This document shows positions 1 through 64,000 of a DNA stretch of 64,000 nucleotides, piece by piece. The notes below the pieces were generated by a model that was given only the letters and a program-made list of their open reading frames with translations, was not told where the DNA came from and did not search any database. Origin of the DNA: Nannochloropsis salina CCMP1776 (lineage: Eukaryota > Sar > Eustigmatophyceae > Eustigmatales > Monodopsidaceae); assembly GCA_004565275.1 (NCBI GenBank), contig SDOX01000168.1:1-64000 (forward strand), written 5' to 3'. Each line of letters begins with the position of its first letter. The stretch's first letter is position 1. Both the position numbers and the translations under genes were made by a program.

Positions 1-86
1 ACCCTAACCCTAACCCTAACCCTAACCCTAACCCTAACCCTAACCCTAACCCTAACCCTAACCCTAACCCTAACCCTAACCCTAAC
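1..86. repeat. Telomere, CCCTAA repeats
   Basis: Fourteen perfect CCCTAA units run from the first base, so the window starts at a chromosome end. The G-rich strand is TTAGGG, the type found in many stramenopiles, fungi and animals. The array stops abruptly at base 86, against the start of a subtelomeric repeat copy. Confidence 0.98.
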
Positions 87-365
87 AGTGGAAGGATATT
101 ATTAAAACTTTTTTCGACTGTGCATATAAGAAGGCCATCCCGTTTGTGCTACCCCATCAGAATCCCCAAATGCCTCGACAATAATAGCAGAATCCACGTG
201 GAGGTGGTTGCAAGTTTATTATTCTTGTTATTATTAGTAAGAACCCTAGCTTTTACCAACAGAGTGGAAGGATATTATTAAAACTTTTTTCGACTGTGCA
301 TATAAGAAGGCCATCCCGTTTTTGTACTACCCCATCAGAATCCCCAAATTATTTGACAATAATAG
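87..365. repeat. Subtelomeric direct repeat, two copies of about 100 bp
   Basis: A block of about 100 bp beginning AGTGGAAGGATATTATTAAA occurs at about 87-190 and again at 263-365, with a few substitutions and small indels. About 75 bp of AT-rich sequence lies between. The first copy abuts the telomere directly, so the end may have been healed by telomere addition at or near this repeat. Confidence 0.85.
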
Positions 366-680
366 AAGTTTTTGGGGATGAATGATAGGAGGAGTCTACA
401 TTTCTCTCTCGCTGCTGCATGAGGATGTGGAGATGATGTAGGCATAGCGTGTGAAACGTTCTTTCCATATGACCCGAACCCTAACCCTGGCCGAAGAAGT
501 ATTCTTCGCGCGAAACTCTTTCTGGTACGTAGTGAAAATAATCCCATATTATCGAGAGGATAGGTTTACAATTTTTCGCTTGGGGTCGAACTACTATCCC
601 TAACCGTAACCGCAAGCGTAACCGTCACGCTAACAGATCCGTCTGAGAACGGGAAGTTCTAATTCCTACTCCAGCGAGGC
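366..680. other. Subtelomeric spacer with degenerate telomere-like tract
   Basis: No gene is supported. A short perfect tract (ACCCTAACCCT) lies near 478-488. A decayed tract with the rhythm CCCTAACCGTAACCGCAAGC runs over 598-635, just beyond the stop codon of the first gene. Confidence 0.6.
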
Positions 681-3250
681 CTAGAGAAGCACTTTCACTA
701 CCAAGCCTGGGGAGGTAGCCGTGCTGTGTGAAGAATCAGACAAAGGTCATCAGCAAGTAGGAGCGGATGAAGTTCCTATTTTGAGGACTGCATTTGAGCG
801 TGTGCTTACCCAAAATATCCGTGTACCCCACTCACGACGGCAGTGCGTAGTAAATTTTCACCGTCATCGAGGGTTTCGACGGTGTCAAGACTCAATGGGC
901 TGGTATTGATTTTCAAGACTTTCCCTGGAGAAGTAAAAGTCCTGGGTATGGGTACAGGCAAGGAGGTAAGGAACCGAGAGAACGTAAAGAGCTTTTCGCT
1001 GCTGTGCATTTCTCCTGTTCCCTTCCTCACCCGAAATACACGTAGCCATTATGCGCAATCGCCGAGATCGGTGAGCCCTCACCGGGGGAGAAAGTAATAA
1101 CGCTCTCCACAGCAAAGCTGGCCAGGTTTACCTTGGCCACTGAGCCTGGATCTGTGCCAGATCTGTGCGGAGAGTTGAACAAAACATTTCAGCAACTGTT
1201 GGACCAGAAAGGTTAAGGTGTTTGCATTGTCTTAGCCTTTGCTTACCCGTAATACGCAAAATCGCCGCTACGAACCACCGATACCGGGAACTCGAACCCC
1301 AAGGTGATAAAACCCGCAAGAGTGAAGGTATCCAGGTCTACCCGGCTCACTTGGCCTATTGAAGTCACGGACCTGTTTAAGGGGGAGAGTAAGGCTGATC
1401 AGCAATTCTGACAGTAGCGGATCCCGTGCATCGCTTGAGAGCTTTCGCTTACCCGAAAAACGCATATTTTTGCCAGACAACTGATGGCTGTATAAAACCA
1501 TAGGATATCTCAAGGGTGCCCGCACGACTGAAGTCGGCCAGATTCACTTTTGCGATGTAGCCAGGAAAACTAACCGTCCTATATTTAGGGTGTGGCCAAG
1601 GTGATCAGGAACCCGGAACGCATAAAGCGGCACGTGGTTCTGTCTTCGATCGAGTCGAGCCCTATCTTACCCGAAATATGCAAAATCGTCTTTCACAACC
1701 GCTCCGCGGAGTGATTTTTCACCGGGCTCCAGAGACAGCTTGCCCACACGCGTAAAATCGGTCAGATTTACCTTCACTACTATGCCTGGATCATTGTCGG
1801 TTCTGTGGATAGGATAGTGTCAAGCTCAGCACGAAATTGGGGAAGGGGTACAGTGCTGGGCTATTTGTTTTTGGCAGATGACACGCTTACCCAAAATACG
1901 CATAGGTTCCGCTCACAATCGACGATATGGCCTTGTCCTCACCGGCATCGAATGTTAGGACGCTTCTATCGCTGAAGTCACTTAGATTCAGCTTTAGGAC
2001 TGAGCCTGGAGTAGTTTGAGCCCTACATTCACGAGACATAATACGCATCTGAGGTGAAAACAGTGGTACGTGACTGTCAAATTCTTGTACACGTCTGCTT
2101 ACCCGAAATATGCAAAGTCTCCTTCCACAAACGACGTGACAAGGTTGTCCGGGAAACCCACTGAGGAAGGAAGTGATGTCGGCGTTATGGTGGGTGCGTT
2201 CGTTGGTTGCATGGTTGGCGTCATAGTTGGAGCGGCCGTTGGCTGCATCGTGGGCGCCTTGGTGGGAGCCGCTGTAGGCCGCATCGTCGGCGCCATGGTA
2301 GGAGCCGGTGTTGGCTGCATCGTCGGCGCCATGGTGGGAGCCATCGTTGGCTGCATCGTAGGTGGCAGTGTCTTGGCCACGTTTATCTCGTAGACGTTGA
2401 CATCTGGATCGAAAATGAAGGGGGCGCATACCCCGACGCAGCAGAAGCACTGGCTTGTCACAATATTCCAGCTGAAGAAGAAAGGCGTCTCTTCTTCCGA
2501 GTTCAGCGAGCAATATTCATAACAAGCATCGGGGGTATCGATTGATTGGAGCTGTGGATCTTGGGGATGGCGCAGCGCATCGACGCTGTCATGCATCTTG
2601 ATTGACGTGGGCACCGACAGACGACGATCTTGGAAGGGGGCGAGCCGCCCTCCTTGAGAGAATCTCTGTCCCTCACCAAATAGCACAAATGGCTGCGCGG
2701 GATTGATGGTGGGAGCTTGAGTCGGAGTGCAAGTCGCGGCTTTTTTAGCCTTCGAGTAACGCACGTTTACCATTGCGGACAGAGCCAGCGGCGTGATGCA
2801 CGAGGCCCCTGTGCCATTTACTGCATAAGCGAAAGCATTGACCTCCAACATCGCAAGGGCACATTCATCAGCCTTTACCTTGACCCGGAAGCGGCGTTTT
2901 CCTCCTTTACTCTTGGTGAACGCAATGTTAAGCCAGTAGATCACAGTCATTCCATCCGCATTTTTAACGATTTCTGGTGAGGTAAAGGGCTTAGGAGACG
3001 GACGCATCGCTATTCGCTCTACCGATAAGCCATTAAGAACATTCAATTGAAACTCCAGATTGCTGATAGGGTTTTTGCTAGTCAAAGTGACGGCTATGTT
3101 AGCGTAGCCCTTTCCTGCAAGGATCCCGCGTTTAGCGTTCGGCCTAACTTTGGCCTTGAGGAAGAGGCCCGGACAGACTTGAGAGACGGTGTTGAAAATG
3201 CTTGCAAAGCCCAGGAGGGCGACAAGGAGAGTAGAAAAGACATGAGTCAT
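681..3250 (-). CDS. Secreted protein with PT-rich linker and YFG repeats, one repeat per exon
   Basis: Eight exons on the minus strand: 2103-3250, 1891-2022, 1671-1802, 1453-1569, 1247-1372, 1031-1162, 810-941 and 681-723, giving 653 residues. Every intron is 80-101 nt, has GT-AG ends and interrupts the glycine codon of the motif YFG, so all are phase 2 and every internal exon is a multiple of three. Exon 1 encodes a signal peptide (about residues 1-24), an unrecognised Cys-containing domain and a PTxAPT-type linker (about 295-360). Each later exon encodes one repeat: PG, then a (V/L)KVNL-type strand, a DF turn, often a PGE or AGE motif, then YFG. Repeats of this sort occur in bacterial and stramenopile surface proteins and probably form a beta-propeller. 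The last exon stops after 14 codons, in mid-repeat, so the 3' end may be truncated. Function is unknown; adhesion or surface display is a guess. Confidence 0.82.
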
Positions 3251-3700
3251 ATTTCAAAGCGTGATTCTGGGCTTCTATGGGCACGGGAAGATTGATTTCG
3301 AAGTGTGGGACGGCTTGACCTGTAAATGGGCATCATGAGTCGAAAGCGTACGTATTTAATGAGTGTCTCAGCTATAAGCACTATCACATAAGGTCTAGGT
3401 GGCTCTTACGTAGAAGAGAGACCTCACAAGCATGCCTATGACGCTTGATTGCATTTAAGTGCATGGTGCTGCGGCCAAGAAGACCTTAGCAGTGCATCGT
3501 AGCCACAAGAACTACGGGCCATTATTAATGACCGCAAGGGCACACCTCGACAGGCAATGTGAAAAGCATCAATAAGATTAATACGTCAAGAGCTTGGCAT
3601 CATTTCAATTGGATAATTGAAGACTCTCCAAGGAAGGGCTGTAGAGCATGTCTTATGTGTGTGGCTTTACAATGACACGAGCGCATGAGAGGACCTCCGA
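3251..3700. other. Intergenic, no gene seen
   Basis: Upstream region of the YFG-repeat gene. No long open frame or recognisable RNA gene is seen. Base composition is balanced and there is no strong simple repeat. Confidence 0.5.
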
Positions 3701-4210
3701 CTCATTGGCTTTATGGGCATCCAGTGCGGAAGCCCATAAACATCTTTTTTGAATAAGCTCCGATCCTCGGAGAAGAGCGAGGTAGGGTAGGTCTAATGTG
3801 TGGCTTAAACGTGACAAGTATGTCTCTGTTGCTCGATTTCGTTGTTATCCACAGATTTCATGTCAGGATATCGTCAGTAGTAAGCCATGAAAACGAGGCG
3901 CCCTTGCCAATGTGCTCCTGGGCATCCTTTAAAAAAGAATATGGAAAGCAATGGGCTTCGTGGCGTCGCGGAAGCCCATAAACATAATTTCCGATCTTCG
4001 GAGAAGAGGCACGTGGCACACAATCGTTTTGAGAAGTAATGCCAGTGCACATAATGTGCTCTTTATTGCGTCCTTTTCGGAAAAATCTATCAAGCATATG
4101 AATGTCAAGGGCCGTATATTGCAATTCGGTTTGAGGCATTGCTTTATGGGCGTCCGAGTCGGAGGCGCACACAAACATGTACTGAAGAATCTCCGATCCT
4201 CGGAGGAAAG
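3701..4210. repeat. Three copies of a hairpin-plus-palindrome unit
   Basis: Each copy has an inverted repeat followed 18-30 bp later by the near-palindrome TCCGATCCTCGGA. Copy 1 has TTTATGGGC at 3710-3718 paired with GCCCATAAA at 3732-3740, and the palindrome at 3758-3772. Copy 2 has ATGGGCTTC at 3951-3959 paired with GAAGCCCAT at 3971-3979, and the palindrome at 3990-4003. Copy 3 keeps TTTATGGGC at 4143-4151 but its pairing partner has changed, leaving a shifted stem (GCGTCCGA with TCGGAGGCGC) and the palindrome at 4191-4205. The copies are about 240 and 190 bp apart and flanking bases are partly shared, so this is a decayed tandem array. Whether it is an RNA, a MITE-like element or a protein-binding site cannot be told. 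Confidence 0.7.
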
Positions 4211-4290
4211 GTCGTGCAAATGGTCGTCCAATGAAGCAACGCCATGGCGTATAGTGTACGCTTCGCCACGGGCTTTTCGTCAGGTGACAG

Positions 4291-4569
4291 CTCGAGCACA
4301 GGAAGATCGAGTGCAGCTCATTACACCGTGTACATCCAACCGATTATTGTGATTTAATCCACCACAATACTATTCGCGTAGGAACGCAGCTTTTACTCCT
4401 CTCGACAGGCGAAAAACGGCTATCGCCCAATCGTTTGCGGTTTATGCGGGCTTACTTTGAAGACGTCATCTGCAACGCCAATAACAACGCGGCCGTCAGC
4501 GCGTTGGGCGTCTTACTGAAGCGGCCGGGGCTCGACGTCTGCCTTCGTTTGCTATGCATGTACAAATGA
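4291..4569 (+). other. Possible coding fragment, 92 codons
   Basis: An open frame follows a plausible acceptor (GGTGACAG) at 4283-4290 and ends at a TGA at 4567-4569. The translation has balanced, protein-like composition, with the stretches LLLLSTGEKRLS, RAYFEDVICNANNN and SALGVLLKRPGLDVC. No start codon occurs before the internal Met in RFMRAY. I do not recognise the family. It may be a leftover exon of a gene broken by subtelomeric rearrangement, or chance. Confidence 0.3.
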
Positions 4570-5271
4570 AATGCTACGAGCAGACCGCAATCAGAAAATC
4601 GCTATCCGAACCCAGAACACATCCGGGTCGCCTAATTTTTACATTCTCCGTTGTTTGAACAGCCGAAGTTGCCACCTTCGTGAATGTGTTTACACTGTGT
4701 TTTGCCACGCAGCCGAAGTTGTTCTTAGATTCTGTTTTCCTTGCTTGATAATAACATTTCTCACTCTTGCATCGTTCTTGTATCTTGGAGGCACATAAAG
4801 ACGCAAAGCCTTTTCCGCGCACGCCATCTTGAAGCGATCTTGAGCGACGGCTGTGTACGTTTGAAATTTATGGGTGGCTATCACGATGGCCGATGCTGGC
4901 ATTTATTCAGAAGTTATAATCTTCTCTTGCACACAACAGGCGCAATGCCATATACCGAAAGTGAATTTATGACTGCATTAGGCAGTAGCACGACGGCAAC
5001 GACAGCGACGCTGAGCATCCGGACCAAGGCGCGAATGAATGCGACGGTCGATCTGCTTATGCCGCCGACATGTATTTGCCAATACGTGCCTGTCCCAAGC
5101 AGGGTACAAAATCTATGATTGTGCTGATGTTTTGGGGACGCGCGCAGACATGTGGGACCTTAACGATGAGTGGAGGGGGGGAGGGAGGGAGTGATGGCGT
5201 AATAGGAGAAGTCTGGAGAAGCGCCCCCGCCAGCCCCGCGGCTTCGTGTCTAAAAATAACTCACGGTTTCT
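4570..5271. other. Intergenic, no gene seen
   Basis: Only short unconvincing frames. There is a small G-rich tract at about 5173-5190. No supported gene, RNA or element. Confidence 0.4.
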
Positions 5272-5436
5272 ATGTCATACCATGGAGTCATAAACGAAAA
5301 CGAGTGGGCGGAGGCTGTTGACCCCTTCTATCGGGGCCAGGCCCTTATCCGGCGGGCGGCAGAGATAGTCCAGGCGCTCGGCGAAGGGGAGTACCTCACC
5401 GTCGTAGAGAAGGCAGACATGGTTATTGAACCCTAA
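5272..5436 (+). pseudogene. Truncated coding fragment ended by a telomere hexamer
   Basis: A 54-codon frame starts at ATG 5272 and reads MSYHGVINENEWAEAV through RAAEIVQALGEGEYLTVVEK, an acidic helix-like composition typical of real protein. It ends only because the hexamer CCCTAA (5431-5436) supplies a TAA stop. The last codons (ADMVIE) lie in a 17-bp sequence repeated immediately after the hexamer (5414-5430 and 5437-5453). That sequence appears to belong to the neighbouring pseudogene, so the gene probably lost its 3' part at this junction. The family is not recognised. Confidence 0.45.
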
Positions 5437-5453
5437 CAGACATGGTTATTGAA
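5414..5453. repeat. 17-bp direct repeat flanking one CCCTAA unit
   Basis: CAGACATGGTTATTGAA occurs at 5414-5430 and 5437-5453 with exactly one telomere hexamer between. This looks like a junction scar in which a telomere unit was captured or added during repair. Confidence 0.85.
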
Positions 5454-6119
5454 TTAAGAGGGCATCGACTGTCGCCGATCCTGACATGGGGCCAGGCGCC
5501 CTTCTTGGGAACATCGCTGTCCCTCGCGAAAGAGCACGAACGCTGCGTGGGATCGATGGAGGGAGCTGGAGTCAGCGTGCCTATCGCGGCTTTCTTCAGG
5601 TTCGAAAATCGCACTTTCAAGATGGTAGAGCTGACCAGCGGCGTGATGCATGAGGCCGCTGTACCATTGACTAGGTAAACAAAAGCATCCATCGCCAACA
5701 TCTCAGGGGCACATTTAGTAGCCTGTATCTTGACGCAAAAGCGGTGTTTATCCCCCTTGCTTTTGGTGAAAGTGATACCGAGCCAGTAAATGCTAGTCGC
5801 TTCGCCCGCCCTCTTAACAATTCGCGGCGGCATATGGGGCTTTGGAGACAGGGTTAGGGTTAGGGTTAGGGTGAGGGTTAGGGTTAGGGTTACATAACTG
5901 CTCGCTTTGCCGTCAGGCCATCAGGCAGGTTCAATTGAAACTCCAGGTTGTCGACTGGATATTTGCTTTCGAGCGTTACGGTAATGGCACTTTTGCCCTT
6001 CGCTACCAGGGCCTTACTTTGGCCTTGAGGGAAAGCCGCAGACATTCTTGAGAGACAGGAGTGAAAATCCTTGCAAAGCCCAGGAGAGCGGGAAGAAAAA
6101 TGCTGGAGCAATTTGTCAT
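5437..6119 (-). pseudogene. Broken paralogue of the YFG-repeat gene, exon 1 part only
   Basis: Minus-strand sequence matches exon 1 of the gene at 681-3250. A signal-peptide-like start at 6119 (SIFLPALLGFARIFTPVSQ) resembles ALLGFASIFNTVSQ of the intact gene. Next come ITVTLESKYPVDNLEFQLN (against VTLTSKNPISNLEFQLN) and ITFTKSKGDKHRFCVKI (against IAFTKSKGGKRRFRVKV), and a start of the PT linker. The frame is lost between the signal peptide and the first domain, a block of seven telomere repeats at 5851-5892 interrupts the coding sequence, and the copy ends at the 17-bp repeat before any YFG exon. It is clearly non-functional. Confidence 0.85.
5851..5892. repeat. Interstitial telomeric repeats (GGGTTA)x7
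   Basis: Six perfect GGGTTA units and one GGGTGA unit. The orientation is opposite to the terminal CCCTAA array. The block sits between sequence matching GCGATG and sequence matching TCTCCTAAGCCC of the intact paralogue, replacing about six bases. Confidence 0.97.
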
Positions 6120-7388
6120 CCTTAATCTCGTCAATCGATGCCTGTATAGGTGCTTTGATACTTGTTTACAAGCATCCGACGTGTTGCGTTGTTAAAACGG
6201 AAGCATCGGCACAAAACGTACATTAAATTTGGGTGATACAGCTATCTGCAACGGCTAATTGTAGAGCTTCATTGATTTGATATCACATGGCTTGAGCACG
6301 ACGAGAATATCTGCGTTGCTTGTGACTGTTCATTTTCTACAGGACTGCCAGGGTGTCGCCAGCAGCGCATTAAGCCACAAATTGTAGGGACCACCACCAA
6401 TTACCTCAATGGTATACAACAACCGAAAGAAGTGCAAGCACGAGGAAAAAAATTGCGATGAAAGTCCATGAACATCATCATACGAATTTCTCCGATCGTT
6501 GCAGGAGAGATATGTGGAGGATGCTGGTTCCAAGACGGAATATCAGAAAATTACAGACAGTAATCTGAATCCTTTCAGGATGTAAGACAATCGATTACCA
6601 CGAAATTCATGTGGTTTGCCGAATGGTCGCCAGGCGTCATTTGATAATCATTCGTCGTCCAAGGCAAACGATCTCTTCAGAGTAGCCCGTATCATTATTT
6701 ATCATACCTTGCAACCTACACTTCAATTCAACTTATTTTTACAATCAAGGGCTTCTGGAGGCAGAGTCTGTCTGTTAGGGCCATATACAAAGTCTATAGA
6801 CATGGAAATAAATTAAGTAGTTCTCATAGTGTCTATGTATAATGGAATTCTCTATATTTTTATTGTGTGTGAGACTATGACAGAGCCATATGCCGTTACC
6901 TAGGCGATTATATATATCATACCTTATTTCTAAGCTTCATAAAAAACTAACTTTTGATAGTCATAAAGGGAAAACGGTAAATATACTTTCTTTTTGGTTA
7001 TTACATTTAGAATCTCAGAAGACCTCGACCATTACATCAGTTTAGCTCCATAAGGCAGATAAGAAGTCCATTGCTTTTTCTTGCTGAACCAGATTCCCCG
7101 TATAGTGTGATTATAGTATTATTCTCTATCTTTACAGCATAGAAGGGCCCCCTCCCTTCATCTTGCTACAGAGTCAGTGTCCCCAAATAAGTTGTCCGTA
7201 GTATCCTTTCTCTGAGAAGTGCTTGAATGGTCCCATCCTTTGATCCTCGTCCATGAAACATCCTTGCTTCTTCATTTAACCTTACTTTGAATCTGATGGT
7301 TTTCTCTCTATCCTTCAATTCTGAGTAGGAGAGATGTGAAAGTAGTTGGTTCCTTAATTCTGACCCTAGCGCTGATCGATGATGAAAG
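6120..7388. other. AT-rich subtelomeric spacer
   Basis: About 1.3 kb without a convincing open frame. It is more AT-rich than its surroundings, especially 6640-7150. No RNA gene or element is recognised. Confidence 0.5.
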
Positions 7389-7920
7389 CGGGAGCACAGG
7401 ACGCAGTAACCTATAAATGTAGAAGTGACATCACGTAGAGCGTCCTTTGCCAGAGTTGGACGCCGACTAGAGGGTTAAGAAGGATTCCATCATTTTACTT
7501 ATTTGGCCTTTCAGCAAGACTAGGGCCAGGTGGGGGGAGGTGTGAAAGTAAATTCATAGAATGATAACTAATGCTCCGGGAGCCGCTTGGGGGCGATCCA
7601 TGGAAAAGAAGCGCATAACACAAGTAGGTCTCGACCAAAGAAATAGACGCATATATAATACAGCATAAGACAAGACATACTCAACACTAGACATTGTGCG
7701 CTCATGGACAAACTGACGCGTCAGGAAGGAGAGCTGGGGCTTCCAAGCTGAAAGCGGGTTGCACAGGACGCAGTCACAGATAAACATATAAGGATCAGGA
7801 CCTAGAGCGTCCCTCGCCAGAGTCGGACGCCAACTGGAGGCTTAACAATCATGAAACCGGTTCTACTTACTTAGGCGTTTGAGCAAGAGTAGTGGCAGGC
7901 GGGGAGAGATATGAAATACT
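7389..7920. repeat. Diverged direct repeat of the BNR-gene 3' end
   Basis: A unit of about 165 bp at 7389-7550 (GCGGGAGCACAGGACGCAGT onward) recurs diverged at 7748-7920. Shared landmarks are CACAGGACGCAGT, AGAGCGTCC, GCCAGAGT, GGACGCC and the TTACTTA/GGC block that holds the stop codon of the terminal BNR exon. The first copy is probably a relic of a second, older BNR gene end. Confidence 0.65.
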
Positions 7921-9378
7921 TGGATTCAAACCCTCCCCCTCCCATTCCCAGAGACCTACGTAGGTCCAGATGGAGCTTCCATTAAACACCGCGGCGAGGT
8001 TCTGTGCATAACGGGATATCATATCGACCAGGATGCGTCAGATCGAGCATCGCATGGCGATCCCTCACCAGACATGCACACACGAGGCAACCACCATCGA
8101 GGACAGGGGCATCGTGCACGTTGCGTCATGGCCTGCATCCAAACACGTACCGTGCCATCCAACGAGGACGCGATCGACGACCAGCTACGGGAACCAGCGG
8201 CGGTTTGCTCCGTCCAGGTGGCACCCGAGTTGGTCGACGTATAGATATAGCCTCCATCCACCACGGCGGCAAGTTTTCTGTGCATGATGGGATGGATTAT
8301 CGACCGGATGCGTCAGATCGAGCATCGCATAACAACCATTCACCAGACATGCACACACGATGGGACCACCATCGAGGACAGGGGCATCGTGCACGTTGCG
8401 TCATGGCCTGCATCCAAACACGTACCGTGCCATCCGACGAGGACGCGATCGACGACCAGCTACGGGAACCAGCGGCGGTTTGCTCCGTCCAGGTGGCACC
8501 CGAGTTGGTCGACGTATAGATATAGCCTCCATCCACCACGGCGGCAAGTTTTCTGTGCATGATGGGATGGGTTATCGACCCGGATGCGTCAGATCGAGCA
8601 TCGCATATCAACCATTCACCAGACATGCACACACGATGGGACCATCATCGAGGACAGGGGCATCGTGCACCTTGTGAAATGGCCTGCATCCAAACACGTA
8701 CCGTGCCATCCGACGAGGACGCGATCGACGACCAGCTACGGGAACCAGCGGCAGTTTGCTCCGTCCAGGTGGCACCCGAGTTGGTCGACGTATAGATATA
8801 GCCTCCATCCACCACGGCGGCAAGTTTTCTGTGCATGATGGGATGGGTTATCGACCGGATGCGTCAGATCGAGCATCGCATAACAACCATTCACCAGACA
8901 TGCACACACGATGGGACCACCATCGAGGACAGGGGCATCGTGCACGTTGCGTCATGGCCTGCATCCAAACACGTACCGTGCCATCCGACGAGGACGCGAT
9001 CGACGACCAGCTACGGGAACCAGCGGCGGTTTGCTCCGTCCAGGTGGCACCCGAGTTGGTCGACGTATAGATATAGCCTCCATCCACCACGGCGGCAAGT
9101 TTTCTGTGCATGATGGGATGGGTTATCGACCCGGATGCGTCAGATCGAGCATCGCATAACAACCATTCACCAGACATGCACACACGATGGGACCACCATC
9201 GAGGACAGGGGCATCGTGCACGTTGCGTCATGGCCTGCATCTAAACACGTACCGTGCCATCCGACGAGGACGCGATCGACGACCAGGAGCGTGAGCCAGA
9301 GCCCGTTTGCTCCGTCCAGGTGACGCCCGAGTTGGTCGACGTATAGATAAAGACGTTAAAAGCCACGGCGGCAAGGTT
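7867..9378 (-). pseudogene. Asp-box (BNR) repeat gene remnant, tandem exon-intron units
   Basis: Minus-strand exons 9253-9378, 8977-9103, 8702-8828, 8426-8552, 8151-8277 and terminal 7867-8001 (stop 7867-7869). Each internal exon encodes a sialidase-type repeat: (K/N)LAAV, then IYTSTNSGATWTEQT, RSWSSIASSSDGT. The S-x-N-x-G-x-x-W core is the Asp-box of secreted beta-propeller proteins. Introns of about 150 bp run from GTACGT to CACAG. The first and terminal exons read in phase 0 after DGT, but four middle exons carry an extra A at the acceptor (AG then AAAACTT), which shifts the frame to a stop. The middle units are nearly identical and repeat every 275-280 bp, so the shifted unit was amplified after it formed. 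The 5' end is cut off at the border of the 9385 duplication. Non-functional as it stands unless splicing is unusual. Confidence 0.75.
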
Positions 9379-9994
9379 CTATGCATGATCGAACCACGCT
9401 GCATGCGTTTCCTTGGCCCGAAGACTCTGTTCACTGTTTAGCCCTCCAGAAAAAGCGAGGATTAGAAACACACACACACACACAATCACATATACATACA
9501 GAGGGCTTGTGGAAACGTTTCCAGAACCATCTCATGCGTAGTACATGAGTATTCTCCCCTTCTCACTTTTTACCCGGAAAACTCATCGACGTGTTCTCAT
9601 GGAAACGGGCGGATCTGTTTTTGCAGTCCTTGAGCCCTCTCGCAGGTGTGAGACCTGCTTGTGTACTTGTTTCTTGTTTGTACATCTCTTTCTGAGCAAG
9701 ATGCTGTACCATGCTTACACAATCTCCATGATTCAAATACCTATTGCATTTTGTGCGAATAGAAGTTCTGCTTTACGTGCTGGCTTATCAAACCGAGTAG
9801 TTCGCTGGAATTGGCCTTGGTCCATCTACCGTGATATCAAAATACGCGACTCAAGCGATACACAGCTCATTAAACATTCTAAGAAATGAGCGGATAAAAT
9901 CGACTCGCGCTAATCCTCTCACATATTCGACGCGCCAGCTACACGCAGTGCCCACCAGATCTTCAGCTTTTCTTAAGATCTCCGATATGTGAAG
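9379..9994. promoter_or_regulatory. Upstream region of the AKR-transporter fusion
   Basis: Presumed promoter and 5' leader, duplicated almost unchanged at 16972-17581. It holds a CA dinucleotide run at about 9468-9484. A 114-codon frame starting at 9545 is not retained at the same length in the second copy, so it is not taken as a gene. Confidence 0.4.
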
Positions 9995-11622
9995 ATGGGG
10001 AAAAGACATGTCTCGTACTTCGCGTTCTCCACGTCGCCTGTATCGGGTAGGCCGGCGGCTATACCCCCATCACTCATAGACATCAGCACGTTAAACGCGC
10101 TCCGCGATGCCGAGAAGGTTGCGGATGCGGTGAAGCACGCTTGGTCGAGCGGAGTCGAGTACGTGGACTGCTCATCGGATTCACAGAACGAGAAGCAAAT
10201 CGGCAACGCACTTTCGGGGTTTGATCGGTCGTCCTTCTACGTGGGGTCCAAGCTGTCGTGCTGCGACGCCGCGCCCGAGGACGTGACCGAAGCGTGCAAG
10301 AGATCGATTGCCGAGCTTGGCGTGTCTTATCTAGACAACTACATGATGCACTGGCCTGTGCAGTTGAAGAGCGATTCCAAACCAGTGTCATTGGATGATG
10401 GGGACACATATGAGCTTCTCCAGGACGGCGATATGGACTGCATCATGGCCACTTACGAGGCCATGGAGCGCCTTGTGGACCAGGGCCTTGTGCGCTCGCT
10501 TGGCGTGTCTAACATGGGCATACGAACTTTGAGCGAGCTGCTGTCTCGATGCCGCATCCGCCCAACGGTGCTCGAGGTCGAGATGCACCCGTACCTGGCT
10601 CAGCCAAAGCTGCTCGAGTTTTGCCGCGAGGAGAACATCCACGTCATGGCTAACTCGCCGCCCGGTAAGATGAGGGACGGATATCCAGATGACTCCTCGC
10701 TACTCGATGATCCGATCTTGCTCCGCATCGCCGAGGAAAGTGGCCGCTCGGAGGCTTACACGGATATTCGCCCATCACTCATAGACATCAGCACTTCAAA
10801 CGCGCTCCGCGATGCCGAGAAGGTTGCGGATGCGGTGAAGCACGCTTGGTCGAGCGGAGTCGAGTACGTGGACTGCTCATCGGATTCGCAGAACGAGAAG
10901 CGAATCGGCAACGCACTTTCGGGGTTTGATCGGTCGTCCTTCTACGTGGGGTCCAAGCTGTCGTGCTGCGACGCCGCGCCCGAGGACGTGACCGAAGCGT
11001 GCAAGAGATCGATTGCCGAGCTTGGCGTGTCTTATCTAGACAACTACATGATGCACTGGCCTGTGCAGTTGAAGAGCGATTCCAAACCAGTGTCATTGGA
11101 TGATGGGGACACATATGAGCTTCTCCAGGACGGCGATATGGACTGCATCATGGCCACTTACGAGGCCATGGAGCGCCTTGTGGACCAGGGCCTTGTGCGC
11201 TCGCTTGGCGTGTCTAACATGGGCATACGAACTTTGAGCGAGCTGCTGTCTCGATGCCGCATCCGCCCAACGGTGCTCGAGGTCGAGATGCACCCGTACC
11301 TGGCTCAGCCAAAGCTGCTCGAGTTTTGCCGCGAGGAGAACATCCACGTCATGGCTAACTCGCCGCCCGGTAAGATGAGGGACGGATATCCAGATGACTC
11401 CTCGCTACTCGATGATCCGATCTTGCTCCGCATCGCCGAGGAAAGTGGCCGCTCGGCGGCGCAGGTGCTCCTCCGCTGGGGCATCCAGCGCGGCAGGAGC
11501 ATCACTCGCAAGACGCTGTCCCAGTCTCTCATTGACGAAAACAAGGACGTGCTCGACTGGTGCCTCTCACGGGACCACATGTCGCGCCTGGACGCCCTTG
11601 GCAAGGGTTCGCGCTTGACATC
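9385..11622. repeat. Segmental duplication, copy 1 (2.24 kb)
   Basis: Sequence from ATGATCGAACC at 9385 to TTGACATC at 11622 recurs in direct orientation at 16972-19206 with few differences. It holds about 600 bp of upstream sequence plus the whole doubled AKR module. Beyond 11622 the two copies diverge completely, into different fusion partners. The left border cuts the BNR remnant. Confidence 0.95.
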
Positions 11623-13087
11623 TTTTTGTTTTTTCCCCGGGTCACTGGATGCGGCTCCCTCGGCCTCTGCGAAAGACGATTGTGGAGTATTGGAGTGGCT
11701 GGCGATCGAGTCCGTGGCAACTGTCTCCATCTTTGCCGCGATCCTCGGATACGATATTGGCGTGATGAGCGGCGCTCTTTTGGCCATGAGTCGTGACCTC
11801 GACTTGTCCACGTGGCAGCAGGAGATCGTCGTGGGATGTCTTGACTTTGTGAGCGCTGCAGGTGCCATCGGTGGGGGCGCATTGTACGTCAATCATGGCA
11901 TGGTGCGCTGCGTTCGGCTCGCTATTCTCTCGTACGCCGCCGGTATGATCATCGTCGCTGCCTCCTTTTCGTACGTCCAGGTATTCATCGGCCGCATCGT
12001 CGGTGGCATCGGGGTTGGCCTTGGGTTCGCCATATGCCCCCAATACATCGCCGAAATCTGCCCGCCTGCGTGGCGCGGCATCATGGTGTCATGCTTCGAG
12101 ATCAGCATGAACCTCGGATTGTGCAGTGGATACGTTGCCAACCTCGCGCTCGAGACTCTTGCGGACTCGACCCGATGGCGTCTCCTGATGCTTATCCCTC
12201 TTGTCCCGACCTCTTTCATGTACTTCATTAGCGTGCCTCGCCTGCCGGAGAGCCCGAGGTGGCTTATGGCTGACGGGAGGGAGGCGGAGGCGAGCGACAC
12301 GCTCGTCCGCTTGTGTGGTGAGGCGGCGGCCGGGCCAACCATGCTCGAGATAAAGGAAGTCATCGCGCTTCAGGACAATTACGATCATGAGGGCCAGAGA
12401 CACGGCGCGTCACCGGGGTCGAGGTGGGCGGCGCTCTTTACGGGACCCGTGGCGCGTCGTGCGCTCTTCATTGGCGCGGGCACCGCGATATTCCAACAGG
12501 CGAACGGGTTGGAGGCGGTGGTGTACTACGTACCTAAGGTTTTGGACGCAGCGGGCGTCACGAGCGAGCACGCGCAACTCAAAGCCGCCGCGCTCGTGGG
12601 CCTTTGCAAGACCTTATTCATTGGCGTCGGTCAGTTCAGCGTGGACAAGTTCGGTCGAAGGGTCGTCATGCTCTCAAGCATCTCGGCGGTGACTTGCTCG
12701 CTATTGGTGCTGGCGTGGTGTATCGGGAGCGGGAATGCGGAAGCGGGAGTGATACTGACAGCATTATGCGCATTCATGGCATCATTCTCCCTTGGGGTCG
12801 GTCCAGGGACATGGGTCATAACCTCAGAGATTTTTCCGCTGCCGATTAGGTCGAAGGGGACGTCCTTCAGCATGGCAGCCAATCGAATCACAAGCGGCAC
12901 TGTCGCGATGACTTTCCTGAGCCTCTCCGCATGGCTGGGCGTCGGTGGGGCGTTCTTCCTCTTTGCGGGAGTCAGCGCCGTGCACTTTCTGTTCACGTTC
13001 TTCATGCTTCCAGAGACGCGCGGAAAGTCGCTCGAGGAGATTGAGGCAATGCTCAGCCAAGGAAGCAGATCGTACGAGCGCTTCTGA
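9995..13087 (+). CDS. Fusion: doubled AKR-like module plus MFS sugar/cyclitol transporter
   Basis: One intronless frame of 1,030 residues from ATG 9995. Residues 1 to about 545 are two aldo-keto reductase-like modules. The second is an almost exact 705-bp tandem copy (unit starts 10066 and 10771); only it keeps the C-terminal segment (AQVLLRWGIQRGRSITRKT). In each module the AKR tetrad is partly present: Asp (VDCSS), Lys (VGSKL) and His (MMHWP), but the catalytic Tyr position of DCxxxYxNE is Ser (DCSSDSQNE). From about residue 550 to the end is a full 12-helix major facilitator of the sugar porter family (GRIVGGIGVG, PESPRWL, IFQQANGLEAVVYY, PETRGKSLEE), close in style to inositol/hexose transporters. 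No Met precedes helix 1 after the junction, so the transporter depends on the fused start, or on an intron I cannot see. An N-terminal soluble domain of this size on an MFS carrier is unusual. Confidence 0.8.
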   Translation: MGKRHVSYFAFSTSPVSGRPAAIPPSLIDISTLNALRDAEKVADAVKHAWSSGVEYVDCSSDSQNEKQIGNALSGFDRSSFYVGSKLSCCDAAPEDVTEACKRSIAELGVSYLDNYMMHWPVQLKSDSKPVSLDDGDTYELLQDGDMDCIMATYEAMERLVDQGLVRSLGVSNMGIRTLSELLSRCRIRPTVLEVEMHPYLAQPKLLEFCREENIHVMANSPPGKMRDGYPDDSSLLDDPILLRIAEESGRSEAYTDIRPSLIDISTSNALRDAEKVADAVKHAWSSGVEYVDCSSDSQNEKRIGNALSGFDRSSFYVGSKLSCCDAAPEDVTEACKRSIAELGVSYLDNYMMHWPVQLKSDSKPVSLDDGDTYELLQDGDMDCIMATYEAMERLVDQGLVRSLGVSNMGIRTLSELLSRCRIRPTVLEVEMHPYLAQPKLLEFCREENIHVMANSPPGKMRDGYPDDSSLLDDPILLRIAEESGRSAAQVLLRWGIQRGRSITRKTLSQSLIDENKDVLDWCLSRDHMSRLDALGKGSRLTSFCFFPGSLDAAPSASAKDDCGVLEWLAIESVATVSIFAAILGYDIGVMSGALLAMSRDLDLSTWQQEIVVGCLDFVSAAGAIGGGALYVNHGMVRCVRLAILSYAAGMIIVAASFSYVQVFIGRIVGGIGVGLGFAICPQYIAEICPPAWRGIMVSCFEISMNLGLCSGYVANLALETLADSTRWRLLMLIPLVPTSFMYFISVPRLPESPRWLMADGREAEASDTLVRLCGEAAAGPTMLEIKEVIALQDNYDHEGQRHGASPGSRWAALFTGPVARRALFIGAGTAIFQQANGLEAVVYYVPKVLDAAGVTSEHAQLKAAALVGLCKTLFIGVGQFSVDKFGRRVVMLSSISAVTCSLLVLAWCIGSGNAEAGVILTALCAFMASFSLGVGPGTWVITSEIFPLPIRSKGTSFSMAANRITSGTVAMTFLSLSAWLGVGGAFFLFAGVSAVHFLFTFFMLPETRGKSLEEIEAMLSQGSRSYERF

Positions 13088-13659
13088 GTAACCTGTCCAC
13101 TCGACAAGTATTATTAAATTCATACCCCATATCCAATACGCTTCGAATTCGGTGCCCCTGAGGTCTAGACTCGAATCCGGTGGAGGACTGCAGGATCGCC
13201 GCGAAGGGAGACGTAGACTCTGAGTTGCAGTGAAGCACGACAATGGGCATCGAACTTCGGAAGTCAAAGTGCAACGACTATAGAGCTGGACAAATGAAGG
13301 AGCGAAGGGATATCACTCGCGATGCGGGGAACTATGAGGACCCCCATAGGGGAACGGGATCTATGAGGACTCCCTTAGGGGCATTCTGAGCACACCCTCA
13401 AGGGAACTGTGAGGACCTCCTCAGGGAATTTGTCAGGACCTCCATTTACTTTGAATCACGTGTTTTCTTCATTGGAATTCCTGTACTGGCTAGCGAACAA
13501 ACCTACGACACATTTGAATGATTTCACGATCAATGGCAGTCAGTATATTTGCTCGCAATCTCTCTCTCGCAAGTGGCTTGCTCGTCGCTTTGCTCCCCGA
13601 AAAGGTATTCAGAGATACCCTGAAACTCTGTGCGCCGTCTCACTGACTCTAACCACCTT
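13088..13659. repeat. Intergenic with degenerate 30-35 bp tandem repeats
   Basis: Between 13326 and 13445 a motif of the form (G)AACTATGAGGACCCCCATAGGG recurs four to five times, imperfectly (GATCTATGAGGACTCCCTTAGG, GAACTGTGAGGACCTCCTCAGG, TTTGTCAGGACCTCC). This is the shared 3' region of two converging genes. No gene is seen. Confidence 0.6.
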
Positions 13660-16581
13660 TCACTGCGTCGAGCCCAACACGTAGTCGATGCCGGCCTTGA
13701 TGAAGGCGGCTGTGTGGTCACCGGGCCCATCGGCTGAGTAGTCGGAGGCGAAGTGGCCGAGGCCGCAGTAAAAGACGCGGGCGGCCTTGGCGCCCAACTT
13801 GCGCGACCAAACAATCGGGTGGTTAGCGCCCATACTGCCGCCCTGGTAGGTCGACTCGTCAACGGTGGCCACAACGGTGACGTCGCCAGCAACGCCGAAG
13901 GCGACAGGGTCCAGCCGAAAATTGAAGAACTCATCGTAAGTCTCGTACGTGTCCGGGATGGACCTGAGCGGCGTGTCCATAGCGTACTCGTCGCTAGCTG
14001 GGCGCCGAAGAGCTACCCGTCCTTTCTGCGGCGACGGGTGGTTGACGAAATGCGCACCAAAGACATCCTGGATAAGCTTGCAGGTCGCGCCGAGCGGCGT
14101 GGCTCCCGAAGCATCGCGGCCGTCGAGAAAGCTTGCGAGGCACGCGTGGAGTCCAAGGACCGGCTTGCCCATCTCGAGGTGCCGGGAGAGAGCCTCACGC
14201 GCAGGGTCAAAAATCTGCCCGGAGTTGTTGACCATCACGATGAGGTCGAAAGCAGGGGCAGTTGGCAATTCTAGCTGAGCCGCGTCATCCGAAACGACTG
14301 GCTTGTATCCGCGTACAGCCAGCTGCAGAGCCACAAAAGTGGCGGCCGCCGGTGTGGAGTCGTGAACGTAGTCGCGCATCGCTGTGTAGATGAGGGCCAC
14401 CTTCTTGCGGTCGGCCGACTTCTCTGCAACGAGCGAGCCGGCCGAGTCCTTGGCGAGCGAGACGAGTGCAGGCGCCTGCGGCAGCTTCGCCATTCCTTTC
14501 GCCGATAGCTGGGGCAGGTAGATCGGCCCAGTGAAGGGCGCCGTGTTGAGGCGGAGCAGCTCATCCGGGTCGGCATCGCGGGGCGGAATGGCTGACGCAC
14601 CCCAGCGCGCGAAGTCCTGCGCCTTGGATGCAAGCAAGGGGTGGGCTTCAGGTCTGTGCGAGATGTAGTAGGCAGCGAATTCGGCCAGCCGCCGGCCGAG
14701 ACGACGGCATGCCATCTGGTCGACAGGATCGCGCGGTGCCTTGGCCACTTGCACGCCATAATGCATCGTCGTCTTAAACGAGACATAATCGGTAATCCCG
14801 ATGCAGGAGAAGCCAAAGTTCATCATGATTGCGTTCATTGCCATGCACACCAGCTCGGCCCCGCCGCCAGTGCCGCCGACAGACGAGAAGGAGCAACCGA
14901 CCCTGCCCTCGAGCTTGGGCCAGTACCCATCCTGAGACAAATCGTCCCAAAACTTCTTCATCCGCCAAGAGATGCAGCCAAGGTTGGTTGGGCTGCCGGA
15001 GGCGACGCCGTCGGCCCAGTACACGTCGGCGAACGTGGCGGGCACATCATGCGCCCGGACACCCTTGGACGTGGCGTCCCAGTGGTTGTCGGGGCCGGGC
15101 ACCGTCCGGAGCCGCACCTCGACGTGGTCGAGCTGCCGGGCGCCCTCAGCCACGAGCCCAGCCATCTGAGCGGTGCAAGTAGTGGACGAGTCGTACAGTA
15201 CCAAAATCTTGGTTGTCCGCGGCGGGCGCTTCTTCGATAGCGCGTTGGTGGATACGTGCAACTCGACCGTCTCAGAGATTGCGTCCAAGGCCGGAACCAG
15301 CCGTGTAAAATGCGATGTCTCAAAGTGGGCATCCAGATGGGACTGCGACGCCCATCGCTCGACGATGCAAAACGTGTCGGGCGCGACGGAGGACCGGACA
15401 AACGCGTACTCCTCACATCCATCCTCGTGCCACGTGGCCGCTGCCAGCTCGTCGGCCATCGCCAGCCACTGCCGCTGGCTAGCTGATGGTACCCGCTTCA
15501 CGATGGTCACGTGTACCTGTGCGCCACCCGCCGACGTCGCCGGCGCCGCCACCTGTTCGGCGGCGGACTCAGCTAGCGCGTCAGGGGCGGAAGCAACGTC
15601 CTTTTCAGTCGACACTGGCCGCTGGTCGGTGAGCAAATCAACCTTCGGCTCCCACCCCAAGTGGCGACGACCGGGCTCGAGGTCGTAGAGAGGGTCACGC
15701 TCGTGGCCGGGCACCTCGTAGTAGGACATGTCGATCGTGGCGGCAGTCTCATTGCCATACCAAGAAGCCATCAACTCGGGGACGGTTTTCTTAGTGTACA
15801 ATTTGGGCGCCACGCACGCCACTTTCCGGACACCGGCAGCGTGTGGGGCGCGGACGGCCGCCAGCAGGCAGTCGATTTGATCGGACAGCGCGACAGAGCA
15901 GAGCGCCGCCTCAGGGAACTTCTCGGGGTTGGCCGTCGTGTATGGCACGGGGGTGCAGACGGCCGGGGGCACTGGCCACGACAACTGCTTCCCGTCAACC
16001 ACCCCGTCCAGGTGCTGAACTTTAGGTGGGTCGGTGACGGTGTTGCCGATGCGGACGACGATGAAGTCTACCTGCCGGTTCTTCTCCTCGACCGCCAGCA
16101 GGTCAATTAGTGTCTCGCACGCATGCTTGGCGAATGCGTACGGCCACGGCCCGCCCTCGTGAGGATGGTCGACCGCCATCGGCAGCTTCCGTGGCGGGTG
16201 TGTCGGCGCACACGTGCCGATGCATGCGACGGACGAGGCGAACACGATCCGCCGGCAGCCAGCATCAAGAGCTGCCTGGACAAACCGGTGGCTCCCAGCA
16301 ATGTTCGTGTTGACGGCCTGCTCGACCGAGCACCAGCCCAGCGTGCCGGCAAGGTGGACCGCCACGTCGGGCCGGTCGATGCCCTCGAGCGTGAAGTCGG
16401 GCGAGGATATGTCTGCCTGCACGGCGGTCACCCCGGGAACCGTGCATTTCCGCCGGTTGACGCCGGTGACCCGGCAGCCGCGGGCGACGAGCGACCGCGC
16501 GAGCTCACCACCCATCCATCCTGTCGTGCCCGAGACGAGCACGTGCACTGGACCGATCGAGTTGCTGGAAGTGGCGGTCAT
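13660..16581 (-). CDS. Four-domain fusion: NAD-epimerase, ABM, WrbA-like flavodoxin, ThuA-like
   Basis: Intronless, 973 residues from ATG 16581. Domain 1 (about 10-315) is an NAD(P)-dependent epimerase/3-beta-HSD type Rossmann fold with GTTGWMGG, ASSVACIG and the catalytic YAFAK. Domain 2 (about 350-445) is an antibiotic-biosynthesis-monooxygenase/ABM ferredoxin-like fold (VHVTIVKRVP to SHFTRLVPALDAI), a family that often acts on quinols. Domain 3 (about 455-655) is a flavodoxin-like NAD(P)H:quinone oxidoreductase of WrbA type (ILVLYDSSTTCTAQMAGLV, GVASGSPTNLG, SFSSVGGTGGGAE). Domain 4 (about 715-970) is ThuA-like (ALIYTAMRDYVHDS, LGLHACLASF, HPIVWSRKL, VFYCGLGH), a fold linked to trehalose and sugar use. 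The order suggests oxidation of a sugar or ring substrate with electrons passed to a quinone, but the reaction is not known. GC-rich and intron-free, unlike genes beyond 23 kb. Confidence 0.82.
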   Translation of the reverse strand: MTATSSNSIGPVHVLVSGTTGWMGGELARSLVARGCRVTGVNRRKCTVPGVTAVQADISSPDFTLEGIDRPDVAVHLAGTLGWCSVEQAVNTNIAGSHRFVQAALDAGCRRIVFASSVACIGTCAPTHPPRKLPMAVDHPHEGGPWPYAFAKHACETLIDLLAVEEKNRQVDFIVVRIGNTVTDPPKVQHLDGVVDGKQLSWPVPPAVCTPVPYTTANPEKFPEAALCSVALSDQIDCLLAAVRAPHAAGVRKVACVAPKLYTKKTVPELMASWYGNETAATIDMSYYEVPGHERDPLYDLEPGRRHLGWEPKVDLLTDQRPVSTEKDVASAPDALAESAAEQVAAPATSAGGAQVHVTIVKRVPSASQRQWLAMADELAAATWHEDGCEEYAFVRSSVAPDTFCIVERWASQSHLDAHFETSHFTRLVPALDAISETVELHVSTNALSKKRPPRTTKILVLYDSSTTCTAQMAGLVAEGARQLDHVEVRLRTVPGPDNHWDATSKGVRAHDVPATFADVYWADGVASGSPTNLGCISWRMKKFWDDLSQDGYWPKLEGRVGCSFSSVGGTGGGAELVCMAMNAIMMNFGFSCIGITDYVSFKTTMHYGVQVAKAPRDPVDQMACRRLGRRLAEFAAYYISHRPEAHPLLASKAQDFARWGASAIPPRDADPDELLRLNTAPFTGPIYLPQLSAKGMAKLPQAPALVSLAKDSAGSLVAEKSADRKKVALIYTAMRDYVHDSTPAAATFVALQLAVRGYKPVVSDDAAQLELPTAPAFDLIVMVNNSGQIFDPAREALSRHLEMGKPVLGLHACLASFLDGRDASGATPLGATCKLIQDVFGAHFVNHPSPQKGRVALRRPASDEYAMDTPLRSIPDTYETYDEFFNFRLDPVAFGVAGDVTVVATVDESTYQGGSMGANHPIVWSRKLGAKAARVFYCGLGHFASDYSADGPGDHTAAFIKAGIDYVLGSTQ

Positions 16582-16971
16582 CACGATGCGACGTGGGTGT
16601 GGAAGACGCCGGGGTGTTGCGGGAGGAGCGACGGATTATGAGGTCCGTCAAGTAGCTGATGAGGATAACCTCGCTCTGTCAAGTATTGTAGTATGTTTAT
16701 ATATTCTCGTCTGTCAACGCGACGTGTCGCGCGGTGTGCCGAGGTCTACCGGGTGCGTGTTGCACGTTCGCTTCTCCTCACTCTTCGTATTGTGCCTGCC
16801 TCGTGCCGCGGAAGACGCACAACGCGTTCGCTCCGGTGCGAAAGCGGGTGTCCAAGTACATACAGCACTGTGTTGTACAAAGTGTCGAGATGAGTCGACA
16901 CGTATTTGAGGCGGGTCGGATGAAGTACCGCATGAACAGTATGTGAAAATATTGGTAGATAAAAAATGACT
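16582..16971. promoter_or_regulatory. Spacer upstream of the four-domain fusion gene
   Basis: 390 bp between the divergent fusion gene and the second duplication copy. It presumably holds the promoter of the 13660-16581 gene. No other feature is recognised. Confidence 0.35.
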
Positions 16972-19206
16972 ATGATCGAACCACGCTGCATGCGTTGCCT
17001 TGGCCCGAAGACCCTGTTCACTGTTTAGCCCTCCAGAAAAAGCGAGGATTAGAAACACACACACACACACAATCACATATACATACAGAGGGCTTGTGGA
17101 AACGTTTCCAGAACCATCTCGTGCGTAGTACATGAATATTCTCCCCTTCTCACTTTTTACCCGGAAAACTCATCGACGTGTTCTCATGGAAACGGGCGGA
17201 TCTGTTTTCGCAGTCCTTGAGCCCTCTCGCAGGTGTGAGACCTGCTTGTGTACTTGTTTCTTGTTTGTACACCTCTTTCTGAGCAAGATGCTGTACCATG
17301 CTTACACAATCTCCATGATTCAAATACCTATTGCATTTTGTGCGAATAGAAGTTCTGCTTTACGTGCTGGCTTATCAAACCGAGTAGTTCGCTGGAATTG
17401 GCCTTGGTCCATCTAGCGTGATGTCTAAATACGCGACTCAAGCGATACACGGCTCATCAAACATTCTAAGAAATGAGCGGATAAAATCGACTCGCGCTGA
17501 TCCTCTCACATATTCGACGCGCAAGCCACACGCAGTGCCCACCAGATCTTCAGCTTTTCTTAAGATCTCCGATCAGTGAAGATGGGGAAAAGACATGTCT
17601 CGTACTTCGCGTTCTCCACGTCGCCTGTATCCGGTAAGCCGGCGGCTATACCCCCATCACTCATAGACATCAGCACGTTAAACGCGCTCCGCGATGCCGA
17701 GAAGGTTGCGGATGCGGTGAAGCACGCTGTGTCGAGCGTTGTCAAGTACATGGACTACTCATCGGATTCACAGAACGAGAAGCAAATCGGCAACGCACTT
17801 TCGGGGTTTGATCGGTCGTCCTTCTACGTGGGGTCCAAGCTGTCGTGCTGCGACGCCGCGCCCGAGGACGTGACCGAAGCGTGCAAGAGATCGATTGCCG
17901 AGCTTGGCGTGTCTTATCTAGACAACTACATGATGCACTGGCCTGTGCAGTTGAAGAGCGATTCCAAACCAGTGTCATTGGATGATGGGGACACATATGA
18001 GCTTCTCCAGGACGGCGATATGGACTGCATCATGGCCACTTACGAGGCCATGGAGCGCCTTGTGGACCAGGGCCTTGTGCGCTCGCTTGGCGTGTCTAAC
18101 ATGGGCATACGAACTTTGAGCGAGCTGCTGTCTCGATGCCGCATCCGCCCAACGGTGCTCGAGGTCGAGATGCACCCGTACCTGGCTCAGCCAAAGCTGC
18201 TCGAGTTTTGCCGCGAGGAGAACATCCACGTCATGGCTAACTCGCCGCCCGGTAAGATGAGGGACGGATATCCAGATGACTCCTCGCTACTCGATGATCC
18301 GATCTTGCTCCGCATCGCCGAGGAAAGTGGCCGCTCGGAGGCTTACACGGATATTCGCCCATCACTCATAGACATCAGCACTTCAAACGCGCTCCGCGAT
18401 GCCGAGAAGGTTGCGGATGCGGTGAAGCACGCTTGGTCGAGCGGAGTCGAGTACGTGGACTGCTCATCGGATTCGCAGAACGAGAAGCGAATCGGCAACG
18501 CACTTTCGGGGTTTGATCGGTCGTCCTTCTACGTGGGGTCCAAGCTGTCGTGCTGCGACGCCGCGCCCGAGGACGTGACCGAAGCGTGCAAGAGATCGAT
18601 TGCCGAGCTTGGCGTGTCTTATCTAGACAACTACATGATGCACTGGCCTGTGCAGTTGAAGAGCGATTCCAAACCAGTGTCATTGGATGATGGGGACACA
18701 TATGAGCTTCTCCAGGACGGCGATATGGACTGCATCATGGCCACTTACGAGGCCATGGAGCGCCTTGTGGACCAGGGCCTTGTGCGCTCGCTTGGCGTGT
18801 CTAACATGGGCATACGAACTTTGAGCGAGCTGCTGTCTCGATGCCGCATCCGCCCAACGGTGCTCGAGGTCGAGATGCACCCGTATCTGGCTCAGCCAAA
18901 GCTGCTCGAGTTTTGCCGCGAGGAGAACATCCACGTCATGGCTAACTCGCCGCCCGGTAAGATGAGAAACCGACATTCTAATGACTCCTCGCTACTCGAT
19001 GATCCTGTCTTGCTCCGCATCGCCGAGGAAGCTGTGCGAGCTGCGCAGGTGCTCCTCCGCTGGGGCATCCAGCGCGGCAGGAGCATCACTCGCAAGACGC
19101 TGTCCCAGTCTCTCATTGACGAAAACAAGGACGTGCTCGACTGGTGCCTCTCACGGGACCACATGTCGCGCCTGGACGCCCTTGGCAAGGGTTCGCGCTT
19201 GACATC
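16972..19206. repeat. Segmental duplication, copy 2 (2.24 kb)
   Basis: Direct copy of 9385-11622. The copies differ by scattered substitutions, a cluster within 17728-17758, and a block near 18966-19046 where copy 2 is 3 nt shorter and clearly diverged (MRNRHSNDSS against MRDGYPDDSS). That block lies only in the second AKR module and suggests patchy gene conversion of the rest. The 7.6 kb spacing between direct copies makes loop-out or unequal exchange possible. Confidence 0.95.
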
Positions 19207-20485
19207 GGTTTTGCCATCTATGTGCGACCTTGATCGTGACTCAGAGAACTCCGCGGGCGCTGGCCACCCCGTCTCGCAGCCACACCGCACTCCCTGTACC
19301 ATGGACAAGAATGGGGGTCTCCGCAACCGATTCGAGCGGCCTGGAAAATATCTGAAAACAGATATCCTCGTGCAGCGCGGCGCACTCTCTGACCTGGCAC
19401 GCCTCGGTAAATCCATCATTCCCGAGGAATCGCACGGTTCGGCGAATTACCTTATCACCGACTCTGTCGTCGACGCGCTATACGGTGACATCGTGCTAAA
19501 CGGCCTCAAATCTGCCGGCCTTGACATGACCAAGATCGTCGTCCCAGCAGTGTCTATGGACGAATCTGGCGAGCCGTCTACTGAGCCTAACAAGAACGGC
19601 GCCATTTTCAACGCGTGCGTTGATCGTGTGCTGGGTAACGGCATCTCTAAGCACTCATGCATTATTTCGCTTGGGGGCGGCGTTATCAACAACCTGTGCG
19701 GCGTCATTGCAGCCACCTTGTACCGAGGCATCAAACTGGTGCACTTTACGACCACATCCATGGGGATGCTGGACGCCGCCATCGACTTCAAGCAGGCTTT
19801 CAACCATCCTTGCGGAAAGAACCTCGTCGGCGCGTACTACCCAGCCGACCTGATCGTCATGGACCCCGAGTGCCTCAAGACGCTCAGCAATCGACACATG
19901 CTCAATGGAGTTGCCGAGGCGCTCAAGCACGGCCTCACCCAATCCTGGGAACTCACGTCTGCTATTGTTGAACCTCTGCGCGGCGACTCAGCGCGCCTCG
20001 GGGACAGTGAGTACCTCGAAACCCTGTGCAAGGAAACCATCGAGATCAAGGTGCCGACGCTGACTCATTACAAGGAGTCCGACTTCAATGAAATGGTGCC
20101 CCAGTATGGTCACGCAGTCGCACATGCCGTGGAACACCTTTCCTGGGAAGAAGGTCAAGTGCCGCTCCTCCACGGTGAGGCCGTCGCAATCGGAATGTGC
20201 GTCACCGCCGAGTTGGGCCACCTCCTTGGCCTTTGCGACAAGTCTGTCGTCGACCACCACTACGACCTGGTGGGTATCACTGGCCTGCCCTGCAACGTGC
20301 CAGATACCATGAAGATCAACGATATCCTTCATGCCATGACTTACGATAAGCACTTCATCGGCAATCCCTGCATGGGTTTCTGCAAGGAAATTGGTGTCAT
20401 GGCAAAAAACAAAGATGGCTCCTACGCATTCTCCGTCGAGATGGAGCCGGTACGTGAGGCTCTCCAGTTAAACATGAGCAAGTGA
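17582..20485 (+). CDS. Fusion: doubled AKR-like module plus sugar-phosphate cyclase
   Basis: Intronless, 967 residues from ATG 17582. Residues 1 to about 541 repeat the doubled AKR-like module of the 9995 gene, again with Ser at the catalytic Tyr position. A new partner follows, with its own possible ATG at 19301 (residue 574): a full-length 394-residue sugar-phosphate cyclase of the dehydroquinate synthase superfamily. Diagnostic motifs are SLGGGVINNLCG (NAD site), RGIKLVHFTTTSMGMLD, GKNLVGAYY, GVAEALKHGL, GHAVAHAVEH and LLHGEAVAIGM (metal ligands Glu and His). GGGVxxNxxG together with RGIKLVH is closer to the 2-deoxy-scyllo-inosose synthase type than to true dehydroquinate synthase (GGGVxxDxxG) or the EEVS type; this assignment is by eye. 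Such enzymes turn a sugar phosphate into a carbocycle. It may be translated as the fusion or separately from 19301. Confidence 0.8.
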   Translation: MGKRHVSYFAFSTSPVSGKPAAIPPSLIDISTLNALRDAEKVADAVKHAVSSVVKYMDYSSDSQNEKQIGNALSGFDRSSFYVGSKLSCCDAAPEDVTEACKRSIAELGVSYLDNYMMHWPVQLKSDSKPVSLDDGDTYELLQDGDMDCIMATYEAMERLVDQGLVRSLGVSNMGIRTLSELLSRCRIRPTVLEVEMHPYLAQPKLLEFCREENIHVMANSPPGKMRDGYPDDSSLLDDPILLRIAEESGRSEAYTDIRPSLIDISTSNALRDAEKVADAVKHAWSSGVEYVDCSSDSQNEKRIGNALSGFDRSSFYVGSKLSCCDAAPEDVTEACKRSIAELGVSYLDNYMMHWPVQLKSDSKPVSLDDGDTYELLQDGDMDCIMATYEAMERLVDQGLVRSLGVSNMGIRTLSELLSRCRIRPTVLEVEMHPYLAQPKLLEFCREENIHVMANSPPGKMRNRHSNDSSLLDDPVLLRIAEEAVRAAQVLLRWGIQRGRSITRKTLSQSLIDENKDVLDWCLSRDHMSRLDALGKGSRLTSVLPSMCDLDRDSENSAGAGHPVSQPHRTPCTMDKNGGLRNRFERPGKYLKTDILVQRGALSDLARLGKSIIPEESHGSANYLITDSVVDALYGDIVLNGLKSAGLDMTKIVVPAVSMDESGEPSTEPNKNGAIFNACVDRVLGNGISKHSCIISLGGGVINNLCGVIAATLYRGIKLVHFTTTSMGMLDAAIDFKQAFNHPCGKNLVGAYYPADLIVMDPECLKTLSNRHMLNGVAEALKHGLTQSWELTSAIVEPLRGDSARLGDSEYLETLCKETIEIKVPTLTHYKESDFNEMVPQYGHAVAHAVEHLSWEEGQVPLLHGEAVAIGMCVTAELGHLLGLCDKSVVDHHYDLVGITGLPCNVPDTMKINDILHAMTYDKHFIGNPCMGFCKEIGVMAKNKDGSYAFSVEMEPVREALQLNMSK

Positions 20486-23126
20486 AGCCGTTGCGCATTA
20501 CTTTTAAAAAGTAACTATTCAGCAGGCAAAAAAACTGGCTGACTGACTGCCAGTGGTCGTGAAATTACCTAGGTCTTGTCGGATAAACAGAAATCGCGGT
20601 GAGCTAGTATTTCTTTTTAGGGGTGGGAAAAAGCAGTCCTGATGCCTTCGCGGTCGACAGGCTAGGAGGAGAGAAAGACTGTCGAGGTCTGGAAGAGTGT
20701 GTGAGCAAATGACGGCTACGTATTAATAGTCAAATAATGAGAAATGTTTGAGAGGCACAAGTCTATGTCGACAGATGGATTCTGGTCAACCGCTAGACTG
20801 TAGCCCTAAAAATGAAGGGAGAAATGGAAAGAAACTAAAGTGATGAAATCCGAAAAATAGATCTTCTTTGACACCAATGATTGCGATGTGAGACAGCGAC
20901 GTGAAATTGACGTCAAAGCCTTCCGAACAACATAGAGGAAATAAGGGATACGAGGAAAAGGAAATGATGATCCACCACAGATTTGTTCGTCTCTTCTGTT
21001 TTCTTTCTCTTTCTCCGCTCATACGTCATGAAGAAAGACTGAATCAGTCAAGATTACCGTGCCTGTAGAACCATCGCCTATTATCCCTCTTCTCCCCCTT
21101 TCTGACTTGTACTTCAGGACGCTATGCCTCATTATCGACCCACAGGTCCCGGCTTTATCGGCAGCCCTTTCAATTGTTTTCCCAATGATGGACGTCAGCC
21201 GGAAGATTTAAGAATGGAGAGATCATGAGAAGCTACTCTCCTTAGATCAAGTCGACGACGGAAAGGCAAGGCAAGCCGATCAGACACGCAGAGTAGGAAT
21301 GAAGCCAAGTTCCTCATCTCATCGCGGCCTCTCTCACATCCTTCTTTCATCCTCGCTTCTCCTCCCTCTTCCCTTCACTCCCTGCCGCCTTCTACGTGTC
21401 AACATCTGTTTTAGCCCTCTATCGTTTTCAATAACTTCCTCTCTGAAAATCTTCCACAATCCTAATTTCATTGGCTTCCCTCAGATATAGCGTTTATTCA
21501 AAATCTACTGTCAGGTAAGTGAGCGAGCACGAGAGAGAAGGAACAAAATTTAGAGAAGGGGCGGAAGAGATGATGAAATGACAAGAGTGGGATCTGGAGG
21601 GGCAGATGACCGCTGGTTCGAGGGTAATACTGACCAAAATCGCTTCTTTGGGGCAAGGGACCCTCGTTGACTGGACATAATCCTTCTCCCCTTCTCGCTC
21701 CTGCTTATTTTCTCTCCCGCTTTGCGCTGCATGGCGAGAATGTATCGATTATATGCACGAGTCATCAGCACAGCGCCGCCATTTTGACGCTGAGAAAGTA
21801 ATGGTGCTTTCTGCGTGTCATAAAATATTCGTTAGGGCTGCTTCTGAAGCGGAGACGTGGCTCACGGCGAAACTTGGATATCCTTGACATCGCACTAGGG
21901 CAGTCAGATTTACAATCTACCTCAATGGAAGAAGGAACCAGAGTATAGACTACATCAAATCCGATTGCAGTCGCCTAGGAGGTGATCATTGCGGGCGAAA
22001 AACTTTGATAGCCACAGCGACTCGGCTGCTGAGCCATCTGCTTCGGCGCCCAGTCATTCTCGCTCTATGCAGCGAGATACACGGGGAGAAGGAAAACGTG
22101 GCCCAGGGAATAAATCCAATTCTAACCCGTCAAAAATTTGTACCAAGTATCGAAAAGTTGCATCAAGTATCGAAAACAACGAAACAGGTATACGACTACT
22201 GAACGCTTTCCCCCCCGCTTCCTTTATCCCACCTCCACCCTCTCGCTCCATATCTTGTGACACTAATGAAAAAAGCCACGGTAGCGTAAGTATGCGGCGG
22301 GTGTGAATATCGCATTTGTTTCTATCCTCTTGCTGCTGATGCGACCTCGGTTGACATTGTCCGCACATGCCCCCTCTCCGCTGCCTGCTATTAAGTTTCT
22401 GGCGTAGCAGATGGGACCGTGCTCTTGCTTTTGTTTGGCAAGGCACCATTGATAAATGGTTTTGATACAGAGCACTTCTGTTTGTTGGTCTTGTGTCAAT
22501 TGATCGGGAGAGCAATGGCGGATAAGATCCAGAGTGAATTGTGCGGGGACGGGCGGGGATGGAGCCGGGAGGCCCGGCAGGAGATGTCAATTTCCCCAGC
22601 CGTAGATTTCCATGTCCATGCAAATAGTGGCTCTAGTCGCTTCGCCACCTTCTTTTGTGTGGCCGGATCTCGGAGAAGTCCCGTGCGAGGACTCAGCCGT
22701 CCAATGCGCGGTGCCCATGTACTGGCTTTGCCCTGCACCAAATCTTCTCCGGCCAATCGTCGAAGGCTTAAGAGGGCCATTTTCCCTATTTGTCATCTCC
22801 TGCGTACTCCGGACGCGGAGGCAAGACTCGGTGCGATGTCGTCGACCACCTTCAACACATCCGTTCCCCCTCCTCGCAGGGCTGCTCGGAGCCACTCCTC
22901 AGCCTGCACGTGATCAAGAAAAGTGAGGCTGTCATCCACGACTCTCAACATGTCTTGAATCGTGGATGATGGGTATTGACGGCAGATATCTTTAACATTG
23001 GAAACCACCACACGAATCCCAAGGCATGCATTCAGCGGACTTTGTTCAGCCACAGACCTCATTGGAGCATATACCGTGGCATCCATGCAATTCCAGGTCT
23101 ATGAAGGAAATGGCAATAAGCATACT
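20486..23126. other. 2.6 kb spacer, no supported gene
   Basis: AT-richer than the island. A minus-strand frame at 22793-23086 (MDATVYAPMRSV through SSTIQDMLRVVDDSLTFLDHV) continues in the same frame below a stop at 22496-22780 and has some protein-like character. It has no recognised domain, so I do not call it. The rest shows only short random frames. Confidence 0.4.
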
Positions 23127-23281
23127 TCACGTTAGAAGCACGTAATTTGCGGGGCTATCGGCCCCGTGAGCGCGGAAATCAAATTCACCACACCACGCCC
23201 GTCCTCGCTGGGCTTCGCGTGCCTCGCCTTCGATCATGATACTAGCCATGCCGATCCCGTTCTTGCGCACGATCTCAGGCA
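23127..23281 (-). pseudogene. Possible terminal exon of an unknown gene
   Basis: After an acceptor-like TTAGCAG the minus strand reads PEIVRKNGIGMASIMIEGEA then REAQRGRAWCGEFDFRAH and SPANYVLLT before a TGA at 23127-23129. Composition is strongly protein-like. Only about 105 bp separate it from the start of the oppositely oriented dehydrogenase gene, too little for upstream exons, so it is probably a gene fragment left by rearrangement. The family is not recognised. Confidence 0.35.
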
Positions 23282-23387
23282 CTGCTAACACCACGCGCAC
23301 GGCACATCATTAAAATGGTGTCATATCCATCTCTTACTCGCTTGTACACTCTCCTGCGCGTCGGAGGGAGCACAGGCGTTCTTCATC

Positions 23388-26300
23388 ATGCGTCTCTCGT
23401 TCAGCTTTTTCTTGGCCGTCGCGGCGACCACCCAGGCTTTTGTCCCTGGTCCCGTCCGCCTCCCTTCAAGAGGCGCGTCTCTTATGGCACCAAAAGTCGG
23501 GCGTACAGCTGGCTGGAGCCGCCTCATGGCCATGAAAGATGTCGGTGTAGGGATAATCGGTGCCGGTCGCATTGGCATCGTGCACTTGGAAGCTCTAGCT
23601 GGCTGGTAAGACGGAAGATCGTGGAAAATGTATAAGAAGGACAAGGACGGATTCAATTTGGTGGAGATAACATGAATGCAAGAGAAAGTTCTATGTAAAT
23701 TCGATGTTTATGGGAGTATCAACTCCAAGGCATGTCAGAGCGAGTCTTGAAGTCACGATTTTTTCTCTTACATTCGTATCCATCCTATCACGCAGCCCCA
23801 GCGCCATCCCGGTTATCATCTCCAACCCCACTGTGGCGAAGGCTCAAGAGGCAGCCGTCAAATTCAATGTCAGGGAGTTCACAGACGACGCCATGAAGGT
23901 GAGGACAGGCAACTGAAGGGGGGCGGTGGTGAGGCTTTCGTGTGGGTATTGGTTGATGGACGCTTGCTCGGAAGCAGCAGCTCATCCGCGTCCGTGGTAT
24001 CCCTAATGTCCCTTCCTGCAGGTGATCCAGCACCCAGACGTAGATGCTGTGTGGATCTGCTCCCCCTCTCAATATCATGCCGACCAGATCAAGGTGATGG
24101 GGAGGGTACTGGAGGTCGTGGTGGTCGGCGAGATGGGAGCATGCAGGGGCAGCCGGCGGAGGGAGGGTGGATGGGAGAAGAGAGTGGGAGTGGCGGGAGG
24201 AGTCTGATTCGATGTCTTACTTGTCCATCGAGAACAGGCCTGTGCAGCGGCCGGCAAGCACGTTTTCTGCGAGAAGCCCATTGCGACGGGTATGTGTTGG
24301 AGGTGGCGCCCTCGCTTCTCGCCTCGTTCTCCTCCTCTGTCTAGTCCCATCGCCTCCCACCTTCCCAGCTCATCACTCCTTCCGCCCCCTTACCGCGTCC
24401 ATTGCTTATCTTTCAGGCCTTGCTGAGACGATCGAGGCCATCAATACCTGCCGCGAGGCGGGCGTCAAGCTCATGACAGCCCTCCAGCGCCGCTTCGACC
24501 CGAATTTCGCCCGAGTCAAGCGAGCCATTCTCGAAGGAGAAGTCGGTGGGTGTGGAGGAGGGAAGGCACGGGAGAATGTGAGGCTTGGCTCCCGACAAGA
24601 CTGAGAAGACGGAGGTGAAGCGAAGCAAGGGGTCGCGGATGGGGCAAGGGCACCCAAGCTCGGGCATTTTGGACAAGGCGCTTCCTCTCCCTTTCTCCAT
24701 CCCTCGATTCCGGGATTACCCATTTGTCCTCTTCCCCGCCATTACTTTCTTTCCTCATGCCAGGTAACGTGGTCAGCGTGAAGCTCACGTCCCGCGACCC
24801 CTCCCCCCCGCCCTTCGAGTACGTCCGAGGCGGGGGCGGCATCTTCAAGGTAGGAGGCGGCTGGTTCGAAAGGCCCGTCTACGCCCGACACTCCTTCCAG
24901 AAGCTCCATCTCACGCCCCTACTTCTCCACAGGACATGGCGGTGCACGACCTTGACATGTCTCGCTTCCTGATGGGCACCGAGCCCGAGTCCATCCTGGC
25001 GCTGGGCTCGTGCCACATCGACGAACGGATCGGCTCCCTCCCCGGCGCCGAAGCCTTCGACACGGGTGAGGGGCAGACCGTTCCCTCCCTTTCTCCCTCC
25101 CTTCCTCCCTCCCTCCCTCCCTCCCTCCTTCGACCCTTCCACGCATGGGTGGAAAGCAGCATTGGTGGTACTTGTTTGTGGCTGCAAGAGTGGAGTTTGA
25201 GCCCCTGCGAAAGACACTTACCTTGCCCTCCTTCCCTCCCTCCCTCCCTCCCCAGCTGTGGTCATCGTCAAGTACCCGGGCGGCAAGACCGCCACCATTG
25301 ACGTGTGTCGCCAGGCCCCGTACGGCTATGACCAGCGGGCGGAGGTGAGGAAAGGAGGGGAGGGCGGGAGGGAGGGCGGGAGGGAGGGCGGGAGGAAGGA
25401 AACAAAAAGGGAGTCATGGGGGCAGACAAACGAAACTGAAAATAGCGTTTCTGTTCCCTTTCATTCCTATTGCTTCCTCGAAGTGTCGCATCCGCCCGTG
25501 TATGGCACCGCCTTCATTATCCTTCCCTTCGTCCCTTTCCTTCCCCCTGCCTCCCGCCCTCCCTCCCTCCCTCCCTCCCTGCGCGCCAGGTTTTGGGCCT
25601 GAAGGGCATGATTGCCACCGACAACATGTACCCTAACACGGCACGCATCTTCACCAAGGTAAGAGCAGAGGGAGGAGGGACAGAGGCCGGAGCGACCTTT
25701 TCGAACGTCGGCAGACGTCCTGGAGCCGACCGTGCCTCATCGCCCCCTGCCCTTGGTTTGCGATATCTTGTCTCTCCCCTGTCTTCTCCCCTCTTCCAGG
25801 ACTCGACGCGTAACGCGGACCTGCCCTACGACTTTTTCATGTCCCGCTACAAGGACGCCTATCTGCAGGAGACTAAGGTCGGAGGGGGGGGAGAGGCGGG
25901 TGTGGGGGAATGGAGAGTGGGGTAGGGAGGACCAAGGGGCGGATCGGAGGAGGGGTTTGGAGGAGGCGACGGAAAATAGAAAAGGCGATCGGCGGGAGGT
26001 GACTCATCTCCACCCTTTCATGGCCCCTTACACCGCCCCTCCTTGCTTGTCCCTGCCTCCAGGAATTCGTCAAGTGCCTCTCAGAGGACGGACCGGTCCC
26101 CTGCACAGGGGAGGACGGCCTCATCGCCCTGGTCATGGCCATCGGTATGGAGGGAGGGTGGGAGGGCGGGGGGAAGGACGGTAGCGGAGGGGCCGTCGGG
26201 CTTGAAAGATGCATGCGTAGGATCAATGTTTGCAGACTGGGCGCCGAAGCCTGCCTGGGAGGAGCCTATGATGAGGGAGGCACGTCTCTAGGCCCATGGA

Positions 26301-27160
26301 CCCTTCCATCCCCCCCCCCTTTCCTCCCTCGCTTTTCATTCGCCTTCGTTTCCCCCTTTCTCTCTTCGAACAGCGGCGGAGAAATCGGCTCTTGAGGGCC
26401 GGTGGGTGGATTTCAAGGAGATTCCCATCAACGCCATCCATTGCGATCCCTCGGGGACACACTGCGAGCTGAACGAGATGGAGGTAGGCGAGAGAGCGAG
26501 AGGGAGGGCGGACGGCAAAGAGAGAGAGAAGAAGCACGGGGTGGGTGGGGTCGTAAGTCTGCCGGGAGAAGAGTAGTTCTGCGGGCGTGTGGGGCTGTCC
26601 TGGCCCCTGTGAGCCGACCGCCGTGGCCGTGCTCGCCCGAGAGTGGGTACCGAGCTCGGGGACGCAGACTGTTCTCGCCTAGGTCCCGCCTTTTTCCTCG
26701 CAGGCCCCCTCTCCTCTGCCGTCCCGCCCGTGCCGCAAGCCGCTCACCGGCTGGGCCGTCCCCTCCCTTCCCTCCTTCCCCTCCTTCCCTCTCCCCCCCT
26801 CCTCCTCGCCCCAGGCTTCATCGATGAACGGAGGCCGGAAGCGGGAGGCGGTTAAAGGATGGATTAAGGACGCCGTGTCCTTCATAAAGAAGGAGACGGC
26901 CACAGGGGCCTGAAGAGAGAGAGAGGTGGAGGGTGAGCCGGAGGAAGAAGAGGAGGGCCAGGACGTCGCCGCCCCCTGTGAGCCCACGCTTCTGCTCTTT
27001 TCTTCCCGTACCTGACCGCGCCACCCGCCCCTTCCTACCCCCGCCACAGGCACCGTCGCCGTCGTCGGGCTCCTGGCTCAAGGACGCGGTCTCTTTCATC
27101 AAAAAGGCCGACGAGGAGGCAGCGGCTGAGGACATCAAAGAAAAGGCCAAGGCGTTCTGA
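23388..27160 (+). CDS. Inositol 2-dehydrogenase-like (Gfo/Idh/MocA), probably plastid-targeted
   Basis: Exons 23388-23605, 23796-23898, 24022-24093, 24238-24289, 24417-24545, 24764-24849, 24933-25065, 25256-25344, 25590-25658, 25800-25877, 26063-26144 and 26374-26483, then one of two last exons: 26815-26913 or 27050-27160. The product is 439 or 443 residues. NAD-binding GIIGAGRIGIVH lies at about 56-67, the EKP motif with catalytic Lys144, and DMAVHDLDMSRF at 221-232 with His225, the signature of inositol 2-dehydrogenases. The N-terminus (residues 1-17 hydrophobic, then TTQA|FVPG) resembles the bipartite signal plus A|F motif of complex plastids. Introns are short, GT-AG and TCCC-rich. The two last exons encode related tails (WIKDAVSFIKKE and WLKDAVSFIKKA), so alternative 3' ends or a tail duplication are likely. 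Other Gfo/Idh/MocA sugar dehydrogenases remain possible. Confidence 0.87.
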
Positions 27161-27599
27161 ACATGGGAGAGGGGATGGGGGATTGGGAGGGGCGGGTGGG
27201 TGAAGCCGGGAAGGAGGGGTATATAATGCGGCGGAAAGGCAAGGGCGAACTACTTTCTTGCTCAAATGTGTGTATGCGGAGTAGGGGAAGAGCGCCTGGG
27301 GCAGGGTGATAGAGGAGGACGACGGATTCCTCCATCCCCGTCAGTGCCGCTGGGTATTCCGTCACCCGATTGCGTCTGAGATGTCTTGCGGAGGTTCAAG
27401 CTCAGATAGCGTGTGTATGAGGGAGGGCGCCGAGGAACCGTGTTGGGACGGCCCCCATTGACCTTGTCACACGGCCGAGGAGGGAGCGCACTAGCACGAA
27501 ACCAAACTAGTAACGAGAAAATACAAACGTTGTCCTATGCAGTTGCTTCTTTCGCTTCCCTGATCCTTTCTGTCGCTCTGGTTGCATGCCCCTTCCCCC
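27161..27599. other. Convergent 3' spacer
   Basis: Between the stops of the dehydrogenase and YCII genes. A TATATAATG stretch lies at about 27221-27228. No gene is seen. Confidence 0.4.
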
Positions 27600-28176
27600 T
27601 TAGATCTTCGAACCCGCCACGACAGTCCACTGTCGTACTTGCCACTCCTTGACTAGGCCCGCTTTCACATAGGCGTCTGCGGCAGCAAAATTCTCCGCTA
27701 CACTTTTGTCGGTGAAAACGAGAACACCCATATCAACAGGATCGGCCAGCGCACCGCCTGAGAGATAAGTGTGGCCGCACCCCATGGTGGCGACGAGAGA
27801 GGGACGTTGAGACAAAAGCGACCAAGCGAATGAGGGTTCATTCACACAATAATCGCACTTTTACGGTCGGGAGTCAGATTTTTGCATGCATGCCTTCTCC
27901 TAATTGTGTTCATCTGCATATCAGCAACATGGTTAAACTATCTTATCTCAGCGGCCTCGACCAGACAAACCTTCTACCTTCTCTTGTCCCCCACATGTCT
28001 CCCACCTTCGAATTCCCTCCTCACGTACCGAGGACCAAGCTCCCTTCCTTTGCTGCTTGAGTCAGGCCCGCCAAGTGTTCTGCACGGTGAGGCCCTCGCC
28101 TATCAAGAATATCATTCACATAGTGGTACTGCAAGAGCCAGAGTGTAGTAGGCGTGATAGTCTGCGCAGAGGACAT
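27600..28176 (-). CDS. YCII-domain protein, 101 residues
   Basis: Two exons, 28029-28176 and 27600-27757, split by a 271-nt intron (donor GTACGTGAGG, acceptor ATCTCTCAG) inside the first Gly of GGALADP. The start is ATG 28176. The protein shows the YciI/YCII fold throughout: LLQYHYVNDILDRRGPHRAEH, LVLGGALADP, GVLVFTDKSVAENFAAADAY, VKAGLVKEWQVRQWTVV. Arg and His in RRGPHRAEH are the conserved polar residues of the family. YCII proteins are small dimeric ferredoxin-like folds, some with dehydrochlorinase or isomerase-type activity; the substrate is unknown here. The length matches stand-alone YciI proteins. Exon 1 is too short and too interrupted to appear as a long frame. Confidence 0.9.
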
Positions 28177-28788
28177 CACTATCCGCAGTGAAGGGGAACG
28201 GGAGAGAGGTCAGTGGGCTTATTGAAGACACCCACTACTCATGCTCTGTCCTATGACCTAAATCTACGTCCACTGACATGCTGTCGCACCTCTTTTGTGT
28301 TGAAGCAAAGGCTGAGTTGGGAACCGCTGCGTTGCGTTCAGTTGGAAAGTATGTTTGATTGAAAAGCGGCAGGAGGCCCTGGAGGCAAGTATGCCTGGTA
28401 CAGAATGCAACATGCACTTACACCTGCGTGTGCCTGTGCATTCGAAACGCAGCCAATTATTTGATCGTATTCTATGACTGAAGTTTAACTTTTGTTACCT
28501 TTATGTCCGCAAGAAACAGAGCATGGGAGATCGCCGGCTCGCTCGAAATACTCGGGGACCGAACATTCGTCTTACCCGTGCTGTGCAACTTCTGCACGGT
28601 CTACGTCCACTCATTTGGATTTTCAGCCAGGCACTTATATCTATGAGTATGTGGTAGTTCAGTCATTGCCAGAGTATTTTATTTTTTTGTTGCATTGGCT
28701 AGCCTGGCCTTTTTATCATCTTCAGGCCGACAACCTCCTGCCTACCTAACATCGATCCTTACAATTATACAGCCACTTTCATGCGAAT
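28177..28788. other. Spacer, no gene seen
   Basis: Divergent promoter space between the YCII gene and the next plus-strand frame. Only short frames occur. Confidence 0.4.
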
Positions 28789-29469
28789 ATGCCTATGTGC
28801 TCCACTTGTCTCCGCAGACTGCTCCTCCTATTTCTTTTATTTCTTTTGGTATACCAGAACTACGTTCATAACGCATCATGGGACGAGGCTCCAGATGAGG
28901 AGGGGGGGTTGAGAGCACTACAGACCTTGAAAGAGAGCCTGAATAAGTGGTTCTCGTCATTGTTCATCATCAAGAATCCATCTAGGAGGTACACATTCTC
29001 AGCCTTCTTGAATGAAGAAGGGGTTGAGGGGGAAGTCCAAGATAAAGATGCCTCTGGTGAAAAAGGCGGAGTTATTTTAAGGGGAGAAGGACCTAAACAC
29101 TATCCGTCGCGTTGGCACTTACGCAGCCAAAATCATGCGCATCTGGCTGAGTGGAGGTTCCAACATCACCCACGGAGGCTACAACTTTTGGAGGAGGGAG
29201 CCTTAAAACCTTTAAAGGCGGCGAATTTTACTGGGGCAGGCCTTCGGAGAGCACCCCCATACCAAGGGTACACAAATTGTTTCTTCACTCAGCAATGTGC
29301 CAATATCACGACAAATTATGGCAACGTTGCCCGATGCAAGAATGTCCGGGTCTGTGAAGTGTGTAGACAGGACGGTCCAGAGGTTGTGTGCGGATTTTTC
29401 GTGGTAACTGGTAATCCGGGGAAATTGACGGCTCGGACACCTTTTACCACGAATCCGTTGGTGGAATAG
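28789..29469 (+). CDS. Hypothetical membrane-anchored or secreted protein
   Basis: A 226-codon frame opening with a strong hydrophobic segment (about residues 8-24, RRLLLLFLLFLLVYQ) after two Cys, a signal peptide or anchor. The C-terminal third has spaced cysteines (TNCFFTQQCANITTNYG, CKNVRVCEVC, EVVCGFF), typical of extracellular disulphide-bonded proteins. The middle (about 29050-29200) is less convincing. A second frame there (GTYAAKIMRIWLSGGSNITH, about 29119-29178) also looks coding, so the model may lack an intron or be decaying. Family not recognised. Confidence 0.45.
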   Translation: MPMCSTCLRRLLLLFLLFLLVYQNYVHNASWDEAPDEEGGLRALQTLKESLNKWFSSLFIIKNPSRRYTFSAFLNEEGVEGEVQDKDASGEKGGVILRGEGPKHYPSRWHLRSQNHAHLAEWRFQHHPRRLQLLEEGALKPLKAANFTGAGLRRAPPYQGYTNCFFTQQCANITTNYGNVARCKNVRVCEVCRQDGPEVVCGFFVVTGNPGKLTARTPFTTNPLVE

Positions 29470-29773
29470 CCTCTAGGACTGAGTAGCCATCGGTCTTTGT
29501 CAAGACGTTCTGTGTTGACGAGAAAGTGAGGCTACATTGGCAATCAAGACGTGTAAATAAGTGTAAAAATCAACATATTGTGCATCCAGGCTACGATGCT
29601 TTCTCCAAATCCTTGTAAAGCGGCGATGCATACATCGTTTGTCTGCGTCTCCTGTTCGACTGTGCTCATGTGCATTCTTTGCTTGCTTTTCGCTCACGTC
29701 CCACGACCAGTTTGCATGCTTGATTTCATATTCACCGACTTGTTGGCACGAGCGTGCCCCGCGTCTATACCTC
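29470..29773. other. Convergent 3' spacer before SMC1
   Basis: About 300 bp between two converging stops. No feature is recognised. Confidence 0.4.
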
Positions 29774-40390
<10,617 letters not shown>

Positions 40391-41453
40391 CCTCGAAATG
40401 CTCTCTCTTCTGTGAAGAAAGGTTGGATGGAAGAGGAAAGGCGCGACGCTTCACGCCTGTGCTCGAGAGGGAAAAGGAGTAACATGGGAGGGAAGCAGGG
40501 AGGTAAGAGGCAGGCACAAGAGAACGGAAATTGAAGCCTTTCTTAGCGCTTTCAGAGAAAAAGAATGCACAGTCCGAAATATCTTGTCGTTGTCACTCCT
40601 TCCGGCTTGTATAAGTACGCTTTTCCAATTAAATCACAACAAAGCACGTAAAGTTCGAGGATGGCGCGCAATAAGAGGAAGGTAAGGCAAGCAAGTGAGT
40701 GTCGCTCTCTCTTTCGCCCGGACAAGGGGTCAAGACTAGCGTTTCACGCAAATATCTGAAGACTCCTTAAGTTTTTGACTCATTATAGCCTCGCGACAGG
40801 CTTGGCAACTAAAAGGGGGCAAGGGAACGTTGGGGTGTAGGCATTCGCCGCTTGTCGCTCAGGAACAAGCTGGTGCTTCTCTGTTCCTTCACATCCGCGG
40901 CGTTCAGCACCAAAACCGCTCGACGCGCGATTCAGTTACATGCTTTCCAGTTCTCTGAGCTTTAAATTTAAAGAGGTATGACAACATCATCGAGCAGTGG
41001 ACGAGGGAGCGTGATTTCATGTTTATTTGCGTCCAAACACGGCCTTCACCACTTCCCGCCTCGCCCCTGCCGCTTCCTTTTCTCGGCGAGGCCCGGCGTA
41101 GGGGAAAATAATCAAGAGAAAGACAACAACTAAAACTCTTTGGACGCCTTCGACGGTCAGTCCGACCTCAGGCAGTAATTTAGAGTGCTCATTGGTACAG
41201 AATATTGGATAAAAAATTCAATGTCTGTAGACGCGGCTGGCGCAGGGTGCAGTCTCACCCATCTCGAAGAACAAGAGGGGTTACTTCTTTTCTGTGCCTC
41301 AAGGGGCGGAGACCCTCATGACGGCAGCCGATATAGACCATTTTTCTCAGCCAACATCAACAAAGAACCCCTGGTAATTAGCTCACGCATCTTTCCTTTT
41401 TCGGGACTTCAATTTTTGTCCGTAAATTTATAAATATACCTCAGAGCGGAAAA
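40391..41453. promoter_or_regulatory. Divergent promoter region, SMC1 and RFC2
   Basis: 1.06 kb between the divergent ATGs of two S-phase chromosome genes, which may be co-regulated. A TATAAATATA stretch lies about 20 bp upstream of the RFC2 ATG, close for a TATA box. No open frame of note. Confidence 0.5.
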
Positions 41454-44339
41454 ATGGCTACAGCTGCTGCCGCCTCCTCAGGGACCGTTCCCAACGTGCA
41501 GGGGGAGAAAGACGCGCCTCCAGGTCTCTTGCCCTGGGTAGAAAAATATCGTCCAGTCACACTGAATGATGTGAGTGAGAGCTTGTATGTCGGAGGTGGA
41601 ATTCCTCTGCAGAGCTTTGGTTTCACCTGTGCCTCTCATGCCTCGCACGGCTTGACTGCCACAATACCAAGCATCATGGCATCGCCACGCGTGGACTTTC
41701 AGGGCCGCTATGTTGGGGATAAAAAGAAAATTTTGCATCGTATTTTTCCACGCATTTAATTGTGCCTCCATGGACACACGATACAAACGCTTTGGTCCTC
41801 TCCCTCGTCAGGTGGTAGGCAACACGGAAGCCATCGACCGCCTGAAGGTGGTGGCTCAAGACGGGAACATGCCTCACATGCTGCTCGCGGGCCCTCCGGT
41901 GCGTCTCGTAGCTACGATCACGACCTCCTCCCCTTCTTCTCATACCCTCTTGGCTTCCCTTTCTCCTCTCCAGGGCACTGGGAAAACCTCCTCCATCATG
42001 TGCCTGTCACGCGAGTTGCTGGGCGAGGAGCATTTGGGTGCGTCCTAATTGCTCTCCCTACCCTACTCTCGCCCTTGCAAGGTCTTCACGGCTGCCTTCC
42101 TCTTTTCTTTTGTCCTCCCACGGCCCATTCCCACAGGAGCGGCGGTGCTGGAGCTGAACGCCTCGGACGAGCGAGGCATCGACGTCATCCGTTCCCGGAT
42201 CAAGATGTTCGCGCAAAAAAAGGTGTGTGTTAGAATCAGGGTCAAAGTGGGCGGGGTTTCGCTCCTTCTTTCGCATCCCTTGGACCACTCTATTGAGGGG
42301 CACGCCCTTCCCTCTCCCTGCGAGACTCTGGACATCCATCCTTCCCTATCGTCCCCTCCCTCTCTCCCTCCCTCCCCCCCTCCATCCCTCCCTCTCGCCC
42401 TCAGGTCGTCCTCCCTCCCGGTAGACATAAGGTAGTGATCCTGGACGAGGCAGACTCCATGACAAGTGCCGCCCAGCAGGCGTTGCGGCGCACTATGGAG
42501 GTAGGAGAGAGGGGCCAGGGAAGGCAGCGGCGGAGGGAGGGATGAGAGGAAAGAGAAGGGTAGTGCCAGCGTTGAGGCGCGTGCCTGATTTTTTGGTGTC
42601 CTTAAAACCACCCTTTTCCTCCTGCGCTCCCTCCCTCCCTCCATCCCTCCGTACCTTCCTCCCCTAGATCTACTCGCATACGACCCGCTTTGCTCTCGCC
42701 TGCAACACCAGTAGCAAGATCATCGAGCCCATCCAGTCACGCTGCGCCATACTCCGCTTCTCCCGCTTGGCCGACGAGGTGTGTTCTCTCCCCCATGCTT
42801 CCCCTCCCCTCCTCCCTCTGCATCTTCCAAGATTCTCTCTCTGCCTGTCAGTTCAGCGCACGTGCCTTGCGTGGGAAGCGGGTCGACTCCGTTCCCTCCC
42901 GCTCATCGCCTGCTTTCCCTACCTCCCTCTCTCCTTTTGTCGCACAGGAAATCCTGGACCGCCTTCGCCAGATATGTGAGGCCGAGCACGTCGGCTTTTC
43001 CGATGATGGGCTTGAAGCAGGTGGGGAGGGAGGAAGGGAGAGAAGGACGAAGGGAGGGAGGGAGGGAGGGAGGGAGGGGAGAAGGGATTGCAAACCGAAG
43101 GGAGAGAGATGAGGCCGCCGGTCTGGGCTTTGTCCGAAAGCGAGCTAGCATCCTGGTCGAAGCAGCCCCTCTCCCTCCACTCGCTCAATCTTGTTTCGAT
43201 CTTTTCCTTCTTTTCCCCTTCCTCCCCTTCCTCCCCTTTCATCCAGTCATCTTCACGGCGGAGGGTGACATGCGCAATGCCATAAACAACCTGCAGAGCA
43301 CCTATAGCGGCTTCGGCTACGTCAACCAGGTGGGAAAGGAAGGAGTCAGGAGAAAAGGAGGATGCTCACAGGGCGGGGGACAGGAAAACCGCGGCCTCCA
43401 CCCCTTGATGCCTCAGGAAATTTCCGTGGTGATCCATGAAGCACTCCCTCCCCACTTCCTCCCTCCCACCTTCCCTCCCTCTCTCCCTTTTTCAATTTAT
43501 TTTTCAGGCGAACGTCTTCAAAGTGTGCGATCAGCCCCACCCGCTCCTCATGAAGGAGGTCCTCGACCTCTGTGCGGGCTCGGGAGACCTCAAGGCGGCG
43601 CAGGAGAAGTAGGAAGGGAGGGAGGGACCAAGGGGGAAGGGGAAAGAGGGAAGAAGGGAGAGCAAGGGAGAGATGAGGAGAAATGCTACAGGAGACGGTG
43701 GATTGCAAAAGCGGCTTGTGTTACATCCACGAGCTCCCTGGGCCCGCGTTCGTATCTTATATCCCCTTCTTCCCTCCGCCCCTCGCTCCTTCTCTCTCTG
43801 ACACAGGCTGTTGCGGGTATGGAACCTCGGCTACAGCGCGTCGGACATTATCGGGACGCTGTTTAAGGTGAGGTAGGAGAGCCGGAGCGAGCAAGAGTAG
43901 ACGCACGAATGCTCATTTTGCCTGGGCTGTAAATGCAGGTCTGTCGGAACCACGGGACGATGAACGAGGGCACCAAGCTTAATTTCATCCGGGTAGGTTG
44001 TCTTGGTTCACAATGCATCACGTGTCTTCCTTCGACTTGTGAAGATACATCTCCGCGCACAGAGGGCTCCTCTCCTCCCCCTCCCCTTCTCGTTTTTCCT
44101 CTCCTCCTCGCACTTTTGTCGATTGATCCCCCTTCCCGCCCTCTTTTCTCACGTGGCTTCCCTCCCCACCCGCATTCCACCTTTTTGGCTGGTTTCTGCA
44201 GGAGATCGGCATGGTCCACATGCGCATTGCGGAAGGTCTCAACTCTCGCACACAAATACTGGGCTTACTGGCCAAGCTCTGCGCCCTACAGCACAAGCAG
44301 CAGCAGCAGCATGGGAATGGAAAGGGGCAAAGCAATTGA
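41454..44339 (+). CDS. RFC2: Replication factor C subunit 2 (clamp loader AAA+ ATPase)
   Basis: Twelve exons: 41454-41570, 41812-41898, 41974-42037, 42137-42222, 42405-42500, 42668-42778, 42948-43020, 43247-43329, 43508-43608, 43807-43867, 43939-43992, 44202-44339. The product is 356 residues, the family length. It loads the PCNA clamp as part of the RFC1-5 pentamer. Motifs: RFC box [11 protein letters not shown] (about 26-34), Walker A AGPPGTGKT (65-73, split by an intron between PP and G), [13 protein letters not shown], Walker B VVILDEAD (128-135) and the SRC arginine-finger motif (174-176). [20 protein letters not shown] and [19 protein letters not shown] match the RFC2 (yeast Rfc4) branch. 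The C-terminus ends in a Gln-rich tail. Most introns carry TCCC tracts before the acceptor. Confidence 0.95.
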
Positions 44340-44896
44340 GAAGAGGACGTGGGTCATGAAACGACTGGGGGACAGCGTATGGAAGGGCCGGGATGCCGGC
44401 GAAAGAATGCTCTCAACAAATGACAAAATACCCGACGCGCTTGGGTGCCGCGGTCGTGAGTGCGCACACATGATTGTCTCCCTTCCTTCCAGTGCTTTAA
44501 TTTTCTTTTCATCCTATCAATTCATCGTCGTCCTCGTCCTCCTCATCCTGTCCGCCACCCTCCCTTCCTTTCTCATCGTTCCCTGCTCGCGATCGTGGTC
44601 GATGGTAAGGAATACGGTTCGTCTTCCGTATCCCGTCCTCGGCAACCCAGGCCTACAGAGTGGGAGAGGCAAGGGAGGTGGGAAAAGGAGAACGTGAGGG
44701 ACACGAAACGCCCATAAATGCACCATGGGTGCTCCGCCAGGACGCACATCCCCACAGGAGCAGCCTGCTTCGGATGCGATAAATGGTTCCCTGACTCCAT
44801 TTTAATTCGTTCTATCTACCTCGTCCCTTCGACTTTCTCTCTCCTGATCTGGTGGTCTCGATGATCTCCAGCATTCCTCCCCCCCCCCTTCCCCTG
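44340..44896. other. Convergent 3' spacer RFC2 / DEG protease
   Basis: 557 bp. No gene is called. A further short 3' exon of the protease could lie here if the GTCAGA after its codon CAG is used as a donor, but none was convincing. Confidence 0.4.
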
Positions 44897-47800
44897 TCAT
44901 GCCCTTTTTCTGACCTGATACGCCGGAAGCACGATCTTTCGTTGCTCTGCATCTGCCAATTCAAAATCCAGCCACTCCGCGTCCCCCTGCTCGGGGCGAG
45001 CGCCTTGAATGAGCTCCTACGGATCAAAGGGGGAGGGGAGGAGTCAGAAATGCAGCAGAGAGCAGGAGAGATACCCTTCGCTTAAAGTGATCGATGGCCT
45101 TATGAGCGATAGAATCTGGCAGAGGGGAATGGAAGGCGTGGGAGGAAACGACGACAGGATAGACGGACAAGGAACAAATTCTAGGGACGACAGGAGGGAG
45201 TCACCCCACGACATAAGTAAAGCCTGGTAAAACCCAAAAAGACATGATTTTAAATTGGAGTCAGAGTAGGTGAATTGCCAGGTTGGCCTAGGCCTCGCCA
45301 TCCAATGTGCTAGCACGCTCGAGAGCAACAAGAAAGCGGCTCGCCTCGCTCCCATCCCTTTTACTCGTTCCCGGCCTTGCTTTACCTCTAAATGCGCTAG
45401 ATTCCTCACCGGCACGCCATTGAATTTAAGGAGACGAGCCAACCGCTCCTGGTAGCCCTCGTTTATCTCTGCGGGAGGAATGTTTGGGAAATGAAGCGAA
45501 AGGGAGGCATGCGAGACGAGCACTCGGTGGGCTGGATCCCTGAGGCCCTCTGAGAGGCGGGAAAAGCCGCCGAATAAGGAGGGTATAGATACTTATCGTC
45601 ACTCACTAAGAGTGAAAATGGAAATGAGAAAAAATCTGTTGAAAAGGAGGAAGAAACATAGAATTACCGTGCGGATAGATACGCCAGAGCAGGACGTATT
45701 CCTCCTCTGGGTGCTCGCGAGGCTCGGCTTTGAAGAGGAGCTGGGTCTCGACGGGAGCTTGATTTATGCTGAGAGGGAAGAAAAATGAAAGAAAAATGAA
45801 GGCAGGTATGGGAGAAAGAGAGGAATGGGAAGGGGAAGACTGAGGGAGGGAAAAGTTTTGCCAGTTTCAGACGAGGCGCTCGAGCCTCTCTCACGTGCAC
45901 TCGATCTCTTTGCTCCCTCTACATCCATGTGGCCACCACCTCCATTCAAAAGGCTAAACAAAACCAAAATCCACGTGTATGCTTCTCCTGTTCCCCAATC
46001 CCTGTATCTTCTTATCCCAGTAATCTAGCGCTTTTTCTCCTCTACACTCCGCCCTCTGCATCCAATGGCCCTGGCTTATCCCAGCGTCCCTGCTCCATCC
46101 CTCCCCCTTTCCCTGCGTACCGTGCTTGATGCGCCACCACCTTCGCTTGGGAGGCAGGAAGAAAGAGGAGCCCTCCCACAAGGATGTAGCTGCGGGGAGG
46201 GGTCACGGAGGCGGAGGAGATCGGAACGACAGGAGGGACGCGTTTGGTGGGGCCCTGACAAAGAAGAGGGAGGAAGGGGGATAAAAAGGGAAGAGAGAAA
46301 AATTTGGAGATGTTCGCGCCAATGGTTTTCAAAAAAAAGAAAGTTAAATGCCCCCGTTGGCCTTCCACCTCTGTGGGAGGGTCGTCTACGGTCGTCCACT
46401 CCCCTCCTCTCGTCCCGCCCTCCTAAAGCATACCTTGAGCTGCACGACGCGTCCCTCTCTCAACACCTTAGCCGTCAGCTCCTGACCGTCCTCCTTCAGG
46501 TCCCAGAGGCCCCGAAGGTCCACCTGGGCGGGAGGGAGGGAGGGAGGAAGGAGGGGAGGGAGGGAGCGAGGGAGGGGAAAGTGGAGGGAAATTGAGGTGA
46601 CGCGAGGAGAAAAGAGAGGAGCGAGTGGGAGGGGTCGCGGACCTGGATGCGATCTGGAGGAAGCGAGATGACGCCTTGGTCGTCCACAGCCAGGCCTAGG
46701 GGATGATCGGAGGAAGGGGGGGTGAGGACAGTAGGTAGGGCGGGTGAAGGAGGTGAAGAAAGGGAGGAGGGAGGGGCGGAAGGAGAGGAGGGAGGGAATC
46801 AGGGACGGAGGGCAATAGAAGGGGGGAGCCTAATTACCCTTACCGTCCACCTCCATGAGGATGTCGCCCGGTCGGAGCGGAAGGCCAGCCTTCCCCAGCC
46901 AAGGAGCAACCTGAGGGGTGGGAGGCGAGGAAGGGAGGGGTGAAAGGAGAGGAGGGGAGGGGTGAGAGAAGATTAAGGGAGAAGTGGGAAGCAGAAGGAA
47001 GGGAAATAAACGCAGGCTTGGGAAAGCGAGAACCAGGAACCGCGACACTCCCGGTATGGGTAAGAGCGGAGGGGCATTGGCAGGGGGCCAGACGGTTGTC
47101 GAGAGGAGGCAGGGAGGGGACAGAGGAGAAGAGGGCACGGAGTGTAGCGGGAAACCGAGGCAGAAAACGGCAGATGCAACTTGAGCTGCAGAGAAGGAGA
47201 GAGAGAATACAGATAGAGAAAGGAGGGGGTAGGGACGGGAAGGTGGGAAGAAACTTGCCTCTGTAATTAGCACCCCAGAAGAGGCGACACCCATCCCTAG
47301 GCTCTCCCGGAGGTAGGGGTTAAGGAGTCTCTGGAATTTGAAGGAAGGAGAGGACCCGCCCACGAACTAAAGGGGAAGTAAGGAGGGAGGGAGGGAGGGA
47401 GGGAGGGAGGGAGGGAGGGAGAGGGATGAGAAGGGGCCGAAGGAGGCAATCAGTGAGGGCCTGGAGGAAAGAGGGAAACGGCAGATGGAAGGAAGCCTTG
47501 CCATCTAGCATAGAGGTCGGAATAAAGGGAAAGCGCGGGTAGCACGGGAAAAAAAGGAGAGGAGGCAGGCGTCCAATACCTGTCCGTGGGCTTCGTATTG
47601 CCGGATCATTTTCTGGATGAGGTGGGCTGGCACTGTGTGGAGAGGACGGAGTGAGGAGCGTGGGGGATGAAAGGCGGCGGGATGAGATGAGGATCGAGCA
47701 ATGAATGCCCACGTAGGTTCTGAGGAAGGTAAGAAGGAGGAAAGAGGCGAAGCAAGGACAAGTCGATCGACGCCAGCGCTGCTTAAAGAAAAAAAGAGAG

Positions 47801-50109
47801 TGAAAGAGGGAGGGAAGGAAGCGACGAGAATCCAGGGGCTACGGTACCAGTGTGAAGGATCGCCCTGTCTGGCTGCCCGGCGCTGAGCATTCCAACCACG
47901 CTCCAGCCTGTAATTCCAAGAATATACAAAGATTTACCATCTCCTCGACTACTTGAGATCGGCAAACGGCGTCGCCACTGGCATGCGCAAGCAGCTACGT
48001 TGGGGAGGGAGGTCGGGCGGAACAGAAAGGAGGGAAGGGAGGGAGGGAGGGAGGGAGGGAGGGAGGGAGGGAGGGAGGGAGGACGTACCCAGTCCCTTGG
48101 TCTGGGCGAAGACAGGACCCCCGCTACAGCCAAAGGGCATGGCGGGCCCGTCCCTTCCCCCCCACCCGCTGTGGCCGTTCCGATCTTATAAAGGAGGGAA
48201 CAGGGAACGAGGAGGGGGGGGGAAGGACGATGAGGCGAGAGGGAAAGCGAAAAGGCGCGCACTCGCCCAGCGGGGAGGACCAGGATACACGCCGCACGCC
48301 GGGTTTAAACAAGGAAAGAGAGACAAAGAGAGGGACGAAAGAGATCCTGGGGACTCACAGAGGTTCAGGTTCAAGCAGGAGGGCCCCAGGGCGTAGTCTT
48401 GGACCATCCACTCGTCCGTGGTGAGGGACTTGTTGTAGAAGCCCGCCACCGTCACGAAAGAGTCGGATCGGCAGGTGACCTGTGCGTTCAAGGGGGCGGC
48501 CTGGGAGGGGCGAGAAGAGGGTGGGAGGGAGGCATCAGGAGGGCGGAGGGAGGCGGGCGAAGTCGGGAAAGAGGGGCCGAAGCCGCTGAAGGGCAGAGAG
48601 CGTCGAACGAGACAGCGGGGAGAGAGCAAAGTGGGAGGGGAGGAGCCTCGGGATGCAGCATGGCCAAGGAAGGAGGATGAGGGGAGGATGAGGGAACGCA
48701 CCTCCACGCCGCTCCAGAAGGCGTCCTCGTCGACCGTGAGGAGCGCTAGGTCCCAGTCCTCCGCCCGGCAGAGGACGCGGGCGCGGTAGCCTTCCCCCTC
48801 GGCCAATCCGGCTCGAGAGGCCTGTGGGACGGGGGAAGGGAGGTCGGGGGGAAAGGAGGGGAAAGAAAGAGGAGAGGAAGGATTGTTCATTGGTCGAGGC
48901 AGGGAGGACTGAGGGAGGGGGAAGGGAGTGAAGAGCGGCCCGGGCGTGGCAATGAGGAGAAGAAGCGGGAGAAGAAGGGAACATGATCTCACAAGTGAGG
49001 GAAAGGAGGTACAAAGGCCATGGAGCATTCTAGATGAGAGCAAGGAGGGTAGGACCGCTAAAGACATAGTCGAGGCCGAAGACGAGGAGGAAGGGACAGG
49101 GAGGGAACAAGGAGGAGGTAGAGGAGGGTGCACGCAAAGCCGGGAGTGATGAAAAGGGAGGGGCAGGGCGAGGGAAGAACTACGTACCGTGATCCGGAAA
49201 TGAGAGGCCAGGACGTGGTCAGCGGTGACGACGTACCGCCTGGATGGAGAGGAGGGAGGGAGGGAGGGAGGGGTGGAAGGGGGGGGGGGGAGGGAGTGAG
49301 GACGCCGGGACCCTGGGGTCCACACACGGTACTCAGCCAATGCGGGCTCCCCCCCGCCCTGCTCCTCCCCTTTCCATCTCTCCTCCTCTGCCTCTCCTCC
49401 CTGCCCCCTTCCCGCCCAGTCCGCCTGCCTCTCTCACTTGTCCAGGTCGGCAATGAAAGCGGTGGACGAGGGCCTGGAAAAACCCACGGGGTAGCGACGC
49501 CAGGGCTCGGTCTCATTCCACACCTCGCGCGCCGTCTGATCATGGGATTTGGCATGGGTGCATCAGCGTGAAAATATTTTGCTGGAAATCAGAGAAGCCA
49601 GGACAGGGCTTTGTCGTCCCCCTCCTTGTTCCCCTTTCTCGACTTACAGAGAGTCGGACGACGCTCGTGTTGGAGATAGGAAGGCTCCATGGCCCAGAAT
49701 GGAGGCCGATGGTGGCTTTGAGCAGTTCGAGGATGGATAGGTGAGAGGAGGAGGAGGAGGTGGGGGAGGAAGAGGGGGAAGTTCGTAGCCTGGTCGACGG
49801 AAAATTGGGATTGAAAGGCGCCCGACATCCGAATGGTCGTAAAGCCTAGAATTTGTTAAATTTGTGATTTTGGAACTATTAGTGGTCACACGTGAAGGTC
49901 TTACATTGCGAGAAAGTGAAGTATATCGCCTTTCTTTGACAAACCTCTTTCGCTTCCTGGCTGGGGCAGCTCCATGGCCGCTTGCACAGGGTCGAAACCA
50001 TAAACCCACCCACGTCCTTAATAACGGCGAGCCCTAGCACAAAAAGGAAGAGGAATATTTCCTGCAGCGGGCATCTCTCATTCCTCTTTCTCCTTCTTCT
50101 TGCGTCCAT
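44897..50109 (-). CDS. DEG9-like trypsin-type serine protease with PDZ domain
   Basis: Seventeen exons: 49945-50109, 49648-49845, 49438-49535, 49188-49239, 48702-48821, 48359-48500, 48089-48184, 47848-47907, 47580-47632, 47259-47330, 46844-46910, 46643-46695, 46434-46523, 46121-46254, 45668-45768, 45386-45468, 44897-45016. The product is 567 residues. An N-terminal signal anchor (LQEIFLFLFVLGLAVI, about 15-30) and a Ser/Pro-rich stretch precede the protease domain. The catalytic triad looks intact: His162 (VVTADHVL), Asp195 (DWDLALLTV) and Ser279 (PFGCSGGPVF). A PDZ domain follows (LGMGVASSGVLITE, GLPLRPGDILMEVDG), then a C-terminal domain matching plant DEG9 (EINEGYQERLARLLKFNGVP, VRNLAHLE). 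Acceptor AAG before exon 7 is unusual and is the weakest junction. Exon 10 uses a GC donor (GAG|GCAAGT). A 5'UTR intron acceptor TTTGCAG lies just upstream of the ATG. Probably protein quality control in an endomembrane or organelle. Confidence 0.88.
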
Positions 50110-50867
50110 GCTGAGCAAACCTGCAAATAGGAGGAACGTCAAATGAGACTAGACTCAGCAAGGTAGCTGCTGCCTTGCGCAAGCGACAACGAAACGAGTA
50201 TCACATCCCCAAATAATCATCTGACCAGGAGTGTCCAGAGGAAAATTATACCGATCTGACAAGGTGGTGGGATGGGACGCCTTTTTTGTGGTCTGGGCGG
50301 GTCGTGTATTTTGTGTGGGAGGGAGCAGGAGGACATGGTAGAGGTCTGATACCTCGCTAACAGGAATCAGGCGAGCGATGCGGTCGACGTTTTGACTGCA
50401 AAAAGGGACAAAGAAAAGCCAGCAAAGTGCTGGATGCGCTGTCGAGAGGATTGCGAGCGCGAGATTACGTGGATGACAAGGTAGTGAAGGTCACATAACC
50501 TTGGGGGCCATCTTTCTTCGCGCAGCGCTCAACCCTTTTCCTTGTCGTGCTCGTACTTGCTTGCTATGTATGAGCAAAAAATTCGTGAGATAGAACTTTA
50601 CTAGCGTCGCTTCATTCCTCTGTCTGCTTGGAGGCAAATGTTATCAACATGGCCCCGCTATTGTCCTATGCTGGCTGGCCGTCGGACTCATTTGTACATA
50701 CAAGGATTGAGAACGCCTTCGGTCGTGTGCTTGTCCGTGCGGACACGCACGAGCAAGTCATCCCCCCCTTGTCCCGGCCTGCCCCCGTGTTTCTCAGCCA
50801 CGTCCCACATCTTGACCCCATGCTCATCCCTTTCATTGTACAGAGAGACGTCGGTTTGTCAATAGCC
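50110..50867. promoter_or_regulatory. Divergent promoter region, DEG protease and SUN gene
   Basis: Contains upstream sequences of both genes and probably a 5'UTR intron of each. ATTGTACAG at 50835-50843, 24 bp before the chosen SUN-gene ATG, is a good acceptor. An upstream ATG at 50649 in the same frame would add 73 residues if no intron is present. Confidence 0.45.
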
Positions 50868-53800
50868 ATGGTAAGCAAACGGAGGCGGCGACAGACCGTT
50901 GGCCCATCCACGCTTGTGGGCAACGCAGGAGAGCCTGAGGGAGGAAAAGAAAACTCAACTTCAGCACGGAGACGCCCCGGGAACCACCGACGGGCCTCAA
51001 CGGGGACAGTGATGAGCAAAAGCACGGCTGGTAAAAGACGGGGCGGCAAGAAGGCAGGGGAAGTGATGAGGCCGGAAAGTGAGGAGGAGGGTGAACGCGT
51101 ATTGAAGAAACGCCGCGGGAGCGATGAGCTTGACTCTCGTGGTGGAGAGAATGCGCTCGCAAAGGACGACAAGGAGGGCCGACACATGCGAAAGCGGGGT
51201 CGAGGCAGTGGCGCGGAGGAGGCCGGGGAGGGTGGCGTGGGCCTGACGGGGGGGGGGGAGCGTCCAAGAAGAAACGAAGCGGCCGGCAGGAAATCGCTGC
51301 CGCGCCTTCGGAACTCAAGGACGGGATGGCCGCTGTCAAATCGCGTAGGAGTGGGGAAACAGAGGCACCATCTCCGGGGCTATCTTCTGCGCTTGGAGGC
51401 CCCGCGGGCGGGAAGGCCGTGAAGAGACGCGTGGAGGAGGTGTCGCTGGAGAAGGAGGAGGAGGAGGAGGAGGAAGAAGTTGCGGACGAGGGACAGGATC
51501 GGTTGGCAAGTGCAAATCCTTTCCTTGAGAGACCAAGCTTCCCAGGACCCGATCCCACAGAGGGGGTAGGGAGGGAGGGAGGGAGGGAAGGAGGGAAGGA
51601 GAAAGGGCGGGGTAGCGGATGGTTCTCGTCGTCGTCCTTTCCTTCCCCCTCCTTGGTGCTGCGGGGGGTGCGACGGTCATCCTTCTCCCTGTCCATGACG
51701 GGGACAGGGCCTGAGGACGGGCTCACGCCAGCCCGGGCGCGAGCGGCCAAAGAAGCCATGCTCCTCCGCCAGCGGGCGGAGGACGAGGAGGAGCTTGCTG
51801 GGTTCTCGGACCTGGACGAGGAGGTGAGAGCCCAGAGGTCCCGGCCCGGCGTTTTCCTCCGTCCCGTGCTTTCCTGCGTTCCTTTCGGCTCCTCATTATA
51901 CCGTCCCGTTGCCGGCGTGGCGTGGCCCTGGCATCAAGACATGCCTCCTCTCTCTCTCTCTCTACATGTATATATATATACATATGTTAACATTTCGTCT
52001 CCCCGCGAATTGACACCTCTTCGCACACTTACTCCTGCACTCCTCCCCCTCTCCCCAACGCCCCCCCCCCTTCCGTCCCTCCCCTCGTCCTCCTCCCCCC
52101 AGGACAAACGCATCATCCTCCATGCCCGGGCCCGAGACCGACGTTCGCGCCTTTTCCTCAGGGAATCCCTCGCCCCTTACTCCAAGGAAGGGAACGGGCG
52201 CTCCCTTCTAGGCTTGGGGAGCCTCCTCCTTTTCCTCCTCCTCGTCTTTCTGTGGACGTCGGGGCGGCGCTCAAGCGTGGGGGAGGGGATGGGAGGAAGG
52301 GAGGGAGGAAGGGAGGGAGGGAGGGAGGCCAGGAAGGTCAAGGAGTGGGTGCAGGGACTAGTGGAGAAGGAGTGGACGAAAAGAATGATGATGGACGAGG
52401 AAGGGAAGGAGGAGGGCAGGACCGGGGGAAGGTCGTTGGAGGTCATGGCGGAGGCGGCGAGGGAGGGCGTGATGGAGGTGGTGAGGGCCTGGCAGCTCGC
52501 GCACGAGGACTACCCGAGGAGCAAGGAGATGCTCGCGTGGGAGGCGGAGAGGGAGGAGGGGCGGAGGAGGAGGAAGGAGGAGGAAGGGCGGATCCGGGAG
52601 GAGGCCCGAGCCATGATGGACGAGCTCCAGCAGATGGAGGTGAGGGAGGGAGGGAGGGAGGGAGGGAGGGATTACGGCAGTGGTTTGGCAGCTGGCGCGG
52701 GGGACTCCTGAATCATAAATATTCCGTTTCTGACCTGCACCACAATGCCTCCCTCCCTCCTTCCCTCCTCCCTCCTTTCCTCCCTCCTTCCTTCCCTCCT
52801 TCCCTCTTCCCTCTTCCCTCCCTCCCTTTCCCAGGCGCAACACGGCGTCCTCCAAACTAAGCGACGGTCTCTGGAAAGAACGTTGGAAGACGCGCTCCCT
52901 CGCTGGCACCAAGTGCAACGACAGACGAGCAGCATGCTCTTCCCGGGAGGGTGGGAGGGAGGGAAGGAGGGAGGGAAGGAGGGAGGGAAGGAGGAAGGAA
53001 AGGAGGGAGGGAAAGGCGACAACCAGGAGGGAGTAGGTGAGGGTGCAGACGACGGTGGCCACGGCCCCGACGACAGTAGTGTGTGTGAAAATGCGACGGC
53101 CAAAAGGAGCGTGGAGGGAGGGACCTCGGCCGCTGCCTTACTCGATCGCCTGGAACGGCAGCAGGAGGCACAAGCCTCCCTGTTGGCGCGGGTGGCGGGG
53201 CTGGGGGAGGGAGGGAGGGAGGGAGGGAGGGAGGGGTGGACGCTGCGACTCGGGGAAGTCCGGGAGAAGGAAAAGTGGGCGGAGGGCGAGAAAACGGTCA
53301 TGGAGGAGGTGGTGGTGGCGTTGACACGCCTGATGGCGGAGGCCGAGAAGGAGGGAGGGAGGGAGGGAGGGGAGGAAGGGGGGGAGGAGCGTGGGGGAGG
53401 GCGGAGCCGGGGTGTGCGGGGCAGACGGAGGCTTCGGGGTTAGGGAAGGGTTGGCGCGGGCGAAGGAAGAGGCGGCTCATATCTTGGAGGAGGCTCAGAC
53501 GGTGATGGAAAGCCTGCGGCGCGTGGGCACGGCAATGGAGGGGTTCCGGGAGGAGAGAGGGCAGCACCGGCAGTCGGGAGAGACGGAGGTCTCTCGGGAT
53601 GGGCCGCACGATCCGGAGCACCAGAACCACCACCACCGTCTGCGGGCGGGGGGAGGGGGGGGGGAGGGGAGAAGGTGCGAGGGGAGAGAGAAGCCGTGGG
53701 GAAGCATTCGATCCTCCGACATCCCCCTGTGGAAGGTCTTTCACCGGACTGGGGTCCCTCGGACCCTTCGCCCCTGCCTCTGGAGGCCAACGCCACGGCT

Positions 53801-55386
53801 AGCGTGCGGGGGCTGGCGGCGAGGACGGTGGAGGAGGCGAAGCGGGTGTTGGAGGAGGGGGAGGGGGAGGTGCAGCGGCTAGGGCAAGACGCAGAGGAGA
53901 GGAAAGAGGCCTTGGCAACGGCGCTTCAGGCGTGGGAGGAGCTGATCGCCAAACTGGTGGCGCTTCCCTCCTCTCTCCCCGCCCTGGCTCTGGAGGGGGA
54001 GGAAAGGGAGGGTGAGACCCCTTCCCTTTCCTCCGTCGAGCCATATGATGCTAGGGCACGGGCGCAGGCAATGTTGCGGGAGGTTGGGGAGCTGGTGGAG
54101 GACTTGCGGAATATGGGGGAGCGGACGCAGGCGGAAACGGAGGCTTTAGAAGGGGCGATGCGGACGGCTGGCGGAGCAGGAGGCTCAGAGGAGAAGGCAG
54201 GCGACGCGGCGGTGGAGGAGGGAAGGGGGGGGGGGGGATGAGGAGGGAGGAGGCGGAGGAAATGATTGGGAGGCTGTTGCGGGAGGAGGGGCTCTTAAAG
54301 GACCTGGAAAAGGCACCGCGCAAGGTCGGGAGGGAGGGCGAGGGGGAGGGTGGGGGCCAGGGCAGGCTCAGGAAGGCATTGGTGGCGGAGGTACAGAGGG
54401 CTGTGGCCGAGAGGCTGAGGCAAGAGAGGGAGGAGGAAAGAGAGAGAAGCCTGGGAGTGGACTATGCGGCCCGCTATAATCATGCGCAGGTGGTGCGGGG
54501 GTGGGCTTACACCACGCCACCGTTTTTGGCGCGAGAACCAACAAACGTGGAGGAGGAGGAGGAGGAGGAGGAGGAGGAGGAGGAGGAGGAGGAGGAAGAG
54601 GGGAAAAAGAGAAGGGAGGAGGGCACACGGTTGCTCTTGAATTTTCCCCCCGAGATGGCGATCAGCTCGTCCATGCTCTGGGGGCACTGCTACGCCCTCC
54701 CCGTCCTCCCTCGCTCCCATCCCCCCGCCCTCACCATTCGCCTGGCCTCGCCCTTGAAACGCGTGACCGCCTTGAGCCTCAGCCACTACCCTTACCTCGA
54801 CCATCCGCTTCCTGAAGAGGGAGGGAGGCGGGGACAAGGGGGTGAGGAGAGGACGATCAAAGGTGTGGCCCCGCGGGAGGTGGTGTTGTGGGGATTGCCC
54901 AAAGTCAGAAGCAAGGTGAGGGGGGGAGCGAGGGGCTGGGAATGGTTAGGAAATTTCACCTTTACTGTGGCGGTGCCGTTTCAGACGACTCAAATTTTTC
55001 CGATTGAAGCAAGGAAAGTGGGAGAGGAAGAAGGGGAGGAAGGGGTGGGAGGGGAAAGGTCCTTTGAGGGGGTGCGATTAGAAGTGCTTTCGAACCAGGG
55101 TCATCCGGACTACACGTGTTTGTACCGCGTGGGAGTGTATGGGGAAGGAGTGGAGGGAGGGAGGGAGGAAGGGAGGGTGGCAGGGCGGTTGAGAAGGGTG
55201 TTGACGGAGTGGTTCGAGATGGGGAAGGACATGATAATGGACGTCAAGGAATGGGTTGATGGGGTCTTCGAGGAGGCGAGGGAGAGGGAACGATGGGCGG
55301 CAGAAGGGGAGGAGGACGGAGAGGGGGAGGAAGAGGAGGGGCCGGGCGGAAACGTTGCCGTTGAGCCCTTAAATGGGTCACTTTGA
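50868..55386 (+). CDS. SUN-domain protein (nuclear envelope, LINC complex)
   Basis: The first block (50868-51823) encodes a basic, nuclear-localisation-rich N-terminus (MVSKRRRRQ, VLKKRRG, ASKKKRSGR). An intron 51824-52102 follows, then 52103-52639 with one transmembrane helix (LLGLGSLLLFLLLVFLW, about 52207-52257) and charged helical sequence. After intron 52640-52834 comes a long coiled coil (52835 to about 54237) and the C-terminal SUN domain (about 54460-55380): GWAYTTPP, PPEMAISSSMLWGHCYAL, LTIRLASP, VTALSLSHYPYL, FQTTQIFP, VRLEVLSNQGHPDYTCLYR. This order is that of Sad1/UNC-84 proteins of the inner nuclear membrane, SUN domain in the lumen. Translation changes frame four times. Three changes sit at poly-G runs (51248-51258, 53655-53664, 54225-54237) and one in a GGGA/G7 stretch near 53350-53400. 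Homopolymer errors in the assembly are the simplest cause. Confidence 0.85.
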
Positions 55387-56147
55387 AGGAAGAAGGGGGA
55401 AGAATTCAATTTAATAATAGGATATAGTTTGCGTAATTAGAAAAATAAAGGCCGCCGTTCTCATTGTTTGTGCATCCGGTAGAGAAGCAGGAGGATTTAC
55501 AGTCACGCGATGACGAACAATGTGAGAAGTGTGCTAGGAGAGTATTGGGAATACACATGATCACAATAAAGCACCACGCCTAGGTGAAAGAGGACACAGG
55601 AAGAGGGCCCGGAGGCCGCGCATGCATTTAGTCCGGACAGTCTCACATTGGTGGCCCCGATCGACAGCAAATTAACGACTCGATGCATACTGAGGCGAAA
55701 ACCTGCAGACGGCGTTGCTTTTTGTTTTCTTTTTCCATTCTTTTCCACATGTCTGAGAGGGTGGAGCCATCATAGGAAAGGCAGGGGACAGGAGGGAAGG
55801 ACTGAGGTCGCACGGAAATAGGGCGAATAGCGAGAATACCCAGAGTCATACCCCCCTTCCAGCCACCTCCTCCTCCCGTGTCTCCTCTCCCAGGTATTCA
55901 TTCGCGTCCGCCCAAGCACCCTGCCCGTGGTCGGCCCCCCACCCACTTGCTAGAGAGAGTATATACACATAGCATGGCTCCCTGCTACCCCCTTTATAAC
56001 ACCCCATTCTTGAGAGGGACAACTGCCCCCCCCTCTGGCCGTTCAAAGAGCATCCTAGCCCGCTCAAGGGAAACTCAAAGACGCAGGAGAACGCGCGTCG
56101 TTTCATACGTCCAAGAGAAAAGGCCAACGAAAGGGAGCTCTAAGAGA
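55387..56147. other. Convergent 3' spacer SUN / SLC44-like
   Basis: 760 bp between two stops. An AATAAA at 55444-55449, some 60 bp past the SUN stop, is a possible polyadenylation signal. No gene seen. Confidence 0.5.
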
Positions 56148-59100
56148 CTACCAATTGATGTCGGGGAAGCGCATGGCCCACGCCGCCACCAGGTAAGAAT
56201 GATAGTCCGGGTGGGTGATAGCCAGGGCCTGGGAGTCCTCCAAGAAGCAGACCAGGACGGCTGCCACAGCAGCGGAAACCACGTTCATCATCACGTCCGT
56301 GACGAAAAACCCCACCTACAGGATGAAAAGGAGGGAGAAAGGGAGGGTGGGCCGGGGGTGGTGGCCAGGATTGCGCTCGTGGAAAGAGGATGGCATGTCA
56401 GGATGGTGGTGGTTGCAAGAATCAGACATGGGGAACAGGCGAGGTGGACTGACGGTACATGGTAGCGACGACGACAACTCGGATATAATGATGCACGCCA
56501 AAGACTTGGGAGAGGCAAGCAAGAGAGTCCAGGGGACGTACCACAAAACCCGCTCCTCCCAGCAAGGAAGGGGCGTTCTCCACGTCTTTCAGGTAGGAAT
56601 GCTGCAGGATAAAGGCAAGGAGGACCCCCAACCCGCAGGTCACGAGCCCCACCATCAAGGCTCCTAAGAAGAGGACGCGGCCGACCAAGTTGTCGTTGAG
56701 GAGGGCCGTGAGTCCCCGCCGGACGAAGAGATTGTATACCTGGTGAGAGAGGGAGGGATGGAGGGAGGGAAGGAGGGAGGGAGGGAGGGAAGGGAATGGA
56801 GCAGGCGAGCGACACACGAGGAAGAACGGAGGTCCAGGCCTTCCGCCCTGCCTGGTTTCTATCATCTCCCCCCCCGCCCTCCCCCCTGCCCTCTTGGTAC
56901 CTTGTGCCCGGCTTCCACGAAGGAGTGGCCATATATCCCGATGTAGGTGTAAGCCCACCGGTTCAGGTATTGGGCGAGCGAATCCAGGCAGGAGATGAGG
57001 CAGTCGAGAAGGCACTTGAGAGCATTGTCTCTCTCTTGCCGCGCGTTCTCGACCATAGCCTGAGGGGGGGACGGCGGGCGTGGGGAGGGGAGGGGGGGGG
57101 AGAGGATGATAAGACCTGCGTCGTGAACACACGAGATTCTACGCCTTTAAACGTGAATACCACGCTCTCTGTCTACGCACGCCTCGCCTGCTCCGAAACA
57201 TCTGCGCGGTACCCATGCGCTCGTCCCAAGAGAGAGGTGCGGCAGGGAGGGGACAACGCACACAGGAGGGAGGGAGGGAGGGAGGGAGGGAGGGAGGAAG
57301 GGAGGAAGGGAGGAGGAAAAGAAGGGTAAGGGCTTACCTTCATCGCCTCAAGAACTGCCACAATCAGTGCTCCGAAGCAGATCGAGCCCAGGGAGGTGGT
57401 TGCGGCGCGCGTGAAAGAACCCTTTATGGGCCGGGAGGGAAAGGGGATGGGGTCAGAGACCAAGCAGGGGGATGAACGAGGAGAAAGGAAGGGAAGGAGG
57501 GACAGAGGGTGGGAAGAAGGATGGGGTCAGAGACCAACAGGGGGATGAACGAGGAGAAAGGAAGGGAAGGAGGGACAGAGGGTGGATGGGGTCAGAGACC
57601 AAGCAGGGGGATGAACGAGGAGAAAGGAAGGGAAGGAGGGACAGAGGGTGGGAAGAAGGATGGGGTCAGAGACCAAGCAGGGGGATGAACGAGGAGAAAG
57701 GAAGGGAAGGAGGGACAGAGGGAGGGACGGAGGGTCGGTACCGTGACGACGTTGGCCTGATCGGCCTTGGGAATGAACCACCAGGAGCCCACGACCCCGG
57801 CCACCGTGCAGTTGAGGACGCCGCCCACCACCTGAGAGGGAGGGCGGGAGGGAGGGCGGGAGGGAGGGAGGGAGGACAAGTTCGATGTTGCTGAGGCACC
57901 CGGAGAAGCTTTCCTCCTCTCCTGTTCCCTCCCCTCTCCCCTTGCCCTTAGGCCGCACCTGCAAGGTCCAGAAGAAGCTGACCAAGAGGAGGAAGTAGTA
58001 GACTCCCGCCACGCTCCCCTCCCCCCCGCCTTCCGCCCCGCCCTGCCCCGGGTCCTCGTCTGCCCTCTGGAAGTAGGCGATGACGCCGTACATGCCCACG
58101 CTCCAGACGACCGACCAGAGGAAGGCGAGGAGGAGGAGGGCATAGGCCGCGTACATGACCGGGAAGAAGTCGTTGACGGCACGGGTGGCGGCGCGGAGGT
58201 TGGCAGCCGCGAAGGGAATGAAGCGCTTGACCGCCCGCATGTAGCAGAAGGCGATGGCCTGGAGGGAGGGAGGGAGAGAGGGAAGGGGGGCCTTGATGTT
58301 GAGCTAGCTCGCTCGCAGGCTTTATTTTCCTCTACTTGGCACCGAAATGCATCCCCCTCTTCTCCTCCCTCCGTCCCTCTACCCCTTGCCTTACCGAGGA
58401 GAGGAGCCCGAAGATGACGAGCGCCACCTGACCACTAATGAGCCCAAGGATGGCCGAGAAGAGGGAGAGGACGACGGAAGCCCAGAGCGTAAACCTGAGG
58501 AAGGCAGGGAGGGAGGGAGGGAGAGAAGGAGAGCGGGGGGAGGGGGGGTGAGGACGCAATTTTTTCGCGGTGCATGCCATTACAAACCAGAGGGCAAGAA
58601 GGATGGAGGTTTACTGTCACCTACTTAGTCAATGATCCGCTTCCTCCCTCCCTCCCTCTCTCCCTCCCTCCCTTCCTCCCTCCTCCCCACCCTCTTTCTC
58701 GTACTTGATGATGTCCGCCGCCTTCTTGATCATGAAGGTCATCCAAGCCCCTGCGAGGACGCCTGCTACGCCCGCCAGCGCCGCACAAAGGATGATAAGG
58801 GGATGGCCTGGGGGGGAGCAGCATAAGAGATGTGGCGGAAAGGAGAGCGCGAGGCGAAAATGAATGTCTGTGGGAAGCTTCATTTCGTACTTCTTCTCTG
58901 TGCTTCGATCCTTTTATTCCTTTTCTTGTTCTCGCTCTCTTTACTAACTTCCTCACTCACCGTCATGCATTTTGGCTGGATCTTCGTCCTGGGTAGGTGG
59001 CGCATCTCTAAGTGCGCTTGCTCCGTAATCGGCAGCCAGCCAAATTATAACGCCTGAAAAATTGTCCGAGATAGTGAATATGATTAGTAGGAGTAGGGCG

Positions 59101-59423
59101 AGGAAAAAAGAGGGAGGATAGGGTGAGTGGCAGGAGGAGGAAGAAAGGGAGGGAGGAAGGGAGAAGTGACAGGAGATAAGAAAGGTGGGATTAAGCGGGC
59201 AATTAAGCCCCGTACTTTCTTTCCACAGTACGACTTCTTTTTAAAAGACACTCTCACCAAGATTCAGGATGAAAGCGACCAGAAAAAGGGGATCCCGACA
59301 GCCTTTTTTGTTTCCACTGGAGGGCCCTTCCTGCAAAGTAGCGCTGCTTGAGGGGGGAAAAGAGGAATACCCGCCCAATTCATCCGCAGTCTCCGACGAA
59401 AGCAGGCTTCGTTTGTCAACCAT
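56148..59423 (-). CDS. Choline-transporter-like protein (SLC44/CTL/Pns1 family)
   Basis: Ten exons: 59258-59423, 58961-59053, 58705-58807, 58395-58494, 57959-58258, 57742-57831, 57338-57421, 56901-57059, 56542-56739, 56148-56315. The product is 486 residues from ATG 59423, normal for Pns1-type members. The first helix follows the family motif CRDPLFLVAFILNLGVIIWL. Further helices are in HPLIILCAALAGVAGVLAGA, ASVVLSLFSAILGLISGQVA, YAALLLLAFLW-like and VVGGVLNCTVAGVVGSWWF. The C-terminal signature is present: GSFTRAATTSLGSICFGALI, RWAYTYIGIYGHSFVEAGHK, VRRGLTALLNDNLVGRVLF, then ITHPDYHSYLVAAW. Members sit in plasma or mitochondrial membranes and move choline or ethanolamine; substrate here is inferred from family. 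A glycine-rich loop (GQGGAEGGGEGS) lies in exon 5. Confidence 0.93.
57444..57730. repeat. Minisatellite, four units of about 66-74 bp, in an SLC44-like intron
   Basis: The unit GGATGGGGTCAGAGACCAAG then CAGGGGGATGAACGAGGAGA then AAGGAAGGGAAGGAGGGACA repeats four times (starts near 57445, 57519, 57583, 57659), with one shorter unit. It fills most of the intron between exons 57742-57831 and 57338-57421. Confidence 0.93.
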
Positions 59424-60112
59424 GGCTCTACGTCACGGTGCTCGCTTTAGCCCTGTGGAGAAAGAGGAAGGAAGCAGCAGAGGGAGCCGTGGGGGCGTTG
59501 AAAAGATGGAGTTTTCAAAATTCGTGTGAGACGATCAAGTGGAAGACGCAAAACTGCAGCGAAATGGAAACCTGCCTTATCCCTCTTTTTCTTCACAACC
59601 TTAGAGAAAAAAGAATGCCATGACCCCAGAGTGCGGTGCAAGAATGCATTGCAAAGTGATTTTATTGAAAGAGGAGGGGAGGGATTTCCCATCCGGGTGG
59701 TCAGAATGGTTGCTTTTTCTTTCTACATATAGCCAGCCAGGAGGTTACATATAGCAGGCACGTATTCAGGGTCATTTTAGCTGGTCTTAGGCAGGAATGG
59801 CACTACCAGACGTCAGTCCCCCTATGTTTACCAGCTATTTGATAGGACTTGATGAGGAATCAGAGATCTGCTGGTGAATACATGGGATAAAGAAATGAAT
59901 AACGTGCGGCGAGCTAACGGATAAAGGCAATGCGTTCCAGCAGATGCGTAACTCAAAAGAAGACCTTCCGACGCAATAGATGGCCTTTGCATTCAGTACT
60001 TACTATTTACTTTTCATGCAAGAAAGCAATAGTGGCTAAATTTTGCCACGAGAAGTGGAGCATTGTTTTGACAAGTCACAAATTAATTGTTCTCATTCGC
60101 TGCGGGCCCTAA
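59424..60112. other. Spacer upstream of the SLC44-like gene
   Basis: Holds the SLC44-like promoter and the 3' end of the pyrophosphatase gene. Two TACATATAGC-type repeats lie at about 59724-59756. No gene seen. Confidence 0.4.
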
Positions 60113-63100
60113 TCATGATGCGGAAGGCAGCGAATAGTGCCGCAATAAGGAACAAGCATGTCCAGGCACACAAGTGTGTTTCGTCTCTACGTCCACGGCC
60201 CCTTCCTCTGCTGCGACCTCCGCCGATACCTCCGAGGGGACGCGCCACCCGCTGCTGAGGACCTCCGCGAGGGGAGGAATAAAATCTGTACATGCGGGGA
60301 CCGGCGTGCGGAGATTGACAGAGTAAGGCATGAATACGCTGAGCATACGCATTTTTCCTGGCCCACCACTGCGAGACTCACCCATTTTTCGTGAAATTTG
60401 ACCGGGTGGTAGCTCCATTTTGGTGGTAGCAGGAGAGTAGTAGCCAACGCCGTCCCCACTCACACCCCTCCCTTCTTCCAGCGTCATATCTGTACCTGAC
60501 TCCTCTGCCCTTTCGGCAGTCGCTCCCTCGTCTTTCTCAAACCTCCCTCGACAGAGCGAGCAGGACCGCCGCCAGAGCATGGGCGAAATAGCCATCCCCT
60601 CCACTGCCCGACCCACTACCCCTCCTTCCCTCCCTTCCGGCTGGTAGGCTTCCCTTGCCAGCGCGAGCTCGCGGGCTCCGGGTATAAGTAGGGTGGTGCG
60701 ATTTTCCCCTGCCACATTGTGCAGTCGACAAGTCAGGATGAAAGGGAAGGAGGGAAGGGGGGGATATCGGGAAGCAGAGAAAAGAAGCCGAAGGGAGGCA
60801 ATCGATTCACCCACCCAGGTCGACTACGGAAAGGAAGGCAAAGTCCAGACATTTGTCTTCTTTGAGGAGACGGAGTTCGATGATAAGGGGCAAGGCCCTG
60901 GCAAGCACGGCCGCAGGATCGTTCACTTCCAGCGTCGCGAAGCCGAGTCGCTGGCCCCCGAAGGTGAAGTTCTTCTGGTCGGCACGCACCTGGAGGGGGG
61001 GGGGAGAGAGGGAGGGAGGGGGGGAGGCGAGGGAGGGGGGGAGGGAGGCGAGGGAGGGGGGAGGGAGGGGGGAGGGAGGGAGGTGGTTGAAGGAAGGGAT
61101 AGAAGAAACGAGAGGGACGTTGAGAGAGTAAAATGAGAGGGAGAGGGAGGGAGGGAGGGAGGGAGGGAGGGAGGGGGAAAGGTGGGACGGAGGCACCATT
61201 TCAAAAGGCGATAGGTTGGTGAGGAAGGCGGACTTGGCTCGAAACATGTCTGTAGCAAGCGTATTGACATGCGTCTCTTTCGCGTAGAAGATGAGGAGGG
61301 AGGCAAGCATGCGGTCTGCTACAGTAGTGGTGGGGGAGGTCAGGTTGACTGTGTCTGAAGAACGAAAGGGAGGGAGGGAGGGAGGAAGAGAGAGAGGGAG
61401 GGAGGGAGGGAGAGAGGGGGCAAGGGAAGATGGGGATGAGGCATTGACACTGCGACGTCAAAAGAAAGAACGCAAAGCACCTTTCGGAACCGCATGAGGA
61501 GAGGGCGATAATAACAGGGAGGAGGGGAAGGGCGGGCAGGAAAATAAAGGGGGAGAGAGAGACCTGACAAAATTCCGCAGAGGAGGAGGCGCGCGACGCA
61601 GAGAGGGAAGGGCCTCGCCATCCTGATATAGGTATGAGCGACGATGGTGCACGCTGAGCCCCAGGGTCGAACATCCAGGAATATGGGTCCGAGAGTGGAG
61701 ATTGTGTCGGCGAGAGCGTGGTGGTCGATGATGCCTGGGAGGGAGGGAAGGAGGGAGAGAGGGATGGAGGGAGGAAAAGGGTTGAGGGGGGCAGGGGAAG
61801 CAGACAGGATTTAAAAAAAAAAAGACAAGGTCTGAGCCGTACGATGAAAAAATGAAAATTCCATCATTTCTCAAGTGATTGAGCCGACGTTGCCTCCCTC
61901 TCCCTCTCCCTCCCCCTCCACCAATGTCATACATCGCTATCTCAAGTGCTAGAGCCGATGTTACCTCTCTCCCCCTCCCCCTCCCCCTCATCCACCCTTT
62001 TTTTCCCCTCGCGCTCCCTCCCGTCGCGACTCTCTCAATCCTGACCTCGAATCCTTCTCCTCATTGCAATTGCCCGCTTGTTCGTCTCCTCCTCCGCCGT
62101 CGAGGGAGGTGGAAAGGCCACCGCCCCGACCTCCGCGACCATTTGTTCAGGGGCGTTGCAATCGACCAGGCAGATTCCTCGGTCGCTAAAGGGGTCCGTC
62201 GCGCCTGGGATGCGTGGAAAAAAGGGAGGCACCCCTTCTTCGTCCCCACCGAGAATGGCCCCGGGCATCTGCCTTCCTTCCTCGCGTAACCAGGATTGAT
62301 AACCTGCGTATTCCAATGCAAATGTGATTTCACCGTTCAGTGACTCCTCGGCGCGCGCAGCCGTGCCGTTGAACAAATATGCAGCGCCAATGGCACTCGC
62401 CACGCTGTCCATGTCTAGAAAGGGTAAAGTGTAGGGAAGGCTTGAGGAAAAGAGTCGGGGGCCCGGGGAAAGAAGACAGGACAATGGGGAGGAAGCAGAC
62501 AGGATAATGGCCCCCAGCAGTGACAAGTGTCGCGTACCTGTATTTGTGTGCCCGACGAAAATGCAGCCCTCAAGTCCATTGACCACTGCAGTGGAACGTT
62601 CGATTTCAGCAGTGGGATGGTCATCCTACCGGGCAATTAGGTTCGGATTGATTATAAAAAGGGTACGAAGAAGGAAAAGTGAGCGCATGAAAAAGCACTG
62701 TGCGGTGGACAGCAGGGCTCACCAGCGAAGATACGCTCGCACGCTCATCTAGTTTCCCAGCTAGAGAGCTAGCCCAGCTCCAGTATTTTTCCTAGGAGAT
62801 AAGCCCATGTAGGAGAGAATTGAAGAAATTAATTTCGAGAAGAAAAAGGCGCAAATGGCACACGCGTACCTGTGCTTCCGCCAACTCGCTCGGATCATGA
62901 ATTTCTCCCCATTCCGGTTTGGTTAAATTACGGCCTGGATAAACCAAGGACATGTGCAGTCTGATGAGGCGATTTCCTTGTCACACAGTGCCGGAAAAAA
63001 GCGTAAATATTTACCTGGAAGCGAGCCACGTTTTTGGAAAGGGTGAGGGTTTGATGGGGGTTCCATGGGCGTAGAAGCCGGTAAAATGCCTGACATAGCT

Positions 63101-63237
63101 TGAGACCCCTGTGCTATGCGTTCGAAATGTACTTTATCAGACTTCGTGCGGTACAGTGCTTCTGCAGGTTTCTTTACCGAGATCTGATATGCTCCCAGCA
63201 GCACACATTGGACAGATCTTTGTGAGACTATTAGCAT
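60113..63237 (-). CDS. Family II (DHH/DHHA2) inorganic pyrophosphatase, extended form
   Basis: Ten exons: 63015-63237, 62870-62934, 62723-62791, 62538-62625, 62046-62414, 61564-61734, 61197-61354, 60815-60989, 60382-60708, 60113-60285. The product is 605 residues, about twice the bacterial PpaC length. Metal-site motifs are all present: GHTNTDMDSVAS (His145, Asp149, Asp151), LVDCN (Asp233), IIDHH (275-277) and GILSDTVNLTSPTTT (Asp329). The DHHA2 domain follows, with FLSVVDLG and a GQISRK motif near the end (equivalent to SRKKQ of PpaC), then PPLAEVL. The extra length is an N-terminal region of about 130 residues, an insert between helix 1 and LVDCN, and a loop of about 80 residues before GQISRK. 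It hydrolyses PPi, or a related substrate. The exact N-terminal start is uncertain. Confidence 0.9.
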
Positions 63238-64000
63238 CTCCGAATAAAATTAAAAATGATGTATCTTTGTGTCAAACTCTGGTCTCTTAGAGCATCTGGA
63301 CGTGACTGACTGCTTGTATGCTTTGATATCATTAGATTATGATGAGTGATTTTCAGGTTTCATCTTCCCAGGTATGGGTTGGGCTCAAACCCCGATAAGC
63401 CGGGTTTAAGCCCCCGCATAGTCGAAGCCTTAGATGAAGAAGTCATTCCCCGCAAAACGTGATGTGTATCTCACCACGCTCATCCGCTAGATAAGTCCCT
63501 TACACAAATATTTTTTTGGGATAAAGGTTTGTCCTTGGCTTCGACGGGGGCTCAAGCTGCCAACGGCCGTTACGGATAAAAGGAGTTGGGGAGGTTACTT
63601 TACGTGTACATCTTTCCAAGGGTGGAAGGAGTCATACAGACCACTGTTTTTCATTTGGTTGTTCATTTTATTAAGTTGTCCCTTCTCTTTTTTATATTGA
63701 CATCTTACACGCCCCTTTTACTTTTTTTGAGTCGTTTCCTCTCCCTCAAGATGGAACTTATCATTTAACTGCTTTCTCGCATATACGTAAAGTTCTCAAT
63801 CTCAAAGAATTTATGTACGACAATCATATTTTCCGCTTCCTCCAACTCCCTTCGTTCGTAATCCTACAGCGGGGTCGTTTGTTTTCGGTGTTGCCTTTCT
63901 TACAACGTATAAGCACTTTATTCTTTTAAATCTCCTACACCATGAGATGTGATCTCCTCCAGGGCTTGAGATATAATCGTTTCGGTGTAAGGAAGAAAAT
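63238..64000. other. Terminal stretch, no gene seen
   Basis: AT-rich sequence with no open frame above about 60 codons that looks coding. Presumed promoter of the pyrophosphatase gene and the flank of the next gene outside the window. Confidence 0.45.

Follow-up and report, generated by a model that had tools for sequence, protein, structure and literature searches.

A predicted AKR-sugar-phosphate cyclase fusion near a telomere of Nannochloropsis salina belongs to a broad algal family with a putative role in cyclitol formation

Among the described sugar-phosphate cyclases (SPCs), EEVS is reported from vertebrates and two algae (PMC4426668), and the EboD clade from eustigmatophyte plastids and bacteria, where its partner genes form the ebo operon (PMC5133447). 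The SPC domain analyzed here, found in the eustigmatophyte Nannochloropsis salina CCMP1776, shares superfamily and eustigmatophyte link with EboD but lies far from it in our tree, where EboD sits on a long branch. It shares the superfamily with the gadusol and mycosporine cyclases EEVS and DDGS as well, but differs from them in branch and in residue fingerprint, and no AKR adjoins the three EEVS/DDGS references examined. Its closest characterized relative is DOIS (BtrC, PDB 2d2x/2gru), to which it is sister rather than nested within; both have a Lys-Gln motif and neither has the DHQS arginine, but the two are about a quarter identical, the N. salina domain is fused to AKR, and it has Gln at the Asn268 position, where DOIS has Glu, and His in place of Asn after Lys197. 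Residues are numbered here as in DHQS, in which Arg264 and Asn268 belong to the substrate site. Bacterial SPCs fused to a nucleotidyltransferase fall in the same clade as the N. salina domain, with the nucleotidyltransferase standing where the algal forms have AKR.

Three large open frames at a chromosome end

The window, meaning the whole 64,000-nucleotide stretch analyzed (C41:1-64000, from a searched genome of 26.5 Mb in 103 contigs), starts at a telomere, and its three large frames lie directly inward of a subtelomeric repeat:

1..86, no strand: telomere repeat (ACCCTA)14; the window start is the chromosome end
8000..9375, no strand: 275-bp subtelomeric tandem repeat (TRF)
9385..11628, plus strand: copy A of the segmental duplication, comprising about 600 bp of 5' flank and the doubled AKR module (pairwise alignment)
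9989-13087, plus strand, first ATG 9995: gene 1, AKR-AKR-sugar porter open frame of 1032 codons, probable chimera
about 11723-13051, plus strand: Sugar_tr part of gene 1 (Pfam)
13660-16584, minus strand: gene 2, epimerase-ABM-WrbA-like-ThuA open frame of 974 codons
13714-14397, minus strand: ThuA of gene 2
about 14644-15213, minus strand: WrbA-like flavodoxin of gene 2
15295-15516, minus strand: ABM of gene 2
16036-16542, minus strand: SDR-type epimerase of gene 2
16972..19213, plus strand: segmental duplication copy B (pairwise alignment)
17576-20485, plus strand, first ATG 17582: gene 3, AKR-AKR-SPC open frame of 969 codons
17654..19213, plus strand: doubled AKR module of gene 3, each copy with Ser at the catalytic Tyr position (alignment)
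19301..20485, plus strand: SPC domain of gene 3, 394 aa, with one genome match (protein search)
23388..26415 (approximate), plus strand: exon-rich Gfo/Idh/MocA (inositol-dehydrogenase-like) gene with a plastid-type leader (six-frame reading by eye)

The three frames, and the AKR-AKR-porter, four-domain and AKR-AKR-SPC compositions that the initial annotation had given them, were confirmed by Pfam, the fusions being read from predicted frames: gene 1 contains two AKR stretches and Sugar_tr, gene 2 contains Epimerase, ABM, FMN_red and ThuA, and gene 3 contains two AKR stretches and the N and C parts of DHQ_synthase. The AKR stretches match PF00248 at 212.5 and 199.6 bits, and the gene 1 porter is an MFS sugar porter (TIGR00879, 281 bits versus a cut-off of 237.8) whose best resident paralogue is 37% identical. 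In gene 2 the ThuA part clears its family cut-off (PF06283, 94 versus 33.4 bits), but the WrbA label did not hold (TIGR01755, 57.8 versus 132.5 bits), and the best solved chain for this part is the flavodoxin 2ark. The lack of introns, proposed to mark the island out, holds for the frames themselves but is not special to them, as long open frames of 638 and 697 codons occur at two resident sugar-porter loci and of 246 and 232 codons at two light-harvesting (LHC) loci. GC3 of the three frames is 0.70-0.78, and 13 resident frames span 0.59-0.82. An artefact fits these findings poorly.

Copies A and B are 97.95% identical across 2245 bp, about 600 bp of 5' flank included, and genome searches placed this flank at two sites and the AKR module at two near-identical sites. 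The doubled AKR predicted for two genes is present in both, as a single 2.2-kb duplication with truncated first copies. The duplication ends where AKR passes into porter (gene 1) or cyclase (gene 3), and because the gene 3 tail downstream of it still aligns with aldehyde reductase, gene 3 looks parental and gene 1 chimeric. Gene 1 is probably a chimera that would have formed by duplication of the AKR module, with its 5' flank, in front of a sugar porter. The four AKR copies in the window differ by 4-21 bases per 660, with the differences between the gene 3 copies clustered (seven in 17729-17757 and nine in 18967-19007). P0001 (733 aa, from a JGI source), whose SPC is 100% identical to that of the window, has a single AKR, and the doubling may be strain-specific, recent or a fault of assembly. 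The subtelomere is freshly rearranged.

The 275-bp repeat has 65 genome matches, including some less than 3 kb from base 1 of C23, C26, C70 and C78. On the inner side, the predicted inositol-dehydrogenase-like gene was found about 2.9 kb beyond the three-frame region; it reads as Gfo/Idh/MocA by eye, one of its exons matches this Pfam family weakly and under the cut-off, and it is at most a candidate member of the cluster. We scanned eight of the nine further ORFs of at least 250 aa together with two exons of the Gfo/Idh region, and found PT repeat and Sad1_UNC above the Pfam cut-off, CCD97-like and Gfo/Idh/MocA below it, and no match in the remaining scanned ORFs; Rfam gave no match over threshold within the window. 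LHC matches numbered 34 in the genome, some being pieces of a single gene, and one LHC protein matched VCPI-2 of PDB 8zo9, a Nannochloropsis photosystem, over 223 residues at 455 bits, which by itself marks the host as a probable photosynthetic eustigmatophyte of Nannochloropsis type.

The cyclase family

A search for proteins of fused size, scored on the 8000 best candidates, found 263 SPC homologues, of which 120 were listed; 41 of these 120 carry AKR, and the fused members among the matches listed include Nitzschia inconspicua and one eukprot transcript. A search at single-domain size found 534, and the 120 listed include Prymnesium parvum, Porphyridium purpureum, Entomoneis paludosa, Chrysophaeum taylorii, Salpingoeca rosetta, Rhodomonas salina, a Pavlovales strain and others. 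Among the named sources of relatives are diatoms, haptophytes, a red alga, pelagophytes, a cryptophyte and a choanoflagellate. Gene 3 belongs to an enzyme family that is broad among algae, and the claim that such fusions are peculiar to this genome is not supported, both on these counts and because the gene 2 architecture occurs in other algae (below). A few rows scored as unfused end inside AKR (P0003, P0133).

For phylogeny we used nine reference SPCs from annotated records, one further Streptomyces SPC and the DOIS part, with a plasmid search (115 records) as the source of reference SPCs. The residue table holds 65 rows and the tree 62 (P0048, P0147 and P0104 were dropped from the tree; P0194 and P0204 were chosen but missed by the motif cut and stand in neither), and a second tree additionally omits BtrC, EboD, DDGS, one DHQS and P0079. 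The family was monophyletic in the first tree (support 97/90) and joined to DOIS at 100/99, and at 99/94 in the second tree, with several long branches removed. Both trees show DOIS on a long branch, and at least ten rows have odd composition. All 33 rows of eukaryote type, counting named eukaryotes together with the rows interspersed with them, form a clade (100/99) nested among bacterial rows, and fused and unfused forms are intermixed. A single clade of eight AKR-fused SPCs, a group chosen after the tree was seen, was rejected (AU p=7e-45). The initial annotation had held that placement of each domain with ordinary algal genes would speak against its proposed system; half of this holds, with the cyclase in an algal clade that itself lies among bacterial sequences. 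A private bacterial transfer into this genome is unlikely, because the SPC falls within the algal clade and GC3 is resident-like. A phage search for the SPC returned 15 records, all below 60% identity; in the four where the match falls on an annotated feature, that feature is 3-dehydroquinate synthase. A scan of viral contigs gave 29 pattern matches and no relative.

The window SPC has the two-domain fold and the metal- and NAD-binding catalytic residues of the superfamily. The predicted complete cyclase is borne out by DHQ_synthase N and C parts and by its place next to DOIS. Its AlphaFold model (pLDDT 94.9) matches DHQS, DOIS and ValA over 350-358 residues. The majority fingerprint in the residue table consists of Lys-Gln, Lys-His, Glu at the Arg264 position, Gln at the Asn268 position, and Asp-Lys-His. 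Exceptions are P0085, P0086 and P0095, with Ala at the Arg264 position and a differing end, P0147, with Tyr at the Asn162 position, P0104, which is gapped, and P0048, in which many catalytic residues are replaced. Since Gln takes the place of the Glu that DOIS has at the Asn268 position, the substrate may differ.

Reductase pairing and gene 2

The AKR of this alga is unlikely to act as a normal reductase, because the catalytic Asp-Tyr-Lys-His tetrad is broken by Ser for Tyr, a cofactor Arg is replaced by Leu in the two window copies long enough to cover the position, and the first copies in genes 1 and 3 end early, without the C-terminal part of the domain. The Ser is present in all four window copies and in P0001. 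Among 41 fused proteins examined, 33 had four readable columns and the tetrad was intact in 28 of these; departures are P0001, P0009, P0014 (possibly misaligned), P0028 and P0039. The proposal that import, ring formation and redox steps form one set at this locus is unsupported, because the porter fusion arrived with the recent duplication and the AKR has lost its Tyr.

Reductases recur beside bacterial relatives. A genome scan gave 37 pattern matches and seven bacterial loci that encode an SPC relative, three of them close Burkholderiaceae kin, and in all seven an SDR lies within about 4 kb (in L027 on the other strand). Six of the seven also have glycosyltransferases nearby, with part of the neighbours scanned; the four SDRs scanned are generic, under every curated cut-off shown, and SDRs at these loci may serve other glycan steps. 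Many of the bacterial relatives P0049-P0103 are nucleotidyltransferase-SPC fusions, including P0055, P0062 and P0085 from Parcubacteria/Patescibacteria and P0086 from Myxococcales, and in three listed proteins (P0052, P0055, P0062) an SDR domain follows. The strongest reason to propose that reduction follows cyclisation is this recurrent pairing of SPC with a reductase, AKR or SDR.

Gene 2, which has one match in the genome, retains an intact SDR YxxxK motif (by eye). Its homologue search returned 18 proteins, ten of which have all four Pfam domains (P0212-P0218, P0220-P0222); P0219 aligns over the full length with FMN_red not listed, P0223-P0228 fall short in length or miss a domain, and P0229 is a weak match at 23% coverage. 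BLAST identity is 98% for P0212, 74-75% for P0213-P0215, 65% for Prymnesium parvum, 60% for Chrysotila carterae, and, among pelagophytes, 51% for Pelagophyceae CCMP2097 and 44% for Aureoumbra. The four-domain architecture thus recurs in haptophytes and pelagophytes, and in the tree the window protein groups with P0212, beside P0213-P0215 and then Prymnesium, a placement that suggests a haptophyte-like source. SPC P0144 and gene-2 protein P0215 share a longest-contig value of 5453, and SPC P0188 and gene-2 protein P0221, from the same source, share one of 10665; SPC and gene 2 are probably linked in two other algae, as read from these equal values only.

Proposed chemistry and its alternatives

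We favor, with a probability of roughly 0.6, the reading that the gene 3 SPC makes a keto-carbocycle, that a reductase yields a cyclitol from it, that gene 2 assists and that gene 1 is chimeric. By analogy with DOIS, the SPC would oxidize a sugar phosphate with bound NAD, eliminate phosphate, re-reduce and close the ring, with hexose 6-phosphate the favored candidate substrate and a keto-carbocycle the predicted product. The paired reductase would then convert the ketone to a cyclitol. With no catalytic Tyr left in the fused AKR, reduction in this alga would shift to the SDR part of gene 2 or to the neighboring Gfo/Idh/MocA enzyme; gene 2, conserved and with its SDR motif intact, probably works on the same intermediate. 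As a sequence-based prediction, the cyclitol pathway put forward earlier is plausible. Neither it, nor the family with its apparently recurrent algal AKR-SPC fusion, is described in the literature searched. Descriptions of AKR fused to 3-dehydroquinate synthase in algae (a weak absence) and of a ring-forming gene for algal cyclohexanetetrol or cyclitol osmolytes were likewise not found in that literature, which mostly leaves subscription journals uncovered. A cyclitol-making SPC would add a eukaryotic branch to a carbocycle chemistry known chiefly through bacterial natural products, and would make its clade a candidate gene for algal osmolytes.

Cyclohexanetetrol is listed among diatom organic osmolytes, after Chaetoceros and Nitzschia ovalis papers (PMC5334607), and was putatively identified in Isochrysis galbana (PMC7998644). 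It is a tentative and rather doubtful extension that the SPC clade supplies the ring-forming enzyme still missing for algal deoxy-cyclitol osmolytes, 1,4/2,5-cyclohexanetetrol being one example. Hexose 6-phosphate would give 2-deoxy-scyllo-inosose, loss of water across C5-C6 (by a dehydratase, perhaps gene 2) would give a 1,2-diketone with CH2 at C2 and C5, and two reductions (by AKR, SDR or Gfo/Idh) would give cyclohexane-1,2,4,5-tetrol. On paper, the tetrol skeleton and its trans 3,4-diol are compatible with this route.

Use of sedoheptulose 7-phosphate instead, the substrate of EEVS and DDGS, to form a C7 cyclitol of the valiolone or gadusol type is in our view rather unlikely: the SPC lies outside the sedoheptulose 7-phosphate cyclase branch in both trees, keeps His275 and Lys250 where three references of that branch have Pro and Met, and is accompanied in the same genome by a separate SPC, at C56, that is EEVS/DDGS-like by eye. 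The recent 2.2-kb duplication, the truncated first AKR copies, the lost AKR Tyr and the adjoining subtelomeric repeat could all be signs of subtelomeric debris, in which the frames, duplicated, chimeric and in part degenerate, would do little in this alga. Such an outcome is improbable for frames that remain open over 969-1032 codons with GC3 inside the resident range, that keep catalytic residues in the SPC and in the gene 2 SDR part, and that include a gene whose protein recurs at 98% identity in another source (P0212).

Least credible, and in our estimate very improbable, is that the SPC is a shikimate-pathway 3-dehydroquinate synthase that has diverged. Although many homologues bear that name in their sources, DHQS is the best structural match (scoring above DOIS) and a search of the assembly, which intron-split exons can escape, turned up no ordinary DHQS, the tree groups the SPC with DOIS, its aroB score is 196 against a curated 305 (the DOIS reference also falls below), and Arg264 and Asn268, which are Glu and Gln in the window SPC, are absent from 53 of 53 readable family rows. 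The active site thus speaks against the 3-dehydroquinate synthase labels that family members often carry.

A second cyclase in the genome, and relatives of the gene 3 cyclase

Another sugar-phosphate cyclase (SPC) of the N. salina genome, split by introns, lies on a separate contig (C56:14965-15544, loci L029 and L030), and its sequence, judged by eye, resembles the EEVS/DDGS type of heptulose-phosphate cyclases. No ordinary 3-dehydroquinate synthase was found in the genome assembly, a search that intron-split exons can escape. Among the listed homologues of the gene 3 SPC, P0079 carries a fused GHMP kinase-like domain and P0086, a protein named Myxococcales, a fused nucleotidyltransferase. 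P0002 appears by eye to hold a tandem pair of SPC copies in one protein, and P0048 has many of its catalytic residues substituted. Bacterial loci L021-L026 are glycosyltransferase clusters with both a relative of the gene 3 SPC and a short-chain reductase aboard, and their glycans possibly contain cyclitols.

Differences between the AKR copies

Two short stretches (17729-17757 and 18967-19007) hold bunched differences among the otherwise near-identical AKR copies, a pattern that gene conversion from a divergent donor sequence, or else a sequencing fault, might leave.

Other features of the window

A further open reading frame of the window has a Pfam match:

54238-55386, + strand, open reading frame with a Sad1/UNC C-terminal match

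The minus strand of the subtelomeric repeat (8000-9375) reads as a protein repeat with YTSTNSGATWT.
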